Assembly: GCF_001457025.1 (NCBI RefSeq)
Contig: NZ_KQ758600.1
Coordinates: 496,001 to 560,000, forward strand
Source of the DNA: Pseudarthrobacter enclensis
GTDB taxonomy: Bacteria > Actinomycetota > Actinomycetes > Actinomycetales > Micrococcaceae
Direction of reading: 5' to 3'
DNA length: 64,000 nucleotides
The translations under genes were made by a program, and so were the position numbers. Shown here piece after piece: positions 1 through 64,000 of the stretch. The notes below the pieces were generated by a model. It was not told the origin of the DNA, did not search any database, and saw only the letters and a list, made by a program, of their open reading frames with translations. Each line of letters starts with the position of its first letter. Within the stretch, counting starts at the first letter, position 1.

Positions 1-445
1 TGCCGGTGAAGCCGGTCAGGAGTTCGCGCTGGAGCCCGAACATCTCTTCTTTTTCTTCGGGTTCTGCGTGGTCATAGCCCAGGAGATGGAGAATGCCGTG
101 CGTGGTCAGCAGCAGCATCTCATCCTCCAGCGCGTGGCCGGCGTTCTTCGCCTGGACCTTCGCCACCTGGGGGCAGATGGCGATGTCGCCAAGCATCCCC
201 TGGGGGGTGGGCCGGTCCGGTGTGCCCGGGGTGAGTTCGTCCATGGGAACGGAGAGGACGTCGGTGGCGCCGGGCTCATCCATCAGCTCGATGTGGAGTT
301 TCTCCATGGCCGGCTCATCCACGAGCAGAATGGACAGTTCTGCCTGCGGATGGATGTACAGCTGTTCGAAAATGTACCTGGACAGGGCAACGAGTGAGGC
401 TTCGTCCACCTGGACGCCTGATTCGTTGTTCACCTCGATGCTCAC
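1..445 (-). CDS. ybeY: Endoribonuclease YbeY (3' end outside window)
   Basis: YbeY is a metal-dependent endoribonuclease that acts in 16S rRNA 3' maturation and 70S ribosome quality control in the cytoplasm. The visible N-terminal 148 residues include the family zinc-binding signature HGILHLLGYDH, with its three histidines, near the window edge; only the last few residues are missing. The GTG start overlaps the stop of the upstream phoH-like gene in a GTGA, so the two are translationally coupled. The phoH-ybeY pair is a very common bacterial arrangement. Identification is secure; the C-terminus cannot be judged. Confidence 0.95.
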   Translation of the reverse strand, partial: MSIEVNNESGVQVDEASLVALSRYIFEQLYIHPQAELSILLVDEPAMEKLHIELMDEPGATDVLSVPMDELTPGTPDRPTPQGMLGDIAICPQVAKVQAKNAGHALEDEMLLLTTHGILHLLGYDHAEPEEKEEMFGLQRELLTGFTG

Positions 446-1530
446 GCGTGATCCCCCCGCTGTTCCTTGGTGGCCGGCTGCTTAATCCGGCTCCGTTGCC
501 GTTCGTCCCACAGGCTGTAGGCGTTGACGATATCCCCCACCAGGCGGTGCCGCACGACGTCGGCGGCGTCCAGGACGGAGAAGCTGACGTCATCGATTCC
601 CTGCAGGATTTCCTCCACGATGCGCAGCCCGGAGCGGGTGCCGAAGGGAAGGTCCACCTGGGTGATGTCTCCGGTGACCACCATCTTGGACCCGAATCCC
701 AGCCGGGTCAGGAACATCTTCATCTGTTCCGGGGTGGTGTTCTGGGCTTCATCCAAAATGATGAACGCGTCGTTGAGGGTACGCCCGCGCATGTACGCCA
801 GCGGCGCCACTTCGATGGTGCCCGCGGCCATCAGCCGGGGAATTGATTCCGGGTCCATCATGTCGTGGAGGGCGTCGTATAGGGGTCGCAGGTAGGGATC
901 GATCTTGTCGCTCAGGGTTCCCGGCAGGAAGCCCAGCCGCTCCCCCGCCTCTACCGCGGGGCGGGTCAGGATAATCCGGCTGACTTCCTTTTGCTGCAGG
1001 GCCTGTACCGCCTTGGCCATGGCAAGGTACGTCTTGCCCGTGCCGGCGGGACCAATGCCGAAAATGACGGTGTTGTCATCGATGGCGTCAACATAGTTCT
1101 TCTGGTTCAGCGTTTTGGGGCGGATGGTCCGTCCACGGCTGGAGAGGATGTCGTGCGTGAGGACGTCCACAGGGTTTTGCATCGACTGGCTGCGCAGCAG
1201 CGCCACGAGTTGCTGCAGCACGGCAGGGGTGATGACAGTGCCCCGGGACACCAGGCCCCGGACTTCCTGCAGGAGCCGCATGATCCGGGGAACGTCGCTG
1301 GAGGGGCCGCTGATGGTCAGCTCGTTGCCTCGGACGTGGAAGTTGACCGCCGGGAACTGTTCCTCGATATACCGCAGCGCCTCATCGTGGCTGCCGAGTG
1401 ACTGGACCATCTGGTCGGAATTGTCGAAAAGGACTACCTCGGTCCGGACACCGGGAAGGGTGTGGGGAAATTCCCCGGCGATGCCCTCGCCCGTGGTGAG
1501 CCGGCGCTTTCCGTTGGCTGATTCAGTCAT
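442..1530 (-). CDS. PhoH family ATPase (PhoL-like)
   Basis: This is a cytoplasmic PhoH-type P-loop ATPase, a family tied to RNA metabolism; its helicase-like activity is known only for some members. The 362 residues hold an N-terminal KH-like region (about 30-95), a Walker A motif GPAGTGKT at residues 160-167 and a Walker B with LDEAQN near 255-264. Length fits the PhoH/PhoL class. It is the first gene of a two-gene unit with ybeY, which suggests a role alongside rRNA maturation. A TAAGAT box at 1623-1628 on this strand could be its -10, with no clear -35. The exact substrate is unknown. Confidence 0.92.
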   Translation of the reverse strand: MTESANGKRRLTTGEGIAGEFPHTLPGVRTEVVLFDNSDQMVQSLGSHDEALRYIEEQFPAVNFHVRGNELTISGPSSDVPRIMRLLQEVRGLVSRGTVITPAVLQQLVALLRSQSMQNPVDVLTHDILSSRGRTIRPKTLNQKNYVDAIDDNTVIFGIGPAGTGKTYLAMAKAVQALQQKEVSRIILTRPAVEAGERLGFLPGTLSDKIDPYLRPLYDALHDMMDPESIPRLMAAGTIEVAPLAYMRGRTLNDAFIILDEAQNTTPEQMKMFLTRLGFGSKMVVTGDITQVDLPFGTRSGLRIVEEILQGIDDVSFSVLDAADVVRHRLVGDIVNAYSLWDERQRSRIKQPATKEQRGDHA

Positions 1531-1898
1531 GGTGGTGGCCCTCGGGCCTATGGTCCCCTCAAGGTGGTCTTCAACTGTTGTCCCGTCCGCCGCATGGGTT
1601 TTCGGCGTCCCGTGATCCTTTTATCTTACGCCAGCACACTCCCCGCGCCGGGATACCCGCCGGCCCGCCTGGAGGGCAGGCAGCTTCGGGAACCCCGGCC
1701 GGGTGCCCCACGGCACAGCCGCATGCCATTAGGTATCAACTTCATATCGTCCTCATATCGTTCACGTTGCAGTTGGGCGTGGAACGAAAAAGTGGGCAAA
1801 CCCGGCAGGCCTGCTGTGCAATGCTGGAAATCCAGCCACATCTGCACCATTGGGCCTCCGGGGGGAACGGCCGCCACGCCAGGAAAGGACAGCCGCCA
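1531..1898. promoter_or_regulatory. Divergent control region between phoH and the GerMN lipoprotein gene
   Basis: This 368-base gap separates two divergently transcribed genes. It holds a minus-strand TAAGAT box (1623-1628) suited to phoH. It also holds two exact copies of TCATATCGT (1742-1750 and 1753-1761), 11 bases apart, about one helical turn, as in many response-regulator sites. I see no credible gene here. The long reading frame running in from 1578 has no ribosome binding site and lacks protein-like character before residue 1899. Confidence 0.45.
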
Positions 1899-2852
1899 GT
1901 GCCGGATACCACTGTGCCCCGCGGGGCCGGTCGACGCATGGGACGCATGCAGGCACTTGCGCTTGCCGCCGTCCTGACGGCTGTCCCGGTCCTCGCCGGA
2001 TGCGTGGCGGAACCCGGACCGTCACCCACCAGCCCGCTGGCTTCCGGTCCCGCCGCCACCGGCAGCGCCGCGCCGCCGTCCACCAGCGCCCCGCTTGAGA
2101 CGACGCAGTCGTCCAACAAGGCGCCGGTGTATTGGATCGGCCGCAGCAACAGCAACATCTTCCTGTACCGGGAGTTCCGCGACGTTCCGGAGCAGGAAAA
2201 CCCTGTGACCCGCGCGTTGCGCGCCATGATGTCCGAAAAGCCGCTGGACCCAGACTTCTTTACGCCGTGGCAGAACCCGGGCAAGCTTGCCACGTCCATT
2301 TCCGGCAAGGACGTCATCACTGTCGATGTGTCCGAGGACGCGTTCAACAGCAACCTCGACGCCGACATGGCTGCCAGGGCCGTCCAGCAGCTGGTGTACA
2401 CCGCCACGGCGGCCGCCGCCAGCTCGGGGCTCATCGACTCCGGGCAGCAGATCCGGGTAAGGATCCTGGTGGACGGGCACACGGACTACATGGCATTCGG
2501 CCACGTGCAGCTCGGGGCGCTGATGACCCGGCAGGCCGGGCTGGTGGCGCCTGTGTGGATCGTCGATCCCCAGGAAGGCGTGGAGGTGGCGGACGGCAGC
2601 GTCAAAATCACCGGACGGAGCCTTTCCGCTGGCGGAAAGCTGCGCTGGCAGATCCTTCGCGGCGGGGAGAACGGCGCCAAGGCTCCGTTCCTGACGGGTG
2701 AAACCACGGCGTCCTCGGACCAGGGCCAGGCCGGTGTCTTCACCCTGGCGCTGACCTTGCCCACCGGCGACTACGAGCTCAAGGTTGCCCAGGCCGGCAC
2801 CGGAGAAGGGCCGGACCAGTTCGAGGACACCCGGACCTTCAAGGTCAGGTAG
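1899..2852 (+). CDS. GerMN domain lipoprotein with Gmad2-like C-terminal domain
   Basis: This is a predicted secreted lipoprotein of 317 residues. A basic N-terminus and hydrophobic stretch end in a lipobox VLAGC with the lipidated cysteine at residue 35, followed by a Ser/Thr/Pro-rich linker. A GerMN domain covers about 75-210 and an immunoglobulin-like Gmad2 domain about 220-317. GerMN domains occur in spore germination proteins and in cell-envelope lipoproteins of non-sporulating actinobacteria, where the role is poorly known. I chose GTG 1899 because AGGAAAGGA sits 10 bases upstream; ATG 1941 or 1950 are alternatives. The 3' end overlaps the convergent rsmE by 8 bases. Confidence 0.8.
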   Translation: MPDTTVPRGAGRRMGRMQALALAAVLTAVPVLAGCVAEPGPSPTSPLASGPAATGSAAPPSTSAPLETTQSSNKAPVYWIGRSNSNIFLYREFRDVPEQENPVTRALRAMMSEKPLDPDFFTPWQNPGKLATSISGKDVITVDVSEDAFNSNLDADMAARAVQQLVYTATAAAASSGLIDSGQQIRVRILVDGHTDYMAFGHVQLGALMTRQAGLVAPVWIVDPQEGVEVADGSVKITGRSLSAGGKLRWQILRGGENGAKAPFLTGETTASSDQGQAGVFTLALTLPTGDYELKVAQAGTGEGPDQFEDTRTFKVR

Positions 2853-3618
2853 TTCGCCAGCGGCCCAGGATGTCGCTGCAGAGCACGACGGCGGCCGGGC
2901 CCGCGGTGGACGAGCGCAGCACATGGTGCCCCAACAGTGCGGTGGCTGCGCCCCGGTCGCAGAGCCGTGTCACCTCACGCGGGCTGATGCCACCCTCCGG
3001 TCCCACAATCAGGAGGATTTCACGCGGCTCGGCGGACCCGGCTGCCTGCCACGACTCGATGACGTCGCGGAGCGGCCTGACCGCGTCCTCGTGCAGGATG
3101 ACTGCGAGGCCGGCGGCGCCAACGGCGGCGGCCAGGGCCGGGGTGTCGACGGCGGCGCGCACCTCGGGGATCCACGCCCGGCGTGCCTGCTTGGCCGCCG
3201 CCGTGACCACCGACTGCCATTTGGCATGCGCCTTGGCCGCCCGGTCACCCTTCCACCGCACGATGGACCGTTCCGACTGCCAGGGGATGACTGCGTCGAT
3301 GCCCAGTTCCGTTGCGGTCTCAATGGCGAGCTCGTCCCTGTCACCCTTTGCCAGGGCCTGGACCAGCACCAGGCGGGTGGCCGGGCGATCCTCGACGGTC
3401 ACGGAGGAGCAGCTGACGGCCAAGCGGCCCGCCTCGGCTTCCAGGACCGTGCCGCTCATCCGCACCCCGGCGCCGTCGACAATGTCGACGGCTTCGCCGG
3501 GGGCAAGCCGCTTCACGGTCACGGCGTGCCGTGCTTCCGGGCCTTCCAGGACGAATTCCGTGCCCTCGCCGAGGCCGTTAAGGGAGCCGGCCGGAGTAAA
3601 GAAGACGGGGTTGCTCAC
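2845..3618 (-). CDS. rsmE: 16S rRNA (uracil-1498-N3) methyltransferase
   Basis: RsmE uses S-adenosylmethionine to methylate N3 of U1498 in 16S rRNA of the 30S subunit. The 257-residue protein has an N-terminal PUA-like RNA-binding region and a C-terminal SPOUT knot domain with the family motif IVGPEGGISPREV near residue 210. The GTG start lies two bases after the dnaJ stop, so it is co-transcribed with hrcA and dnaJ. This hrcA-dnaJ-rsmE order is common in Gram-positive bacteria. The 3' end overlaps the convergent lipoprotein gene slightly. Confidence 0.95.
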   Translation of the reverse strand: MSNPVFFTPAGSLNGLGEGTEFVLEGPEARHAVTVKRLAPGEAVDIVDGAGVRMSGTVLEAEAGRLAVSCSSVTVEDRPATRLVLVQALAKGDRDELAIETATELGIDAVIPWQSERSIVRWKGDRAAKAHAKWQSVVTAAAKQARRAWIPEVRAAVDTPALAAAVGAAGLAVILHEDAVRPLRDVIESWQAAGSAEPREILLIVGPEGGISPREVTRLCDRGAATALLGHHVLRSSTAGPAAVVLCSDILGRWRTT

Positions 3619-3620
3619 CG

Positions 3621-4748
3621 CTACAGGTTACCGAGCCGGTCCCGCAGCTTCGCGAACATGCCGCCGCTGGCTGCAAGCTTGCCCTCGGTGATCTGCTCAT
3701 TGCGGAGTTTCGCCAGCTGCCGCAGGAGGTCTTCCTGGGCGGCATCGAGCTTGGCGGGCGTTTCCACCTGCAGGTGGACTTTCAGGTCGCCACGGCCATA
3801 GCCGCGCAGGTGGGTAACCCCGAGGCCGCGCAGCGTGATGACCTCACCGGACTGGGTGCCCGGCTTGACGTCGATGTCCTGGGTTCCGTCGAAGGTTTCC
3901 AGGTTGACCTCGGTGCCGAGCGCCGCGGCGGTCATGGGGATGTTGAGGGTTGCGTGCAGGTCGTCGCCGTCGCGCACATAGGTGGGGTCGCTGTTCACAC
4001 GGACCTCAACGTAGAGGTCGCCGGAGGGCCCGCCGGCAGGTCCGGCCTCACCCTGGCCAGCCAGCTGGATCCGGGTGCCTGTGGCGACGCCCGCGGGAAC
4101 CTTGATGGTCAGCGAACGGCGGCTGCGGATGCGGCCCTGGCCGCTGCACTCGTTGCAGGGGTCCTTGATGACGGTTCCAAAACCTTCGCAGCTGCCGCAG
4201 GGGGCCGCGGTCATGACCTGGCCCAGGATGGAGCGGACCGCCCGCTGTACCTGCCCGCTGCCGCCGCAGATGTCGCAGCGTTCCGGCTGGGTACCCGGCC
4301 GGCAGCAGGAGCCTTCGCAGGTGGGGCAGGTGACGGCGGTGTCCACTTCGAGCTTCTTGTTGACGCCGAAGACGGCGTCGCGCAGGTCGATGCGGACGCT
4401 GATCAGCGCGTCCTGGCCGCGGCGGACGCGTGAGGCGGGCCCGGACGAGCCGCCCGCGCCGAAAAAGGTGTCGAAGATGTCCTGGAACGCAAAACCCTGC
4501 CCGGCGTAGCTGCCGCCGCCGAATCCGTTGTCCGTACCGTTCTCATTGCCCGTGGTGTCGTAGACCCGGCGCTTCTGCGGATCGGAGAGGACTTCGTAGG
4601 CGTGGGTGACCGCCTTGAAGCGGTCCGCGGCCTCTTCACCCGGGTTCACGTCCGGGTGGAGGGTACGGGCAAGCTTACGGTAGGCCTTCTTGATTTCTTC
4701 TCCGGTAGCTTCCGGTGAGACTCCAAGGACGTCGTAGTGGCTGCTCAA
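3621..4748 (-). CDS. dnaJ: Chaperone DnaJ (Hsp40)
   Basis: DnaJ stimulates the DnaK ATPase and delivers unfolded clients. The 375 residues show a J domain (1-70) with the HPD triad, a Gly-rich linker, a zinc-finger region (about 138-210) and a substrate-binding C-terminal region. The four zinc motifs are [24 protein letters not shown] and CNECSGQG; the first deviates from CxxCxGxG by ending in Cys. The start is TTG with GGAAGAG about nine bases upstream. Pairing with hrcA and no grpE or dnaK nearby marks it as the DnaJ2-type copy, under HrcA/CIRCE control. Confidence 0.95.
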
Positions 4749-4826
4749 AGTTCGTATCTCTTCCTTGTTGTTTTGCCTTCGGTGGGCTTCCCCGCTGGAC
4801 CCGGCGTTGCAGCCGGGAAAGTACGG

Positions 4827-5840
4827 TCAGGGACCCAAAATCCGGGAAAGGTAACGGGCAACAGCCCTCACGGCGGCCATGGTGGTGGGATAGTCCATCC
4901 GGGTGGGGCCCAGGATGCCTACCTTGGCCATGCTGTCCGGCCCGTACCCTGTGGCCACCACGGAGGCTTCGGCCAGGCCGTCATAGGGATTTTCGCGGCC
5001 GATGCTGACGGCCACCCCGTGATGGTCCTGCGCCATTTCGCTGAGCAGGCGCAGCATCACCACCTGCTCCTCCAATGCTTCCAGCACCGGGCCTATGCTC
5101 AGCGGGAAGTCCACGTTGGACCGTGCCAGGTTGGCCGTGCCGGCCATGACCATCCTGTCCTCCCGGCTGCTGTGGGCCAGCACCTCCAGCGCGTGCGCCA
5201 GTGCCTGTGCTGCCTGCCGCTGGGCCGGGCTCACAGATGAGACGACGGCGGGAAGCGCCTGGGACAGGCCGGCCAGCGGAGTGCCTGCCAGGGAAGCCAG
5301 GAAACGGGCCCGCAGCCCGGCCAGGGCATCGTCACCGAGGTCCTGACCGGCGTCGATGACCCGCTGTTCCACTTTGCCGCTGTTGGCGATGAGCACCACC
5401 AGGACCTTGCGGGGGGCCAGCAGGACAAATTCGATGTGCCGGATCAGGGCCCGGCTGAGGTGCGGGTACTGGACCACGGCCACCTGGTTGGTCAGCTGGG
5501 CCAGCAGGCGGACGGTACGGTCCAGGACGTCGTCGAGGTCGTCCGAGCCCTCAAGCAGTGACTGGATGGCCCGGCGTTCGGCCTGCGAGAGCGGTTTAAC
5601 CGCTGAAATCTGGTCCACGAAGAGCCGGTAGCCCTTGTCTGTGGGAATCCGTCCCGCGCTGGTGTGCGGTGCCGTGATGAGGCCCTCATCCTCCAGTGCC
5701 GCCATGTCGTTGCGGATCGTGGCGCTGGACACGCCCAGCTGGTGCCGCTCCACCAAAGCCTTGGACCCCACTGGTTCGCGGGAGTGGACGTAATCCTCGA
5801 CGATGGCACGCAGTACTTCCAGTTTGCGCGGCTCGCTCAC
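4827..5840 (-). CDS. hrcA: Heat-inducible transcription repressor HrcA
   Basis: HrcA represses heat-shock operons by binding CIRCE operators, with activity tuned by GroEL. The 337-residue protein has an N-terminal winged helix (roughly 1-75, including [16 protein letters not shown]) and the HrcA dimerisation and inserted domains. I place the start at GTG 5840, with GGAGGT six bases upstream. A longer frame from 5915 would begin inside the CIRCE operator and is rejected. It heads the hrcA-dnaJ-rsmE operon and is probably autoregulated through the operator just upstream. Confidence 0.95.
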
Positions 5841-5895
5841 ACTCCACCTCCGTCCGGGTCCGGGCGAGGTGCCGCCCGTTCCGTCTTGCCAGTCT

Positions 5896-5922
5896 TTAGC
5901 ACTCGACATGCCCAAGTGCTAA
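5896..5922 (-). promoter_or_regulatory. CIRCE operator of hrcA-dnaJ-rsmE
   Basis: The plus strand reads TTAGCACTC, nine bases, AAGTGCTAA. The consensus is TTAGCACTC-N9-GAGTGCTAA, so 17 of 18 arm bases match and the spacing is exact. HrcA dimers bind this site. It begins about six bases after the probable -10 and so covers the expected transcription start, the usual arrangement for repression. Confidence 0.95.
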
Positions 5923-5928
5923 CAGTCT

Positions 5929-5934
5929 ATTATG
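5929..5934 (-). promoter_or_regulatory. Probable -10 of the hrcA operon
   Basis: On the minus strand this reads CATAAT, one mismatch from TATAAT. It lies seven bases before the CIRCE arm, which puts the transcription start at the operator edge. No convincing -35 is seen. Confidence 0.5.
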
Positions 5935-6009
5935 CCTTGGCCCGTTGTTAGCATTGGTACCGCTCCGGGCGAAATTCCCGGCTGACATCGAGCGCGAGGC
6001 GGAACAACC

Positions 6010-6864
6010 ATGGATTACCAGAACTGGGGCCCGCGGGACATGGCCGCTCCGGTCCGGACGCAGCTTCCGGAAGTTCCGGTGGAGCGCGGCATGGTGCTGG
6101 AGGAAGTCCAGTCCGGCTGGGTGGGGGCCGTGACCCGGGTGGAGAAATCCGGCGGGATGCATGTGGTGGCCCTCGAAGACCGGCGCGGCAAGTCCCGCAG
6201 CTTCCGGCTCGGCTACGGGTTCCTCCTCGAAGGGCAGGCCATCCGGCTGATGCCGCAGGCACCACGACCCGCCGGTGGCGGCGGCCCGGCGGCCGGCCGC
6301 ACCGCCTCAGGATCAGTGCGCGTCTCTGGGCAGCGGGCCCAGGTGGCCAAGGCCAGCCGCATCTGGGTGGAGGGCAAGCACGACGCAGAACTCGTGGAGA
6401 AGGTCTGGGGCGACGATCTTCGCGTGGAGGGCATCGTCGTCGAACCGCTCCACGGCATTGACGACCTTGCCGCCGCCGTCGCAGATTTCCGTCCCGGCCC
6501 CGGCCGCCGGCTGGGGGTCCTGGTGGACCACCTTGTCCCCGACTCCAAGGAATCACGCATTGCCGACGCCGTGATGGCCTCGCCGGGAGCCGCCGGGAAC
6601 GTCCTGATTGTGGGGCACCCGTACGTCGACGTCTGGCAGGCCATTCGGCCCGCGGTGCTGGGGATTGACCAGTGGCCTGCCGTGCCGCGGGGCCAGGACT
6701 GGAAGACCGGCATCCTGAAGGCCTTCGGCTGGCCGCACGCCACCAAGGAAGACATCGGCCTCGGCTGGCAAAAACTCCTCGGCGCCGTCCGTACCTACGC
6801 GGACCTGGAACCCTCGCTGCTGGGCCGGGTTGAGGAAGTCATCGACTTCCTCACCGTCCCCTGA
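6010..6864 (+). CDS. DUF3097 family protein
   Basis: This 284-residue cytoplasmic protein belongs to DUF3097, an actinobacteria-restricted family without a known function. An N-terminal small beta-rich region (about 25-80) is followed by a basic linker. A central block then starts with RIWVEGKHDAELVEKVWGDD (about residues 118-137), which resembles the acidic start of a Toprim-like fold; that likeness is my inference. It diverges from hrcA and precedes hemW, a neighbourhood often conserved in actinobacteria. The ATG has only a weak GGCGGA ribosome binding site. Confidence 0.85.
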   Translation: MDYQNWGPRDMAAPVRTQLPEVPVERGMVLEEVQSGWVGAVTRVEKSGGMHVVALEDRRGKSRSFRLGYGFLLEGQAIRLMPQAPRPAGGGGPAAGRTASGSVRVSGQRAQVAKASRIWVEGKHDAELVEKVWGDDLRVEGIVVEPLHGIDDLAAAVADFRPGPGRRLGVLVDHLVPDSKESRIADAVMASPGAAGNVLIVGHPYVDVWQAIRPAVLGIDQWPAVPRGQDWKTGILKAFGWPHATKEDIGLGWQKLLGAVRTYADLEPSLLGRVEEVIDFLTVP

Positions 6865-6979
6865 GCACAGGCGGCCCGGCGAAGAGCCAGTATTCTTGGT
6901 AATGCAGTGCACTGCGGGTTCCCCGGGACCGGCAGGCAACTGCAACCCGAAGCACCAATTGCACCCGAAGGAACAGACA

Positions 6980-7399
6980 GTGGCAGAAAACGCACGCGAG
7001 CACAGGGACGGCCACGGCAGCGCCGACCGTTCCGAATACCACGGCGTCCCGGCGAACGCGCTGCCGCTCACGGCCAGCGAGGACCGCCAGTGGGCAACCC
7101 TGGCGCACTTTGGCGGCATCCTCGGCTGTGTGCCCGCACTGCTGATCTTCCTCATCTTCCGGGACCGCGGACCGTTCACGGCTCAGGAGTCGAAGGAGGC
7201 GCTGAACTTCAGCCTGCCGCCCACCATCGCCGCCGTGGTGGCGAACCTCCTGGTGTTCATCCCCGTGATCGGAAACATCTTCGCCGTGGTCGCCACCCTC
7301 ATCTGGATTGCCTTGACGTGCTTTTCCGTGTCGGCGGGAATCCACGTGAACCGCGGCCAGCCGCACCGCTACCCCTTCAACCTGCGCTGGATCAAGTAA
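6980..7399 (+). CDS. DUF4870 family membrane protein
   Basis: This 139-residue protein has a hydrophilic N-terminus (1-35) and then a DUF4870 domain with about three membrane segments: near 45-60, 75-100 and 100-120. The typical loop FTAQESKEALNF lies between the first two. DUF4870 proteins are small inner-membrane proteins of unknown role, similar to Tic20. I chose GTG 6980 because GAAGGAA lies six to twelve bases upstream; the frame runs farther upstream but without a ribosome site. A TATTCT box at 6891-6896 may be its -10. Confidence 0.85.
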   Translation: MAENAREHRDGHGSADRSEYHGVPANALPLTASEDRQWATLAHFGGILGCVPALLIFLIFRDRGPFTAQESKEALNFSLPPTIAAVVANLLVFIPVIGNIFAVVATLIWIALTCFSVSAGIHVNRGQPHRYPFNLRWIK

Positions 7400-7401
7400 T
7401 C

Positions 7402-7515
7402 CCCGACGGCTCCCAGGCCTCGCAAGCTCGGTCCGGGCCCCTCGCCGCCGTGGCCCCACCCGACGGCTCCCAGGCCTCGCAAGCCCGGTTCGGGGCCCTC
7501 GCCGCCGTGGCCCCA
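7402..7515. repeat. Two tandem copies of a 57-bp intergenic unit
   Basis: Bases 7402-7458 and 7459-7515 are direct copies, 54 of 57 identical, beginning CCCGACGGCTCCCAGGCCTC and ending GCCGTGGCCCCA. The mismatches are at unit positions 27, 32 and 37. The unit is placed between convergent DUF4870 and hemW genes. It is a multiple of three, but no start or ribosome site suggests translation. It looks like a dispersed intergenic element, which I cannot confirm without a genome-wide search. Confidence 0.85.
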
Positions 7516-7528
7516 GGGTCTCCACCGT

Positions 7529-7556
7529 CCGCCCGGCTCCGCAAGGGGCCGGGCGG
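7529..7556. terminator. Hairpin between DUF4870 gene and hemW
   Basis: A 12-bp stem (7529-7540 with 7545-7556, one G-T pair) closes a GCAA tetraloop. It lies just past the hemW stop and between convergent genes, so it may serve both. There is no T tract on either strand, so it may be a weak or Rho-assisted stop. Confidence 0.6.
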
Positions 7557-7561
7557 CGGCG

Positions 7562-8791
7562 TTAATCGGGCAGGATACGCCGGACCACGGCATCGGCCAG
7601 CAGCCGCCCCTTGAGCGTCAGCACCAGCCGGCCCTTGAAGGCGGCGGCCGGGTCTACCAGCCCGTCGGCGATCAGCCCGGCCACTTCGTGGCGGCCCACC
7701 GTTTCCAGTGCGGCCAGTTCGAGCCCGGACTGCAGGCGCGCTTCCAGCATCACCCGTTCCATGGCGCGGGTATCGCGGTCCAGCGTTTCCCGGCCCGCGG
7801 CCGGCGAAGCCCCTTGGGCCAGCCGGCCCGCGTACGCGGCGGGGTGCTTGACGTTCCACCAGCGCACCCCTCCCATGTGGGAGTGCGCTCCGGGACCGAT
7901 CCCCCACCAGTCGTCTCCGCGCCAGTAGGCAAGGTTGTGGCGGCACGCCTGCTCAGGGGTGCGCGCCCAGTTGCTGACCTCGTACCAGCCAAGCCCGGCG
8001 TCGGTGATGAGGCGGTCGGCGAGTTCGTACTTGTCGGCGTGGTCGTCGTCGTCAATCTCCGGAACTTCTCCACGCCGGATCTGGGCGGCCAGCTTGGTGC
8101 CTTCCTCGACGATCAGCGCGTAGGCGCTGATGTGGTCGGGCCCGTAGGACAGTGCAGTCTCGAGAGAATGCTGCCAGTCGGCCAGCGACTCCCCCGGCGT
8201 TCCATAGATCAGGTCCAGGCTGACGGCCAGTCCGGCGTCCCGCGCCCATTGCACCACCTGGGGAACCCTGGCGGGCTCATGGGTGCGGTCCAGCACTTTC
8301 AGGACGTGCGGCACTGCGGACTGCATGCCGAAGGAGACACGGGTGAACCCGGCCTCCCGCAGGATGGCCAAGGACTCAGGGGTCACCGAATCCGGGTTCG
8401 CCTCAGTGGTGACCTCGGCGCCCTCCTCGATCCCCCACGCGGCAATGGCTGCCGTAAGGATGGAGGCAAGGTCTTCCGCCGGCAGCAGCGTCGGGGTGCC
8501 GCCGCCAAAAAAGACGGTGCTGAGCCTGCGCGCGGGCAGGCCTGACGCTTCCAGCACGCGGGCGGCGAGTTCCACCTCCGCCACGGCGGTCCCGGCGTAG
8601 GCGTCCTGGGAGGCTCCGCCGCCCAGCTCCTTGGCGGTGTAGGTGTTGAAGTCGCAGTATCCGCAGCGCACCGCACAGAAGGGAATGTGCACGTACAGGC
8701 CCAAGGCGCGGCCGGCTGCGCCGTCCAGCACCTGGGCGGGCAGGAGGCCGTCCGACGGCGCGGGGTCGCCCAGTGGAAGAGCGCTAGGCAT
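7562..8791 (-). CDS. hemW: Radical SAM heme chaperone HemW
   Basis: HemW is a radical SAM protein related to coproporphyrinogen dehydrogenase HemN that binds heme and delivers it to target proteins. It has often been misannotated as an oxygen-independent coproporphyrinogen oxidase. The 409 residues carry the cluster motif CAVRCGYC (Cys39, 43 and 46), followed by FFGGGTPT. The spacing CxxxCxxC without the extra HemN cysteine fits HemW. The start is ATG 8791. It lies downstream of lepA on the same strand, the usual lepA-hemW pairing. Confidence 0.93.
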   Translation of the reverse strand: MPSALPLGDPAPSDGLLPAQVLDGAAGRALGLYVHIPFCAVRCGYCDFNTYTAKELGGGASQDAYAGTAVAEVELAARVLEASGLPARRLSTVFFGGGTPTLLPAEDLASILTAAIAAWGIEEGAEVTTEANPDSVTPESLAILREAGFTRVSFGMQSAVPHVLKVLDRTHEPARVPQVVQWARDAGLAVSLDLIYGTPGESLADWQHSLETALSYGPDHISAYALIVEEGTKLAAQIRRGEVPEIDDDDHADKYELADRLITDAGLGWYEVSNWARTPEQACRHNLAYWRGDDWWGIGPGAHSHMGGVRWWNVKHPAAYAGRLAQGASPAAGRETLDRDTRAMERVMLEARLQSGLELAALETVGRHEVAGLIADGLVDPAAAFKGRLVLTLKGRLLADAVVRRILPD

Positions 8792-8827
8792 TGCTGCGGC
8801 CCGGGATGGAAGCGGCCACGGTCATCA

Positions 8828-10681
8828 CTACTTCTTGGCCTTGTCCTTGGAGTCGTCGGTGGTCAGCGCCGCGATGAACGCTTCCTGGGGCACTTCCACG
8901 CGGCCCACCATCTTCATGCGCTTCTTGCCTTCTTTTTGCTTTTCCAGCAGCTTGCGCTTACGCGAGATGTCGCCGCCGTAGCACTTGGCCAGGACATCCT
9001 TGCGGATGGCCCGGATGCTTTCCCGGGCGATGATCCGGGAGCCGATGGCCGCCTGGATGGGTACCTCGAACTGCTGCCGCGGGATGAGCTCGCGCAGCTT
9101 TCCGGTCATCATCACACCGTAGGCGTAGGCCTTGTCCTTGTGCGTGATGGCGCTGAAGGCATCCACCTGCTCGCCCTGGAGCAGGATGTCCACCTTCACG
9201 AGGTCGGATACCTGCTCGCCGTCGGCCTTCCAGTCCAGCGAGGCGTACCCGCGCGTCTTGGACTTAAGGATGTCGAAGAAATCAAAGACGATCTCGGCCA
9301 GCGGAATCCAGTAGCGCAGCTCCACCCGGTCCTCGGACAGGTAGTCCATGCCTTTCATCTGTCCGCGCCGGCCCTGGCAGAGTTCCATGATGGCGCCCAC
9401 GAACTCGTTGGGCGCCAGGATGGTGGCCGCCACCATGGGTTCGCGGACTTCCCGGATCTTCCCGGCGGGGAACTCACTGGGGTTGGTGACGGTCATGACC
9501 GTCTTGTCTTCAAGCGTCACTTCGTACACAACGTTGGGCGCGGTGGAGATCAGGTCCAGGTTGAACTCGCGTTCCAGGCGCTCGCGGACAATCTCCAGGT
9601 GCAGCAGGCCCAGGAACCCCACGCGGAAGCCAAAGCCCAGCGCCGCGGACGTTTCCGGCTCGTAGACCAGCGCCGCGTCATTGAGCTTGAGCTTGTCCAG
9701 CGCGTCGCGAAGCACAGGGTAGTCGGTGCCGTCCAGCGGGTAGAGGCCGGAGAACACCATGGGCTTGGGGTCGGCATAGCCACTGAGGGATTCCGACGCC
9801 GGCTTGGCCAGGTTGGTGACGGTGTCGCCCACCTTGGACTGTCGGACGTCCTTCACGCCGGTGATGAGGTACCCTACTTCGCCGACGCCAAGGCCCTTGG
9901 TGGGGGTCGGCTCCGGGGCGCTGACGCCGATCTCGAGGAGTTCGTGGGATGCCTTGGTTGACATCATCTGGATGCGCTCGCGCGGGTGGAGCATGCCGTC
10001 CACCACCCGGACGTAGGTGACCACGCCGCGGTAGGTGTCATAGACGGAGTCGAAGATCATGGCGCGGGCCGGTGCGTTGGCATCGCCCACGGGCGCCGGC
10101 AGGTCGGTGACGATCTTGTCCAGCAGCGCCTCAACGCCCACGCCGGTCTTGCCGGACACCAGGAGCACGTCCTCCGGGTCTCCGCCGATCAGGTTGGCCA
10201 GCTCCGCCGCGTACTTCTCCGGCTGGGCGGCCGGAAGGTCGATCTTGTTGAGCACCGGGATGATGGTGAGGTCGTTCTCCATCGCCAGGTAAAGGTTGGC
10301 GAGCGTTTGGGCTTCGATGCCCTGTGCGGCGTCCACCAGCAGGACAGCCCCCTCGCAGGCGGCCAGGGACCGGGATACCTCGTAGGTGAAGTCCACGTGG
10401 CCGGGGGTGTCGATCATGTTCAGCGCATAGCTCACGCCGTCAACTTCCCACGGCATGCGGACAGCCTGGGACTTGATGGTGATGCCGCGTTCACGCTCGA
10501 TGTCCATGCGGTCCAGGTACTGGGCCTTCATGTCGCGTGCCTGCACCACGCCGGTGGACTGCAGCATGCGGTCTGCCAGGGTGGACTTACCGTGGTCAAT
10601 GTGCGCGATGATGCAGAAGTTCCGGATAATGGCCGGATCTGTCGCGGCGGGCACCGGGGCGGTGCGGGCCATGGGAGACAC
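8828..10681 (-). CDS. lepA: Elongation factor 4 (LepA)
   Basis: EF4 is a translational GTPase that acts on stalled or assembling ribosomes. The 617-residue protein has the P-loop AHIDHGKST (residues 26-34), switch [10 protein letters not shown], the NKID specificity motif, EF-G-like domains and the LepA-specific C-terminal domain ending in a lysine-rich tail. I use GTG 10681, since AAGGA lies six bases upstream; ATG 10672 is an alternative. It is transcribed with hemW, 36 bases downstream. Confidence 0.97.
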
Positions 10682-10862
10682 GCAGGGTCCTTACTGTCGG
10701 CATTTTTCCGCGGCCCCCGCAAGGCACAGCGCTGACGCACCGCGGGTCGGCCGCATTTCTTCAACCTCCAGTGTCCCACGTCCGGGCCCCTGCCACTGCA
10801 TTCGCAGCTTTCCGTTGGCGGCAGGACCGCGGCGGGCATGGGGCGGCAGGATGCCGGGACTA

Positions 10863-10868
10863 TAGGGT
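10863..10868 (+). promoter_or_regulatory. Possible leaderless promoter -10 of the PemK/MazF-like gene
   Basis: TAGGGT matches the actinobacterial -10 pattern TANNNT and ends six bases before the ATG, which would place the transcript start at the start codon. No clear -35 is visible and there is no good Shine-Dalgarno site. Confidence 0.4.
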
Positions 10869-10874
10869 GGCGGC

Positions 10875-11396
10875 ATGGCAATCACCTTCCGAACGATGCG
10901 CAACGCCGTGCTGCGGCTGCTCGGGGCCAGTCCCCGCCCGGCCGGCAGCCCTGCAGGTCCCCCACCCGCCGGGGGTGCGGCGGATCTGCACGCGGCCGGC
11001 TACCCCTGGGACTTCACCGGCCGGGCGGTTGTCCGGTACGCGCCCAAGCCTGACGGGCGTCCGGATCCCGGCGAAGTGGTGTGGACGTGGGTCCCATATG
11101 AGGAGGACTACACGCAGGGCAAGGACCGGCCGGTCCTGATTGTGGGCCGGAGCGGCGCCTTCCTGCTGGCACTGATGCTGACCAGCAGGGACCGCGTTCC
11201 TGCCGGCTCCGCTGCCGGGGACTACGTCGATGTGGGTACCGGCGCCTGGGACAGGCAGCGGCGTCCCAGCGAGGCCAGGCTTGACAGGGTCCTCACCATC
11301 CGGCCCGAGGCAATCCGCCGTGAAGGTGCGGTGCTGGGCCGGGCGCGGTTCGCCGCGGTGGCCGACGCCTTGCGGAACAGGCACGGCTGGTCATAG
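10875..11396 (+). CDS. PemK/MazF-like toxin-fold protein without a visible antitoxin
   Basis: The 173-residue protein has an N-terminal variable, Pro-rich part (1-40). A MazF/PemK-like core follows (about 55-165), with the signature GEVVWTWVPYEED, then GKDRPVLIVGR and a TS pair in LMLTSRDR. MazF proteins are mRNA interferases normally paired with an antitoxin. No small antitoxin gene lies on either side (lepA diverges upstream, rpsT follows). It may therefore be an orphan toxin or a non-toxic homologue. Catalytic competence is not certain from the sequence. Such solitary copies next to lepA are probably conserved in relatives. Confidence 0.75.
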   Translation: MAITFRTMRNAVLRLLGASPRPAGSPAGPPPAGGAADLHAAGYPWDFTGRAVVRYAPKPDGRPDPGEVVWTWVPYEEDYTQGKDRPVLIVGRSGAFLLALMLTSRDRVPAGSAAGDYVDVGTGAWDRQRRPSEARLDRVLTIRPEAIRREGAVLGRARFAAVADALRNRHGWS

Positions 11397-11428
11397 CCCG
11401 GAAATGGCCATATCCGCTGCTGACCTGC

Positions 11429-11434
11429 TATTCT
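11429..11434 (+). promoter_or_regulatory. Possible -10 of rpsT
   Basis: TATTCT fits TANNNT and would give a 5' leader of about 120 bases before the GTG of rpsT. No good -35 is seen, so the call is tentative. The rest of the 167-base gap shows no gene. Confidence 0.3.
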
Positions 11435-11563
11435 TTTTAGCTGTGTGTCCGTGCAGGTCGACGGTCACTGATGGTTGGCCGCCATAGGTATCCCCACGCC
11501 GCTCAGTCAAGGCCAGCCTGAAAGCCCTCTAGACCATTTCCGCATTACAAAGAGAGTTCACAC

Positions 11564-11824
11564 GTGGCGAATATCAAGTCCCAGAAGAAGCGCATCCTGA
11601 CCAACGAGAAGGCTCGCCTGCGGAACAACGCAGTCAAGTCCGAGCTGAAGACTGCCATCCGCGCCGTCAACACCGCCGTTGAGTCCGCTGACAAGGAAGC
11701 TGCTACTACTGCGCTCGTTTCTGCCAGCCGCAAGCTGGACAAGGCCGTGAGCAAGGGTGTTCTGCACAAGAACAACGCAGCGAACCGCAAGTCGGCGATC
11801 TCCAAGAAGGTCAACGCCCTCTAA
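11564..11824 (+). CDS. rpsT: 30S ribosomal protein S20
   Basis: S20 is a helical primary binder of 16S rRNA in the 30S subunit. The 86-residue, lysine-rich protein starts [11 protein letters not shown] and has the usual length and three-helix composition. The start is GTG, with AAAGAGAG about ten bases upstream. It is a single-gene unit ended by a strong terminator. Codon use is close to optimal (AAG, CTG, GTC), in line with high expression. Confidence 0.97.
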
Positions 11825-11850
11825 GGTTTCCAGTTCCCTGAACTGATGGC

Positions 11851-11887
11851 TGTGGCCGGCACCCTCGGGTGCCGGCCACATCTTTTT
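11851..11887 (+). terminator. Strong intrinsic terminator of rpsT
   Basis: A perfect 14-base inverted repeat (TGTGGCCGGCACCC, 11851-11864, with 11867-11880) folds with a CTCG-type loop and is followed by TCTTTTT. This is the clearest Rho-independent terminator in the window. Confidence 0.95.
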
Positions 11888-11964
11888 AACCGTAGCCGCA
11901 GCAGCCACCGGGTACGCGCCGGATCCCGCTGCCAAGCCCGGGCGCGCGCAGGTGATCCTGTCTG

Positions 11965-12981
11965 CTAGCGGCCCTGGACCGACATGGATATCACGGTGAC
12001 TGCGTGCTCCACCGCGTAGACGGGATCACGTGACAGGCCCTTGACCTGGGCGTCGGCTTCCGCAGTGGCCTGGATGGAGCGGACCAGGCCGTCCGGGGTC
12101 CAGCGCCGGACGTCACGCTGGGCCTGCTCCACCAGCCATGGCTGCATTCCCAGGTCGGCCGCAATCTGGGCCGGAGAACCCGAGGCTCCTGCCACGCGGG
12201 CCACGGTCCTGAGCTTAGCCGCGAGGGCCGCGACCAGGGGAACCGGGTCAGCGCCGGTGGCCAGGGCGTGGCGGAGCGTGGACAGGGCCAGCGGACCGTT
12301 GCCCGCCATGGCGGCATCGGCAACCTTGAAGGCGGTCGCCTCGACACGGCCACTGTAGTACCGGTCGACGGTGTCCGCCGTGACCGTGCCGTCGGAATCG
12401 GCCACCAGCTGGGAACATGCAGCCGCCAGTTCAGAAAGGTTGGCGCCGACGGCGTTCACCAGCGCAAGGACGGCTTCCTGGTCGATCCTCCGGCTTGCGG
12501 CCTTGAACTCGGCGGAGACAAAGGCCATCTTGTCCGCGTCCTTCTTCAGCGGCTGGCAGTCCACCACGGGCCAGCCGCCTTTTTTGATGGCGTCCAGCAG
12601 CTTCTTGCCGCGGGTACCGCCGCCATGGCGCAGCACCAGGACGGCGTCGTCCTCCGGGTGGCCGAGGTAGGCCAAAGCGTCGGCCAGGAAGGCGTCGTTC
12701 ATGGACTCGACGGCCTCAACTTCAATCAGTTTGCTCTCCCCGAACAGGGAAGGGCTGACCTGCATCAGCAGCGTTCCGGCCTCGTAGCCTGCCGCGTTGA
12801 GGCGGCTCACCTCAACGTCCGGAGTCGCTTGCCGGACCTGGGCACGGATGCTGTCCATGGCCCTGATGCCGAGGTACTCCTCGGGGCCCGCCACCAGGAC
12901 GATCGCGGCGGGCGTCACGTTGCGCCAGGCGGCGGGATCCTGCGCCTGCGTGCGGTTTCCGCGCTTTTGCGCAGCAGCCAT
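11965..12981 (-). CDS. holA: DNA polymerase III subunit delta
   Basis: Delta is the clamp-loader subunit that opens the beta clamp. The 338 residues fit the HolA family, with an N-terminal AAA-like domain that lacks a functional P-loop and a C-terminal collar domain (about 215-338). GGAAGGA six bases before ATG 12981 supports this start, even though it lies 67 bases inside the comEC reading frame. comEC-holA adjacency is widespread, and a gene for S20 beside holA is also common. Confidence 0.92.
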   Translation of the reverse strand: MAAAQKRGNRTQAQDPAAWRNVTPAAIVLVAGPEEYLGIRAMDSIRAQVRQATPDVEVSRLNAAGYEAGTLLMQVSPSLFGESKLIEVEAVESMNDAFLADALAYLGHPEDDAVLVLRHGGGTRGKKLLDAIKKGGWPVVDCQPLKKDADKMAFVSAEFKAASRRIDQEAVLALVNAVGANLSELAAACSQLVADSDGTVTADTVDRYYSGRVEATAFKVADAAMAGNGPLALSTLRHALATGADPVPLVAALAAKLRTVARVAGASGSPAQIAADLGMQPWLVEQAQRDVRRWTPDGLVRSIQATAEADAQVKGLSRDPVYAVEHAVTVISMSVQGR

Positions 12982-15152
12982 GGTGGGTTCCTTCCGGAAA
13001 AGTTCGTGGAGGCTTTAAGCCTGTCATGCCGGCGCCGAACGTCAAAGCTGTGGTCAATGCCGTCCCGGCCGGCTGAAGGAGCAGGTTGCCGCCGTGTTGC
13101 GGCGGCCCTGGTTTCCATCAGGAACAGGCTTCTTTCGATCCGGCCGTGGCATGTGAGAACGAATGCGACCGCCTGCGCCGGCCCCGCCACAGCCTTCACC
13201 ACGAAAAGGGTCAGTGCGGAGAGCAGCACCATGGTGGCCATGCCCGGTACGCCCTCAGGCCAGGGCAGCGACGACCCCGGCAGGCCCGCAAAGAACCGCG
13301 CCGTTGCCGCCACGCCGCCGCTGAAGATCCCCGCTGCCCCCATCAGGGCGGTGGCCAGCCATGGCAGGGCGACCAGCAACGGAACCGCCGCCGTTCCAAG
13401 GAGCGTGACGGGTGCCACCAGCGGGGCTGCCACAACATTGGCCACCAATGCGTAGGTGGAGAACTGCGGCTGCAGCAGGATGATGACCGGGCTGCACATC
13501 AGCTGGGCTGAGAGGGGCACGGCGACGGCTGCCGAGATCCACCGCGGCACCGCAGCCGGTGTCCAGTCCATGATGCGCCGCCCCACCGTGATGATGCCCA
13601 GCGTGGCCAGGACTGAGAGCAGGAAACCGAAGCTGCCGCCAAGCGCGGGGTCCAGGAGAAGCAGCCCGATGACTGCCACGCAGAGGAAGCTCAGGCCGCG
13701 GCCGGTCCGCCCTCCGGCTATCGAAGCCACGCCCACGGCACCCATGAGGGCGGCGCGGAGGACGCTGGGGTCCGGCCCCACCAGGACCACAAAGAGCCCC
13801 AGCCCCGACAGCGCCGCAGCGGCGGCGGGAGCGCGGGGGAGCCGCAGGCGGCGGCACAACAGCAGCAGTGCGCCCAGGACGAGGCTGCAGTTGGCGCCGC
13901 TGACGGCCGTGAGATGGGTCATACCCACGACTTTCATCGCGTTTCCCAGGCCGTCGTCCAGGGCGCTGTTATCACCCGTGACCATGCCTGGCAGGAGTCC
14001 GGCTGCATCTCCGGCCAGGAAAGCTGAGCCCTTCACGAATCGTGCCCGAAGGTCGGTTGCTGCGGACTGGAGGGCCGCCGCCCCGGCGTGGCGGTCGGGG
14101 CCGGTCGCGGCGGAGAGTCCGCCGGCTTCGGGTCGGCCTGGCTCCGGCGGACGGAGCTTGCCGGCAGCCCGCACGATTTGCCCTTGGACAAGCTGTTCCC
14201 ACTGCCCTCCCCCTGTCACCACGAGCTGGGCCCTCGTGCGCAGCAGTGCCCCGCCGGTGCTCACCTCACGGGTCCACACCGGCACGGACCAACGCCCGGC
14301 CCCTGCGGCGGGGCCGGCCCCTCCCAAGGGCCGTGGGGTTCCGGCAACCTCCAGGACGGCGACCACCGTCTTCCCGGCCTGGATGGCCTCCGCGAGGGGA
14401 CCTTCGAAGCGCTGGCTTGCCGCTGCCGCGGAATGCGCTGCGGCTGCCACGGCCAGGAGCAGGCCCACAGCAACGGTGGCCGTGAAACGCCTGGCCACCG
14501 GCGCGTGCCGGCGGCGGACGGGCCGGCGGAGGGAACGGTGGCGGAGGCCCCTGCCGCGGAGGGAACTGCGGCGGAGGCCCTTGCCGCGGAAGCGCGCGCC
14601 GCCTGCCAGAGGCCCGCGAAGGCCCGGGAGGAACAACAGGCACGCGGCCACAACCGTCAACGCGAGGCACAACCCCAGGAGCGGAGCGGGCTCTAGCCAC
14701 AGTCCGGCTACCGCCGCGGCCCATACCAGGGCGGCAGGCACGGCGAGCCGGACGTCGGTCCTGCGCAGCGGTCCGGTCCTGACCTCCGCAGGACTGGCCT
14801 GCCCGGGGGAACCGGATGATTGTTGACTGGCTTGTCCGGAACTGCCAACCCGGCTTCTGCCACCCTTCCCTCGCGCCGCCCCGGCGGCCCACGTCCACGC
14901 CCTCCGCGCGGCGCTGCCCCGCACCGCGGGGGCGCCGGCAACGCCGTGGCCCGGCAGCCAGCTCCCGGCGGGCACCCCGTTCCCGGGGGCCCGGCCTGCA
15001 CTGGTCCGGCTGTCCGGCGGCGCGGCGTGAGCGGCGGACGGGGCCGCGTCCGATGGGGCGGACCGCACCGCGGACTCAACGTACCGGTGCCAGGGACTGG
15101 CACGGGGTGGCCGCCGGCGGGGACTCTCCTGGTCCTTGTCCGGTACGTCCAT
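12915..15152 (-). CDS. comEC: ComEC/Rec2 family DNA-uptake channel, no metallo-beta-lactamase domain
   Basis: ComEC forms the membrane channel that carries single-stranded DNA into competent cells. This 745-residue version has a long basic, Pro/Gly-rich N-terminus (1-125), then membrane segments, a DUF4131/OB-like region and the competence domain with about eight helices (about 385-660). The motif HLTAVSGANCSLV is typical. The C-terminal metallo-beta-lactamase domain of classical ComEC is absent; only about 80 further residues follow. It starts one base after the comEA stop and overlaps holA by 67 bases in another frame. Whether the organism is competent is unknown. Confidence 0.88.
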   Translation of the reverse strand: MDVPDKDQESPRRRPPRASPWHRYVESAVRSAPSDAAPSAAHAAPPDSRTSAGRAPGNGVPAGSWLPGHGVAGAPAVRGSAARRAWTWAAGAARGKGGRSRVGSSGQASQQSSGSPGQASPAEVRTGPLRRTDVRLAVPAALVWAAAVAGLWLEPAPLLGLCLALTVVAACLLFLPGLRGPLAGGARFRGKGLRRSSLRGRGLRHRSLRRPVRRRHAPVARRFTATVAVGLLLAVAAAAHSAAAASQRFEGPLAEAIQAGKTVVAVLEVAGTPRPLGGAGPAAGAGRWSVPVWTREVSTGGALLRTRAQLVVTGGGQWEQLVQGQIVRAAGKLRPPEPGRPEAGGLSAATGPDRHAGAAALQSAATDLRARFVKGSAFLAGDAAGLLPGMVTGDNSALDDGLGNAMKVVGMTHLTAVSGANCSLVLGALLLLCRRLRLPRAPAAAAALSGLGLFVVLVGPDPSVLRAALMGAVGVASIAGGRTGRGLSFLCVAVIGLLLLDPALGGSFGFLLSVLATLGIITVGRRIMDWTPAAVPRWISAAVAVPLSAQLMCSPVIILLQPQFSTYALVANVVAAPLVAPVTLLGTAAVPLLVALPWLATALMGAAGIFSGGVAATARFFAGLPGSSLPWPEGVPGMATMVLLSALTLFVVKAVAGPAQAVAFVLTCHGRIERSLFLMETRAAATRRQPAPSAGRDGIDHSFDVRRRHDRLKASTNFSGRNPPWLLRKSAETARRRRIPPPGAT

Positions 15153-15153
15153 G

Positions 15154-16017
15154 TCAGACCGTCACCAGCGGCAGGAGGGATTCGAGCATCTTGGGACCCA
15201 CCCCATCCACCGCGTCAAGGTCCTCGACGGCGGAGAACGGCCCATGTTCGGCCCGCCAGTCAACGATGCGCTGGGCGAGGACCGGGCCAACCTTGGGCAG
15301 GGTGTCCAGTTCTTCGACACCGGCTGTGTTGAGGTTGACTTTGGCCTCCTTGCCCGGCAGGGCCTGCCCGGAAGGCACGGCGGTGCCCGGCCGGGCTGCG
15401 CCGTCTCCGGTACCAGGGGGCTCGCCATGGCGGGGAACGTGGATCTTTTGCCCGTCCGCGGCTTCCTGGGCCAGGTTCAGGGCGTCCAGGTCGGCGTCGT
15501 CAGCCGCGCCGCCGGCCAGCTCAACGGCCTGGTGGACACGGCTGCCCGGCGGAAGTGCCACCACACCGGGAGCCCGAACGGCACCGGACACGTGCACCAC
15601 CATGGTGTTCCCGGATGGAGCGGGCGTCGCTGCGGCGGACCCACTGGGCTGCGCGGGCGGGGAGCCATCCACTTCCGACGGGCCAGTGTCCCTGCTGATG
15701 GTGTCCAACGGCAGGACGTCGGGCCGGCCGGCTGCGGCCTGCCACCAGAAGAGGGCCCCTGCAACGACAGCAAGAACGCCCAACAGCACGGCGGCCCGCA
15801 TCCCAAGCCGCCAGCGGACGGAAGGGCGCGTTCCGCCCGGGCGGCCTGAATCCGGGTGCAGCGGGGAATCGCCGCCGTATTCGAAGGGCTCTCCCCCGCC
15901 TCCGTCCGGCCGGTCGCCGGTCAGCAGGCCGCGGGACGCGTCCCCCAGTGTTGCCTGCAGCCGATCGCGGGCATGGCGGGGCCGCTGGCCTGCTGCTGCA
16001 GCATCCCGGCGTGACAT
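15154..16017 (-). CDS. comEA: Competence DNA receptor ComEA
   Basis: ComEA is a membrane-anchored double-stranded DNA receptor that feeds ComEC. The 287 residues show a cytoplasmic N-terminus, one membrane segment (about 65-85, ending WWQA), a SLBB domain (about 125-185) and a C-terminal pair of helix-hairpin-helix motifs starting VNLNTAGVEELDTLPKVGP. Length and order match actinobacterial ComEA. The gene directly precedes comEC and is 49 bases after degV, so the three may share a transcript. Confidence 0.95.
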   Translation of the reverse strand: MSRRDAAAAGQRPRHARDRLQATLGDASRGLLTGDRPDGGGGEPFEYGGDSPLHPDSGRPGGTRPSVRWRLGMRAAVLLGVLAVVAGALFWWQAAAGRPDVLPLDTISRDTGPSEVDGSPPAQPSGSAAATPAPSGNTMVVHVSGAVRAPGVVALPPGSRVHQAVELAGGAADDADLDALNLAQEAADGQKIHVPRHGEPPGTGDGAARPGTAVPSGQALPGKEAKVNLNTAGVEELDTLPKVGPVLAQRIVDWRAEHGPFSAVEDLDAVDGVGPKMLESLLPLVTV

Positions 16018-16066
16018 TCCTCCACGCTAGGCAGTGTGGGGATCGCGGTAGAAGCCCCGCGCCGGC

Positions 16067-17056
16067 CTATGTGGACAGCCCGCCGGTAGTGCCCGTTTCC
16101 TGGCCGACGATGACTGCCAGGACCCCCAGGCCTGCATGGGCGGCAAGGACTGCCGGCAGGGAGCTGATTTGCGCAGGAGGGCATTCCGGCAATGCAGCGG
16201 CCAGCCGGGTGGCCAGGCGATCGGCTTCCTGCGGGTTGCCGAAATGGTGGATGGCCAGGCGCACGCTTCCGCCCGGACGCTTCCGGGCGTCCTCGGCGAC
16301 GATCTCCTCGAGCCGCGCGACCGCCCTGACGGCCGAGCGGACCTTTTCAAGCGGAACGATCTTGCCGCCGTCGACGGCGAGGATGGGTTTGATGGCCAGC
16401 ATGGTTCCGAGCAGTGACGCTGCGGCCCCGATCCGTCCGCCGCGGCGCAGCTGCTCCAGGCTGGGCACGTAGAAGTAGACCTTCGTCCCTTCGGCCTGCA
16501 GCGCGGCGGCTGTGGCGACGGCGGTCTGCCCGGCTCCCGCGGCAGCGGCTTTGACGGCAGCCTGGACGGCCATGCCTTGGGCCATGCCCACGGTGCGGGA
16601 GTCGATCACCTGCACGGGAATGTCCACGCGCCTGGCAGCCAGGCGGGCAGCGTCCACAGTTCCGGACAGGTCGCCGGAAATATGGACGGAGACCACGGAT
16701 TCGTAGCCATTGCGCTGTGCTGTGCGGTATGCCTGTTCGAACTGCCCCGGAGAGGGGCGCGAGGTCTTGACCTGGGTTCCGGCGGCCAAAGCCAGGGCGA
16801 TGGTCTCCAGGATGTCGTCCTCGCCCTCGCCGTAAATTTCGGCTCCGACCATGACGGGCATGGGGGTGACGGTCAGCAGCCCGTCGCCGGGCAGCGCTTC
16901 AACGTAACGCGCCGGCAGGGCCGCAGCGGAGTCGGTGACGACGGCGGTGCGCAGCTTCTGCGCCTCGCTGCGGCCCGTACCGGGGCGGGGCGCCGGCCGC
17001 AGGGCGGACAGCCGGGCGCGGACCCATGGCCAGGGCGCGGCGTTGGTGTCGGGCAC
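16067..17056 (-). CDS. DegV family fatty-acid-binding protein
   Basis: DegV proteins bind a fatty acid; in Firmicutes the related FakB proteins present it to the kinase FakA. The protein has 329 residues, with about 35 extra N-terminal residues before the DegV domain. The domain starts RTAVVTDSAAALPARYVEA, and the conserved TSRPSPGQFEQAYR and HISGDLSGTVDAARLAA segments follow. No FakA/DhaK-like kinase is in the window. GTG start with GGGAGG upstream. It lies between leuS and comEA, a frequent actinobacterial position. Confidence 0.92.
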   Translation of the reverse strand: MPDTNAAPWPWVRARLSALRPAPRPGTGRSEAQKLRTAVVTDSAAALPARYVEALPGDGLLTVTPMPVMVGAEIYGEGEDDILETIALALAAGTQVKTSRPSPGQFEQAYRTAQRNGYESVVSVHISGDLSGTVDAARLAARRVDIPVQVIDSRTVGMAQGMAVQAAVKAAAAGAGQTAVATAAALQAEGTKVYFYVPSLEQLRRGGRIGAAASLLGTMLAIKPILAVDGGKIVPLEKVRSAVRAVARLEEIVAEDARKRPGGSVRLAIHHFGNPQEADRLATRLAAALPECPPAQISSLPAVLAAHAGLGVLAVIVGQETGTTGGLST

Positions 17057-17137
17057 GTGGCCTCCCGGGGGTCGGTCCTTGACGCAGAAGCCGGCCGCGG
17101 GGAAGTCCCGCGACCGGCTCCTGCTGTTGCTATGCGG

Positions 17138-19657
17138 CTAGGCCGGAACGATGTTGACCAGTTTAGGGGCACGGACGATCACGGTGCGGATGCCGCGGCC
17201 GTCAAGCGCACGCTGGACGTTCTCCGAGGCCAGTGCCAGTTCGCGGAGCTGGTCCTCCGAGATGTCCGGGGAAATTTCCAGCCTGTCACGGACCTTGCCC
17301 TGGACCTGGACGACGGCGGTGACGGTGTCCTGCACCAGCAGCGAGGCGTCGTGGGCAGGCCAGCCGGCGTTGGCCACGGACGCCGGGTGGCCCAGCACGT
17401 TCCACATGTCTTCGGCCGTGTAGGGCGCGAACAGGCTGAGGATCACGGCCACCGCTTCGGCGGCTTCGCGGACTGCGGGGTCGGCTGCGCCGGCACCGGA
17501 GTCGATGGCCTTGCGGGTGGCGTTCACCAGCTCCATCAGCTTCGCCACCACCACGTTGAACTTGTTGGCGTCCAGGAGTTCGGCGGCGTCGGCGATGGTC
17601 CGGTGGGTCACGGACCGCAGTGCCCTGTTGCCGGCGCCGGCGTCGGTTCCGGGTGCGCTGGTCACGTCCTGTGCCAGGCGCCAGGCGCGGGCCAGGAACT
17701 TGGCGGATCCGGACGGGGAGACATCGGCCCAGTCAACGTCGTCCTCGGGCGGGGAGGCAAAGACCATGGTCAGGCGGACGGCATCCACACCGTACTTGTC
17801 CAGCTGTTCGCCGAGGTCCACGCCGTTGCCCAGTGACTTGCTCATGGCCTTGCCGCCGTTGAGCACCTGCCCTTGGTTGAGCAGGGCGCTGAACGGCTCG
17901 GTGGCGTCGATCATGCCGAGGTCGTGGATGACCTTGGTGAAGAAGCGGGCGTACAGCAGGTGCAGGATGGCGTGCTCGACGCCGCCCACGTACTGACCCA
18001 CCGGCATCCAGTTGTTGATCTTCTCGGGATCGAACGGGCCTTCGGTGTACTGGGGCGAGACGAACCGGAGGAAATACCAGGACGAGTCGACGAAGGTGTC
18101 CATGGTGTCTGTGTCCCGCTTGGCAGGTCCGTGGCAGCTGGGGCATTCCACGTTGACCCATGCTTCGGCAGCAGCCAGCGGGGACGTGCCCTTGGGGGCC
18201 AGGTCTTCACCGCGCAGGTTGGACGGCAGGGTCACCGGAAGCTGCTCGTCGGGAACAGGGACCTCGCCGCAGGACGGGCAGTGGATGATCGGGATGGGCG
18301 TGCCCCAGAAACGCTGGCGGCTCAGCAGCCAGTCCCGGAGGCGGAAGTTGACGAATTTTTCGCCCGTTCCCTGGCGTTCCAGGATGGCGATGGCGGCGGG
18401 AATGGCCTCGGCCTTGGGCAGCCCGTCCAGTTCGCCCGAATTGATCAGGGTCCCCTCCCCCGCGGTCGCGGTGCCGGACACTGCGGGGTCTTCCTCGCCG
18501 GTGTCCAGGACGGCGCGGACCGGCAGGTCGAACGTGCGGGCGAAGTCGAGGTCGCGCTGGTCGTGCGCGGGGACCGCCATGATGGCGCCGGTGCCGTAGT
18601 CGGCGAGGACGTAGTCGGCGGCCCAGACGGGCAGCTTCTCGCCGTTAAGCGGGTTGACGGCGTAGCGGCCGGTGAAGACGCCGGTCTTTTCCCGTTCGGT
18701 GGACTGGCGTTCGATCTCGGAGAGTGCCTTGACCTTTTCGCGGTATTCGTCCAGCGCAGCGGCGTGTTCGTCCGTGACGAGCTCGACGGCGAGGGGCGCG
18801 TCGGCGGCGACGACGAAGAAGGTGGCCCCGTACAGCGTGTCGGGGCGGGTGGTGAACACCGTGACGTCCTTGGCGGGCTTGCCGGCGTCGGCCTCGACCA
18901 CGAAGTTCACGTGGGCACCTTCGGACCGGCCGATCCAGTTCTTCTGCATCGCCAGGACGCGTTCGGGCCAGTGGCCGCGCAGCTGTTCCATGTCATCGAG
19001 CAGCCGGTCGGCGTAGTCGGTGATCTTGAAGTACCACTGGTTGAGGGACTTCTTGGTGACCGTGGTGCCGCAGCGTTCGCAGGCACCGTTGACCACCTGT
19101 TCGTTGGCCAGGACCGTCTGGTCTTTGGGGCACCAGTTGACGGGTGAGTTCTTCCGGTAGGCCAGTCCGCGCTCGTAGAAGCGTTTGAAGAGCCACTGGG
19201 TCCAGCGGTAGTACCCGGGGTCGGAGGTGTGCAGCCTGCGGGACCAGTCGGCGGAGATGGCGTAGCGCTTGAACGACGCCGCCTGGGTATCGATGTTCGC
19301 GTAGGTCCACTCGCTGGGGTGGGCGTTGCGCTTGATGGCGGCGTTCTCCGCCGGCAGGCCGAAGGAGTCCCAGCCGATCGGGTGAAGGACATCGAAACCC
19401 TGCTGGCGCAGGTAGCGGGCCACGACGTCGCCCATGGCGAAGGCTTCGGCGTGGCCCATGTGCAGGTCGCCGGACGGGTAGGGGAACATGTCCAGCACGT
19501 AGCGGCGTTCCCGCGATCCGTCGTCGACAGGGGTGAAGACCTTGAGGTCCTCCCACACCTGCGGCCACTTGGCCTCCATCGCGGTAAAGCTGTACGTACC
19601 CTCCGCGGGTACTTCCGTTGCTGCTGCTCCGGTCTCTGTCTCCGGCTGAACGCCCAC
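17138..19657 (-). CDS. leuS: Leucyl-tRNA synthetase
   Basis: LeuRS charges tRNA-Leu with leucine. The 839-residue class I enzyme has the HIGH-type motif HMGH at residues 66-69, an editing (CP1) domain, a zinc-binding insert ([10 protein letters not shown] and CPSCHGPAK) and the KMSKS-type motif AMSKSLGNG near residue 615. The GTG start follows AAGAGG. A leader with a leucine-rich mini-ORF and a terminator hairpin lies upstream, so expression is probably controlled by attenuation. It heads the series leuS, degV, comEA, comEC, holA. Confidence 0.98.
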
Positions 19658-19740
19658 TGCTGCCCTCTTCTGTTCTGCTACGGCATCTGTGCTGCCCTAT
19701 AGGCCTGATCCCCTGCTGCCGGCCCGGTTTGCTCCCGGAC

Positions 19741-19770
19741 ACACAAAAGCCCCTCGCCAAGGGAGGGGCT
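19741..19770 (-). terminator. Leader terminator (attenuator) upstream of leuS
   Basis: On the minus strand an 8-bp stem AGCCCCTC/GAGGGGCT is followed at once by TTTTGTGT, an intrinsic terminator located before the leuS start rather than after a gene. It sits 35 bases beyond the stop of a leucine-rich leader ORF. A second small hairpin (TATCCA/TGGATA, 19781-19797) lies between them. Confidence 0.8.
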
Positions 19771-19805
19771 GCCGCTCAGCTATCCACGTGATGGATAACC
19801 GGCGG

Positions 19806-19832
19806 CTAACTAAGCAGAAGGATCGCACGCAT
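19806..19832 (-). CDS. Putative leuS leader peptide MRAILLLS
   Basis: An eight-codon ORF encodes M-R-A-I-L-L-L-S with the successive leucine codons CTT, CTG, CTT before a TAG stop. It is followed by a hairpin and then an intrinsic terminator ahead of leuS. That is the layout of classical ribosome-mediated attenuation: a shortage of charged tRNA-Leu would stall the ribosome on the leucine run and favour read-through. Translation could begin leaderless, six bases after a TAAGGT box, or from the AAGG. I could not model a definite antiterminator pairing by eye. No T-box features are seen. Confidence 0.75.
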   Translation of the reverse strand: MRAILLLS

Positions 19833-19838
19833 AGATCT

Positions 19839-19844
19839 ACCTTA
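19839..19844 (-). promoter_or_regulatory. Possible -10 (or Shine-Dalgarno) of the leuS leader
   Basis: TAAGGT on the minus strand fits TANNNT and ends six bases before the leader-peptide ATG. The same TAAGGT-N6-start arrangement precedes metK. The AAGG could instead act as a Shine-Dalgarno sequence, so the reading is ambiguous. Confidence 0.4.
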
Positions 19845-19853
19845 GCGCAAGTC

Positions 19854-19897
19854 CACACCCCTCAGCGTAAGTCGCATACGAGCGGCTGAGGGGTGTG
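19854..19897. repeat. 13-bp perfect inverted repeat upstream of the leuS leader
   Basis: CACACCCCTCAGC (19854-19866) is complementary to 19885-19897 around an 18-base loop. It lies just upstream of the presumed leader promoter. It may be an operator. If transcription starts farther upstream, the GAGGGG of the near arm could pair with CCCCTC of the leader terminator and prevent it forming. Confidence 0.65.
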
Positions 19898-19905
19898 ACG
19901 ATTAA

Positions 19906-19980
19906 GTTGATGGCAGCCGCACCTCGCCCGGGTGTGGTGGGCACCGCGAAGCGGGCGGGGCAGGTGCGGCTGCCATCAAC
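19906..19980. terminator. Long hairpin downstream of glpK
   Basis: A perfect 19-bp stem (GTTGATGGCAGCCGCACCT, 19906-19924, with 19962-19980) has a further inner CGCCCG/CGGGCG pairing. It lies 11 bases beyond the glpK stop and ends in TTAAT on that strand. It probably ends glpK transcription and shields leuS. It is unusually long for a terminator and might be a mobile palindromic repeat. Confidence 0.65.
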
Positions 19981-19991
19981 GATGGGTCACA

Positions 19992-21506
<1,515 letters not shown>

Positions 21507-21546
21507 TGTGACGTCCTTGTCTGGTTGGTGGGTTGTGGAGGGAGGT

Positions 21547-22296
21547 TCAGGCTGCGGCGGTGATGATGATGGGGGCGATCTTGGCTACGATGCCGCCAAG
21601 GGCGCCGCCGACCAGTGGGCCAACCACCGGGATCCATGAGTAGCCCCAGTCGCTGGAACCCTTGCCTTTGATGGGCAGCAGGGCGTGGGCGATGCGGGGC
21701 CCGAGGTCACGGGCCGGGTTGATGGCGTAGCCCGTGGGACCGCCCAGTGAAACGCCGATGCCGACGACGAGGAGGGCAACGGCCAGCGGCCCGAGGCCGG
21801 AGGGGGTTCCGCCGAAGGTCAGGATGACGAAGACGAGCACGAAGGTGCCGATGATTTCGGTGACCAGGTTCCAGGGGGTGGAGCGGATGGCGGGACCGGT
21901 GGAGAAGACGCCGAGCTTGCTCGCGGCGGCTTCTTCGCTGTCGAAGTGCTGCTTGTAGGCCAGCCAGCAGACCACGGCACCGACGAAGGCACCGACCATT
22001 TCACCGGCGAAGTAGGTCAGCGTGGAAGCCACGTCCACGGGTACGTCGGGCGCGTACTCGGCCTTGCCGTTGACCAGCAGACCGAGGGTAACGGCAGGGT
22101 TCAGGTGTGCGCCGGATTTGGCGGCGACGAAGACACCCGCGAAGACAGCGATACCCCATCCCCAGGTGACCATGAGGAATCCGCCGCTGTTGCCTTTCGT
22201 TGCCCGCAGGGCCACGTTGGCAACGACGCCGCAGCCCAGCAGGGTCAGCATCGCTGTTCCGAACACTTCGGATAAGAAAACAATTCCAAGAGACAT
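21547..22296 (-). CDS. glpF: Glycerol facilitator (MIP/aquaporin family)
   Basis: GlpF is a membrane channel that admits glycerol by facilitated diffusion. The 249 residues form six membrane segments with two half-helix motifs, NPA at residues 66-68 and NPARD near 196-200. The Asp after the second NPA is the mark of glycerol-conducting aquaglyceroporins. GAGGAG about eight bases before the ATG is a strong ribosome site. It lies between glpD and glpK. Confidence 0.95.
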
Positions 22297-22322
22297 CTTT
22301 GACTCCTCTGTATTTTGTTGTT

Positions 22323-22374
22323 GGCCCTTCGCGGGTGAAGGGCCGTGAAGCCGGGGCGGGGTTTCCGCCCCGGC
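22323..22374. promoter_or_regulatory. Two hairpins in the glpD-glpF gap
   Basis: One 8-bp stem (GGCCCTTC/GAAGGGCC, 22323-22344) and one 10-bp stem (GCCGGGGCGG/CCGCCCCGGC, 22350-22374) fill most of the 90-base gap. Neither has a T tract. They may attenuate, or protect an mRNA end, and so set different levels for glpD and glpFK. Confidence 0.55.
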
Positions 22375-22386
22375 AGGCAGCCCGGC

Positions 22387-24207
22387 CTAGGCGACCAGGC
22401 TGTGCGTTTCCACCCTGTGCAGGCGTTCCAGGACCTCCTGCGCATGGCGTATTTCGGCGCTGCGGGCAGCGGCGTCCCAGTGCAGCGGGACGGCGAGGAT
22501 TTCAGCGACTTCGTTCAACAGTTCGCCGGTAACCAGTCCGCGGAACGCCAGCGAGGTGCGGCGGATGAGGACATCCACTAGGTGGCCCACCTGTTCGTTG
22601 GCCGCCATGAACTCCAGTTCGCGGACGCTGAGCTCGCGGGTGGAGCGCAGCGGCCGGTCCTGTCCGGCGTCGAGGTACTTGATCACCGCTTCGGCGCGGG
22701 TGCCGTACCGGGTCAGGAGGCCGGCGGTGCGGTCGGCGTCCCTGCCCGCCCCCATGTGGGCTTTGATCCACTGCTGGATGCCGGCTTCGTCCGCGGGGAA
22801 GCCGGCGCCGCCGCCAATGGGCAGTTGGGCGGTGGATACCTTGCGGGCCTGTCCGGTTTCGGCCAGGACGTCGTTGGTGAGGTGTTCGGCCAGGGCGCGG
22901 AACGTGGTCCACTTGCCGCCCACCAGGCTGAGGACGACGGCGCCGCCGTCCCCGGGTGCCGGGCGCCGGCTTTCGATGCGGTAGTCGCGGGAAACGAAGC
23001 CGGGCTGGGTGGCGTCGTGCCGGGGCAGGGGCCGCACACCGGAGAAGGTGTAGACGATCTGGTCCCGGTTGACGGCGATGTTGGGGAAGACGTGGCCGAC
23101 CAGGTCGAAGAAGTAGGCGATTTCCTCGTCGGTGCAGACGGCGTCCCTGGACATGTCGGCATCGACGTCGGTGGTGCCGACCAGCACGCGGTCCCCCATC
23201 GGGTAGATGAGGACAATCCGGCCGTCCGTGTGCTCGAAGAAGATCTCCCGGCCGCGGCAGGCAGCGAGCAGTTCCGGGTGGTCCAGGACGATGTGCGATC
23301 CCTTGGTGCCGCCCATGAACGACGACGCCGTGCCCATGGCCTCGTTGGTGAGGTCCACCCAGGCCCCCGTGGTGTTGACGATGACGTCGGCGGTGAAGTC
23401 GAACTCCTCGCCGGTCAGCTCATCGCGCAGGCGCACGGTTGCGCCCTTTCCGGTGCCCGGGTTGGGCCGGTTGTCCAGGGACTGCAGGGACACGTAGTTG
23501 CTGGCCCGTGCGGTGCTTCCCTGGCCGGCAGCGACCGCGCTGTTTGACCGGCCCGCCTTCTCCCCGTCCTGCAGGACGTCGAGGGTGAGGCGTTCGGGGT
23601 TGTGCACGGAGGCGTCAAAATAGGTGGCCGCGTATTTGACGTCGGGACGGAGATCGGGCAGCTCGGCCAGCGCACGGTCCCGGCCGCGGAACTGGTGGCG
23701 CGGAACCGTTCCGCCGTCGCGGGAGAAGGAATCGTAGAGGCTCAGTCCCAGTTTGATGAGGAAAGCGCCGCGCTCCTTGGGCTTGCCCTGCTGCTTGTGG
23801 GTCAGGAACCGCAGCGGCGCGGAGAGGATGCCGGAGAAGGTGCTGAAGATGGGGATGGTGGTTTGCAGCGGCTTGACGTAGTGCGGCGCGATCTTGAGCA
23901 GCCGGTTGCGTTCCACCACCGATTCGCGGACCAGGCGGAACTCGCCGTTTTCGAGGTAGCGGATGCCTCCGTGGATCATGTGCGAGGAGGCGCCGCTGGC
24001 TCCCTGGCAGTAGTCGCCGCGTTCCACCAGGGCAACATCGACACCCTGCAGCGCAAGGTCACGGAAGGTGCCGACGCCGTTGATGCCACCTCCCACCACC
24101 AGCACTTTCGCGTGCGGACGGAGCCGCAGGTGGTGGACGGAACTGCGCTCCGTACCTGGCCGGGGCGTGGTGGCTGATGGCTGGACAGTTGGATCCTTGG
24201 GTCCCAA
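22387..24207 (-). CDS. glpD: Aerobic glycerol-3-phosphate dehydrogenase (FAD)
   Basis: GlpD oxidises glycerol 3-phosphate to dihydroxyacetone phosphate at the membrane and passes electrons to quinone. The protein shows the FAD-binding VVGGGINGVGTFRD near residue 40, GASGASSHMIHGGIRYLE, and a C-terminal helical cap domain. I place the start at TTG 24207, with AGGGAG eight bases upstream, giving 606 residues, close to the family norm. The frame stays open to 24375 but would run into the control region of the divergent regulator. It leads glpF and glpK. Confidence 0.92.
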   Translation of the reverse strand: MGPKDPTVQPSATTPRPGTERSSVHHLRLRPHAKVLVVGGGINGVGTFRDLALQGVDVALVERGDYCQGASGASSHMIHGGIRYLENGEFRLVRESVVERNRLLKIAPHYVKPLQTTIPIFSTFSGILSAPLRFLTHKQQGKPKERGAFLIKLGLSLYDSFSRDGGTVPRHQFRGRDRALAELPDLRPDVKYAATYFDASVHNPERLTLDVLQDGEKAGRSNSAVAAGQGSTARASNYVSLQSLDNRPNPGTGKGATVRLRDELTGEEFDFTADVIVNTTGAWVDLTNEAMGTASSFMGGTKGSHIVLDHPELLAACRGREIFFEHTDGRIVLIYPMGDRVLVGTTDVDADMSRDAVCTDEEIAYFFDLVGHVFPNIAVNRDQIVYTFSGVRPLPRHDATQPGFVSRDYRIESRRPAPGDGGAVVLSLVGGKWTTFRALAEHLTNDVLAETGQARKVSTAQLPIGGGAGFPADEAGIQQWIKAHMGAGRDADRTAGLLTRYGTRAEAVIKYLDAGQDRPLRSTRELSVRELEFMAANEQVGHLVDVLIRRTSLAFRGLVTGELLNEVAEILAVPLHWDAAARSAEIRHAQEVLERLHRVETHSLVA

Positions 24208-24317
24208 AACGACTCCCTGGGGCTTGCGTGCATGGTCCGGCCGCACCGTGGGATGCGGGGCCGTTATCCACCATTGTTTGGAATAATGGAAAATGGAGTC
24301 AAGCACTATGCACAAAC
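24208..24317. promoter_or_regulatory. Divergent control region of glpD and the SorC-type regulator
   Basis: This 110-base gap is the least GC-rich stretch nearby. It holds an inverted repeat CCATT-N9-AATGG (24271-24289) and, on the minus strand, a TTGACT (24295-24300) that could be a -35 for glpD. The repeat is a natural candidate operator for the adjacent regulator. No -10 is convincing on either strand. Confidence 0.5.
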
Positions 24318-25310
24318 GTGCAGAACGGATCGATATTGGCTCCTTCACGGCACGCAGACGCCCTCCGCGCTGCACAAATGTATTACCTGCAGGACCTCAC
24401 CATGGACGCCATCGCCCGCGAACTGCGGACGTCCCGGTCCACGGTTTCCCGGCTTCTCTCTGCCGCCAGGGAATCAGGCCTGGTGCAGGTCCAGATCCGC
24501 AATCCGTTGGACACAGGCCCTGAACTTGAGGGCATGATCCGATTCCGGTACGGCGTGGACGTCCATGTGGTCCCGGTGCTGGAAACACTGAACGAAGCAG
24601 AGACCCTGGACCGCGTGGCCATGCAGGCTGCCCGGACCATCGGGCCCCTGGTGGATTCGAATGCCATCATCGGGGTGGCCTGGGGCTCCACCCTGAGCGC
24701 CGTCAGCCGGCACCTCACCAGGAAGATCACCCATGACAGTGTGGTGGTGCAGCTGAACGGCGCCGGAAACATGCACACCACCGGCATTACGTATGCCAGT
24801 GACATCATGCGCCGGTTCGGCAGCGCCTACGGCGCCCGCGTGGAACAGTTTCCCGTGCCCGCGTTCTTCGACCACGCAGCCACCAAGACGGCCATGTGGA
24901 ACGAACGGAGCGTGCAGCGCATCCTGGAACTCCAGGCGAAGATGAGCATCGCCATCTTCGGTGTGGGATCCGTCAATGCGGACTATCCCAGCCATGTCTA
25001 CGCCGGCGGCTACCTGGACGAGGACGACCTCAACACGCTGGCGAACTCCGACGTGGTGGGCGATGTTGCCACCGTGTTCTTCCGCGGGGACGGCTCTTCC
25101 GACGGCATCACGCTGAACGAGCGCTCCACCGGGCCTGCACTGGCCCAGCTGCGGGAGGTGCGGCGGAGGATCTGTGTGGTGTCCGGCGTCTCCAAGATCA
25201 ACGGGCTGCGCGGTGCGCTCGCCGCCAGCCTCGCCACCGACCTGATCCTGGATGAGGCCACCGCGCGCCGCCTGGTGGATTTCGAAGGCCTCGCCTCCCG
25301 CAATGGGTAG
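24318..25310 (+). CDS. SorC-family sugar-binding transcriptional regulator
   Basis: The 330-residue protein has an N-terminal helix-turn-helix (about 27-57, MDAIARELRTSRSTVSRLLS) and a SorC-type effector domain for phosphorylated sugars (about 65-325). It is divergent from glpD, so I infer that it controls the glycerol genes, perhaps sensing a phosphorylated glycerol metabolite. That is not proven. The start is uncertain: GTG 24318 and TTG 24336 both lack a good ribosome site. An ATG at 24308 is in a different frame and opens a short unrelated reading. Confidence 0.88.
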   Translation: MQNGSILAPSRHADALRAAQMYYLQDLTMDAIARELRTSRSTVSRLLSAARESGLVQVQIRNPLDTGPELEGMIRFRYGVDVHVVPVLETLNEAETLDRVAMQAARTIGPLVDSNAIIGVAWGSTLSAVSRHLTRKITHDSVVVQLNGAGNMHTTGITYASDIMRRFGSAYGARVEQFPVPAFFDHAATKTAMWNERSVQRILELQAKMSIAIFGVGSVNADYPSHVYAGGYLDEDDLNTLANSDVVGDVATVFFRGDGSSDGITLNERSTGPALAQLREVRRRICVVSGVSKINGLRGALAASLATDLILDEATARRLVDFEGLASRNG

Positions 25311-25320
25311 AGTCGGGGAT

Positions 25321-26199
25321 ATGAAGACCTCACCGCGGCTGAGCCTGAACAACGGCGTGCTGATCGACCAGCTTGGCTACGGGCTGTACAAGGTTCCGCC
25401 TTCCGACGCTGCCGGCCTGGTGCAGGCAGCAATCGCCGCCGGCTACCGGCACTTCGATACTGCAGCCATGTATGGGAATGAAACCGGCGTGGCCCGCGGC
25501 ATCAGCGCGTACATCGGATCCGGCTCCTCGCCGGCGGCTGCCGGCGGCTCCGGCGAGTTCGCCCCGCCGCTGTCCCGGCAGGACATTTTTGTCACCACGA
25601 AGCTGTGGAACGACCACCACGGCTACGACGCCGCGCTGCGTGCCTTCGACGATTCCATGGTCAGCCTCGGCCTGGACTACGTGGACCTTTACCTGATCCA
25701 TTGGCCCTGCCCGCGGAAGGGGCTCTTTCCCGAAACCTACCGTGCCCTCGAAACCCTCTACCGAGAAGGCCGGGTCCGCGCCATCGGCGTCAGCAACTTC
25801 CAGCCGGCCCACCTGGACCGGCTGCTGCAGACGGCCGAAGTAGTGCCCGCCGTCAACCAGGTTGAACTGCATCCGTGGCTGCAGCAGCACGAGCTCCAGC
25901 GGAAGCATACGGAACTGGGAATCCGCACCGAAGCGTGGAGCCCGCTGGGGCGCGGCCAGGTGCTGGCGGACCCGGTGGTCCAGGCGTGCGCTGCAGAACA
26001 CCGGCGGACCCCTGCCCAGATCATCCTGCGCTGGCACATGCAGCTGGGCAATATTGCCATCCCCAAGGCCAGCACGGAGGCGCGGATCAGGGAGAACCTC
26101 GACGTCTTCGGTTTCGAGCTCTCTCCCCGCGACATGGAAGCCATGGCCGGGCTGGACCGTGGCCACCGCACCGGTTCGCACCCGGACAACGTCAACTAG
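25321..26199 (+). CDS. Aldo/keto reductase
   Basis: This 292-residue cytoplasmic NADPH-dependent oxidoreductase resembles 2,5-diketo-D-gluconate reductases. The catalytic tetrad is visible: Asp and Tyr in HFDTAAMYGNE, Lys in FVTTKLWND, and His in YLIHWPCP. A Ser/Gly/Ala-rich insertion (about residues 63-78) replaces a usual surface loop. ATG 25321 lies ten bases after the regulator stop. A TAGAGT box seven bases before the ATG could also be a leaderless -10. Substrate is unknown. Confidence 0.93.
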   Translation: MKTSPRLSLNNGVLIDQLGYGLYKVPPSDAAGLVQAAIAAGYRHFDTAAMYGNETGVARGISAYIGSGSSPAAAGGSGEFAPPLSRQDIFVTTKLWNDHHGYDAALRAFDDSMVSLGLDYVDLYLIHWPCPRKGLFPETYRALETLYREGRVRAIGVSNFQPAHLDRLLQTAEVVPAVNQVELHPWLQQHELQRKHTELGIRTEAWSPLGRGQVLADPVVQACAAEHRRTPAQIILRWHMQLGNIAIPKASTEARIRENLDVFGFELSPRDMEAMAGLDRGHRTGSHPDNVN

Positions 26200-26207
26200 G
26201 ATTCCGG

Positions 26208-27137
26208 ATGAAAACAACCAACGCCGGCTCCCCCGGCGCGCCCGCCTTTGTCAGCGCGGACCTGGCCGCCCGCAGCAGCGCGGCAACGCTTACCCTGGAC
26301 GGCGGCACCGTGGCTTACTGGACGTATGAGCCGGTCCGGGCGACGCCTGACACCCGGACCATCCTCGTCATCCACGGCTTCCGCGGGGACCACCACGGCC
26401 TGCTGCGCGTGGCGGACCAGCTTCCCGAGATGCGGATCATCATGCCGGACCTGCCCGGCTTCGGCAGTTCGGCAGCGTTCGCTGCCGGCCCGCACTCGGT
26501 GGAGCGCTACGGGGCCTTCATCAGCGCGTTCATGCATGCCCTGGACCTCGGCCCGGACACCGTGCTGCTGGGGCACTCGTTCGGGTCCATCGTCGCCGCC
26601 CACTTTGTTGCCCGCCACCGGTCGGCCGTGCACCCGCTCGTCCTGGTCAATCCCATCGCCGCGCCCGCCCTCGAAGGGCCCAAGGGCCTGATGACGCGGC
26701 TGGCGGTCCTGTACTACCGCCTGGCCGCTCAGCTTCCGGACCGCGCCGGCCAGGCCTTGCTCCGCAACCCCCTGATTGTCCGGGTCATGAGCGAAACCAT
26801 GGCCAAGACGAGGGACCGGGAACTGCGGGCCTTCATCCACGGCCAGCACCACGCTTACTTCAGTTCGTTCGCCGACAGGGACAGCCTGCTCGAATCGTTC
26901 ACCGCTTCCGTCAGCCACCATGTCAGTGAAGTGGCGGGACAGTTGGACCTTCCCGTCCTGCTGGTCGCCGGCGAAAAGGACGAAATCGCCACCCTCGCCG
27001 ACCAGCACAAGCTCGTGCGGCTCCTGCCGGACGGCGAACTCAAGGTGATTCCCGGCGCCGGGCACCTGATCCACTACGAGACGCCGGAACCTGCCGCCCG
27101 CCATATCCGCACCTTCCTGAAGGACCATCCCGCGTGA
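26208..27137 (+). CDS. Alpha/beta hydrolase
   Basis: This 309-residue protein has the alpha/beta hydrolase fold. The nucleophile serine is in GHSFGS (about residue 126), the acid is probably Asp in AGEKDEIA and the histidine is in GAGHLIHYE. The oxyanion region is VIHGFRGDHHG. I see no signal peptide, so it is probably cytosolic. It starts eight bases after the aldo/keto reductase stop and overlaps the glycosyltransferase by four bases (GTGA), so the three genes are co-transcribed. Substrate is unknown. Confidence 0.92.
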   Translation: MKTTNAGSPGAPAFVSADLAARSSAATLTLDGGTVAYWTYEPVRATPDTRTILVIHGFRGDHHGLLRVADQLPEMRIIMPDLPGFGSSAAFAAGPHSVERYGAFISAFMHALDLGPDTVLLGHSFGSIVAAHFVARHRSAVHPLVLVNPIAAPALEGPKGLMTRLAVLYYRLAAQLPDRAGQALLRNPLIVRVMSETMAKTRDRELRAFIHGQHHAYFSSFADRDSLLESFTASVSHHVSEVAGQLDLPVLLVAGEKDEIATLADQHKLVRLLPDGELKVIPGAGHLIHYETPEPAARHIRTFLKDHPA

Positions 27138-28213
27138 AGATCGTCATTGACGCCCGGTTCACCCGCACCGACCACCATGACGGGATCAGCCGCTACGGCG
27201 CGAGCCTCATTGCGGCGACGTCGAAAATCGCCGACGTCAGCATGCTGATCTCGGACAAGCGGCAACTTGCGCTCCTGCCGGACGTGCCCTACACGATGGT
27301 CAACAGCCCCCTGTCACCACTGGAGCTGCTGGTGGCGCGCAAGGTCAACGCCTTGGGGGCAGACGTGGTGGTGTGCCCCATGCAGACCATGGGGACCTGG
27401 GGCCGCAAGTACGGCCTCGTCCTGACCCTCCACGACCTGATCTACTACGAGCACCCGGAACCGCCAGGTTTCCTGCCAGCCCCGGTCCGCCTGCTGTGGC
27501 GGCTTTACCACAAGGCGTACTGGCCGCAGCGGCTGCTGCTCAACCGCGCCGACACGGTGGCCACCATCAGCCGCACCACCGAAGCCCTGATCGCCAAGTA
27601 CCGGCTGACACGGCGGCCCGTCCGCATCATCGGAAACGCCCCGAAACCGGCGCAGGAACCGCGCCGGGCCGGGGACGGGGCTGACCCTTCCATCGTGTAC
27701 ATGGGTTCCTTCATGCCGTACAAGAACGTCGAGACCATGCTCGCCGGCATGGCTGACCTGCCCGGTTTCACCCTCCACCTGTTGAGCCGGATCACGCCGC
27801 AGCGCAGGGCCGAACTGGAGCGGCTGGTCCCCCAGGGTGCGTCAGTGGTGTTCCACAACGGGGTGACCGATGAGGAATACGATGCGCTCCTCCGCCGGGC
27901 CACGGCGCTGGTAAGCCTTTCCCGCGCCGAGGGATACGGCCTGCCCCTCGTCGAAGCCATGTCCGTGGGCACGCCGGTGGTGGCCAGCGACATTCCGATC
28001 TTCCGCGAGGTGGGCGGGGATGCCGCCACCTACGTGGATCCGGCGTCTCCCAGGGAGTTTTCCGAGGCCGTGTCCCGGCTCCAGGACCAAGACCGGTGGC
28101 AGGACACCTCCCGGCGTTCGGTTTCCCGGGCCGCGGAGTTCACCTGGGATGAGTCAGCACGCCAACTGGTGGAAGTGGCCCACGGAATCATGGCCCGCCG
28201 GGGACGCCGCTAG
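27134..28213 (+). CDS. Glycosyltransferase family 4
   Basis: A 359-residue GT-B fold glycosyltransferase. The C-terminal half carries the retaining-enzyme motif EGYGLPLVEAMSVGTPVVAS with its E-x7-E. A flexible N-terminal acceptor domain precedes it. GTG start within the GTGA overlap with the upstream hydrolase. Similar proteins act in envelope polysaccharide or glycolipid synthesis, but donor and acceptor cannot be told. The convergent priA lies 33 bases downstream. Confidence 0.92.
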   Translation: MKIVIDARFTRTDHHDGISRYGASLIAATSKIADVSMLISDKRQLALLPDVPYTMVNSPLSPLELLVARKVNALGADVVVCPMQTMGTWGRKYGLVLTLHDLIYYEHPEPPGFLPAPVRLLWRLYHKAYWPQRLLLNRADTVATISRTTEALIAKYRLTRRPVRIIGNAPKPAQEPRRAGDGADPSIVYMGSFMPYKNVETMLAGMADLPGFTLHLLSRITPQRRAELERLVPQGASVVFHNGVTDEEYDALLRRATALVSLSRAEGYGLPLVEAMSVGTPVVASDIPIFREVGGDAATYVDPASPREFSEAVSRLQDQDRWQDTSRRSVSRAAEFTWDESARQLVEVAHGIMARRGRR

Positions 28214-28246
28214 CCCCGGAGCCGGGAACCGCTGCGGACAGCCCTC

Positions 28247-30367
28247 CTAGAGGACGTCCACTCCGTCCAGGCGCAGCTGGAACGGTTCCACCAGGCGTTT
28301 GGCGGCAAGGGCCGCACGGGTGGCACGCAGGACGCGGACGACGGCGGCCGCCTGGCCGTAGGGGAAGAACAGCAGCGTGCGGACGTCCTCCCCTGCCCTG
28401 CCTGCCGCCGCGGGACCGGCCAGCAGCACCGGCGCCGGACCTGCTGCGCGCAGTTGGATTCCCGACGCGGCAAGTTCCGCCGTCACGGCGCCGGTGTAAT
28501 GTTCGACGGCGGCGCGCGGCCCGGTGACGGATGCGATCCGGACAGCGGGCGGGAGCTGCAGTTCCGCACGGAGGGACAATTCGCGCCGGGCGTAGCCGGC
28601 AGGGTCCCAGCGCAACAACGCTCCGACGGCGGCGGTATCCGCCGCCGTGATGACGGCCATTCCCCCGTCCGACGCCGGACGCACGAGGGCGGCGGCGTTG
28701 AACCACCGCCGGACCGTATCTTCCCCGGCCCGGAGGCTCTCGCGGCGAAGGAGCGAATCACCGTCGAGGAGCAGCGCGGCAGCGTAGCCGCCGTCAGCCA
28801 CCGGTTCCGCCCCCACGGTGGCCACCACCAGGGCTTTGCCGGTGCCCACCGCTGCCTTCACCTGGTCACCGGAGGACGTAATGACTGTCTTTCCCGGGAA
28901 CGCCCTGCCCAGTTCCTCGGCGGTCCGCAACACTCCGGTGGCCCCTTTGCGCAGCCGGCGGCCGCCGCAGTGGGCGCACTGCCAGTCCTGCGACGGTGTG
29001 GAGCACCAGCGGCACTGCGGTATGGCACTGCCGGCCCCCACGGCCAGTGGTCCCTGGCACTTGGCGCAGCGGGCGGGCTCACGGCAGGTTTCGCATACCA
29101 GCGAGGGTGCATATCCGGCCCGGGCCACCTGGATCAGGACCGGTCCCCGTTCGAGTCCGTCTTTGGCGGCACGCCAGGCCGCACCGGGCAGGCGCGCGAT
29201 CCCTGCCAGGGGATCGCGCGCCTGCTCGAAACTGTCGGCGGTATTGACCACCCGCGGGACGGTGCGCCTCACGACGTTCCGGTCAGTCTCCACCGGCTGC
29301 GCCCACCCCGCTTCCACGAGCCGCTGGGCTTCCGTGCTGCGGGTGTGCCCGGCCAGGAGGCAGGCGCAATCCTCCTGCCCGGCGCGAAGGAGGAGGACTT
29401 CGCGGGTGTGGGCGTACGGGGCGCGCTGGTCGATGTGGAGGTCGTCGCCGTCGTCCCAGCAGGCCACGAGTCCAAGGTTGCTGACGGGTGCGAAGGCCGC
29501 AGAGCGGGTGCCGATGGCAATCCGGGCGCTGCCGGCCAGGAGCCGCAGGAAGTTCCGGTACCTGGGAGTGGGGCCGTCGTCCGCGGTGAGCCTGGCCACC
29601 GCTTCTTCCGGCAGCAGCGCCAGCAGCGCCTGCTCCAACCGGTCAAGGTCGCGGTAGTCGGGGACCACCACCACCGCGCCCTTGCCGGAGGCGTAGGTGG
29701 CGGCGACGGCGGTGGCCAGCAGCTGCGGCCACCCGGATTCACCGTAGCCTTGGAGGGAATTGACCACGGCCCGGGGGTTTCCTCCCGCTGCAAGATGGCG
29801 GAGGAACGCCGGACCGTTGCGGTAGTCCTCCCACGGACCAGCCGCCGCCGGCTTCGCGGCCTCCGGCGGCGGGGAGGAACCGGACTTTGGTTCCGCGGCG
29901 TATTCCTTGTCGAGCCGGGCTACGCGCGGGGGTATGGCGAGGCGCAGGACGTCGCTGACGGTGCCGGCGTAGCGGGCGGCCACGGCGCTGGCCAGCCGGG
30001 ACACGGCAGGAGTCAGGACCGGCACGGGCGAGACCGTTTTGGCCAGCGGGACCAGGGTGTGCCCGGCGTCCGACGATGCCATCCGCTCCAGCAGGAAACC
30101 ATTGAGCTGCTGGCCGTTGAAGGAAACCTTGACCCGGACACCCGGCTGCGCGTCGCTGTCCATCCCTGCAGGTACGGCGTAGTCAAAGGGCCGGTCGAGG
30201 TGCGGCAGCGGTGACTCCACCAGGACCCGGGCCACGGGAAGGTGCGTGGCCAGTGCCGGGCCGGCCGGCGCCGCGGGTGCCGGGAATCCCTGAAGGAGCG
30301 AGGGCTGGACGGCGCCGTTCACATCGCCCGAAAGGCCCGGCTGCGACTGGACGGGGTTGTCAGCCAT
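28247..30367 (-). CDS. priA: PriA-like primosomal protein lacking helicase motifs
   Basis: PriA restarts stalled replication forks. This 706-residue version keeps the N-terminal DNA-binding domain and the cysteine zinc modules (CETCREPARCAKC, CRWC, CAHC, near residues 430-480). The ATPase motifs are degenerate: where PriA has a P-loop it has GYGESGWPQLLA, and the DEAH box is replaced by CWDDGDD. It is therefore probably not an active helicase, as is usual in actinobacteria. It follows metK, as in Mycobacterium. ATG start. Confidence 0.93.
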   Translation of the reverse strand: MADNPVQSQPGLSGDVNGAVQPSLLQGFPAPAAPAGPALATHLPVARVLVESPLPHLDRPFDYAVPAGMDSDAQPGVRVKVSFNGQQLNGFLLERMASSDAGHTLVPLAKTVSPVPVLTPAVSRLASAVAARYAGTVSDVLRLAIPPRVARLDKEYAAEPKSGSSPPPEAAKPAAAGPWEDYRNGPAFLRHLAAGGNPRAVVNSLQGYGESGWPQLLATAVAATYASGKGAVVVVPDYRDLDRLEQALLALLPEEAVARLTADDGPTPRYRNFLRLLAGSARIAIGTRSAAFAPVSNLGLVACWDDGDDLHIDQRAPYAHTREVLLLRAGQEDCACLLAGHTRSTEAQRLVEAGWAQPVETDRNVVRRTVPRVVNTADSFEQARDPLAGIARLPGAAWRAAKDGLERGPVLIQVARAGYAPSLVCETCREPARCAKCQGPLAVGAGSAIPQCRWCSTPSQDWQCAHCGGRRLRKGATGVLRTAEELGRAFPGKTVITSSGDQVKAAVGTGKALVVATVGAEPVADGGYAAALLLDGDSLLRRESLRAGEDTVRRWFNAAALVRPASDGGMAVITAADTAAVGALLRWDPAGYARRELSLRAELQLPPAVRIASVTGPRAAVEHYTGAVTAELAASGIQLRAAGPAPVLLAGPAAAGRAGEDVRTLLFFPYGQAAAVVRVLRATRAALAAKRLVEPFQLRLDGVDVL

Positions 30368-30483
30368 GGTGGCGGCTACCTCCGTTCAGTCTGCGGGTGG
30401 ACAGGCCAAGCACACCACGGGGCACAGACATTCACGCTGTTCCCGGCGCGCCGGAACAGGCGGCGGTTGCCCGGCGGAACGTC

Positions 30484-31719
30484 CTAGGCGTTGAAGTAGG
30501 CCTTCAGGTCATCAACGCGGTCCAGGCGTTCCCAGGTGAAGTCAGGCTCGTCCCGGCCGAAGTGGCCATGGGCGGCCGTTTTCGCGTAGATGGGGCGCTT
30601 GAGGTCCAGCGCATCGATGATGGCGCGCGGCCGGAGGTCGAAGACCTCGGCAATGGCGGCACTGATCTGTGCCGGGTCAACGGTTTCCGTGCCGAAGGTC
30701 TCCACGTAGGTGCCGACCGGGCGGGCCTGGCCGATGGCGTAGGCAATCTGGATTTCGGCGCGCTTGGCGAGCCCGGCTGCGACGACGTTCTTGGCCACCC
30801 AGCGCATGGCGTAGGCGGCGGAACGGTCCACCTTGGAAGGGTCCTTGCCGGAGAAGGCGCCACCGCCGTGGCGGGCCATGCCGCCATAGGTGTCCACGAT
30901 GATTTTGCGGCCGGTCAGGCCCGCGTCACCCACGGGACCGCCAATGACGAACTCGCCGGCAGGGTTGAGGATGTTCGCGGCGCGGGACACGTCCAGGTTG
31001 GCGGCTGCCAGCACCGGCTTGATGACCACGGAGGCGAGGTCGGCGCGGAGCTGCTCCAGGCTGGCGCCTTCAGCGTGCTGGCTGGAGATCACGACGGTTT
31101 CGACGGAGACCGGCCGGTCACGGTCGTAGCCCACGGTGACCTGGGTCTTGCCGTCGGGGCGCAGGTACGCCAGTTCGCCGGACTTGCGGACCTCCGTGAG
31201 GCGCTCCGACAGGCGGTGGGCGAGCCAGATCGGCGTCGGCATGTAGGACGGGGTTTCGTCGCTGGCGTAGCCGAACATGATGCCCTGGTCGCCGGCGCCC
31301 TGGAGGTCGTAATCGTCCTCCTGGCGGCCCTCGCGGGCCTCGAGGGAGTTGAAGACTCCCCCGGCGATGTCATTGGACTGCTGCCCGATGGACACGGACA
31401 CGCCGCAGCGGGCGCCGTCAAAACCATTGGCGGAGGAGTCGTAGCCGATGCCCAGGATGGTTTCGCGGACGATCTGCGGAATTTCGACGTAGGCGTCGGT
31501 GGTGACTTCGCCGGCCACGTGCACCAGTCCGGTGGTGGCCATGGTTTCGACCGCTACGCGGGACTCGGGATCAGCGGCCAGCAGGGCATCCAGGATGGCG
31601 TCGCTGATCTGGTCGCAGATCTTGTCCGGGTGGCCTTCCGTGACGGACTCGGAGGTGAAGAGCCGGAGGGACGAGGGCGTGGCCCCGGAGGTCTGGTGGT
31701 GGTGCAGCGGTAAAGTCAC
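30484..31719 (-). CDS. metK: S-adenosylmethionine synthetase
   Basis: MetK makes S-adenosylmethionine from methionine and ATP. The 411 residues include the signature [12 protein letters not shown] and the P-loop-like [20 protein letters not shown]. The GTG start lies six bases after TAAGGT, which could be a leaderless -10 or contain a Shine-Dalgarno AAGG. I find no SAM riboswitch in the 87-base gap to coaBC. It sits between coaBC and priA in the conserved actinobacterial block. Confidence 0.97.
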
Positions 31720-31806
31720 TCAACTACCTTACTGGTTGGTTTCCGCCCGGCTGCCAGCAGGGGCCGGGAGATGTCACGGTGCTCAACGAACGTGGCGATA
31801 AACACG

Positions 31807-33048
31807 TCAGGCGCGCGGCAGGACGTGGTTCAGTTCGTAGCTAATCCGATTGATGATGGCCGCCGAGACGTCTGCCTTGCTTCCGGCTGCCTCTTGCGGT
31901 TCGGAGCCGGAGCGGGCAAGGATGACTACCGCATTGGTGTCCTGGCCGAAGACCTTATCGGTGCCGACGTGGTTGACCACCAGCAGGTCGCAGCCCTTGC
32001 GCCGGAGCTTCGCTTCGGCGTAGGCGAGGACGTCACCGTCGCTGTCGCCGGTTTCGGCGGCGAATCCCACAATGAGCTGGGAAGCCGGTCCTGCGTCGCC
32101 CGCGTTTCGGCGTTCCACCAGTTCGTGCAGGATGTCCGGGTTGCGGACCAGGGTGATGACGGGGTCGGCGGAGTCGTCGCGCTTCTTGATCTTGGTGTCC
32201 GAAACCTCCGCAGGGCGGAAATCGGCGACTGCAGCAGACATGATGACGACATCGGAGTCCGCGGCCGCAGCCAGGGCAGCCTCGCGCAGCTGCAGGGCGG
32301 TTTCGACGCGGACCACCTCCACGCCCGCCGGCGGGGGAACCTCCATGTGGGCAGCGAGCAGCCGCACGGTGGCGCCGGCGTCGCGGGCGGCCAGGGCGAG
32401 GGCGACGCCCTGCTTCCCGGACGAGCGGTTGCCGAGGAACCGGACGGGGTCCAGGGGTTCGCGGGTGCCGCCGGCGCTGATGGTGACCGTCCTGCCGGCC
32501 AGCGGCAACTGGTAGTCACCCTGCCCCTGGACCAGGGCCATGGCGGCGTCGTAGATGGCTTCCGGTTCGGGGAGCCGTCCGGGCCCGGAGTCTGCTCCCG
32601 TGAGCCGGCCGGATGCGGGCTCGAGCACCGCCGCTCCCCTGCTCCGGAGAGTTTCGACATTGGCCTGGGTGGCGGGGTGCTGCCACATTTCGGTGTGCAT
32701 GGCCGGGGCGAAGAGGACCGGCCCGTGCGCCATCAGCAGCGTGTTGGTGAGGAGGTCACCGGCCTGGCCGGTGGCCGCTTTGGCCAGGAGGTCGGCCGTG
32801 GCAGGGGCGATGACCACCAGGTCGGCCTCGTGTCCGAGCCGGACGTGGTTGACCTGGTGGACGTCGTCGAAGACGCTGTTGCTGACCGGGTTTCCGGACA
32901 GCGCCTCCCAGGTGGCGGTCCCGACGAAGCGGGTGGCAGCCTCCGTGGGAATCACCGTGACGTGATGGCCGGCTTCAGTAAAAAGCCGGAGGAGCGATGC
33001 CACCTTGTAGGCGGCGATCCCTCCCCCGACTCCGAGGACTATGCGCAC
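31807..33048 (-). CDS. coaBC: Bifunctional phosphopantothenoylcysteine decarboxylase/synthetase
   Basis: CoaBC carries out two steps of coenzyme A synthesis: CTP-dependent joining of cysteine to 4'-phosphopantothenate, then decarboxylation. The 413 residues contain the N-terminal flavin-dependent CoaC domain (1-180, with VNHVRLGHEADLVVIAPATA) and the C-terminal CoaB domain (about 190-405, with NRSSGKQG). GTG start behind GGAGG. It follows rpoZ, the standard gmk-rpoZ-coaBC order. Confidence 0.96.
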   Translation of the reverse strand: MRIVLGVGGGIAAYKVASLLRLFTEAGHHVTVIPTEAATRFVGTATWEALSGNPVSNSVFDDVHQVNHVRLGHEADLVVIAPATADLLAKAATGQAGDLLTNTLLMAHGPVLFAPAMHTEMWQHPATQANVETLRSRGAAVLEPASGRLTGADSGPGRLPEPEAIYDAAMALVQGQGDYQLPLAGRTVTISAGGTREPLDPVRFLGNRSSGKQGVALALAARDAGATVRLLAAHMEVPPPAGVEVVRVETALQLREAALAAAADSDVVIMSAAVADFRPAEVSDTKIKKRDDSADPVITLVRNPDILHELVERRNAGDAGPASQLIVGFAAETGDSDGDVLAYAEAKLRRKGCDLLVVNHVGTDKVFGQDTNAVVILARSGSEPQEAAGSKADVSAAIINRISYELNHVLPRA

Positions 33049-33081
33049 GTGACCTCCGTCAGCAGCACGTCATGCGGCAGA

Positions 33082-33342
33082 TTACTCTGCTGCTTCGATG
33101 GGCGTGGAGACCAGCTTGCCTTCGTTGATCTCGCGCAGGGCGATGGACAGCGACTTCTCGTTCAGCTTGGTGTCTACCAGCGGGCCGACGTACTCGAAGA
33201 GTCCCTCGTGCAGCTGCGCGTAGTAGGCGTTGATCTGACGAGCACGCTTGGCACCGAAGATCACCAGGCCGTACTTGGAATCGGCAGCCTCAAGCAGCGA
33301 ATCGATCGGCGGGTTGATGATGCCTTCAAGGTTCGTGGACAC
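33082..33342 (-). CDS. rpoZ: RNA polymerase omega subunit
   Basis: Omega helps RNA polymerase assembly by binding beta-prime. The 86-residue protein has the family core [21 protein letters not shown] and an acidic C-terminus. The start is GTG with GGAG just upstream. It lies 15 bases from gmk, with which it is co-transcribed. Confidence 0.96.
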
Positions 33343-33357
33343 GAATTCTCCAAATTT

Positions 33358-33951
33358 CTAGCGGGCTGACGGTTCCTGCAGGTGTGCATGAGGGGTCAGC
33401 CCCATGAGTGAAACAAGCTCGTCCGCTGCCCGGCGGACGTCGTCATTGATGACGGTATGGTCGAACTCCGGTTCAGCAGCAAGTTCCAGTTTAGCGGTTT
33501 CCAGCCGGCGCTGCTGTTCCTCAGGGGTTTCGGTGCCGCGGCCCACCAGCCGGCGCACCATTTCGTCCCAGGTTGGCGGTGCCAGGAACACGAACTGCGC
33601 GTCCGGAACGGCGGCCTTGACCTGGCGCGCCCCCTGGAGGTCTATTTCGAGGAGCACGGACCGTCCCTCGGCGATGGCCTGGTTCACCGTGCTCTTCAGG
33701 GTGCCGTAGGTGTTCTGCCCGTGCACCACTGCCCACTCGAGGAGTTCCCCGTCGGCGATCAGCTGTTCGAACTCTTCTGTGGTTTTGAAGAAGTAGTGGA
33801 CGCCGTCCACTTCCCCGGGGCGGGGGGCACGGGTGGTGGCTGAGACGGAAAGCCAGACCTCGGGATAGTTGTCGCGGATGTAGGTGGATACGGTGCCTTT
33901 GCCAACAGCCGTCGGACCTGCGAGGACTGTCAGTCCGGGTTTCTTGCTCAC
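33358..33951 (-). CDS. gmk: Guanylate kinase
   Basis: Gmk phosphorylates GMP to GDP. The 197 residues have the P-loop GPTAVGKGT near residues 12-20 and the GMP-binding [14 protein letters not shown] segment. GTG start with AAAGGA upstream. It follows the mIHF gene and precedes rpoZ. Confidence 0.96.
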
Positions 33952-34012
33952 GTATTCCTTTGCCGGGGTTGGTATGGGGGTTCGGGCGTGCGCGGCCCGC
34001 TGGTGGGCAGCC

Positions 34013-34330
34013 CTAGTGTTCGTCTATAAAATCTACCAGCGCACGGCGCTGGTGGATTCCCAGGCCGCGCACCCGGCGTGAGGCGGCGATACCCAGTTGC
34101 TCCATGATGGCTGCGGCGCGGACCTTGCCGATGCCGGGCAGCGCTTCCAGGAGCTCGGAAACCCGCATCCTTGCCAAGGCATCATCCTTGGCTGCCGATT
34201 CGATGATGTCCGCCGCGGATCTCTTCCCTGTTTTGAGGCTTTCCTTGGCTTCCGCCCTGGCGGACCTCGCGGCCGCTGCCTTGTTCAGGGCCTCAGCCCG
34301 TTCAGTCGCTGACAACGGTCGCAGCACCAT
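34013..34330 (-). CDS. mihF: Actinobacterial integration host factor mIHF
   Basis: mIHF is an essential, actinobacteria-specific nucleoid protein unrelated to HU/IHF. It binds DNA through a helix-two-turn-helix fold. The 105 residues include [20 protein letters not shown] and [18 protein letters not shown], typical of the DNA-binding core. ATG 34330 begins MVLRPLS, the usual start; an upstream GTG at 34339 would add three residues. It lies between pyrF and gmk, as in Mycobacterium. Confidence 0.94.
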
Positions 34331-34360
34331 GACGCACACCCCCGGAATCGGCGGAAGTTA

Positions 34361-34382
34361 TCCAAGGGCGGCCGCCCTTGGA
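34361..34382. promoter_or_regulatory. Perfect 22-bp palindrome between pyrF and mihF
   Basis: TCCAAGGGCGG is directly followed by its reverse complement. As RNA it gives a 9-bp stem with a GGCC loop. It lies 30 bases before the mihF start and 62 after pyrF. It may be a weak terminator at the end of the pyr operon or a protein-binding site; there is no T tract. Confidence 0.6.
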
Positions 34383-34444
34383 CCTTTCCTGAAACTACCC
34401 TCTGGTGCTGCGCGAATCAATGGATGGGGCGAAAGGGAAAACTA

Positions 34445-35294
34445 TTATCCGCGCAGGCCCTCGAGGGTCCGCAGGGCAGCATCCCGCAAACGGACGGACT
34501 CCGGTCCGGCAGCGAGGATGTCGCGGCTGGACGTGCCCAGGACCAGCGGGTAGGCCGCGCCGAAGGTGGCCAACAGGTCCGCTCCCGTGGCGCCCTGGGC
34601 ACCCAGGCCCGGGGCGAGGATGGGGCCGCGGACGGCAGCGAGGTCCAGCCCGAGGTCGTCCAGGGCGTTTCCGACGGTGGCTCCCACCACCAGGCCCACC
34701 GAGCCGAGGCTGCCCTCGTAGCGGTCATTCTCGGCAGCGGCGGCGGTGGTGATCCGCCGCGCCACGGAGTCCGAGCCTCCGGCGTGCTGTACGGAGGCGC
34801 CCTCGGGGTTGGAGGTGAGGGCCAGTACGAACACGCCGCGGCCGGTTTCCGCCGCCAGGTCCAGGGCAGGGCGCAGCGACTCAAATCCCAGGTACGGGCT
34901 GAGAGTTACCGAATCGGCGGCCAGGGGCGATCCGTCACGAAGCCATGCATCGGCATAGGCGGCCATGGTGGAGCCGATGTCGCCGCGTTTGGCGTCCGCG
35001 ATGGTCAGGACCTTCTGGTCGCGGGCCTCGGCCAGGACCTCCTCGAGGACGGCCATGCCCGCCGAGCCGTGGCGCTCGTAAAGCGCCACCTGCGGCTTGA
35101 CCGCGGCAGCGAGCTGGCTGACCGCCTCCAGCGCCGTCAGCGAAAACCGCCGGAGCCCTGCGGCGTCGTCGTCCAGTCCCCAGCCCTTCAGCAGCGCGGG
35201 GTGCGGGTCGATGCCCACGCACAGCGGGCCGCGGGCGGTCATGGCCGCCGCAAGCCGGGAGCCGAACGGCTCCCGGCGGGCGGTGGTTGCGTGA

Positions 35295-35302
<8 letters not shown>
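34445..35302 (-). CDS. pyrF: Orotidine-5'-phosphate decarboxylase
   Basis: PyrF converts orotidine 5'-phosphate to UMP, the last step of de novo pyrimidine synthesis. The 285-residue enzyme is of the longer type found in mycobacteria, with the signature [19 protein letters not shown] and a C-terminal [13 protein letters not shown]. Its ATG overlaps the carB stop by eight bases, so translation is coupled. It is the last pyrimidine gene of the operon. Confidence 0.96.
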
Positions 35303-38608
<3,306 letters not shown>

Positions 38609-38609
<1 letters not shown>

Positions 38610-39907
38610 TACTTCTTGTCCTCAGTCTTGGTGTCGGAGTTCTTCGGCGCGTCGGCGCCCTCAACGGGGTGTGCTGAGTCCACGGAATCCTTGGACTCGT
38701 TGGCGTTCTTCCCGTCCCGGGTGCCTTCCATCAGGTCGATGAAACGGTCGAACAGGTAGGCGGCATCGTGCGGGCCGGCCGCAGCTTCCGGGTGGTACTG
38801 GACGGAGAATGCCGGAATGTCGAGGCAGGCGAGGCCTTCCACGACGTCGTCGTTCAGGCTGACGTGGCTGACCTCGACGCGGCCGTACCGGGACTCCGGA
38901 GCCTGGGTGGCACCCTCAAGCGGGGCGTCCACGGCGAAGCCGTGGTTCTGGGAGGTGATCTCCACCTTGCCGGTGCGGCGGTCCATGACCGGCTGGTTGA
39001 TGCCGCGGTGGCCGTAGCGGAGTTTGTAGGTGCCAAAGCCCAGGGCCCGGCCCAGGATCTGGTTGCCGAAGCAGATGCCGAAGTACGGCAGCTTTTCGTC
39101 CAGGACGGAGCGCAACAGCTTGACCTGGGTGTCGGCGGTGGCGGGGTCGCCGGGGCCGTTGGACATGAAGAAGCCGTCAGGGTTGACGGCTTTGACGTCC
39201 TCGAGGGTGGCAGTGGCCGGCAGCACGTGCACGCGAACGCCGCGTTCGGCGAACCGGACGGGGGTCATGGCTTTGATGCCGAGGTCGATCGCGGCGATGC
39301 TGAAGCGCGGTTCCCCGTCCCAGCCGTGGTCCTTGGGTTCCACCACGTAGGCTTCATCCACACTGACTTCCTCGGCGAGGCGGGAGCCTTCCATGGGGGC
39401 GCTGGCCAGGACGGCGTCGAGCAGTTCCTTGTCGGTTCCCCGGGCGGCGTCGCCGGAGAAGATGCCGGCGCGCATGGTCTTGTGTTCGCGCAGGTGCCGG
39501 GTGATGGCGCGGGTGTCCACGCCCTGGATACCCACGATGCCCTGTTCGGCCAGTTCCTCGTCAAGGGAGCGCTCGGAGCGCCAGTTGGAGGGCCGGCGGG
39601 CGGCGTCGCGGACGATGTAGCCGGCCACCCAGATGCGGCGGGATTCGGCGTCTTCGCTGTTGACGCCGGTGTTGCCGATATGCGGGGCGGTCTGGACCAC
39701 GAGCTGGCGGGCGTAGGAGGGGTCCGTGATGGTCTCCTGGTAGCCGGTCATGCCGGTGGCGAAGACAGCCTCGCCGAGGGCTGTTCCCGTGGCGCCGTAG
39801 CTGGTGCCGCGGAAGATGCGTCCGTCTTCGAGGACAAGCGCGGCTGGCGCCGACTGAGCGGAGGTGGTTGCTGTCACTGTATTCGCTTTCACTGTCTTAC
39901 TTTCCAC
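38609..39907 (-). CDS. carA: Carbamoyl-phosphate synthase small subunit
   Basis: CarA hydrolyses glutamine and passes ammonia to CarB. The 432 residues contain the CPSase small domain and a class I glutamine amidotransferase with the nucleophile cysteine in YFGICFGNQ and the His-Glu pair in [12 protein letters not shown]. About 35 extra C-terminal residues after DRFIDLMEG are polar and charged, ending KTEDKK; these are not part of the usual fold. The start overlaps the preceding gene by 11 bases; a GTG at 39892 is an alternative start. Confidence 0.96.
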
Positions 39908-40418
39908 TGGAGGCGTCAGCTGCCGGGGCTGATGAGATCAATTCCTGAAGGGCTGCCTGGAGGGTGTCCTTGTCCGCGGCGCGGCGGGTCCGGAATCCGG
40001 TGTCGAGCTCGTGCGCGCCGTGGTTCCAGGTCAGCACGAGCAGGCCGTCCTTTTCCACGAATTTTCCGGCCATCCCGCTCTCCTGCCGCACACCGGCCAG
40101 GGATGATGCGGGGATGTAGAGCGCCGGGGCACCGGACCGGTCGAACAGGACACCATGCGGATACACGGCCAGGGTGGCGTTGGTGCGGATGCCGAGGCTG
40201 TGCACCGCCACCCGGTCGAGCCAGTCGCCGCCGGTGGTGGTGGTGACGTACTGTCCCTCGGCGTGGGCGGCCGGGCTGCCTGTTTCCGCGGGCACCGCGG
40301 GGAGGGGCGCGACGTCGGACTGGCGCTTCAGGCGGTTGCGCCAGCCGAGCCACATCAGCACCAGGGCGACGGCGATGATCGCCGCGGTGATGACCGCTGA
40401 CAGGAGTTTGGTGTCCAT
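39897..40418 (-). CDS. Membrane-anchored PH-like protein of the pyr operon (Rv1382-like)
   Basis: The 173-residue protein has one N-terminal membrane segment (about 5-25, ending [11 protein letters not shown]). A soluble domain of about 125 residues follows and looks like a bacterial PH-type beta barrel. A protein of this type sits between pyrC and carA in actinobacteria (Rv1382 in M. tuberculosis), but its role is unknown. Its ATG overlaps the pyrC stop by one base (TGATG), so it is made together with pyrimidine enzymes. A scaffold role at the membrane is speculation. Confidence 0.82.
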
Positions 40419-41755
40419 CAGGCGGCGCCTGCCGGCTGGGCCGCGGACGGGTGCGGGGTGTTGAGTTCTCCGTCGAGGACGGTGGGGTGACCCAGGTAGA
40501 ACGTGGCCACGACCTTGCCGGGCAGTTCGCGGCCCTTGAACGGGGAGTTCCGGCCCATGGTGGCCATCCGGAAGGGATCAACGGTCCAGCGGGCAGCCGG
40601 GTCCACCAGGACGATGTTGGCGGGCTCGCCCGCCTCGAGGGGGCGGCCCTGGTCCGCCAACCGGCCGATCGCGGCCGGTGCGGCCGAGGTGACGCGGGCA
40701 AAGTCGGCCCAGGTCATCAGGCCGGTTTCGATCATGGTGTGCTGCACGACCGACAGTGCGGTTTCCAGGCCTGTCATGCCCATGGCCGCCTGTGCCCATT
40801 CGCATTCCTTGTGCTCGCTGGGATGCGGGGCGTGGTCCGTTCCCACCACGTCGATGGTGCCGTCGGCCAGCCCTGCGCGCAGGGCCTGTACGTCGGCGTC
40901 GGTGCGCAGCGGCGGGTTGACCTTGTAGACGGGGTCGTAGCTGCGGACGAGCTCGTCGGTGAGGAGGAGGTGGTGGGGCGTGACTTCAGCCGTGACGTTG
41001 ATGCCGCGCTGCTTGGCCCAGCGGATGATCTCCACGGAGCCGGCGGTGGAGACGTGGCAGACGTGCAGGCGGGAGCCTACGTGCTGGGCGAGCAGGACGT
41101 CGCGGGCAATGATGCTTTCTTCGGCAACGGCGGGCCAGCCGGCCAGGCCGAGCACCGCGGACACTTCGCCTTCGTTCATCTGCGCTCCGGCGGTGAGGCG
41201 GGGTTCCTGCGCGTGCTGGGCCACGACGCCGTCGAACGCCTTGACGTACTCAAGGGCCCGGCGCATCAGCACGGGATCGTGGACGCAGATGCCGTCGTCG
41301 GAGAACATCCGGACGCGGGCGCGGGAGTCGGCCATGGCGCCCAGCTCGGCCAGCTGTTCCCCCGCCAGCCCCACGGTGACGGCGCCGACCGGGCGGACGT
41401 CCACCCATCCTGCGGCTTTGCCCAGGGAGTAGACCTGCTCCACGACGCCGGCGGTGTCCGCGACGGGGGTGCTGTTGGCCATGGCGTGGACGGCGGTGTA
41501 GCCGCCCAGTGCTGCTGCGCGGGTTCCGGTTTCCACGGTTTCGGCGTCCTCGCGGCCGGGTTCGCGGAGGTGGGTGTGGACGTCAACCATGCCGGGGAGG
41601 GCCACGAGGCCTGCGGCGTCGATGACTGTGGCGCCGTCGTCGGAAAGCCCGGCGCCCCTTTCGGCGATGATGCCGTCGCGGATCAGCAGGTCTGCCGGTT
41701 CACCGCCGAGGACCGCGGCGCCCCGGATCAGGTAGGTTCCGGTGCTTGGTGCCAT
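40418..41755 (-). CDS. pyrC: Dihydroorotase
   Basis: PyrC cyclises carbamoyl aspartate to dihydroorotate. The 445-residue amidohydrolase has the zinc-binding DVHTHLREPGRED near residue 58 and the downstream DHAPH motif of the longer class I type. ATG overlaps the pyrB stop by one base. No pyrD or pyrE is in the window. Confidence 0.97.
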   Translation of the reverse strand: MAPSTGTYLIRGAAVLGGEPADLLIRDGIIAERGAGLSDDGATVIDAAGLVALPGMVDVHTHLREPGREDAETVETGTRAAALGGYTAVHAMANSTPVADTAGVVEQVYSLGKAAGWVDVRPVGAVTVGLAGEQLAELGAMADSRARVRMFSDDGICVHDPVLMRRALEYVKAFDGVVAQHAQEPRLTAGAQMNEGEVSAVLGLAGWPAVAEESIIARDVLLAQHVGSRLHVCHVSTAGSVEIIRWAKQRGINVTAEVTPHHLLLTDELVRSYDPVYKVNPPLRTDADVQALRAGLADGTIDVVGTDHAPHPSEHKECEWAQAAMGMTGLETALSVVQHTMIETGLMTWADFARVTSAAPAAIGRLADQGRPLEAGEPANIVLVDPAARWTVDPFRMATMGRNSPFKGRELPGKVVATFYLGHPTVLDGELNTPHPSAAQPAGAA

Positions 41756-42783
41756 CAGTTGGCCTCCTTGGTCGATGGTGTGGTTCCGGCCGTGGCCAGG
41801 ACCGGAGTGGTGGCTGGTTCACGGGTGTCCCCAGAGAGCAGCAGGTACAGTGCCGCCATGCGGACGGATACGCCGTTGCGGACCTGTGCCAGGACGGTGG
41901 AGCGCGGCGAGTCCGCGGCGGCGGCGGAGATTTCCAGGCCGCGGTTCATGGGGCCCGGGTGCATGATGATGGTGTCCTTCATGCCGAGGCGGTCCAGGGT
42001 GCGGAGCCGGTTGTCGTCGAATCCCCAGCGGCGCGAGTATTCGCGGGTGCTCGGGAAGTAGGAGGCGTTCATGCGTTCGCCCTGGACGCGGAGCATCATC
42101 ATCGCGTCGACCCCCTGGGCCAGCGTGTCGTCCAGGTTGTAGCTCACCGCGCAGGGCCACTTTTCGACGCCGACCGGGAGCAGCGTGGGCGGCGCCACGA
42201 GGGTGACTTCCGCGCCGAGGGTCCGGAGAAGCCACACGTTGGAGCGGGCCACGCGGGAGTGCAGCACGTCCCCTGCGATGGCCACCCGCATCCCTTTGAG
42301 GTTGGCGCCTTCGGATTCCGTGCCGGCCAGCTTTGCCCAGTGGCGTCGCATCGTGAACGCGTCGAGGAGGGCCTGGGTGGGGTGCTCATGCGTGCCGTCG
42401 CCTGCATTGATGACGCCAGCGTCGATCCAGTCGGTCGCGGCCAGCCGGTGCGGTGCGCCTGAGGCCCAGTGGCGGATGACGACGGCGTCCGCGCCCATGG
42501 CGGACAGCGTCTGGGCCGTGTCCTTGAGTGATTCGCCTTTGGAGACTGACGAGCCCTTGGCGGCGAAGTTGATGACGTCCGCGGAGAGCCGCTTGGCGGC
42601 TGCTTCAAAGGAGATCCTGGTCCGGGTGGAGTCCTCGAAGAAGAGGTTCACCACGGTGCGGCCGCGCAGGGCGGGAAGCTTCTTGACTTCGCGGTCCCCC
42701 ACGGCGGACATTTCCTCGGCGGTGTCCAGGATCCGGATGGCGTTCGCGCGGCTGAGGTCCTGGGTGGAGAGCAGGTGCTTCAC
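41755..42783 (-). CDS. pyrB: Aspartate carbamoyltransferase catalytic subunit
   Basis: PyrB joins carbamoyl phosphate and aspartate. The 342 residues contain the carbamoyl-phosphate site [11 protein letters not shown] (near residue 55) and [11 protein letters not shown]. There is no pyrI regulatory gene, as is normal outside enterobacteria. The GTG start overlaps the pyrR stop in a GTGA, so translation of pyrB depends on pyrR. Confidence 0.97.
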
Positions 42784-43367
42784 AGTCCACCTTCAATCAC
42801 TACTTCGTTGACGGGGGTGCCGCCGGGGGCCGTGTCCGTTTCTTCGAGCCGGACGCGGACTTTCTCCGCCGAGGAGGTGGGAAGGTTCTTGCCGACGTGG
42901 TCCGCGCGGATGGGAAGCTCGCGGTGGCCCCGGTCGATCAGGACGGCAAGCCGGACGATGCGCGGCCGGCCCAGGTCCACCAGGGCGTCCAGGGCGGCGC
43001 GGATGGTACGGCCGGAATACAGGACGTCGTCGATGAGGACAACCACCTTGTTGTCGATTCCGGTACGGGGCAGCTTGGTGGGGTACGGCGGCCGGGTTCC
43101 CTGGCGCGAAAGGTCATCGCGGAACATGGTCACGTCCAGCTGGCCGACGATGGCGGCGGCGTCCACGGTGTTGTCCGCGGCTGCGATCTTCCTGGCGAGC
43201 CTCAGGGCCAGCGGATAACCCCGGCGCGGGATGCCCAGCAGGACAAGGTCCCGGGATCCCTTGTTCGCTTCGAGGATCTCATGGGCGATACGAGTCAGTG
43301 CCCGGTCGATGTCCGCCTGGTTGAGGACAACCCTGGCTGGAACCGGTGCGCTGGTGACAGAAGTCAA
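42780..43367 (-). CDS. pyrR: Pyrimidine operon regulator and uracil phosphoribosyltransferase PyrR
   Basis: PyrR binds pyr mRNA when UMP or UTP is high, and has weak uracil phosphoribosyltransferase activity. The 195-residue protein has the PRPP-binding loop [15 protein letters not shown] choose TTG 43367 because GGGGAG sits seven bases upstream; the frame continues to 43394 without a ribosome site and would enter the RNA loop. A PyrR-binding loop adjoins this Shine-Dalgarno site, so autogenous translational repression is likely, with the coupled genes downstream also affected. Confidence 0.95.
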
Positions 43368-43381
43368 CGTTCGTCTCCCCT

Positions 43382-43403
43382 TTCCCCGCCTCACAGGACG
43401 GAA
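43382..43403 (-). promoter_or_regulatory. PyrR-binding RNA loop in the pyrR 5' leader
   Basis: The minus strand reads GTCCTGTGAGGC within a hairpin closed by TTCC and GGAA. It matches 12 of 14 positions of the PyrR loop consensus ARUCCNGNGAGGYU. The hairpin ends one base before the GGGGAG Shine-Dalgarno of pyrR. There is no terminator between it and pyrR, so control is probably on translation, as described for mycobacteria. Confidence 0.8.
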
Positions 43404-43428
43404 TTAAAAAAGGATCATGTGCGTTTCA

Positions 43429-43437
43429 AAATTACCA
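43429..43437 (-). promoter_or_regulatory. Probable extended -10 promoter of the pyr operon
   Basis: TGGTAATTT on the minus strand is an extended -10 (TGnTANNNT). Initiation near 43421 gives a leader of about 55 bases that includes the entire PyrR loop. A TTGAAA/TAATTC pair just downstream would start inside the loop and is less likely. Confidence 0.5.
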
Positions 43438-43508
43438 CACGGCCCCGGCGCGGCCGTGCCGCGGCGACGCGTTGAAGGTCACATTGGGGCTCGGGCGCGG
43501 CCGGGTCC

Positions 43509-43537
43509 TTGGTGGCCGCGGCTCCGCGTCCTAGGCT
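43509..43537 (+). promoter_or_regulatory. Leaderless promoter of the PrsW-type gene
   Basis: TTGGTG (43509-43514), a 17-base spacer and TAGGCT (43532-43537) form a good promoter. The -10 ends seven bases before the ATG, so the transcript should begin at or next to the start codon. No Shine-Dalgarno site is seen, which agrees. Confidence 0.65.
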
Positions 43538-43544
43538 TGCCGCT

Positions 43545-44837
43545 ATGCCGCCCTATCCGCGCCACGCGCCGTCAGACCCGCCCCATGACCCCGCCGGCCC
43601 CTGGGGTCCCCGGGAGGGGCAGGCCAATCCGAGCTGGATGGGGCATGTGGACGCCCGGAACTACGTCCCGGCGCCAGGCCACCAGGGAAGGCCTGTCCGC
43701 GGGGTACTGCCGCCGCAGATGGCGGAATCTGCAGGCGCGCACCCGCGGTACCGTGGCGGCGCTGCGGCACTGACGGTGGCGGGCGGCGTGCTCGCGTTCC
43801 TCAGCCTGTTCCTTGTGGTCCCGTTCCTGCTGTCGAGCACAGGCACGGCTGGGTTCGTAGGCGGATTTGCGGCTTCCCTGATCCCCCTGTCGGTGGTGCT
43901 GCTGGCCGTCGCCATTATTGACAGGTGGGAGCCGGAGCCCAAGAGGCTTTTGCTGTTCGCCTTCACCTGGGGCGCGGCCGTGGCGGTCGCCGCCACCCTG
44001 CTGGTCCAGCCGTTGTTCGTCCTGACGTTCCAGTTTTCGGACCAGCCTGACCTGCAGACCTACATGGCCACGGTGCAGGCCCCCATCGTGGAAGAGTCGG
44101 CCAAGTCGCTGGGACTGCTGGTACTGCTGCTGGTGGCGCGGAAGCACTTCGACGGCCCGGTGGACGGAGTGGTCTTCGCGTTCACCATTGCCGGCGGCTT
44201 CGCCTTCACCGAGAACATCCTCTATTTTGGCCGCGCCATCGCGGATCCCTCCGGGGCAGGCGGCGAGTTCGCCCAGGTATTCTTCCTCCGCGGCGTGATG
44301 TCCCCGTTTGCCCATGCCATCTTCACCGGAACCACCGGCCTGATTATGGGTTTCGCGGCCCGCCGGTGGCACGCCGGAGCTTCCGTGGCGGCGTTCTTCG
44401 TGGGACTGCTCCCCGCCATGTTCCTGCACAACCGGTGGAACAGCATGGGCAGGGGCTTCCTGCTGGAATACATCGTGGTCCAGGTGCCTATCTTCTGCTT
44501 GGCGGTGGGCGGAATCGTGCTGCTGCGGGTGGCGGAAAAACGGCTCACCAGGCAGCGGCTCCTGGAGTATTCGGCGGCAGGCTGGTTCACCCCCGCGGAG
44601 GTCGAGCTCCTGGCGACCGCCGGCGGCAGGCGGACGGTCCTGGGCTGGGCCGCCGGTTACGGCCGGAAACAGCAGATGAAGGACTTCCTGAAGGCCGCCA
44701 CGCACCTGGCCAACATCAGGCAGCGGATCCTCAGCGGCCGTGACGTCGAGCTCCACCAGGCCGAGGAAAGGCGCCAGCTCCAGCGGATCCTGGCGCTGCG
44801 GGCGGCGGTATCCGGCGCGGGCCAGCGGCAGCCCTGA
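43545..44837 (+). CDS. PrsW family intramembrane metalloprotease
   Basis: PrsW-type proteins are polytopic membrane proteases; B. subtilis PrsW cleaves an anti-sigma factor. This 430-residue member has a Pro/Gly-rich cytoplasmic N-terminus (1-70), about eight membrane segments, the EESAK motif with Glu183, Glu184 and Lys187, and a conserved His in FAHAIFTGTTG (about residue 263). A soluble C-terminal part of about 90 residues follows. No anti-sigma gene is adjacent, so the target is unknown. It is transcribed alone, away from pyrR. Confidence 0.88.
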   Translation: MPPYPRHAPSDPPHDPAGPWGPREGQANPSWMGHVDARNYVPAPGHQGRPVRGVLPPQMAESAGAHPRYRGGAAALTVAGGVLAFLSLFLVVPFLLSSTGTAGFVGGFAASLIPLSVVLLAVAIIDRWEPEPKRLLLFAFTWGAAVAVAATLLVQPLFVLTFQFSDQPDLQTYMATVQAPIVEESAKSLGLLVLLLVARKHFDGPVDGVVFAFTIAGGFAFTENILYFGRAIADPSGAGGEFAQVFFLRGVMSPFAHAIFTGTTGLIMGFAARRWHAGASVAAFFVGLLPAMFLHNRWNSMGRGFLLEYIVVQVPIFCLAVGGIVLLRVAEKRLTRQRLLEYSAAGWFTPAEVELLATAGGRRTVLGWAAGYGRKQQMKDFLKAATHLANIRQRILSGRDVELHQAEERRQLQRILALRAAVSGAGQRQP

Positions 44838-44853
44838 CCCGTGGTTAAATGAC

Positions 44854-44885
44854 GAAGGCCGCACCCCGGCGGGGATGCGGCCTTC
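44854..44885. terminator. Bidirectional terminator between prsW-type gene and nusB
   Basis: A 14-bp stem with one bulged A (GAAGGCCGCACCCC, 44854-44867, with 44871-44885) and a GGC loop lies between two convergent genes. It has little T tract but is very stable and probably ends transcripts from both sides. Confidence 0.75.
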
Positions 44886-44898
44886 GGTGCTGCGGAGG

Positions 44899-45309
44899 CT
44901 AGGCCAGCAGCGAGGGCTTCAGCTGCTGCAGGCGGCCGAGGAGCCCGTTGATGAACTGCGGGGACTCGTCCGTGGACAGGGTCTTCGCCAGTGCCACGGC
45001 TTCGCTGACGGCGACGCCGTCGGGGACGTCGTCGTTGTAGAGCAGTTCCCAGGTGCCGATGCGCAGGATGACCCGGTCCACCGAGGGCATGCGCTCGAGG
45101 GTCCAGCCCTGCGAGTAGGTTTCCAGGAATTCGTCGATAACCGCCTGCCGGGACAGCACGCCCTCAACGATCTCCAGGGTGTACGGGTTGACGATCTGGT
45201 CGGTCTTCTCCCGGCGCGCGCGGAGCACATCGAAGGCTGAAACGGAACGCTGTTCCGCCTCGAAAAGAACATCCAGTGCCCTGCTGCGGGCTTTACCGCG
45301 TGCGCTCAC
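44899..45309 (-). CDS. nusB: Transcription antitermination factor NusB
   Basis: NusB binds boxA RNA with NusE (S10) and supports rRNA antitermination. The 136-residue helical protein starts SARGKARSRALDVLFEAEQR and ends FINGLLGRLQQL, both typical. The GTG start overlaps the efp stop by one base, so it is the last gene of the efp-nusB pair. Confidence 0.96.
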   Translation of the reverse strand: MSARGKARSRALDVLFEAEQRSVSAFDVLRARREKTDQIVNPYTLEIVEGVLSRQAVIDEFLETYSQGWTLERMPSVDRVILRIGTWELLYNDDVPDGVAVSEAVALAKTLSTDESPQFINGLLGRLQQLKPSLLA

Positions 45310-45872
45310 TACTCAGAGACCCGGCCGAGGTAGCTGCCGTCACGGGTGTCGACCTTGACCTTGGTGTTGTTCTCGACGAACAGCGGAACCTGGATCTCGT
45401 AGCCGGTTTCCAGCGTGGCGGGCTTGGTGCCGGCGGAGGAACGGTCGCCCTGCAGGCCGGGCTCGGTGTAGGTGATTTCCAGGACAACGCTCGGCGGCAG
45501 CTCGATGTAGAGCGGGGTGCCTTCGTGGATGGCGATGTTGACCATCTGGTTTTCCAACATGAAGTTGGTGGCGTCGCCCACGGTGGCACCGGAGACCGTG
45601 ATCTGGTCGTAGTCCGAGGTGTCCATGAACACGAAGTCGGCGCCATCCTGGTACAGGTACTGGTAGTCGCGGCGGTCCACGGTGGCGGTCTCGATCTTGA
45701 GTCCGGCGTTGAACGTCTTGTCCACAACCTTGCCGGACATCACGTTGCGCATCTTGGTGCGGACGAAGGCGCCGCCCTTGCCCGGCTTGACGTGCTGGAA
45801 TTCGATGACGTTCCAGAGCTGGCCCTCAAGCTTCAGGACCGTTCCGTTCTTGATGTCGTTAGTGGTTGCCAC
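45309..45872 (-). CDS. efp: Elongation factor P
   Basis: EF-P rescues ribosomes stalled at proline runs. The 187-residue protein has the three beta domains of the family. The loop reaching the peptidyl centre is KPGKGGAF with the tip lysine at residue 32. No EpmA or YmfI-type modification gene is seen here, so the lysine may stay unmodified, as suggested for actinobacterial EF-P with a proline-rich loop. GTG start with AAGGA upstream. Confidence 0.97.
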
Positions 45873-46043
45873 TGGTTTCCTTAGGTTTCTCAGTCTGCTG
45901 CGAGGTCAGACGTTCTATGCCGGCCGGCCCGCCGCGTGGCGCGCCTGTCCGTTTTTGTCAAAAATCCGGGGAGCTGGAAAAAATTCAAGAACCATTCTAC
46001 CGGCAATTGCGGGGCCGCTCCCCCGCCGGGGTTGTCCCGGGGC

Positions 46044-46561
46044 TCAGCAGGCCAGGTCCAGCACGTCCCGTGCCCGCTGCAGGGCTACCGTGGAGGAGTA
46101 GATCAGGGCCGCGTCCGCGGACTGCGCAACCCGCAGGTCCAGGGCCCGGGAGAACGACTCCACGGCAGCCGAGGTCTGGCCTGCCGTGTACTGGGTCTTG
46201 CCCAGGAACTGCAGCGCCAATGCCTCTTTGGGGGTCCCCTGGACCTCGTGCAGGAGCTGCCGGAACAGTTCCACGGCCCGGTCCAGCCGGTTGGAGACGC
46301 GGAGAACCTCGGCCTCGAACGCGCGCAGCCTGAACGACTCCGGGTCCTTGAACCGGGCTTCGGCCAGGAGTTCGGCGGCCTCGGCAGCGTGCCCTTCAAC
46401 GAGGAGCACGAAAATGTGGTCTGCCGGGTCGGTGGAGGCTGCCAGCGCTTCGCGGCAGGCGTCCTCGTTGACGATCTGCGGCAGCAGCGTTTCCGGGTTG
46501 ATGCGGATCCCCGGGAAGCCTGCCTCGGGCCAGTCGCTGGTTCCGGTCATGTCGCCCTGCA

Positions 46562-46562
<1 letters not shown>
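46044..46562 (-). CDS. Tetratricopeptide-repeat protein downstream of aroB
   Basis: A 172-residue helical protein with about three TPR-like repeats (about 45-150; for example LQFLGKTQYTAGQTSAAVESFSRALDL). It has no signal peptide. Its ATG overlaps the aroB stop in TGATG, so it is translationally coupled to the shikimate genes; an ATG at 46550 would make it four residues shorter. I do not recognise a specific function. It stands where other actinobacteria have aroD/aroQ or pepQ before efp. Confidence 0.8.
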
Positions 46563-48218
<1,656 letters not shown>

Positions 48219-48219
<1 letters not shown>

Positions 48220-49418
48220 TACTGGCCGATCGTGTCCAGGGACGCCGGGATGCTGTCCAGGTAACCCTTGATGTTGCGGGCCGTCTCGGCCACGGAGTCT
48301 CCGCCGAACTTTTCGGCGACAGCCTCGGCGAGGACCAGCGCCACCATGGCCTCCGCGACCACGCCGGCGGCGGGGACGGCGCAGACGTCGGAGCGCTGGT
48401 GGTGGGCCTTGGCGGGCTCGCCGGTGCTGACGTCGATGGTCTTCAGGGCACGCGGAACCGTGGCGATGGGCTTCATCGCTGCACGGACGCGCAGCACGTC
48501 TCCGATGCTCATGCCGCCTTCGATGCCGCCGGCACGGTTGCTGGCGCGCACGATCTTGCCGGCTTCGTCACGGACGATCTCGTCGTGGGCTGCGGAGCCG
48601 CGCCGGGCGGCGGTCAGGAAACCGTCGCCCACTTCGACGCCCTTGATGGCCTGGATGCCCATCAGGGCCGCTGCGAGGCGGGAGTCGAGGCGGCGGTCCC
48701 AGTGGACGTAGCTTCCCAGCCCAGGCGGCAGGCCGTAGGCGAGGACCTCGACGACGCCGCCGAGGGTTTCACCTTCCTTGTGGGCGGCGTCAACCTCGGC
48801 CACCATGGCATCCGACGTTTCCCGGTCGAAGCAGCGCAGCGGGTCCGCGTCCAGTGCCAGCACGTCGGACGGGACCGGGAGCGGCCGGCCTTCCGGGACG
48901 GCAACGCTGGCGATGGACACGGTGTGGCTGACCAGCTCGATGCCCAGGTGCTTGAGGAACTGTGCGGCGACGGTTCCCATGGCAACGCGGGTGGCGGTTT
49001 CGCGGGCGCTGGCGCGTTCCAGCACGGGGCGGGCTTCGTCGAAGCCGTACTTCTGCATGCCGGTGAAGTCGGCATGGCCCGGACGCGGCCGGGTGAGCGG
49101 GGCGTTGCGGGCCTGGTCGGCCAGGAGTTCCTGGTCCACCGGGTCGGCGGACATGATCTGTTCCCACTTGGGCCATTCAGTGTTGGCCACCTGGACCGCA
49201 ACGGGGCCGCCCTGGGTTACGCCGTGGCGGACACCGCCCAGGATGGTCACGACGTCCTGTTCGAACTTCATCCGGGCACCGCGGCCGTAGCCGAGCCGGC
49301 GGCGTGCCAGGGAGTCTGCGATGTGCCCGCTGGTGATCTCAACACCGGCGGGGACGCCCTCAATAATTCCCATCAGAGCCGGACCATGGGATTCACCGGC
49401 AGTCAACCAACGCAACAT
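48219..49418 (-). CDS. aroC: Chorismate synthase
   Basis: AroC makes chorismate from EPSP with reduced FMN. The 399-residue enzyme starts [20 protein letters not shown] and carries [15 protein letters not shown] and [17 protein letters not shown] choose ATG 49418, with AGGATGG seven bases upstream, over ATG 49427 and the open frame to 49481. It follows aroE by 26 bases. Confidence 0.97.
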
Positions 49419-49444
49419 ATATTCCATCCTGCCACGGAGGGCGG

Positions 49445-50305
49445 TTACAAAGCCCGTCGGGGAAGGCCGACTGAGGCGCACATCACATCTATGACGGCCG
49501 CGTCCACGTCATCTCCGCGGCCGGTGAAAAGCCGTACCTGCTCCACCGCCTGGTAGAGGAGCATCTCCAGCCCGGGGACCACGCGTCCGCCGCCGGAGTG
49601 CCACACGGAGGCGACCAGGCTGGGCCAGGGATCGTAGGCGACGTCCAGCAGGACACCCGGCGTCTCCGTCTTCAGTGCCGCGACCGCGGAGGCCAGGCCG
49701 TCGGCGGCGCGGGGCGGCAGCGTGGAGATGACGACGTCGGCCGCGGCGGTGGGCACGGCGGCGTCGGCCAGGGTCCGCACATCCAGGGCGACGCCGACGC
49801 TCGCGGCAGCGGCACGGACATCCGTGGTGCGGGCAGGGTCGCGGACAAAGAGCTGGACACTGCGGGTCCCCAGCTCGTGGAGCGCAGCGACAGCCGACGC
49901 TGCCGTTCCCCCGCCGCCAAGGATCACCGCTGACGGCGCGCTGCCTGCGCCGGCGTGCCGGAGGGCGTTGACGATTCCCGTGACGTCGGTGTTGGATCCG
50001 ATGGCGCGGGCGCCCCCGGCAGCGTCCTCGAAGGACACAGTGTTGACCACGCCGAGGGTCCGGGCGATGCCGCGGACTTCGTCAACGTGTTCCAGCATGG
50101 CGGTCTTCAGCGGCATGGTCACCGAGAGGCCGCGCCAGCCCGGCTGGCGCCGGATCTGTCCCATCAGGCCCGGGAGCAGTTCTTCGGTCACGTCGATCGC
50201 CGTGTAGCTGATGTCCGCACCCAGCCGTTCGTAGGCGGCGAGGTGCAGCGCCGGTGACTTCGAATGGCTGATCGGGTGTCCCAGGACGGCTGCCCTGGGA
50301 CTCAC
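49445..50305 (-). CDS. aroE: Shikimate dehydrogenase
   Basis: AroE reduces 3-dehydroshikimate with NADPH. The 286 residues contain the substrate site [13 protein letters not shown], the catalytic lysine in [10 protein letters not shown] and the NADP-binding [13 protein letters not shown]. The GTG at 50305 overlaps the mltG stop in GTGA; an upstream GTG/ATG frame to 50332 would run into mltG. It opens the aroE-aroC-aroK-aroB series. Confidence 0.95.
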
Positions 50306-52098
50306 GTGCAACGGCCTGCGTTGGCCCGGCACCAGCTGTTGTACTCCTCGACGTACACGTTGTGTTCGGCAAGGGTGCGGGCGAACTTGGTTTCCTTGGT
50401 GTCCAGGTTGACCGTTACCCAGAACAGGTAGTCGTTGGTCTTGGGCCGGGCGGCAGCGTCGATGGCGGTTTTGCCGGGTGAGCCGATAGGCCCGGGCGGG
50501 AGGCCGGGGTTGGCGTAGGTGTTGTAGGGGTTCGACTTGTCCTGGCGCTGTTCGTCGGTGAAGTTGTAGCTCTTGGTGCCCAGGCCGTAGGTGACCGCCG
50601 AGTCGACCTGCAGGAAGCCGCCGGTCTGGTCGTTGGGCTTGAGCCTGTTGTAGATGGCCCCGGCCACGTCGCCGTACTCAGCCTGCCCGCCTTCGGCCTG
50701 CACGATGCTGGCGACGATCACGGACTCGTACTGCTTGCCGGGGTCGCTGATGCCCTGTGACTGGAGTTCCTTGACTGTCTCGTCCACCAGGGACTTCAGG
50801 ATGTCCTTCCCCGAGGTGCCCAGGGGGAACCGGTACTCGCCCGGGAAGAGGTACCCTTCAAGGTTCTTTGCCTTGGCCGGCAGGCCGAACTGTGCAGGAT
50901 CGTTGCTCAGCGCCTGGAGCTGCTGAATGGAAATGCCGGAACCCTGCGCAATGGCCTGGAGCGATTCGTTGATCCGAAGTCCCGCACTGAGTGCGAAGTA
51001 GATGACTTTGGTCTTGTCCTGTCCCAGGAGGACATCCACGGCGTCCTTGTTTTTCATCTCGGACTTGAAGGTGTAGTCACCGGGTGACAGCGTACCGCCG
51101 GAGGCGCTGAAGGCCTGGAGGAACGTGTCGGCGTTGGCAATGACGCCTTTGCTCTCAAGGTCGGTGGCCACCGAGCGGGTCCCCTCGCCGTTGTCCACTG
51201 TCACCTGGACTTCGCCGGCTCCGGGCCCGGGGAAATCGGACGGTTTGCCGTCTCCCAGGAGGGGTTTGAGGAACTGCGCGCCCACGGCCACGGCGGTGAC
51301 GAATACGGCGAGGGTGAGGAAGAGGGCCAGCAGCCTGCGGCGGCACCTGACCTTCTTGGAGGGCCGGGCCACTACCTTGGTGGCCGACGAGCCGGCGATG
51401 AGGCTGTGCACGGCCGGTTCGCCATGGTGTGTCCCGTCGTCGTGGTAGCCGGCACTGTGCACATCGTCGGGGTGAGGTTCAGCGTGGTAGGCCTCATGGC
51501 CATGCCCCGCGTCATCGTGGTACTCGTGGCCGTCCGGGTACTGTGCCGGGTCCGCGTAGTGGGGGTCCCCGGCGTATTCGTGTACGGCCGGCGTCGCTGC
51601 GGCGGCTTCGTGGTGGTCCCGGTGGTCATCGGCGGCAAAAACCTCACCATGCCGGGCCACATGGTGCCCGGCCTCCGGGTGCTGACCGGCGGGACTCTCC
51701 ACCGGGTGGTGTTCCTGAATGGACGGCGGCGCATCCGGCGCAGCAGGGACAGAATCGCCTCGGGCCTGCTCCGCATGGACCGGGACCGCGCCCGTTGCCG
51801 GTGCCGATGCGGGCGGCGCGGGAACGGCGGGCGGGACAGCCGGGGGCGGCGGAACATCAGCAGTGGAGCCGCCGGCGGTCGCGGCCGGGTGGCTGTGGCC
51901 CGGTTCCTGCAGCCCGTCCGTGCCCTGCGGGCCGGTGTCGCCGTAAGCCTGTTCGGTTTCGTAGGCCTGCTCGGGGACAGCGCCCTGCATGCCGGTGTCG
52001 AGGCTCTTTTCGCGCGCCCGCAGCTCCTTGCGGGTCAGCGGACGCCCCAGGGCGGGGTCCACCGGACCTGAAGTGTCGTCAATGTTGGCAGGGCTCAC
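50302..52098 (-). CDS. mltG: Endolytic murein transglycosylase MltG with a histidine-rich N-terminus
   Basis: MltG cleaves nascent glycan strands and sets their length. The protein has 598 residues. A long cytoplasmic N-terminus (1-255) precedes one membrane segment (RRLLALFLTLAVFVTAVAVG, about 258-277) and the extracellular YceG/LysM-like and catalytic domains, with the active Glu in SIVQAEGGQAEYGDVAG. Residues about 125-235 hold some 22 histidines among many Asp, Glu and Tyr. This is an unusual acidic, His-rich tract that may bind metal. The GTG start overlaps the ruvX stop in GTGA. Confidence 0.93.
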   Translation of the reverse strand: MSPANIDDTSGPVDPALGRPLTRKELRAREKSLDTGMQGAVPEQAYETEQAYGDTGPQGTDGLQEPGHSHPAATAGGSTADVPPPPAVPPAVPAPPASAPATGAVPVHAEQARGDSVPAAPDAPPSIQEHHPVESPAGQHPEAGHHVARHGEVFAADDHRDHHEAAAATPAVHEYAGDPHYADPAQYPDGHEYHDDAGHGHEAYHAEPHPDDVHSAGYHDDGTHHGEPAVHSLIAGSSATKVVARPSKKVRCRRRLLALFLTLAVFVTAVAVGAQFLKPLLGDGKPSDFPGPGAGEVQVTVDNGEGTRSVATDLESKGVIANADTFLQAFSASGGTLSPGDYTFKSEMKNKDAVDVLLGQDKTKVIYFALSAGLRINESLQAIAQGSGISIQQLQALSNDPAQFGLPAKAKNLEGYLFPGEYRFPLGTSGKDILKSLVDETVKELQSQGISDPGKQYESVIVASIVQAEGGQAEYGDVAGAIYNRLKPNDQTGGFLQVDSAVTYGLGTKSYNFTDEQRQDKSNPYNTYANPGLPPGPIGSPGKTAIDAAARPKTNDYLFWVTVNLDTKETKFARTLAEHNVYVEEYNSWCRANAGRCT

Positions 52099-52694
52099 TG
52101 TTGCCTTCCATTATCTGAAGATCGGGCTGTGTCCCCCGGGGCGGCGCCGGCAGGTTCGTCCTTGGCGATGACCCCCAGGTCCACGGCAGGAGGCGGCGGC
52201 GTCACGCGTGAGCCGACGTCCGCTCCCCTGGCTTTCTGCATGTCGATGGCGTGCTGAAGGATACCCGCCGCCGCGACCTGATCAACTACTTTACGGTGGT
52301 TCCTGCTGCTCATGCCAGCTTCGTGGAGGTTGCGGTGCGCCGTCACGCTGCTGAGCCGCTCGTCGACGAGGTTGACGGGAACGTCCAGGCCGCGGGCGGC
52401 AAGCTCCGCTGCCAGGAGCAAAGCGTAGTCAGCGGCCATCCTTGCCGAGGCGTGTTCCTCGCCCTTCATCGTCCTGGGCAGGCCGACGATCACCTGCGCC
52501 GCCCCTAGCTCCTCCGCCAGTTTGGCGATGACCCGGACATCGGAATTTTTCTTCGCGTTCCGGTCGAGGGTTTTATAGGGCGTGGCCAGGATGGAGTCAC
52601 GGTCGCAGATGGCAACCCCCACCCGGACGGTGCCGACGTCCACCCCTAGTTTGACGCCCTGGGGGTAGCCGCCGGCGTTCACAGGTCCGGCCAT
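52095..52694 (-). CDS. ruvX: Pre-16S rRNA nuclease RuvX/YqgF
   Basis: This is a RNase H-fold nuclease, YqgF. It is annotated as a Holliday junction resolvase-like protein, but in E. coli it matures the 5' end of 16S rRNA. The 199 residues contain LGVDVGTVRVGVAI with the catalytic Asp, VGLPRTMKGEE and VDERLSSVTAH. A disordered tail of about 45 residues follows. ATG 52694 begins one base after the alaS stop. Confidence 0.93.
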   Translation of the reverse strand: MAGPVNAGGYPQGVKLGVDVGTVRVGVAICDRDSILATPYKTLDRNAKKNSDVRVIAKLAEELGAAQVIVGLPRTMKGEEHASARMAADYALLLAAELAARGLDVPVNLVDERLSSVTAHRNLHEAGMSSRNHRKVVDQVAAAGILQHAIDMQKARGADVGSRVTPPPPAVDLGVIAKDEPAGAAPGDTARSSDNGRQQ

Positions 52695-52695
52695 G

Positions 52696-55380
52696 TCAGG
52701 ACTGGCGCCGTTCCACGGCATCGACAATCGCTGCAAGTGCCGCACCGACCTTGGCGGCGTCGGTTCCGCCGCCCTGGGCGACGTCGTCCTTGCCGCCGCC
52801 GCCGCCACCGAGGACTCCGGCGGCCAGGCGCACCAGGGCGCCTGCCTTGACGCCGGCGCCGCGGGCGGCCTCGTTGGTGGCAACCAGGACCAGCGGACGG
52901 TCGTTGGCGACTCCGGCGACCGCCACAGCGGCGGCCTCGGAGCCGAGCCGGTTCCGCAGGTCCAGGGCCAGGCCGCGGAGGTCGTCAGCGCCGCTGACCG
53001 TACCGGCGTCGTGCGCCAGCACCCGGACACCGGCGACATCCCGTGCGGTGTTCACCAGTTGCGCCGCGGCCGCTGCCAGCTGCTCCTTACGGAGGCGGTC
53101 CAGCTCCTTTTCGGTGGCCTTGAGCTTGGCGAGCGTCGCCGAGATCCTGTCGGCAAGTTGGCCTGAGGGGACCTTCAGCAGGTCGGTGAGTTCGGTCACG
53201 AGGGCGCGTTCGGCGGCGAGGTGCCGGAAGGCTTCCATGCCCACGAACGCCTCGACGCGCCGGTTCCCGGAGCCCACGGACTGCTCCCCCAGCAGTGAGA
53301 GGCTGCCGATCAGCGACGTGTTGGCAACGTGGGTGCCGCCGCACAGCTCACGCGACCAGGCACCGTCGATCTCCACCACGCGGACTTCGCTGCCATAGTT
53401 CTCGCCAAACAGTGCCATCGCACCCATGGCCTTGGCCTCGGCAAGGCCCATGATCTTCGTTTCCACGGCGTAGTTGTTCCGGATGGCGAGGTTGGATACT
53501 TCCTCGATCTCCGAGCGCGTGGCGGTGCTCAGCCCCTCGCCCCAGGCGAAGTCGAAGCGCAGGTAGCCTGCCTTGTTGAACGAACCGCGCTGGGTGGCTT
53601 CCGGCCCGAGGATCTGGTGGAGGGCGGCGTGCACGATGTGGGTGCCCGTGTGCGCCTGCTCGGCAGCGTGCCGGCGTTCACGGTCGACGGCGGCGCGCAC
53701 CAGCGAATCCGCGCCGATCTCGCCTTCGCGGACGATCGCCTTGTGCACGCTGAGGCCCTTAAGCGGCCGCTGGACGTCCAAGACCTCCACGACGAAGCCG
53801 TCGCCGGTGATCAGGCCGGTGTCGGCGGCCTGGCCGCCGGCCTCGGCGTAGAACGGCGTTTCGGCGAGGACCAGTTCGATTTCGTCACCGGTGGCTGCCT
53901 GCTGGACCGGGCGGCCCCCGGTGAGCAGGCCGCGGACGCGGGATTCGCCGTCGAGCTCGGTGTAGCCGGTGAAGACCGTTTCGCCCTGCGCCAGGATCTC
54001 CTGGAACGCGCTGAGGTCGGCGTGGCCGCCCTTCTTGCCCTTGGCATCGGCCTGGGCGCGCTGGCGCTGTTCCTGCATGAGGCTGCGGAAGGCGGCCTCA
54101 TCGACCTTCAGGCCGGCCTCTTCGGCCATTTCCAGGGTGAGGTCGATGGGGAAACCGTAGGTATCGTGCAGGGTAAAGGCGTCCTCGCCGGAGAGCGGCT
54201 TGTTGGCGGCCTTGGACTCACGGACCGCGTCCTCGAGCCGGGCGGTTCCGGACGCAATGGTGCGCAGGAAGGCCTTCTCCTCGGCGTACGCGATGCGGCT
54301 GATCCGGGCGAAGTCGGTTTCCACCACCGGGTAGACGCCCTTCATGGCGTCGCGCGAGGCCGGCAGCAGTTCCGGCAGGCAGGCCTGCTCGACGCCGAGC
54401 AGCCTCATGGACCGCACGGCACGGCGGATCAGGCGGCGCAGCACGTAGCCGCGGCCCTCGTTGGAGGGGGTGACGCCGTCGGAAATGAGCATGAGGGCGG
54501 AGCGGACATGGTCAGCCACCACGCGCATCCGGACGTCGTCGACGTGGTGCGGATCGTCCTCGGTCTCGGCGGAGGTGTACTCCTTGCCGGACATTTCGGC
54601 TGCCTTGTCGATAACGGGCCGGACCTGGTCGGTCTCGTACATGTTCTCGACGCCCTGCAGGATCATGGCCAGCCGCTCCATGCCGAGGCCGGTGTCGATG
54701 TTCTTCTTGGGAAGTTCGCCCACGATGTCGAACTCAACCTTGGAACGGACGTTCTCGATCTGGTACTGCATGAACACCAGGTTCCAGATTTCGATGTACC
54801 GGGTTTCGTCCGCCAGCGGACCGCCCTCGATGCCGTAGGCGGGGCCGCGGTCGTAGTAGATCTCGGAGCAGGGGCCGGCGGGGCCCGGCTGGCCCGTGGA
54901 CCAGTAGTTGTCCGACTTGCCCATGCGCTGGATGCGCTCAGCGGGGACTCCGGTGTTCTTCAGCCACAGTTCCTCGGCTTCGTCATCCTCTTCGTAGACG
55001 GTGACCCAGAGGCGTTCGGGCGGAAGGCCGTAGCCGCCGTCGTCCACGGACGTGGTCAGCAGTTCCCATGCGAACTTGATGGCGTCTTCCTTGAAGTAGT
55101 CGCCGAAGGAGAAGTTGCCGCACATCTGGAAGAAGGTGCCGTGGCGGGCGGTCTTGCCGACTTCTTCGATGTCGCCGGTGCGGATGCACTTCTGCACGCT
55201 GGTGGCGCGGGAGTAGGGCGGCTCCTCCCGTGCGGTCAGATAGGGAATGAACGGCACCATGCCGGCCACCGTGAACAGCAGCGACGGATCGCTGGAGACC
55301 AGCGACGCGGAGGGAACCGCTGTGTGGCCCTTGCTGACAAAAAAGTCCACCCAGCGCTTGGTGATCTCCTGCGATTTCAT
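52696..55380 (-). CDS. alaS: Alanyl-tRNA synthetase
   Basis: AlaRS charges tRNA-Ala and edits Ser or Gly misacylation. The 894-residue class II enzyme has the catalytic domain (1-260), the helical tRNA-recognition domain, the editing domain with HTGTH and CGGTH zinc-type motifs (about 580-690) and a C-terminal DHHA1 domain ending in a Gly-rich stretch GVLGGGGGGKDD. ATG start. It leads ruvX and mltG. Confidence 0.98.
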   Translation of the reverse strand: MKSQEITKRWVDFFVSKGHTAVPSASLVSSDPSLLFTVAGMVPFIPYLTAREEPPYSRATSVQKCIRTGDIEEVGKTARHGTFFQMCGNFSFGDYFKEDAIKFAWELLTTSVDDGGYGLPPERLWVTVYEEDDEAEELWLKNTGVPAERIQRMGKSDNYWSTGQPGPAGPCSEIYYDRGPAYGIEGGPLADETRYIEIWNLVFMQYQIENVRSKVEFDIVGELPKKNIDTGLGMERLAMILQGVENMYETDQVRPVIDKAAEMSGKEYTSAETEDDPHHVDDVRMRVVADHVRSALMLISDGVTPSNEGRGYVLRRLIRRAVRSMRLLGVEQACLPELLPASRDAMKGVYPVVETDFARISRIAYAEEKAFLRTIASGTARLEDAVRESKAANKPLSGEDAFTLHDTYGFPIDLTLEMAEEAGLKVDEAAFRSLMQEQRQRAQADAKGKKGGHADLSAFQEILAQGETVFTGYTELDGESRVRGLLTGGRPVQQAATGDEIELVLAETPFYAEAGGQAADTGLITGDGFVVEVLDVQRPLKGLSVHKAIVREGEIGADSLVRAAVDRERRHAAEQAHTGTHIVHAALHQILGPEATQRGSFNKAGYLRFDFAWGEGLSTATRSEIEEVSNLAIRNNYAVETKIMGLAEAKAMGAMALFGENYGSEVRVVEIDGAWSRELCGGTHVANTSLIGSLSLLGEQSVGSGNRRVEAFVGMEAFRHLAAERALVTELTDLLKVPSGQLADRISATLAKLKATEKELDRLRKEQLAAAAAQLVNTARDVAGVRVLAHDAGTVSGADDLRGLALDLRNRLGSEAAAVAVAGVANDRPLVLVATNEAARGAGVKAGALVRLAAGVLGGGGGGKDDVAQGGGTDAAKVGAALAAIVDAVERRQS

Positions 55381-55438
55381 GAGCTGTTTCTTACCCTTCT
55401 TGCTCCGCGCTTGGACCGCGCGGAAAGTTCGTTCAGGT

Positions 55439-55463
55439 GGCAGGGCCCGTCAGGGCCCCTGCC
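55439..55463. terminator. Hairpin between the small membrane protein gene and alaS
   Basis: GGCAGG-GCCC pairs with GGGC-CCTGCC around GTCA with one bulged base. It is 37 bases beyond the stop of the 76-codon gene. There is no T tract, so it may be only a partial terminator in front of alaS. Confidence 0.45.
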
Positions 55464-55499
55464 GGATTGGTGCGGCTGCCGGTTGCCCGGCTCCGGGGG

Positions 55500-55730
55500 T
55501 CAGCGGCGGGCCGCGTCCGCGGGATCGACGCCGAGGGCGGTCCGCAGGTCTGTTTCGCGTTCCCGCATGCCGGAGCGTACGGCGTCGGCGAAGTCGTAGA
55601 CGCCGTCGGCCAGCCTGCCCACCGCCCGGTTGAGGCCTTCAGGGCCAAGGGTGGACTGGGCTTCGGTGACCTTGCGGAAGGCAATGACTCCGATGGCCAC
55701 GCCGATTCCCATCCAGACAAGTCGTTTCAT
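55500..55730 (-). CDS. Small conserved membrane protein, unknown function
   Basis: The 76-residue protein has one N-terminal membrane segment (about 5-20, MGIGVAIGVIAFRKV) and a charged, mostly helical soluble part. I do not recognise a named family. It lies between a DUF948 gene and alaS, 17 bases after the former, and both are small single-span proteins, so they may work together. A ribosome site AAAGTAG precedes the ATG weakly. Confidence 0.75.
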   Translation of the reverse strand: MKRLVWMGIGVAIGVIAFRKVTEAQSTLGPEGLNRAVGRLADGVYDFADAVRSGMRERETDLRTALGVDPADAARR

Positions 55731-55747
55731 GGTGCTACTTTCGGAGC

Positions 55748-56122
55748 TTAGCGGCTGCGGCGGCCGGTGGCGGGCTTCTTGCGGTTGGACAGCGCACTGC
55801 GCACGCCGTAGCTGAACGCCGCGACCTTGATCAGCGGCGAACCGACGGTGGCCGCCACCAGGGACGACAGGGCCGAAAGGTTCGCCGAGGCATCCGAGAC
55901 GTTGGACGAGATGCCGTCCACCTTCTTCAGCTGCTGGTTGGTGGTGGTCACGGTGGCCGTCACCTCATCCATCAGCGGCGTTGCGCCGTCGCTCAGTGAC
56001 CGGATGGCAGTCCGCACCTCGTCAAACACCTTGCCCAGCTTCAGGATGGGCACGGCGAGCAGCAGCACCAGGAGCGCAAACACTCCGGCGGCGACCAGGC
56101 CGGCGATATCGCCACCAGTCAT
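55748..56122 (-). CDS. DUF948 family membrane protein
   Basis: The 124-residue protein has an N-terminal membrane segment (about 8-28) and a helical, possibly coiled-coil region (30-85) typical of DUF948. A basic C-terminal tail ends RKKPATGRRSR. Function is unknown; related proteins resemble general stress proteins and sit beside cell-envelope genes. The ATG has AAGGAGAT nearby. It lies just upstream of the 76-codon gene and downstream of rpsD. Confidence 0.82.
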   Translation of the reverse strand: MTGGDIAGLVAAGVFALLVLLLAVPILKLGKVFDEVRTAIRSLSDGATPLMDEVTATVTTTNQQLKKVDGISSNVSDASANLSALSSLVAATVGSPLIKVAAFSYGVRSALSNRKKPATGRRSR

Positions 56123-56214
56123 AGACGTTCATCTCCTTGAAATCCTGTGGTCCGGAACCGTTCTGCACGCATCGCGGACCGCGTTGCGCAGATGTCCCCC
56201 AAGTACCTTACATA

Positions 56215-56250
56215 CAAAGAAGCCCGCGGCGCTTGCCACGGGCTTCTTTG
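56215..56250. terminator. Terminator of rpsD
   Basis: A perfect 12-bp stem (CAAAGAAGCCCG, 56215-56226, with 56239-56250) around a 12-base loop lies 17 bases past the rpsD stop. The CTTCTTTG side gives a U-rich end on the minus strand. Confidence 0.8.
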
Positions 56251-56266
56251 GATACGCTGCTGGGAT

Positions 56267-56893
56267 TTAGCGTGCGTAGAATTCGACGACGAGCTGCTCT
56301 TCGCAGGTCACCGGAACTTCGGAGCGCTTGGGACGGCGGACCAGGCGGGCCTGCAGTGCCTCGAGCTTGACGTCCAGGTAGGCCGGGACGGCGGGCAGCA
56401 CGTCGCGGTGGGCGCCGGCTGCTGCAACCTGGAGCGGAACCATGGTTTCGCTGCGGCTGTGGACGTGGATGAGCTGGCCTTCGCCGACGCGGAACGACGG
56501 GCGGTCAACGCGGACGCCGTCAACCATGATGTGGCGGTGCACAACGAGCTGGCGGGCCTGGGCGATGGTGCGGGCGAAGCCGGCACGCAGCACCAGGGCG
56601 TCGAGGCGGGTTTCGAGCAGTTCGATGAGGTTCTCACCGGTCAGGCCCTTGGTGCGGCGGGCTTCCTCGAAGGCACGGGTCATCTGTGCTTCGCGGATGC
56701 CGTACTGGGCGCGCAGGCGCTGCTTTTCGCGCAGGCGGACCGCGTAGTCGGAGTCCTGCTTTTTGCGGGCACGGCCATGCTCACCGGGGCCGTACGGGCG
56801 GCGCTCCATGTACTTGGCGGCCTTGGGGGTCAGAGCGATGCCGAGGGACCGCGAGAGGCGGGCCTGACGGCGAGCACGAGTGTTGTTAGCCAC
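56267..56893 (-). CDS. rpsD: 30S ribosomal protein S4
   Basis: S4 nucleates assembly of the 30S 5' domain. The 208-residue protein starts MANNTRARRQARLSRSLGI and has the S4 RNA-binding domain (about 98-160, RLDALVLRAGFARTIAQARQ). The GTG at 56893 with GGAAGGA upstream gives the family length; the frame to 56953 is not coding. In this lineage rpsD stands alone rather than in the alpha operon, here between rarA and the DUF948 gene. Confidence 0.97.
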   Translation of the reverse strand: MANNTRARRQARLSRSLGIALTPKAAKYMERRPYGPGEHGRARKKQDSDYAVRLREKQRLRAQYGIREAQMTRAFEEARRTKGLTGENLIELLETRLDALVLRAGFARTIAQARQLVVHRHIMVDGVRVDRPSFRVGEGQLIHVHSRSETMVPLQVAAAGAHRDVLPAVPAYLDVKLEALQARLVRRPKRSEVPVTCEEQLVVEFYAR

Positions 56894-57051
56894 TTGTGTC
56901 CTTCCAAATATCTGCGGTGTGTCAGTGTTACTGGCCTCCATGAGGGAGAGCATCGGCCAACCGCTGCCTTTTGCTACTGGGCGCAGGGCACAGTTCCATC
57001 AAACGAAAAATTCGGTGGATTGTGCGTCCGTGCCTTGCCAGACAAAGATCA

Positions 57052-57057
57052 ATCCTA
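57052..57057 (-). promoter_or_regulatory. Possible -10 of rpsD inside the gap after rarA
   Basis: TAGGAT on the minus strand fits TANNNT; TTGTCA (57078-57083) lies 20 bases upstream, longer than usual. It would give a leader of about 150 bases before rpsD. The 173-base gap shows no gene and could hold an S4 autoregulatory fold, which I could not identify. Confidence 0.35.
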
Positions 57058-57066
57058 GCACGGCGG

Positions 57067-58461
57067 CTACTTGCCCCTGACAATCTTCCGGAGCCGCTCC
57101 AGCCTGGCGGCAATGTCCCGTTCGGCGCCGTTGCCGGTGGGCTGGTAGTAGTCGCGGCCCACGAGGTCGTCGGGCGGGTACTGCTGGGTGGCCACGCCGT
57201 GCGGTGCGTCGTGGGCGTATTTGTAGCCCAGCCCGTGGCCCAACTGCTTGGAACCGGGATAGTGCGAGTCCCTCAGGTGCGCGGGAATCCCGTTCCCCAA
57301 GCCTGCGCGGACGTCGGCAATGGCCTTGTTGATGCCCATGTAGGCGGCGTTCGATTTTGGCGCGGTGGCAAGGTGGACCACGGCCTCGGCGAGGACGATG
57401 CGGCCTTCCGGCATGCCTATCAGCTGCACTGCCTGGGCTGCGGCGACTGCGGTCTGCAGCGCCGTGGGGTCCGCCATCCCCACATCTTCCGCGGCCGAGA
57501 TGACGATCCGGCGCGCCACGAACCGTGGGTCCTCCCCCGCTTCGAGCATCCGCGCGAGGTAGTGCAGCGCGGCGTCGACGTCGGAGCCCCGGATGGATTT
57601 GATGAAGGCGCTGGCGACGTCGTAGTGCTGGTCACCGGCCCGGTCGTAGCGGACGGCCGCCACGTCCAGGGCCCGTTCGGTGTGCCGCAGCCCGACCTTG
57701 ACCGGGCCGGCCTCGGCGTCGTCGGCGTCGCCGAACGCAACCCCTGCCGCTGCTTCGAGTGCCGTGAGGGCACGGCGGGCGTCCCCGCCGGAAAGCCGGA
57801 CCAGGTGCGCCAGGGCTTCGGGATCGAGTTCAGCTTTTCCATCGAGCCCCCGGGGATCTTCCACTGCCCGGGTCAGCAGGCCTTCGATGTCGGCATCGGT
57901 CAGGGGCTTGAGGGTGAGCAGCAGGGAACGCGAGAGCAGCGGCGACACCACGGAGAAGGACGGGTTTTCGGTGGTGGCGGCCACCAGGACCACCCAGCGG
58001 TTTTCCACGCCAGGGAGGAGGGCGTCCTGCTGGGCCTTGTTGAAGCGGTGGATTTCGTCCAGGAACAGCACCGTGGTGGTTTTGTACAGGTCGCGGGCGG
58101 TCAGCGCGTCGTCCATGACGCGGCGGACGTCCTTGACGCCGGCGGTGATGGCGGAAAGTTCGACGAACTTCCGGCCCGGGCCGCGGGCAATGACGTGGGC
58201 CAAGGTGGTCTTCCCGGTGCCGGGAGGCCCCCACAGGATCAGGGAACTGGGCCCGGCCGGGCCGGCGGCATCGGCCCCGGCCGCCAGTTGGCGCAACGGG
58301 GAGCCTTGCCCCAGCAGGTGCTGCTGGCCCACGACGTCGTCGAGGGTGCGCGGCCGCATGCGGACGGCCAGGGGGCTGCGGGGGGACGCGGACGCGGGAG
58401 CAGCGGCGGCGGCAGCGTCGTCGTCGTCATTGCCTGGCCCGTGCCCGAAGAGATCATCCAC
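57067..58461 (-). CDS. rarA: Replication-associated recombination protein A (RarA/MgsA)
   Basis: RarA is a clamp-loader-like AAA+ ATPase that acts at stalled forks and in daughter-strand gap repair. The 464 residues include an acidic, Ala-rich N-terminus, Walker [10 protein letters not shown] (about residue 80), Walker [10 protein letters not shown] and the C-terminal MgsA tetramerisation region. GTG start with a TAGCCT box six bases before it, possibly leaderless. The gene is divergent from the VLRF1-type gene. Confidence 0.95.
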
Positions 58462-58528
58462 ATAGATAGGCTACTTCCAGTCGCAGGGCATTCCCGCCGC
58501 GGCTGCCGCCGGCGAAGAGGGAGGACCC

Positions 58529-59194
58529 ATGACCGCACCCGCGCGCGGGCCGGGACCATCGGTCAGGACGGCGTTCGTTCCCGGTTCCCGGTTGCCTGGC
58601 TGGGTTGCTCGCTTCGGCGCTGCCCACGGCGGGTTCACCGTGCGTGACGAGGACGACGGCGTGCGGCTTCTGGCGGGCGACGGCGGCAACGCGCTGCTCC
58701 AGGCGCCGTGGCCGCCGGACGGGCGGCCGGGACGGGGCGCTGACGTAGTGGACCGGTTGGCGTCGCTGGCCGCCCAGCCGCGCCGGCTGGGCCTGCTCCT
58801 GGTGCGGCGCGGCGGCTACGGAATCGGCATCGCCAGTGAAGGGGTCCTGCTGGCGTCAAAGACGGGAAGCCGCTACGTCCAGTCGCGCAGCGCGGCCGGC
58901 GGCCAGTCGCAGCAGCGGTTCGCACGGCGGCGTTCCAACCAGGCGGACGCCCTGGTGGAGGCGGTGGCGCAGCAGGCCGCCGAGGTGTTCCGTTCAGCCG
59001 CCTTCGAGTATGTGGTGCCCGGCGGCGACCGGGCCCTGGCGGAGCTGGTACTCCAGGACCCCGCGCTGCGTGATTACGCGCAGCTGCCGCGGCTCGCCTA
59101 CCTCGACGTCGTGGAGCCCAAGGCGGCCGTGTTGAGGAAGGCCGCGGCTGATGCCTGCTCGGTGCGGGTCACTGTAACGGATGCGGCGGCTTAG
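58529..59194 (+). CDS. Actinobacterial VLRF1-type peptidyl-tRNA hydrolase (acVLRF1)
   Basis: The 221-residue protein belongs to the Vms1-like release factor 1 clan. Eukaryotic Vms1/ANKZF1 free nascent chains from stalled 60S ribosomes in ribosome quality control. The actinobacterial form keeps the RNase-like/eRF1 domain 2-type fold with the catalytic-loop motif AAGGQSQQRFARRRSNQ (about 129-145), which corresponds to the release-factor GGQ/GxxQ loop. GGGAGGA lies shortly before the ATG. It is divergent from rarA. Its action on bacterial ribosomes is inferred from the family, not shown here. Confidence 0.88.
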   Translation: MTAPARGPGPSVRTAFVPGSRLPGWVARFGAAHGGFTVRDEDDGVRLLAGDGGNALLQAPWPPDGRPGRGADVVDRLASLAAQPRRLGLLLVRRGGYGIGIASEGVLLASKTGSRYVQSRSAAGGQSQQRFARRRSNQADALVEAVAQQAAEVFRSAAFEYVVPGGDRALAELVLQDPALRDYAQLPRLAYLDVVEPKAAVLRKAAADACSVRVTVTDAAA

Positions 59195-59211
59195 CCTGCC
59201 GTCGTTGGTTG

Positions 59212-60027
59212 TCAGCAGCCGGTCAGTGCGCGGCGGGGGCGTTCCTGGCGGTAGACGTACCGGCCGGACTCGCGGAAACCGGAGTTTGCGTACAGCGCCT
59301 GCGCCCCGCTGTTGGCTGCGGTGACCAGCAGCCAGAAGCCGTGAACGCCGTGCTCCTTGCCGGCGTGGAGCAGGGCCTGCAGGATGGCGGCCGCGAGGCC
59401 CTGGCGGCGCGCGTCCGGAAGTGTGGCCATGCAGTAAAGGCCGCCCTGGCCACTGCCGTCCGGGAGGGCAAGGCGCCCGACGGCGGAGGCCCTGCCATCA
59501 CGGTCCCGCACCAGGGCATACACGGAGGGACAGCCCTTGAGGATTGTTTCGGCGTTGGCCAGGGAGTCTTCCCCGCCACGGCCGTCCACCTCCCACCAGA
59601 CCCGCAGCCACTCCCCTGACGGCTCCGTGGCAAGTTCCACCTCCGGCGTTCCCCCTGACTGCGGACGGACGTGCCGGGCGTTGCGGGTCATGACCAGGGT
59701 TTCGGACTGGCGCGTGAAGCCTTCTGCATCCAGCAGTTGGTGAAGCGCGGAGGCTGCGGGGGTGTCGAAGACCTGGAAGATAACCGGCAGGCGGCGGCTG
59801 CGGTACCAGGCCCTGGCATCCCTCAGCAGGCCCGGAAGATCGTCGCTGCCCGCTTCACCGCCGCCCGGTGCCGTGCGCGGCGAGATGGAGTTGGCCCGCT
59901 GGGTGACGCCCGCGGCCGCCCGCAGGGTCCAGCCGCCGGCATCATGGCGGTCCGGCGCCGGCCACGCTGCGTCCATGGCGGCTTCAAGGCCAAAGGGTGC
60001 GGGTTCGGCCGGGCTCGGTGTGGTCAC
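59212..60027 (-). CDS. GNAT family N-acetyltransferase
   Basis: The 271-residue protein has a C-terminal GNAT domain (about 165-262) with the acetyl-CoA loop ARRQGLAAAIL and the conserved NSGFRESGRYVYR end. The N-terminal half resembles a degenerate second GNAT unit, including FDTPAASALHQLLDAEGF. Substrate is unknown. GTG start with AAGGAAGGAAC upstream. It is convergent with the VLRF1 gene and lies after the aspS terminator. Confidence 0.9.
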   Translation of the reverse strand: MTTPSPAEPAPFGLEAAMDAAWPAPDRHDAGGWTLRAAAGVTQRANSISPRTAPGGGEAGSDDLPGLLRDARAWYRSRRLPVIFQVFDTPAASALHQLLDAEGFTRQSETLVMTRNARHVRPQSGGTPEVELATEPSGEWLRVWWEVDGRGGEDSLANAETILKGCPSVYALVRDRDGRASAVGRLALPDGSGQGGLYCMATLPDARRQGLAAAILQALLHAGKEHGVHGFWLLVTAANSGAQALYANSGFRESGRYVYRQERPRRALTGC

Positions 60028-60044
60028 GGCGTTGTTCCTTCCTT

Positions 60045-60098
60045 AACGGCAGGAGGTTCCCCGGGCGGACCGGGGAACCTCCAATGCGTGCTGCCGTT
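60045..60098. terminator. Two-tier hairpin downstream of aspS
   Basis: An inner 12-bp stem (GGAGGTTCCCCG, 60052-60063, with 60071-60082) is enclosed by an outer AACGGCA/TGCCGTT pair (60045-60051 and 60092-60098). It starts three bases after the aspS stop and ends TTAAGG on that strand, so it is a terminator-like structure. Confidence 0.75.
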
Positions 60099-60100
60099 GA

Positions 60101-61897
60101 CTACTGCTGGTCTTCGGGCTTCTTCACTTCCGGTTTTTTGGCCTCGGGCTTGAAGTCGACGCCCGCTTCCTTGCGCTGCTGCGGGGTGATCGGAGCCGGG
60201 GCGGCCGTCAGCGGGTCGAACCCGCCGCCGGACTTCGGGAAGGCGATGACGTCACGGATGGACTCAACGCCGGCCAGCAGCGAGACCACGCGGTCCCAGC
60301 CGAACGCAATGCCGCCGTGCGGCGGGGCGCCGTACTTGAAGCCCTCCAGCAGGAAGCCGAACTTGGTCTGGGCGTCTTCCTTGTCCAGGCCCATCAGCTC
60401 AAAGACGCGCTCCTGCACGTCGCGCTGGTGGATACGGATGGAACCGCCGCCGATTTCGTTGCCGTTGCAGACGATGTCGTAGGCGTAGGACAGCGCGGAT
60501 TCAGGATCCTTGTCGAAGGTGTCCAGGAACTCCGGCTTGGGCGAAGTGAACGCGTGGTGCACGGCAGTCCACTGGCCTGCGCCGACAGCCACGTCACCGG
60601 AAGCGACGGCAGCAGCGGCAGGTTCGAACATGGGGGCATCCACCACCCAGCAGAAGGCCCAGTCGGTGGGGTCGATCAGGCCGGTGCGGTGGCCGATCTC
60701 GACGCGGGCGGCGCCCAGAAGTGCCCGGGAGGGGGTCTTCTCACCGGCGGCGAAGAAGATGCAGTCGCCCGGCTTGGCGCCCACGGCGTCGGCGAGTCCG
60801 GCACGCTCGGTATCGGTCAGGTTCTTGGCAACGGGTCCGGCGAGTTCGCCGTCTTCCTTGTACAGGACGTACGCCAGGCCCTTCGCGCCGCGCTGCTTGG
60901 CCCATTCCTGCCAGGCGTCCAGTGCCCGGCGTGCCTGCGAAGCTCCCCCGGGCATGACGACGGCGCCCACGTAGGGAGCCTTGAAGACACCGAAGTTGGT
61001 GTCCTTGAAGAATTCGGTGAGCTCGGTCAGTTCCTGGCCGAAGCGGAGGTCCGGCTTGTCCGAACCGTAGCGCGCCATGGCGTCCGCGTAGGTGATCCGC
61101 TGGATCGGGGTCGGGATGTCCACGCCGATCAGCTTCCAGACAGCCTTCACGATGTTCTCGCCCAGGCTGATGATGTCGTCCTGGTCCACGAAGCTGGCCT
61201 CGATGTCCAGCTGCGTGAACTCCGGCTGCCGGTCGGCACGGAAGTCCTCGTCGCGGTAGCAGCGGGCAATCTGGTAGTACTTTTCGAAGCCGCCCACCTG
61301 CAGCAGTTGCTTGAACAGCTGCGGGGACTGCGGCAGGGCGTACCAGGAACCCGGCGCCAGGCGGGCCGGAACCAGGAAGTCGCGGGCGCCTTCCGGCGTC
61401 GAACGCGTCAGCGTGGGGGTTTCGATCTCCACGAAGCCTTCGTCGTGGAGCAGTTCCCGGGCCACGCGGTTGGCTTCGGAACGCAGGCGGATGTTGCGGC
61501 TGGGGCCGGGGCGGCGAAGATCCAGGTAGCGGTGCTTCAGGCGCGCTTCCTCGCCCACTTCCACGTGCTCATCGATCTGGAAGGGCAGCGGGTCGGAGGT
61601 GTTGAGCACCTTGACGTCCTCGGCGATGACCTCGATTGCGCCGGACGCCAGGGCGGGGTTTTCGTTGCCTTCCGGGCGCTTGGACACGGTGCCGGTGACC
61701 TGGAGGACGTACTCGTTGCGGAGGCCGTGGAAGACTTCCTCCTCGCGGACAACAATCTGTGCCACGCCGGACGCGTCACGGAGGTCCACGAACGCCACAC
61801 CACCGTGATCACGGCGGCGGCCTACCCAGCCGGCCAGGGTTACGGTTTGTCCAATGTGCTCGGAACGGAGGGCTCCGAGGTCATGCGTGCGCAGCAC
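60101..61897 (-). CDS. aspS: Aspartyl-tRNA synthetase (AspRS/possible Asx-type)
   Basis: AspRS charges tRNA-Asp; many actinobacterial forms also charge tRNA-Asn as non-discriminating enzymes. The 598 residues have the OB-fold anticodon domain (1-110), motif 2 and 3 regions of class II ([20 protein letters not shown] and [15 protein letters not shown]) and the bacterial GAD insertion. I choose GTG 61897 ([11 protein letters not shown]), with AAAGG upstream; the frame to 62062 overlaps the hisS end and is not coding. Whether it is discriminating cannot be told here. Confidence 0.96.
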
Positions 61898-62061
61898 AGC
61901 ACACCTTTCTAGAGAAAACAGGTGGAAAACTTCGACGATGCGGTCCCGGCTGGTCCGGGAGCGGTCCCGTCCGAGTTTACCCGGTGGACTGAAGCTTGGC
62001 GGAAACTCCCCGGCCGGGGTGTGCGCTGCTGCCGCCGGAGGGCCGGGGGCAGCAGCGTGCA

Positions 62062-63429
62062 TCAGGCGTTGACGGCCCCTGCCACGGCATCCGCGGTGGC
62101 CACCTGCACGGCCAAGTCCCCGGCCGGCGGCATCCAGGTTTCGGGGGCTGCGACCACCTGTTCTCCGGACCGGATGTCCTTGACCTGGTGCGTGCCGTCG
62201 TCGTCCGTGAACCAGACGTAAGGGATGCCGCGGCGGTCAGCGAATTTGATCTGCTTACCAAATTTCTCGGCTTTGGCCGCCACCTCGGTGGGAATGCCCC
62301 GGCTGCGGAGCTGTGCTGCGACGTCCTGCGCGGCGCCCCAGCTGTCGTCATGCGTCAGGGCCACCAGCACCGCCGTCGGCACGGACCGGGATGCCTTGGC
62401 GAGATCCTGGCTGAGGATCCGGGACACAAGCCGCGTCACGCCAATGGACAGGCCGACACCGGGGAACTTGCGGTTGCCCTTCGATGCCAGGGCGTCGTAG
62501 CGGCCGCCGGAGCAGATGGAGCCGAGCTGCTCGTGGCCAACCAGCACCGTTTCCACCACTGTGCCCGTGTAGTAGTCCAGGCCGCGGGCGATGCTCAGGT
62601 CAGCCAGCACCTTGCCCGGCGCGCGCTGGACCGCCGCGTCAATGACCTGTTCCAGTTCGTTCAGGCCTTCCTCAAGGAGGTCGTTGCTGACGCCCAGTGC
62701 CCGCACCTGCGCCACGAAGGACGTATCCTCGGTGCGGATGCCTGCCAGCTGGAGGGCCTTCTGCGCCTGCTCATCCGTGGCGCCCAGCTCCGCCTTCAGC
62801 AGCTCCGCCACCTTGGCCGGGCCGATCTTTTCGAGCTTGTCGATGCTGCGCAGCACCCCTGCGGTGTCCTCAAGGCCGATGCCGCGGTAGAACCCTTCCG
62901 CGAGTTTCCGGTTGTTGATCCGGAGCCGGAAGTCCGGGATGGGAAGCGCGCTCAATGCCTCGGCGATGACCAGGGCGATTTCGACGTCGTAGCGGAACGG
63001 CAGCTCACCGTCACCCACGACGTCGATGTCTGCCTGGGTGAACTCGCGGGCACGGCCCTCCTGCGGGCGCTCACCGCGCCAGACCTTCTGGATCTGGTAG
63101 CGGCGGAACGGGAAGGACAGGTAGCCGGCGTTCTCCACCACGTAGCGGGCGAACGGCACGGTGAGGTCAAAGTGCAGCGCCAGCGCGTGGTGGTCGCCCT
63201 TGCCCTTGGCCTCGCCCTCATCCTCCTGCAGCCGGCTCAGCCCGTAGACTTCCTTGTCGATCTCGCCCTTGCGCAGCAGCTGCCCGACGGTTTCCACGGC
63301 GCGGGTCTCAATCGAAGCGAACCCGTGGAGTTCGAAAACGCGGCGCAATGTGTCCAGGACATGAAGCTCCACCAGCCGCTCCTCGGGAAGCCACTCGGGG
63401 AATCCGGACAGGGAGGCGGTGCGTGCCAT
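62062..63429 (-). CDS. hisS: Histidyl-tRNA synthetase
   Basis: HisRS charges tRNA-His. The 455 residues show class II motifs: [19 protein letters not shown] (motif 2), the histidine-binding [13 protein letters not shown] and the C-terminal anticodon domain. ATG 63429 ([13 protein letters not shown]) has GGAGAA seven bases upstream; the longer frame to 63516 is not supported. The 164-base gap to aspS shows no gene. Confidence 0.95.
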
Positions 63430-63512
63430 GGAAGTTCTCCTCTTAATGTGCCGGACACCGCCCGCGTTCCGCCCGCCCCGGGGCGCCGTACGGCGGCAGT
63501 CCAGCCAGTCAT

Positions 63513-63543
63513 GCATAAACTATGTGCGGCAGTCAGTTTATGC
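63513..63543. promoter_or_regulatory. Inverted repeat carrying opposing -10 boxes between hisS and the isomerase gene
   Basis: GCATAAACT and its complement AGTTTATGC are 13 bases apart. Each arm contains TAAACT, a TANNNT -10, one per strand (63516-63521 plus, 63535-63540 minus), and both predict starts near 63528. The pair may be a symmetrical divergent promoter or an operator. The -35 regions are poor. The rest of the 248-base gap shows no gene. Confidence 0.5.
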
Positions 63544-63677
63544 GTCATCGGTGTGCATCTCTAATGCGCCGGACCGGCACGGCCTGGCAGTCGGAGAACT
63601 GCGCCCGGACCGTAACGGACCTGGGACGCAGCCGGACGGTGCATCCGGTAGATGCAGCCTGAGAATGAGGAGGAACC

Positions 63678-64000
63678 TTGGCGGCCAGTTCACGCAGTGC
63701 CCGCGAAGCAAAACGGCATATCCAGCAGATGGAGGCCAAACGCGAGCTCAGGCGGGACCAGGAGAAGCGCCGCAAGCGCGACAACCTGATCGCCGCCGGC
63801 GCCGGAACCGCCGCCGTGGCGCTCGCCGTCGTCCTCCAACTGACGGCGTTCGCCGGCAACCCCACCGAGGATGAGTTCGCCGCTGCCGAGGCAGGCCTCA
63901 CCAGCCCGTCCGCTTCCGCCACCCCTTCCGCACAGGCGACCAACGGCCCCAACATTCCCTCCGCCGACACCGCCGCGGGGAAGACCTTCACCGGGGAACT
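63678..64000 (+). CDS. Membrane-anchored peptidyl-prolyl cis-trans isomerase (N-terminal part, cut by window)
   Basis: The start is TTG with a strong GAGGAGGAA. The visible 107 residues have a charged cytoplasmic coil (1-36, rich in Lys, Arg and Glu), a membrane segment (about 37-58) and a Ser/Ala/Pro-rich linker ending AGKTFTGEL. A start like this directly divergent from hisS is typical of actinobacterial cyclophilin-type isomerases (PpiB-like), whose enzyme domain would lie beyond the window. The assignment rests on context and N-terminal form, since the catalytic domain is not visible. Confidence 0.7.
   Translation, partial: MAASSRSAREAKRHIQQMEAKRELRRDQEKRRKRDNLIAAGAGTAAVALAVVLQLTAFAGNPTEDEFAAAEAGLTSPSASATPSAQATNGPNIPSADTAAGKTFTGE

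Follow-up and report, generated by a model that had tools for sequence, protein, structure and literature searches.

A putative leucine-sensing attenuator with abutting hairpins upstream of leuS in Pseudarthrobacter enclensis and related Actinomycetes

Candidate attenuators of leuS were predicted in 2005 in Streptomyces avermitilis and Streptomyces coelicolor, according to a study (PMC1262725) that also relates that altering the regulatory codons of S. coelicolor ilvB had no effect. In Streptomyces lividans, a second report (PMC8079986) describes leuL2, which encodes the peptide MRAVRLLLSEPR, as leaderless by RNA-seq and as carrying a hairpin and a uridine stretch. Related arrangements precede ilvB in corynebacteria. 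For Corynebacterium glutamicum ilvBNC, adjacent antiterminator and terminator hairpins are proposed to contest three boundary nucleotides, and mutations support the terminator (PMC11857589). A reporter carrying a Corynebacterium ilvB leader gave high expression in minimal medium and low expression in rich medium (PMC10272879).

Here we describe a leader upstream of leuS in the window, by which we mean the whole 64,000-nucleotide stretch of Pseudarthrobacter enclensis DNA that was analyzed. The presumed regulated gene, leuS for leucyl-tRNA synthetase, lies on the minus strand at 17138-19657 (TIGR00396, 968.7 bits), as do all leader features given below. Its upstream neighbor, glpK (19992-21506), is on the same strand, and the leader region falls between the two genes. 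An earlier note on this DNA had pointed out a peptide MRAILLLS with CTT-CTG-CTT in a row, and this frame is read directly at 19832-19806 as ATG CGT GCG ATC CTT CTG CTT AGT TAG. The three leucine codons occupy 19820-19812, ending with the CTT at 19814-19812, and a 5-nt spacer, AGTTA (19811-19807), separates them from hairpin A (19806-19771), which is supported by folding and covariation and is the putative sensor and antiterminator. Hairpin A is abutted by terminator hairpin T (19770-19748). The earlier note also had an intrinsic terminator ahead of leuS, and its stem AGCCCCTC/GAGGGGCT is indeed followed by TTTGTGTG, with a U-rich tail, TTTGTGTGTC, read directly behind T at 19747-19738. A short LLL frame with a terminator within 90 nt occurs once in the 64-kb window, whereas 0 of 40 first-order resamples contained one.

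A hairpin followed by a U-tract terminator is predicted after the leader, as in the Streptomyces-type leuS leader leuL2. In the window, hairpin A has a predicted energy of -24.3 kcal/mol (z -6.25), a stability reached by 0 of 200 shuffles, and T one of -14.5 kcal/mol (z -2.50), reached by 3 of 200. The “small hairpin” mentioned by the earlier note is the stronger of the two. The tail behind T deserves separate mention: the sequence TTTTGTGTGTC (19738-19748) is often followed by CCGGG in the genus, and its conservation exceeds what a U-tract needs. This tail has one match in the window when at most one mismatch is allowed (0.46 expected), and the extended version, GAGGGGCTTTTGTGTG, occurs exactly once in the genome, with three more matches at two mismatches.

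The hexamer TAAGGT at 19844-19839, which resembles a -10 element and ends 6 nt ahead of the leader ATG, suggests from its position that the transcript would be leaderless. A sigma-70 consensus scan requiring two hexamers returned no promoter at the leuS leader, where only the -10 hexamer is visible. Among 181 leader elements measured in this and other genomes, a TANNNT motif ends 6 nt (166 elements) or 7 nt (15 elements) before the start codon; this count of 181/181 is an upper bound that is biased upward, because the leader-finding scripts favor an ATG and a -10 hexamer. An SD-like motif was found in 18 of the 181. This set was assembled after seven script picks were removed by eye (L037, L052, L139, L187, L188, L191, and L192), of which L191 was readmitted with another start and L037, L052, L187, and L188 were kept as variants with other starts. 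We rejected the idea of a further conserved promoter downstream of T, since TANNNT appears anywhere between T and the leuS match in 11 of 160 loci. The earlier note had held that a transcription start downstream of the terminator would speak against attenuation; at the sequence level, no promoter element is conserved other than the one upstream of the leader. Just upstream of this promoter element, the window also carries a perfect 13-nt inverted repeat, CACACCCCTCAGC/GCTGAGGGGTGTG (19854-19897). A motif akin to this repeat is found at the same place in several relatives, and the pattern occurs once in this genome.

The leader was then followed across increasingly distant relatives. It is present in 30/30 genus loci and in 80/80 named loci, mostly from Arthrobacter, Pseudarthrobacter, and Paenarthrobacter. 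In the family sample (88 loci, from 88 of 149 genomes sampled), the leucine-rich frame and terminator, whose conservation the earlier note had proposed to check, were recovered at 59 loci: 50 by a strict rule, 8 by a looser look, and L049, whose leader reads MNFSLLLS. Hairpin A is absent from three of these 59 (L037, L052, and L053). Members are shared among the genus, named, and family sets (for example, L005/L061 and L049/L138). Among regions from the order and class, 25 of 60 carry the leader (21 strict and 4 by the looser look), and two regions of this set, L232 and L241, are cut short by contig ends. By genus label, 20 of the 31 in the family sample have the leader and 11 do not. The labels whose leuS has no such leader are g23-g25, g27, g31-g35, g37, and g42, and the 28 loci from these 11 genera yielded a single weak terminator candidate (L140).

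A covariance model of the leader, R1, finds leuS as its sole site in this genome at E<=1. At E<=0.001, 68 of 197 class genomes contain R1 matches, with Streptomyces-like leuS loci among them. The published peptide MRAVRLLLSEPR is encoded at L219, L221, and L222, and the peptide at L220 differs from it by one residue. The earlier note saw no T-box elements, and an Rfam search of the window gave no family at or above its gathering score. A T-box riboswitch was likewise rejected for 20 other loci, which include one from each of the 11 genus labels lacking the leader and which gave no Rfam match at gathering score.

This distribution also bears on the simplest dismissal of the element, namely that T is merely the terminator of glpK and that the short frame arose by chance. 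Because glpK is on the same strand, T would stop glpK transcripts too. However, a 25-nt inverted repeat at 19906-19980 already follows glpK, no resample contained a comparable frame and terminator, and in many genera leuS is preceded by the whole conserved set of promoter hexamer, frame, A, and T. We consider this explanation highly implausible. Attenuation of leuS by a translating ribosome is supported, as far as comparison of sequences can speak to it, by the joint conservation of the leader, its leucine codons, A, and T. To that extent the proposal of ribosome-mediated attenuation in the earlier note stands, whereas alternative folding in the style of trp is unsupported, as detailed below.

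The comparison of leaders reveals which features are held constant. The N-terminus of the peptide varies freely (for example, MHTFLLLS, MYFLLLLG, MNVALLLT, and MDHILLLG), and the leucine codons hold their position. Some leaders have lost the run of leucines yet retain leucine in the last place (MYSQRDLA, MHFQRDLV, MHSKHNLV, MVLRPVLR, and MVLRPALR). This pattern, in which the run is gone and a leucine codon persists in the last place before the hairpin, is seen at L186, L187, L188, L177, and L179. The loss of the leucine codons in relatives, which the earlier note would have taken as evidence against its proposal, was thus not observed: the last of them is kept. Among 86 distinct leaders, this last codon is CTT in 72, CTA in 7, CTC in 6, and CTG in 1; in 31 long high-GC3 frames of the window, CTG accounts for 59% of leucine codons and CTT for 7.3%. 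The last CTT is therefore the probable control codon of the leuS leader.

Spacings are similarly constrained. In 159 of 180 elements, the last leucine codon lies 5 nt from the first paired base of A; this distance is 4 nt in 13 elements and takes another value in 8. A and T abut directly in 91 of 180 elements and are otherwise separated by 1 nt (75), 2 nt (12), or 3 nt (2), as measured with A folded only as far as T, so that any overlap between the two hairpins is invisible in these values and was assessed separately. The leader stop codon ends at or before the first base of A in 144/180 elements and inside A in 36/180, and this variation indicates that the place of the stop is not critical.

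Both hairpins are further supported by patterns of base substitution. In an alignment of 45 leaders, 92.2% of cells pair compared to 83.0% after shuffling, and the covariation score is 0.249 compared to 0.107, with 0 of 500 shuffles as high (kinship among the leaders is ignored in both comparisons). Of the 10 pairs counted in A, 8 vary on both sides, and 5 of the 7 pairs of T are invariant. When fold-independent anchors were used, all five outer pairs of A were present in 85 of 93 elements, compared to a mean of 66.7 and a maximum of 73 when the arms were re-dealt; these 93 are distinct by their hairpin arms, again with kinship ignored.

The earlier note regarded the locus as a complete attenuator layout. 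In a textbook attenuator, a ribosome stalled at the leucine codons would allow a separate stem to form that is mutually exclusive with T. The order of leader, hairpin, and terminator is like that of trp-type attenuators, and the Streptomyces leuS leader was described as a classical attenuator that has an antiterminator (PMC1262725). However, no such stem was found here, and the completeness claimed in the earlier note is not upheld. The 5′ arm of T pairs with upstream RNA at a mean of -4.9 kcal/mol, which is weaker than with shuffled upstream RNA (-7.4 kcal/mol). In this assessment, which covers nested pairing without pseudoknots, 0 of 93 elements fall in the strongest 5% (mean z +1.09), and a long antiterminator pairing was rejected on this count. 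The same test applied to Escherichia coli leaders gave -18.7 for thrL (0 of 200 shuffles as strong), -11.8 for leuL (10 of 200), and -12.0 for trpL (20 of 200), and its power is thus clear for thrL and modest for leuL and trpL. Weighing these observations, we view a textbook attenuator as quite unlikely at leuS.

Folding under simulated ribosome positions, a check on alternative structures that had been proposed in the earlier note, did not reveal a switch either. The mean pair probability of T is 0.96, 0.98, 0.96, and 0.95 in four states, comprising no ribosome and leaders blocked to three points, and it drops below 0.5 in at most 2 of 93 elements across these states. T is thus expected to fold with the 5′ arm of A either blocked or free, and opposition of T by A is not evident from nested secondary structure. 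Two other pairings were not retained. Extension of T by pairing of the 3′ arm of A with the U-tract gave a mean native-minus-shuffled difference of +0.19 kcal/mol (sd 2.15, n 93), and pairing of the leucine codons with the 3′ arm of A, noticed by eye in the window, was set aside.

The explanation we favor, with a probability of about 0.64, is that leuS is controlled by ribosome-mediated transcription attenuation in response to leucine, with folded A hindering T at their boundary. Transcription would begin at the leader ATG, and ribosomes would load on this ATG directly. When Leu-tRNA is scarce, a ribosome would wait on the leucine codons, above all on the last CTT, leaving A just outside the ribosome. 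Hairpin A would then stay folded with its base against T, T would fail to close properly, and RNA polymerase would enter leuS. With ample Leu-tRNA, the ribosome would pass the last leucine codon and unwind A, allowing T to form and transcription to stop. We infer the leaderless start, the response to leucine and, because A and T share no whole competing arm, that A acts against T where they touch. That folded A would correspond to the ON state is suggested by feedback logic and by analogy with related Corynebacterium ilvB leaders (PMC10272879), for which mutations that weaken the terminator have also been studied (PMC11857589). The absence of the leader from 11 of the 31 genus labels, and the lack of effect of altered regulatory codons described for S. 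coelicolor ilvB (PMC1262725), count against the favored explanation.

The conserved spacing can be related to the dimensions of the ribosome, whose mRNA entrance lies about 11 nt from the first base of the P-site codon. With the last leucine codon in the A-site, the entrance would therefore be at the first base pair of A. It follows that a ribosome waiting on any of the leucine codons would leave A folded, and that reading the last codon would start its unwinding. Both the constant 5-nt distance and the persistence of the final leucine agree with this picture.

How A might oppose T at the point of contact is suggested by the model for C. glutamicum ilvBNC, a “fast” attenuator in which the two hairpins would swap a few shared boundary bases. 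In the window, the spacer bases GUU can pair with AGC, the first three bases of T, and A is predicted to take them before the 3′ arm of T has been made. The base of A can be extended by at least 3 pairs into the foot of T in 23 of 95 elements, compared to 6.2 expected from shuffled spacers (kinship ignored), and mutational support for such a contest has been published for C. glutamicum (PMC11857589). However, the other 72 of the 95 elements do not allow an overlap of at least 3 bp, and the spacer bases would sit under the waiting ribosome. We judge this exchange unlikely as the account of the leuS leaders in general. It could also be regarded as one form of the favored boundary mechanism rather than a true rival to it.

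The three relatives that lack A (L037, L052, and L053) do not fit the abutment mechanism simply. They encode MAYFLG with a single CTT, and T begins 4 to 5 nt after this leucine codon. Judging from this arrangement, the absence of A should abolish or reverse regulation. These loci favor a system of opposite sign, in which a ribosome moving past the leucine codons would promote readthrough and leucine scarcity would lower leuS expression, because T is placed where a ribosome passing the leucine codon would open it. However, this arrangement occurs at three loci only, T in the window begins about 40 nt or more past the last leucine codon, and related ilvB leaders give high reporter expression in poor medium (PMC10272879). 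A reversed sign at leuS thus appears very unlikely, and we retain the reading in which folded A permits leuS expression.

Similar leaders occur before other genes of branched-chain amino acid metabolism. Among the 71 R1 matches listed, we inspected 20 that were chosen because they lie away from the listed leuS positions. The proteins that follow comprise 11 with leuS-like N-termini (by eye), 5 citramalate synthases, and 3 acetolactate synthases, and the sequence at L270 ends too soon for an assignment. Citramalate synthase (cimA) follows at L268, L285, and L286 as assigned by TIGR00977, at L281, and at L284 as judged by eye. The corresponding leaders are rich in isoleucine (MLHHVIIIR at L268, MQSALIIT at L281, MQHRHIVIP at L284, MHRTAIIIN at L285, and MAIVSIIIN at L286), and in these class genomes they have a hairpin-terminator layout resembling that of the leuS leaders. 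Acetolactate synthase follows ILVV leaders at L269 and L272 (TIGR00118) and at L271 (by eye). The genome under study has its own example before ilvB (L340, G000:C1, ilvB at 947071-948765), where the leader MTFVTAGTVVVLTKRVAH ends its control codons with CTT and is followed after 5 nt by a hairpin and an abutting terminator.

When the spacing was left free, the last branched-chain codon was separated from A before cimA by 5 nt in 8 frames, 8 nt in 6, and 2 nt in 1 (15 frames), and before ilvB by 5 nt in 12, 2 nt in 3, 4 nt in 1, and 7 nt in 1 (17 frames). This scatter indicates that the 5-nt rule is looser before ilvB and cimA than before leuS. An abutting hairpin pair is present at 22 of 30 cimA loci and 18 of 30 ilvB loci. 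With the 5-nt spacing imposed, the last codon ends in U in 17 of 18 ilvB picks compared to 4 of 10 cimA picks. Eleven ilvB and cimA leaders (13 chosen, with two lacking T dropped) resemble the leuS leaders in the antiterminator test, with a mean z of +0.68. We tentatively raise the possibility, which we hold to be doubtful at present, of a general actinobacterial design that dispenses with a separate antiterminator. In such a design, a leaderless mini-gene would place its last control codon 5 nt before a hairpin that abuts T. With this codon in the A-site, the first pair of the hairpin would be at the mRNA entrance of the ribosome, so that the hairpin would register whether the codon had been read, and when folded it would block the terminator through contact instead of pairing. 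The mini-gene would be re-coded for leucine before leuS, for valine, leucine, and isoleucine before ilvB, and for isoleucine before cimA. In the same tentative scheme, the last control codon would be CUU, AUU, or GUU before leuS and ilvB, and AUU or AUC before cimA.

The leuS attenuator is not new in kind, since precedents from Streptomyces have been published. With the present analysis, a switch known in print from a few Streptomyces species is also seen in many genera of the Arthrobacter family and in other Actinomycetes, the last CTT is named as the probable control codon, and exact spacings are given. In the open-licence literature, screened mostly by listings, we found no earlier description of the leuS leader in Arthrobacter relatives, of the 5-nt spacing between codon and hairpin, or of isoleucine leaders before cimA. 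The novelty is modest for leuS itself, and that of the geometry would be greater should the reading with abutting hairpins prove correct. In that case, the logic of this attenuator would differ from that of textbook mutually exclusive hairpins. It would also offer a means of detecting, in high-GC genomes, those codon-sensing leaders that would be missed by searches based on antiterminators, such as the isoleucine leaders of cimA.

Like the thr, leu, and trp attenuators of E. coli, the leuS leader combines a peptide rich in the regulated amino acid with a subsequent intrinsic terminator. In E. coli, a separate stem competes for the 5′ arm of T (clearly for thrL, more weakly for leuL and trpL), whereas this was not seen before leuS here. 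The actinobacterial LEU element before leuA also places a leucine leader before a leucine gene, but the base of its pseudoknot is described as pairing with the leuA Shine-Dalgarno sequence (PMC1262725), unlike the leuS leader. Similarly, the S. lividans leader LeuL1 is described in PMC8079986 as being without a typical terminator, which again sets it apart.

A close likeness is to the Streptomyces leuS leader, which shares the gene, the peptide core MRA..LLLS, a leaderless start (here judged by sequence), and a hairpin followed by a U-stretch terminator. The Streptomyces frame runs on (SEPR*) and stops inside A, whereas the frame in the window stops at the first base of A. The Streptomyces leader is called “classical” in its description, and yet no exclusive antiterminator was found in the tested class elements, Streptomyces-like ones included. 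With C. glutamicum ilvBNC and the Corynebacterium ilvB-II motif, the leuS leader appears to share adjacent antiterminator and terminator hairpins and a CUU control codon. In the C. glutamicum system, the leader begins one nucleotide away from the start of the transcript, and the leuS leader appears alike in this respect. In the published model, the C. glutamicum hairpins have 3 nt in common, whereas A and T of leuS abut, with a possible 3-bp overlap in those 23 of 95 elements, the window included.
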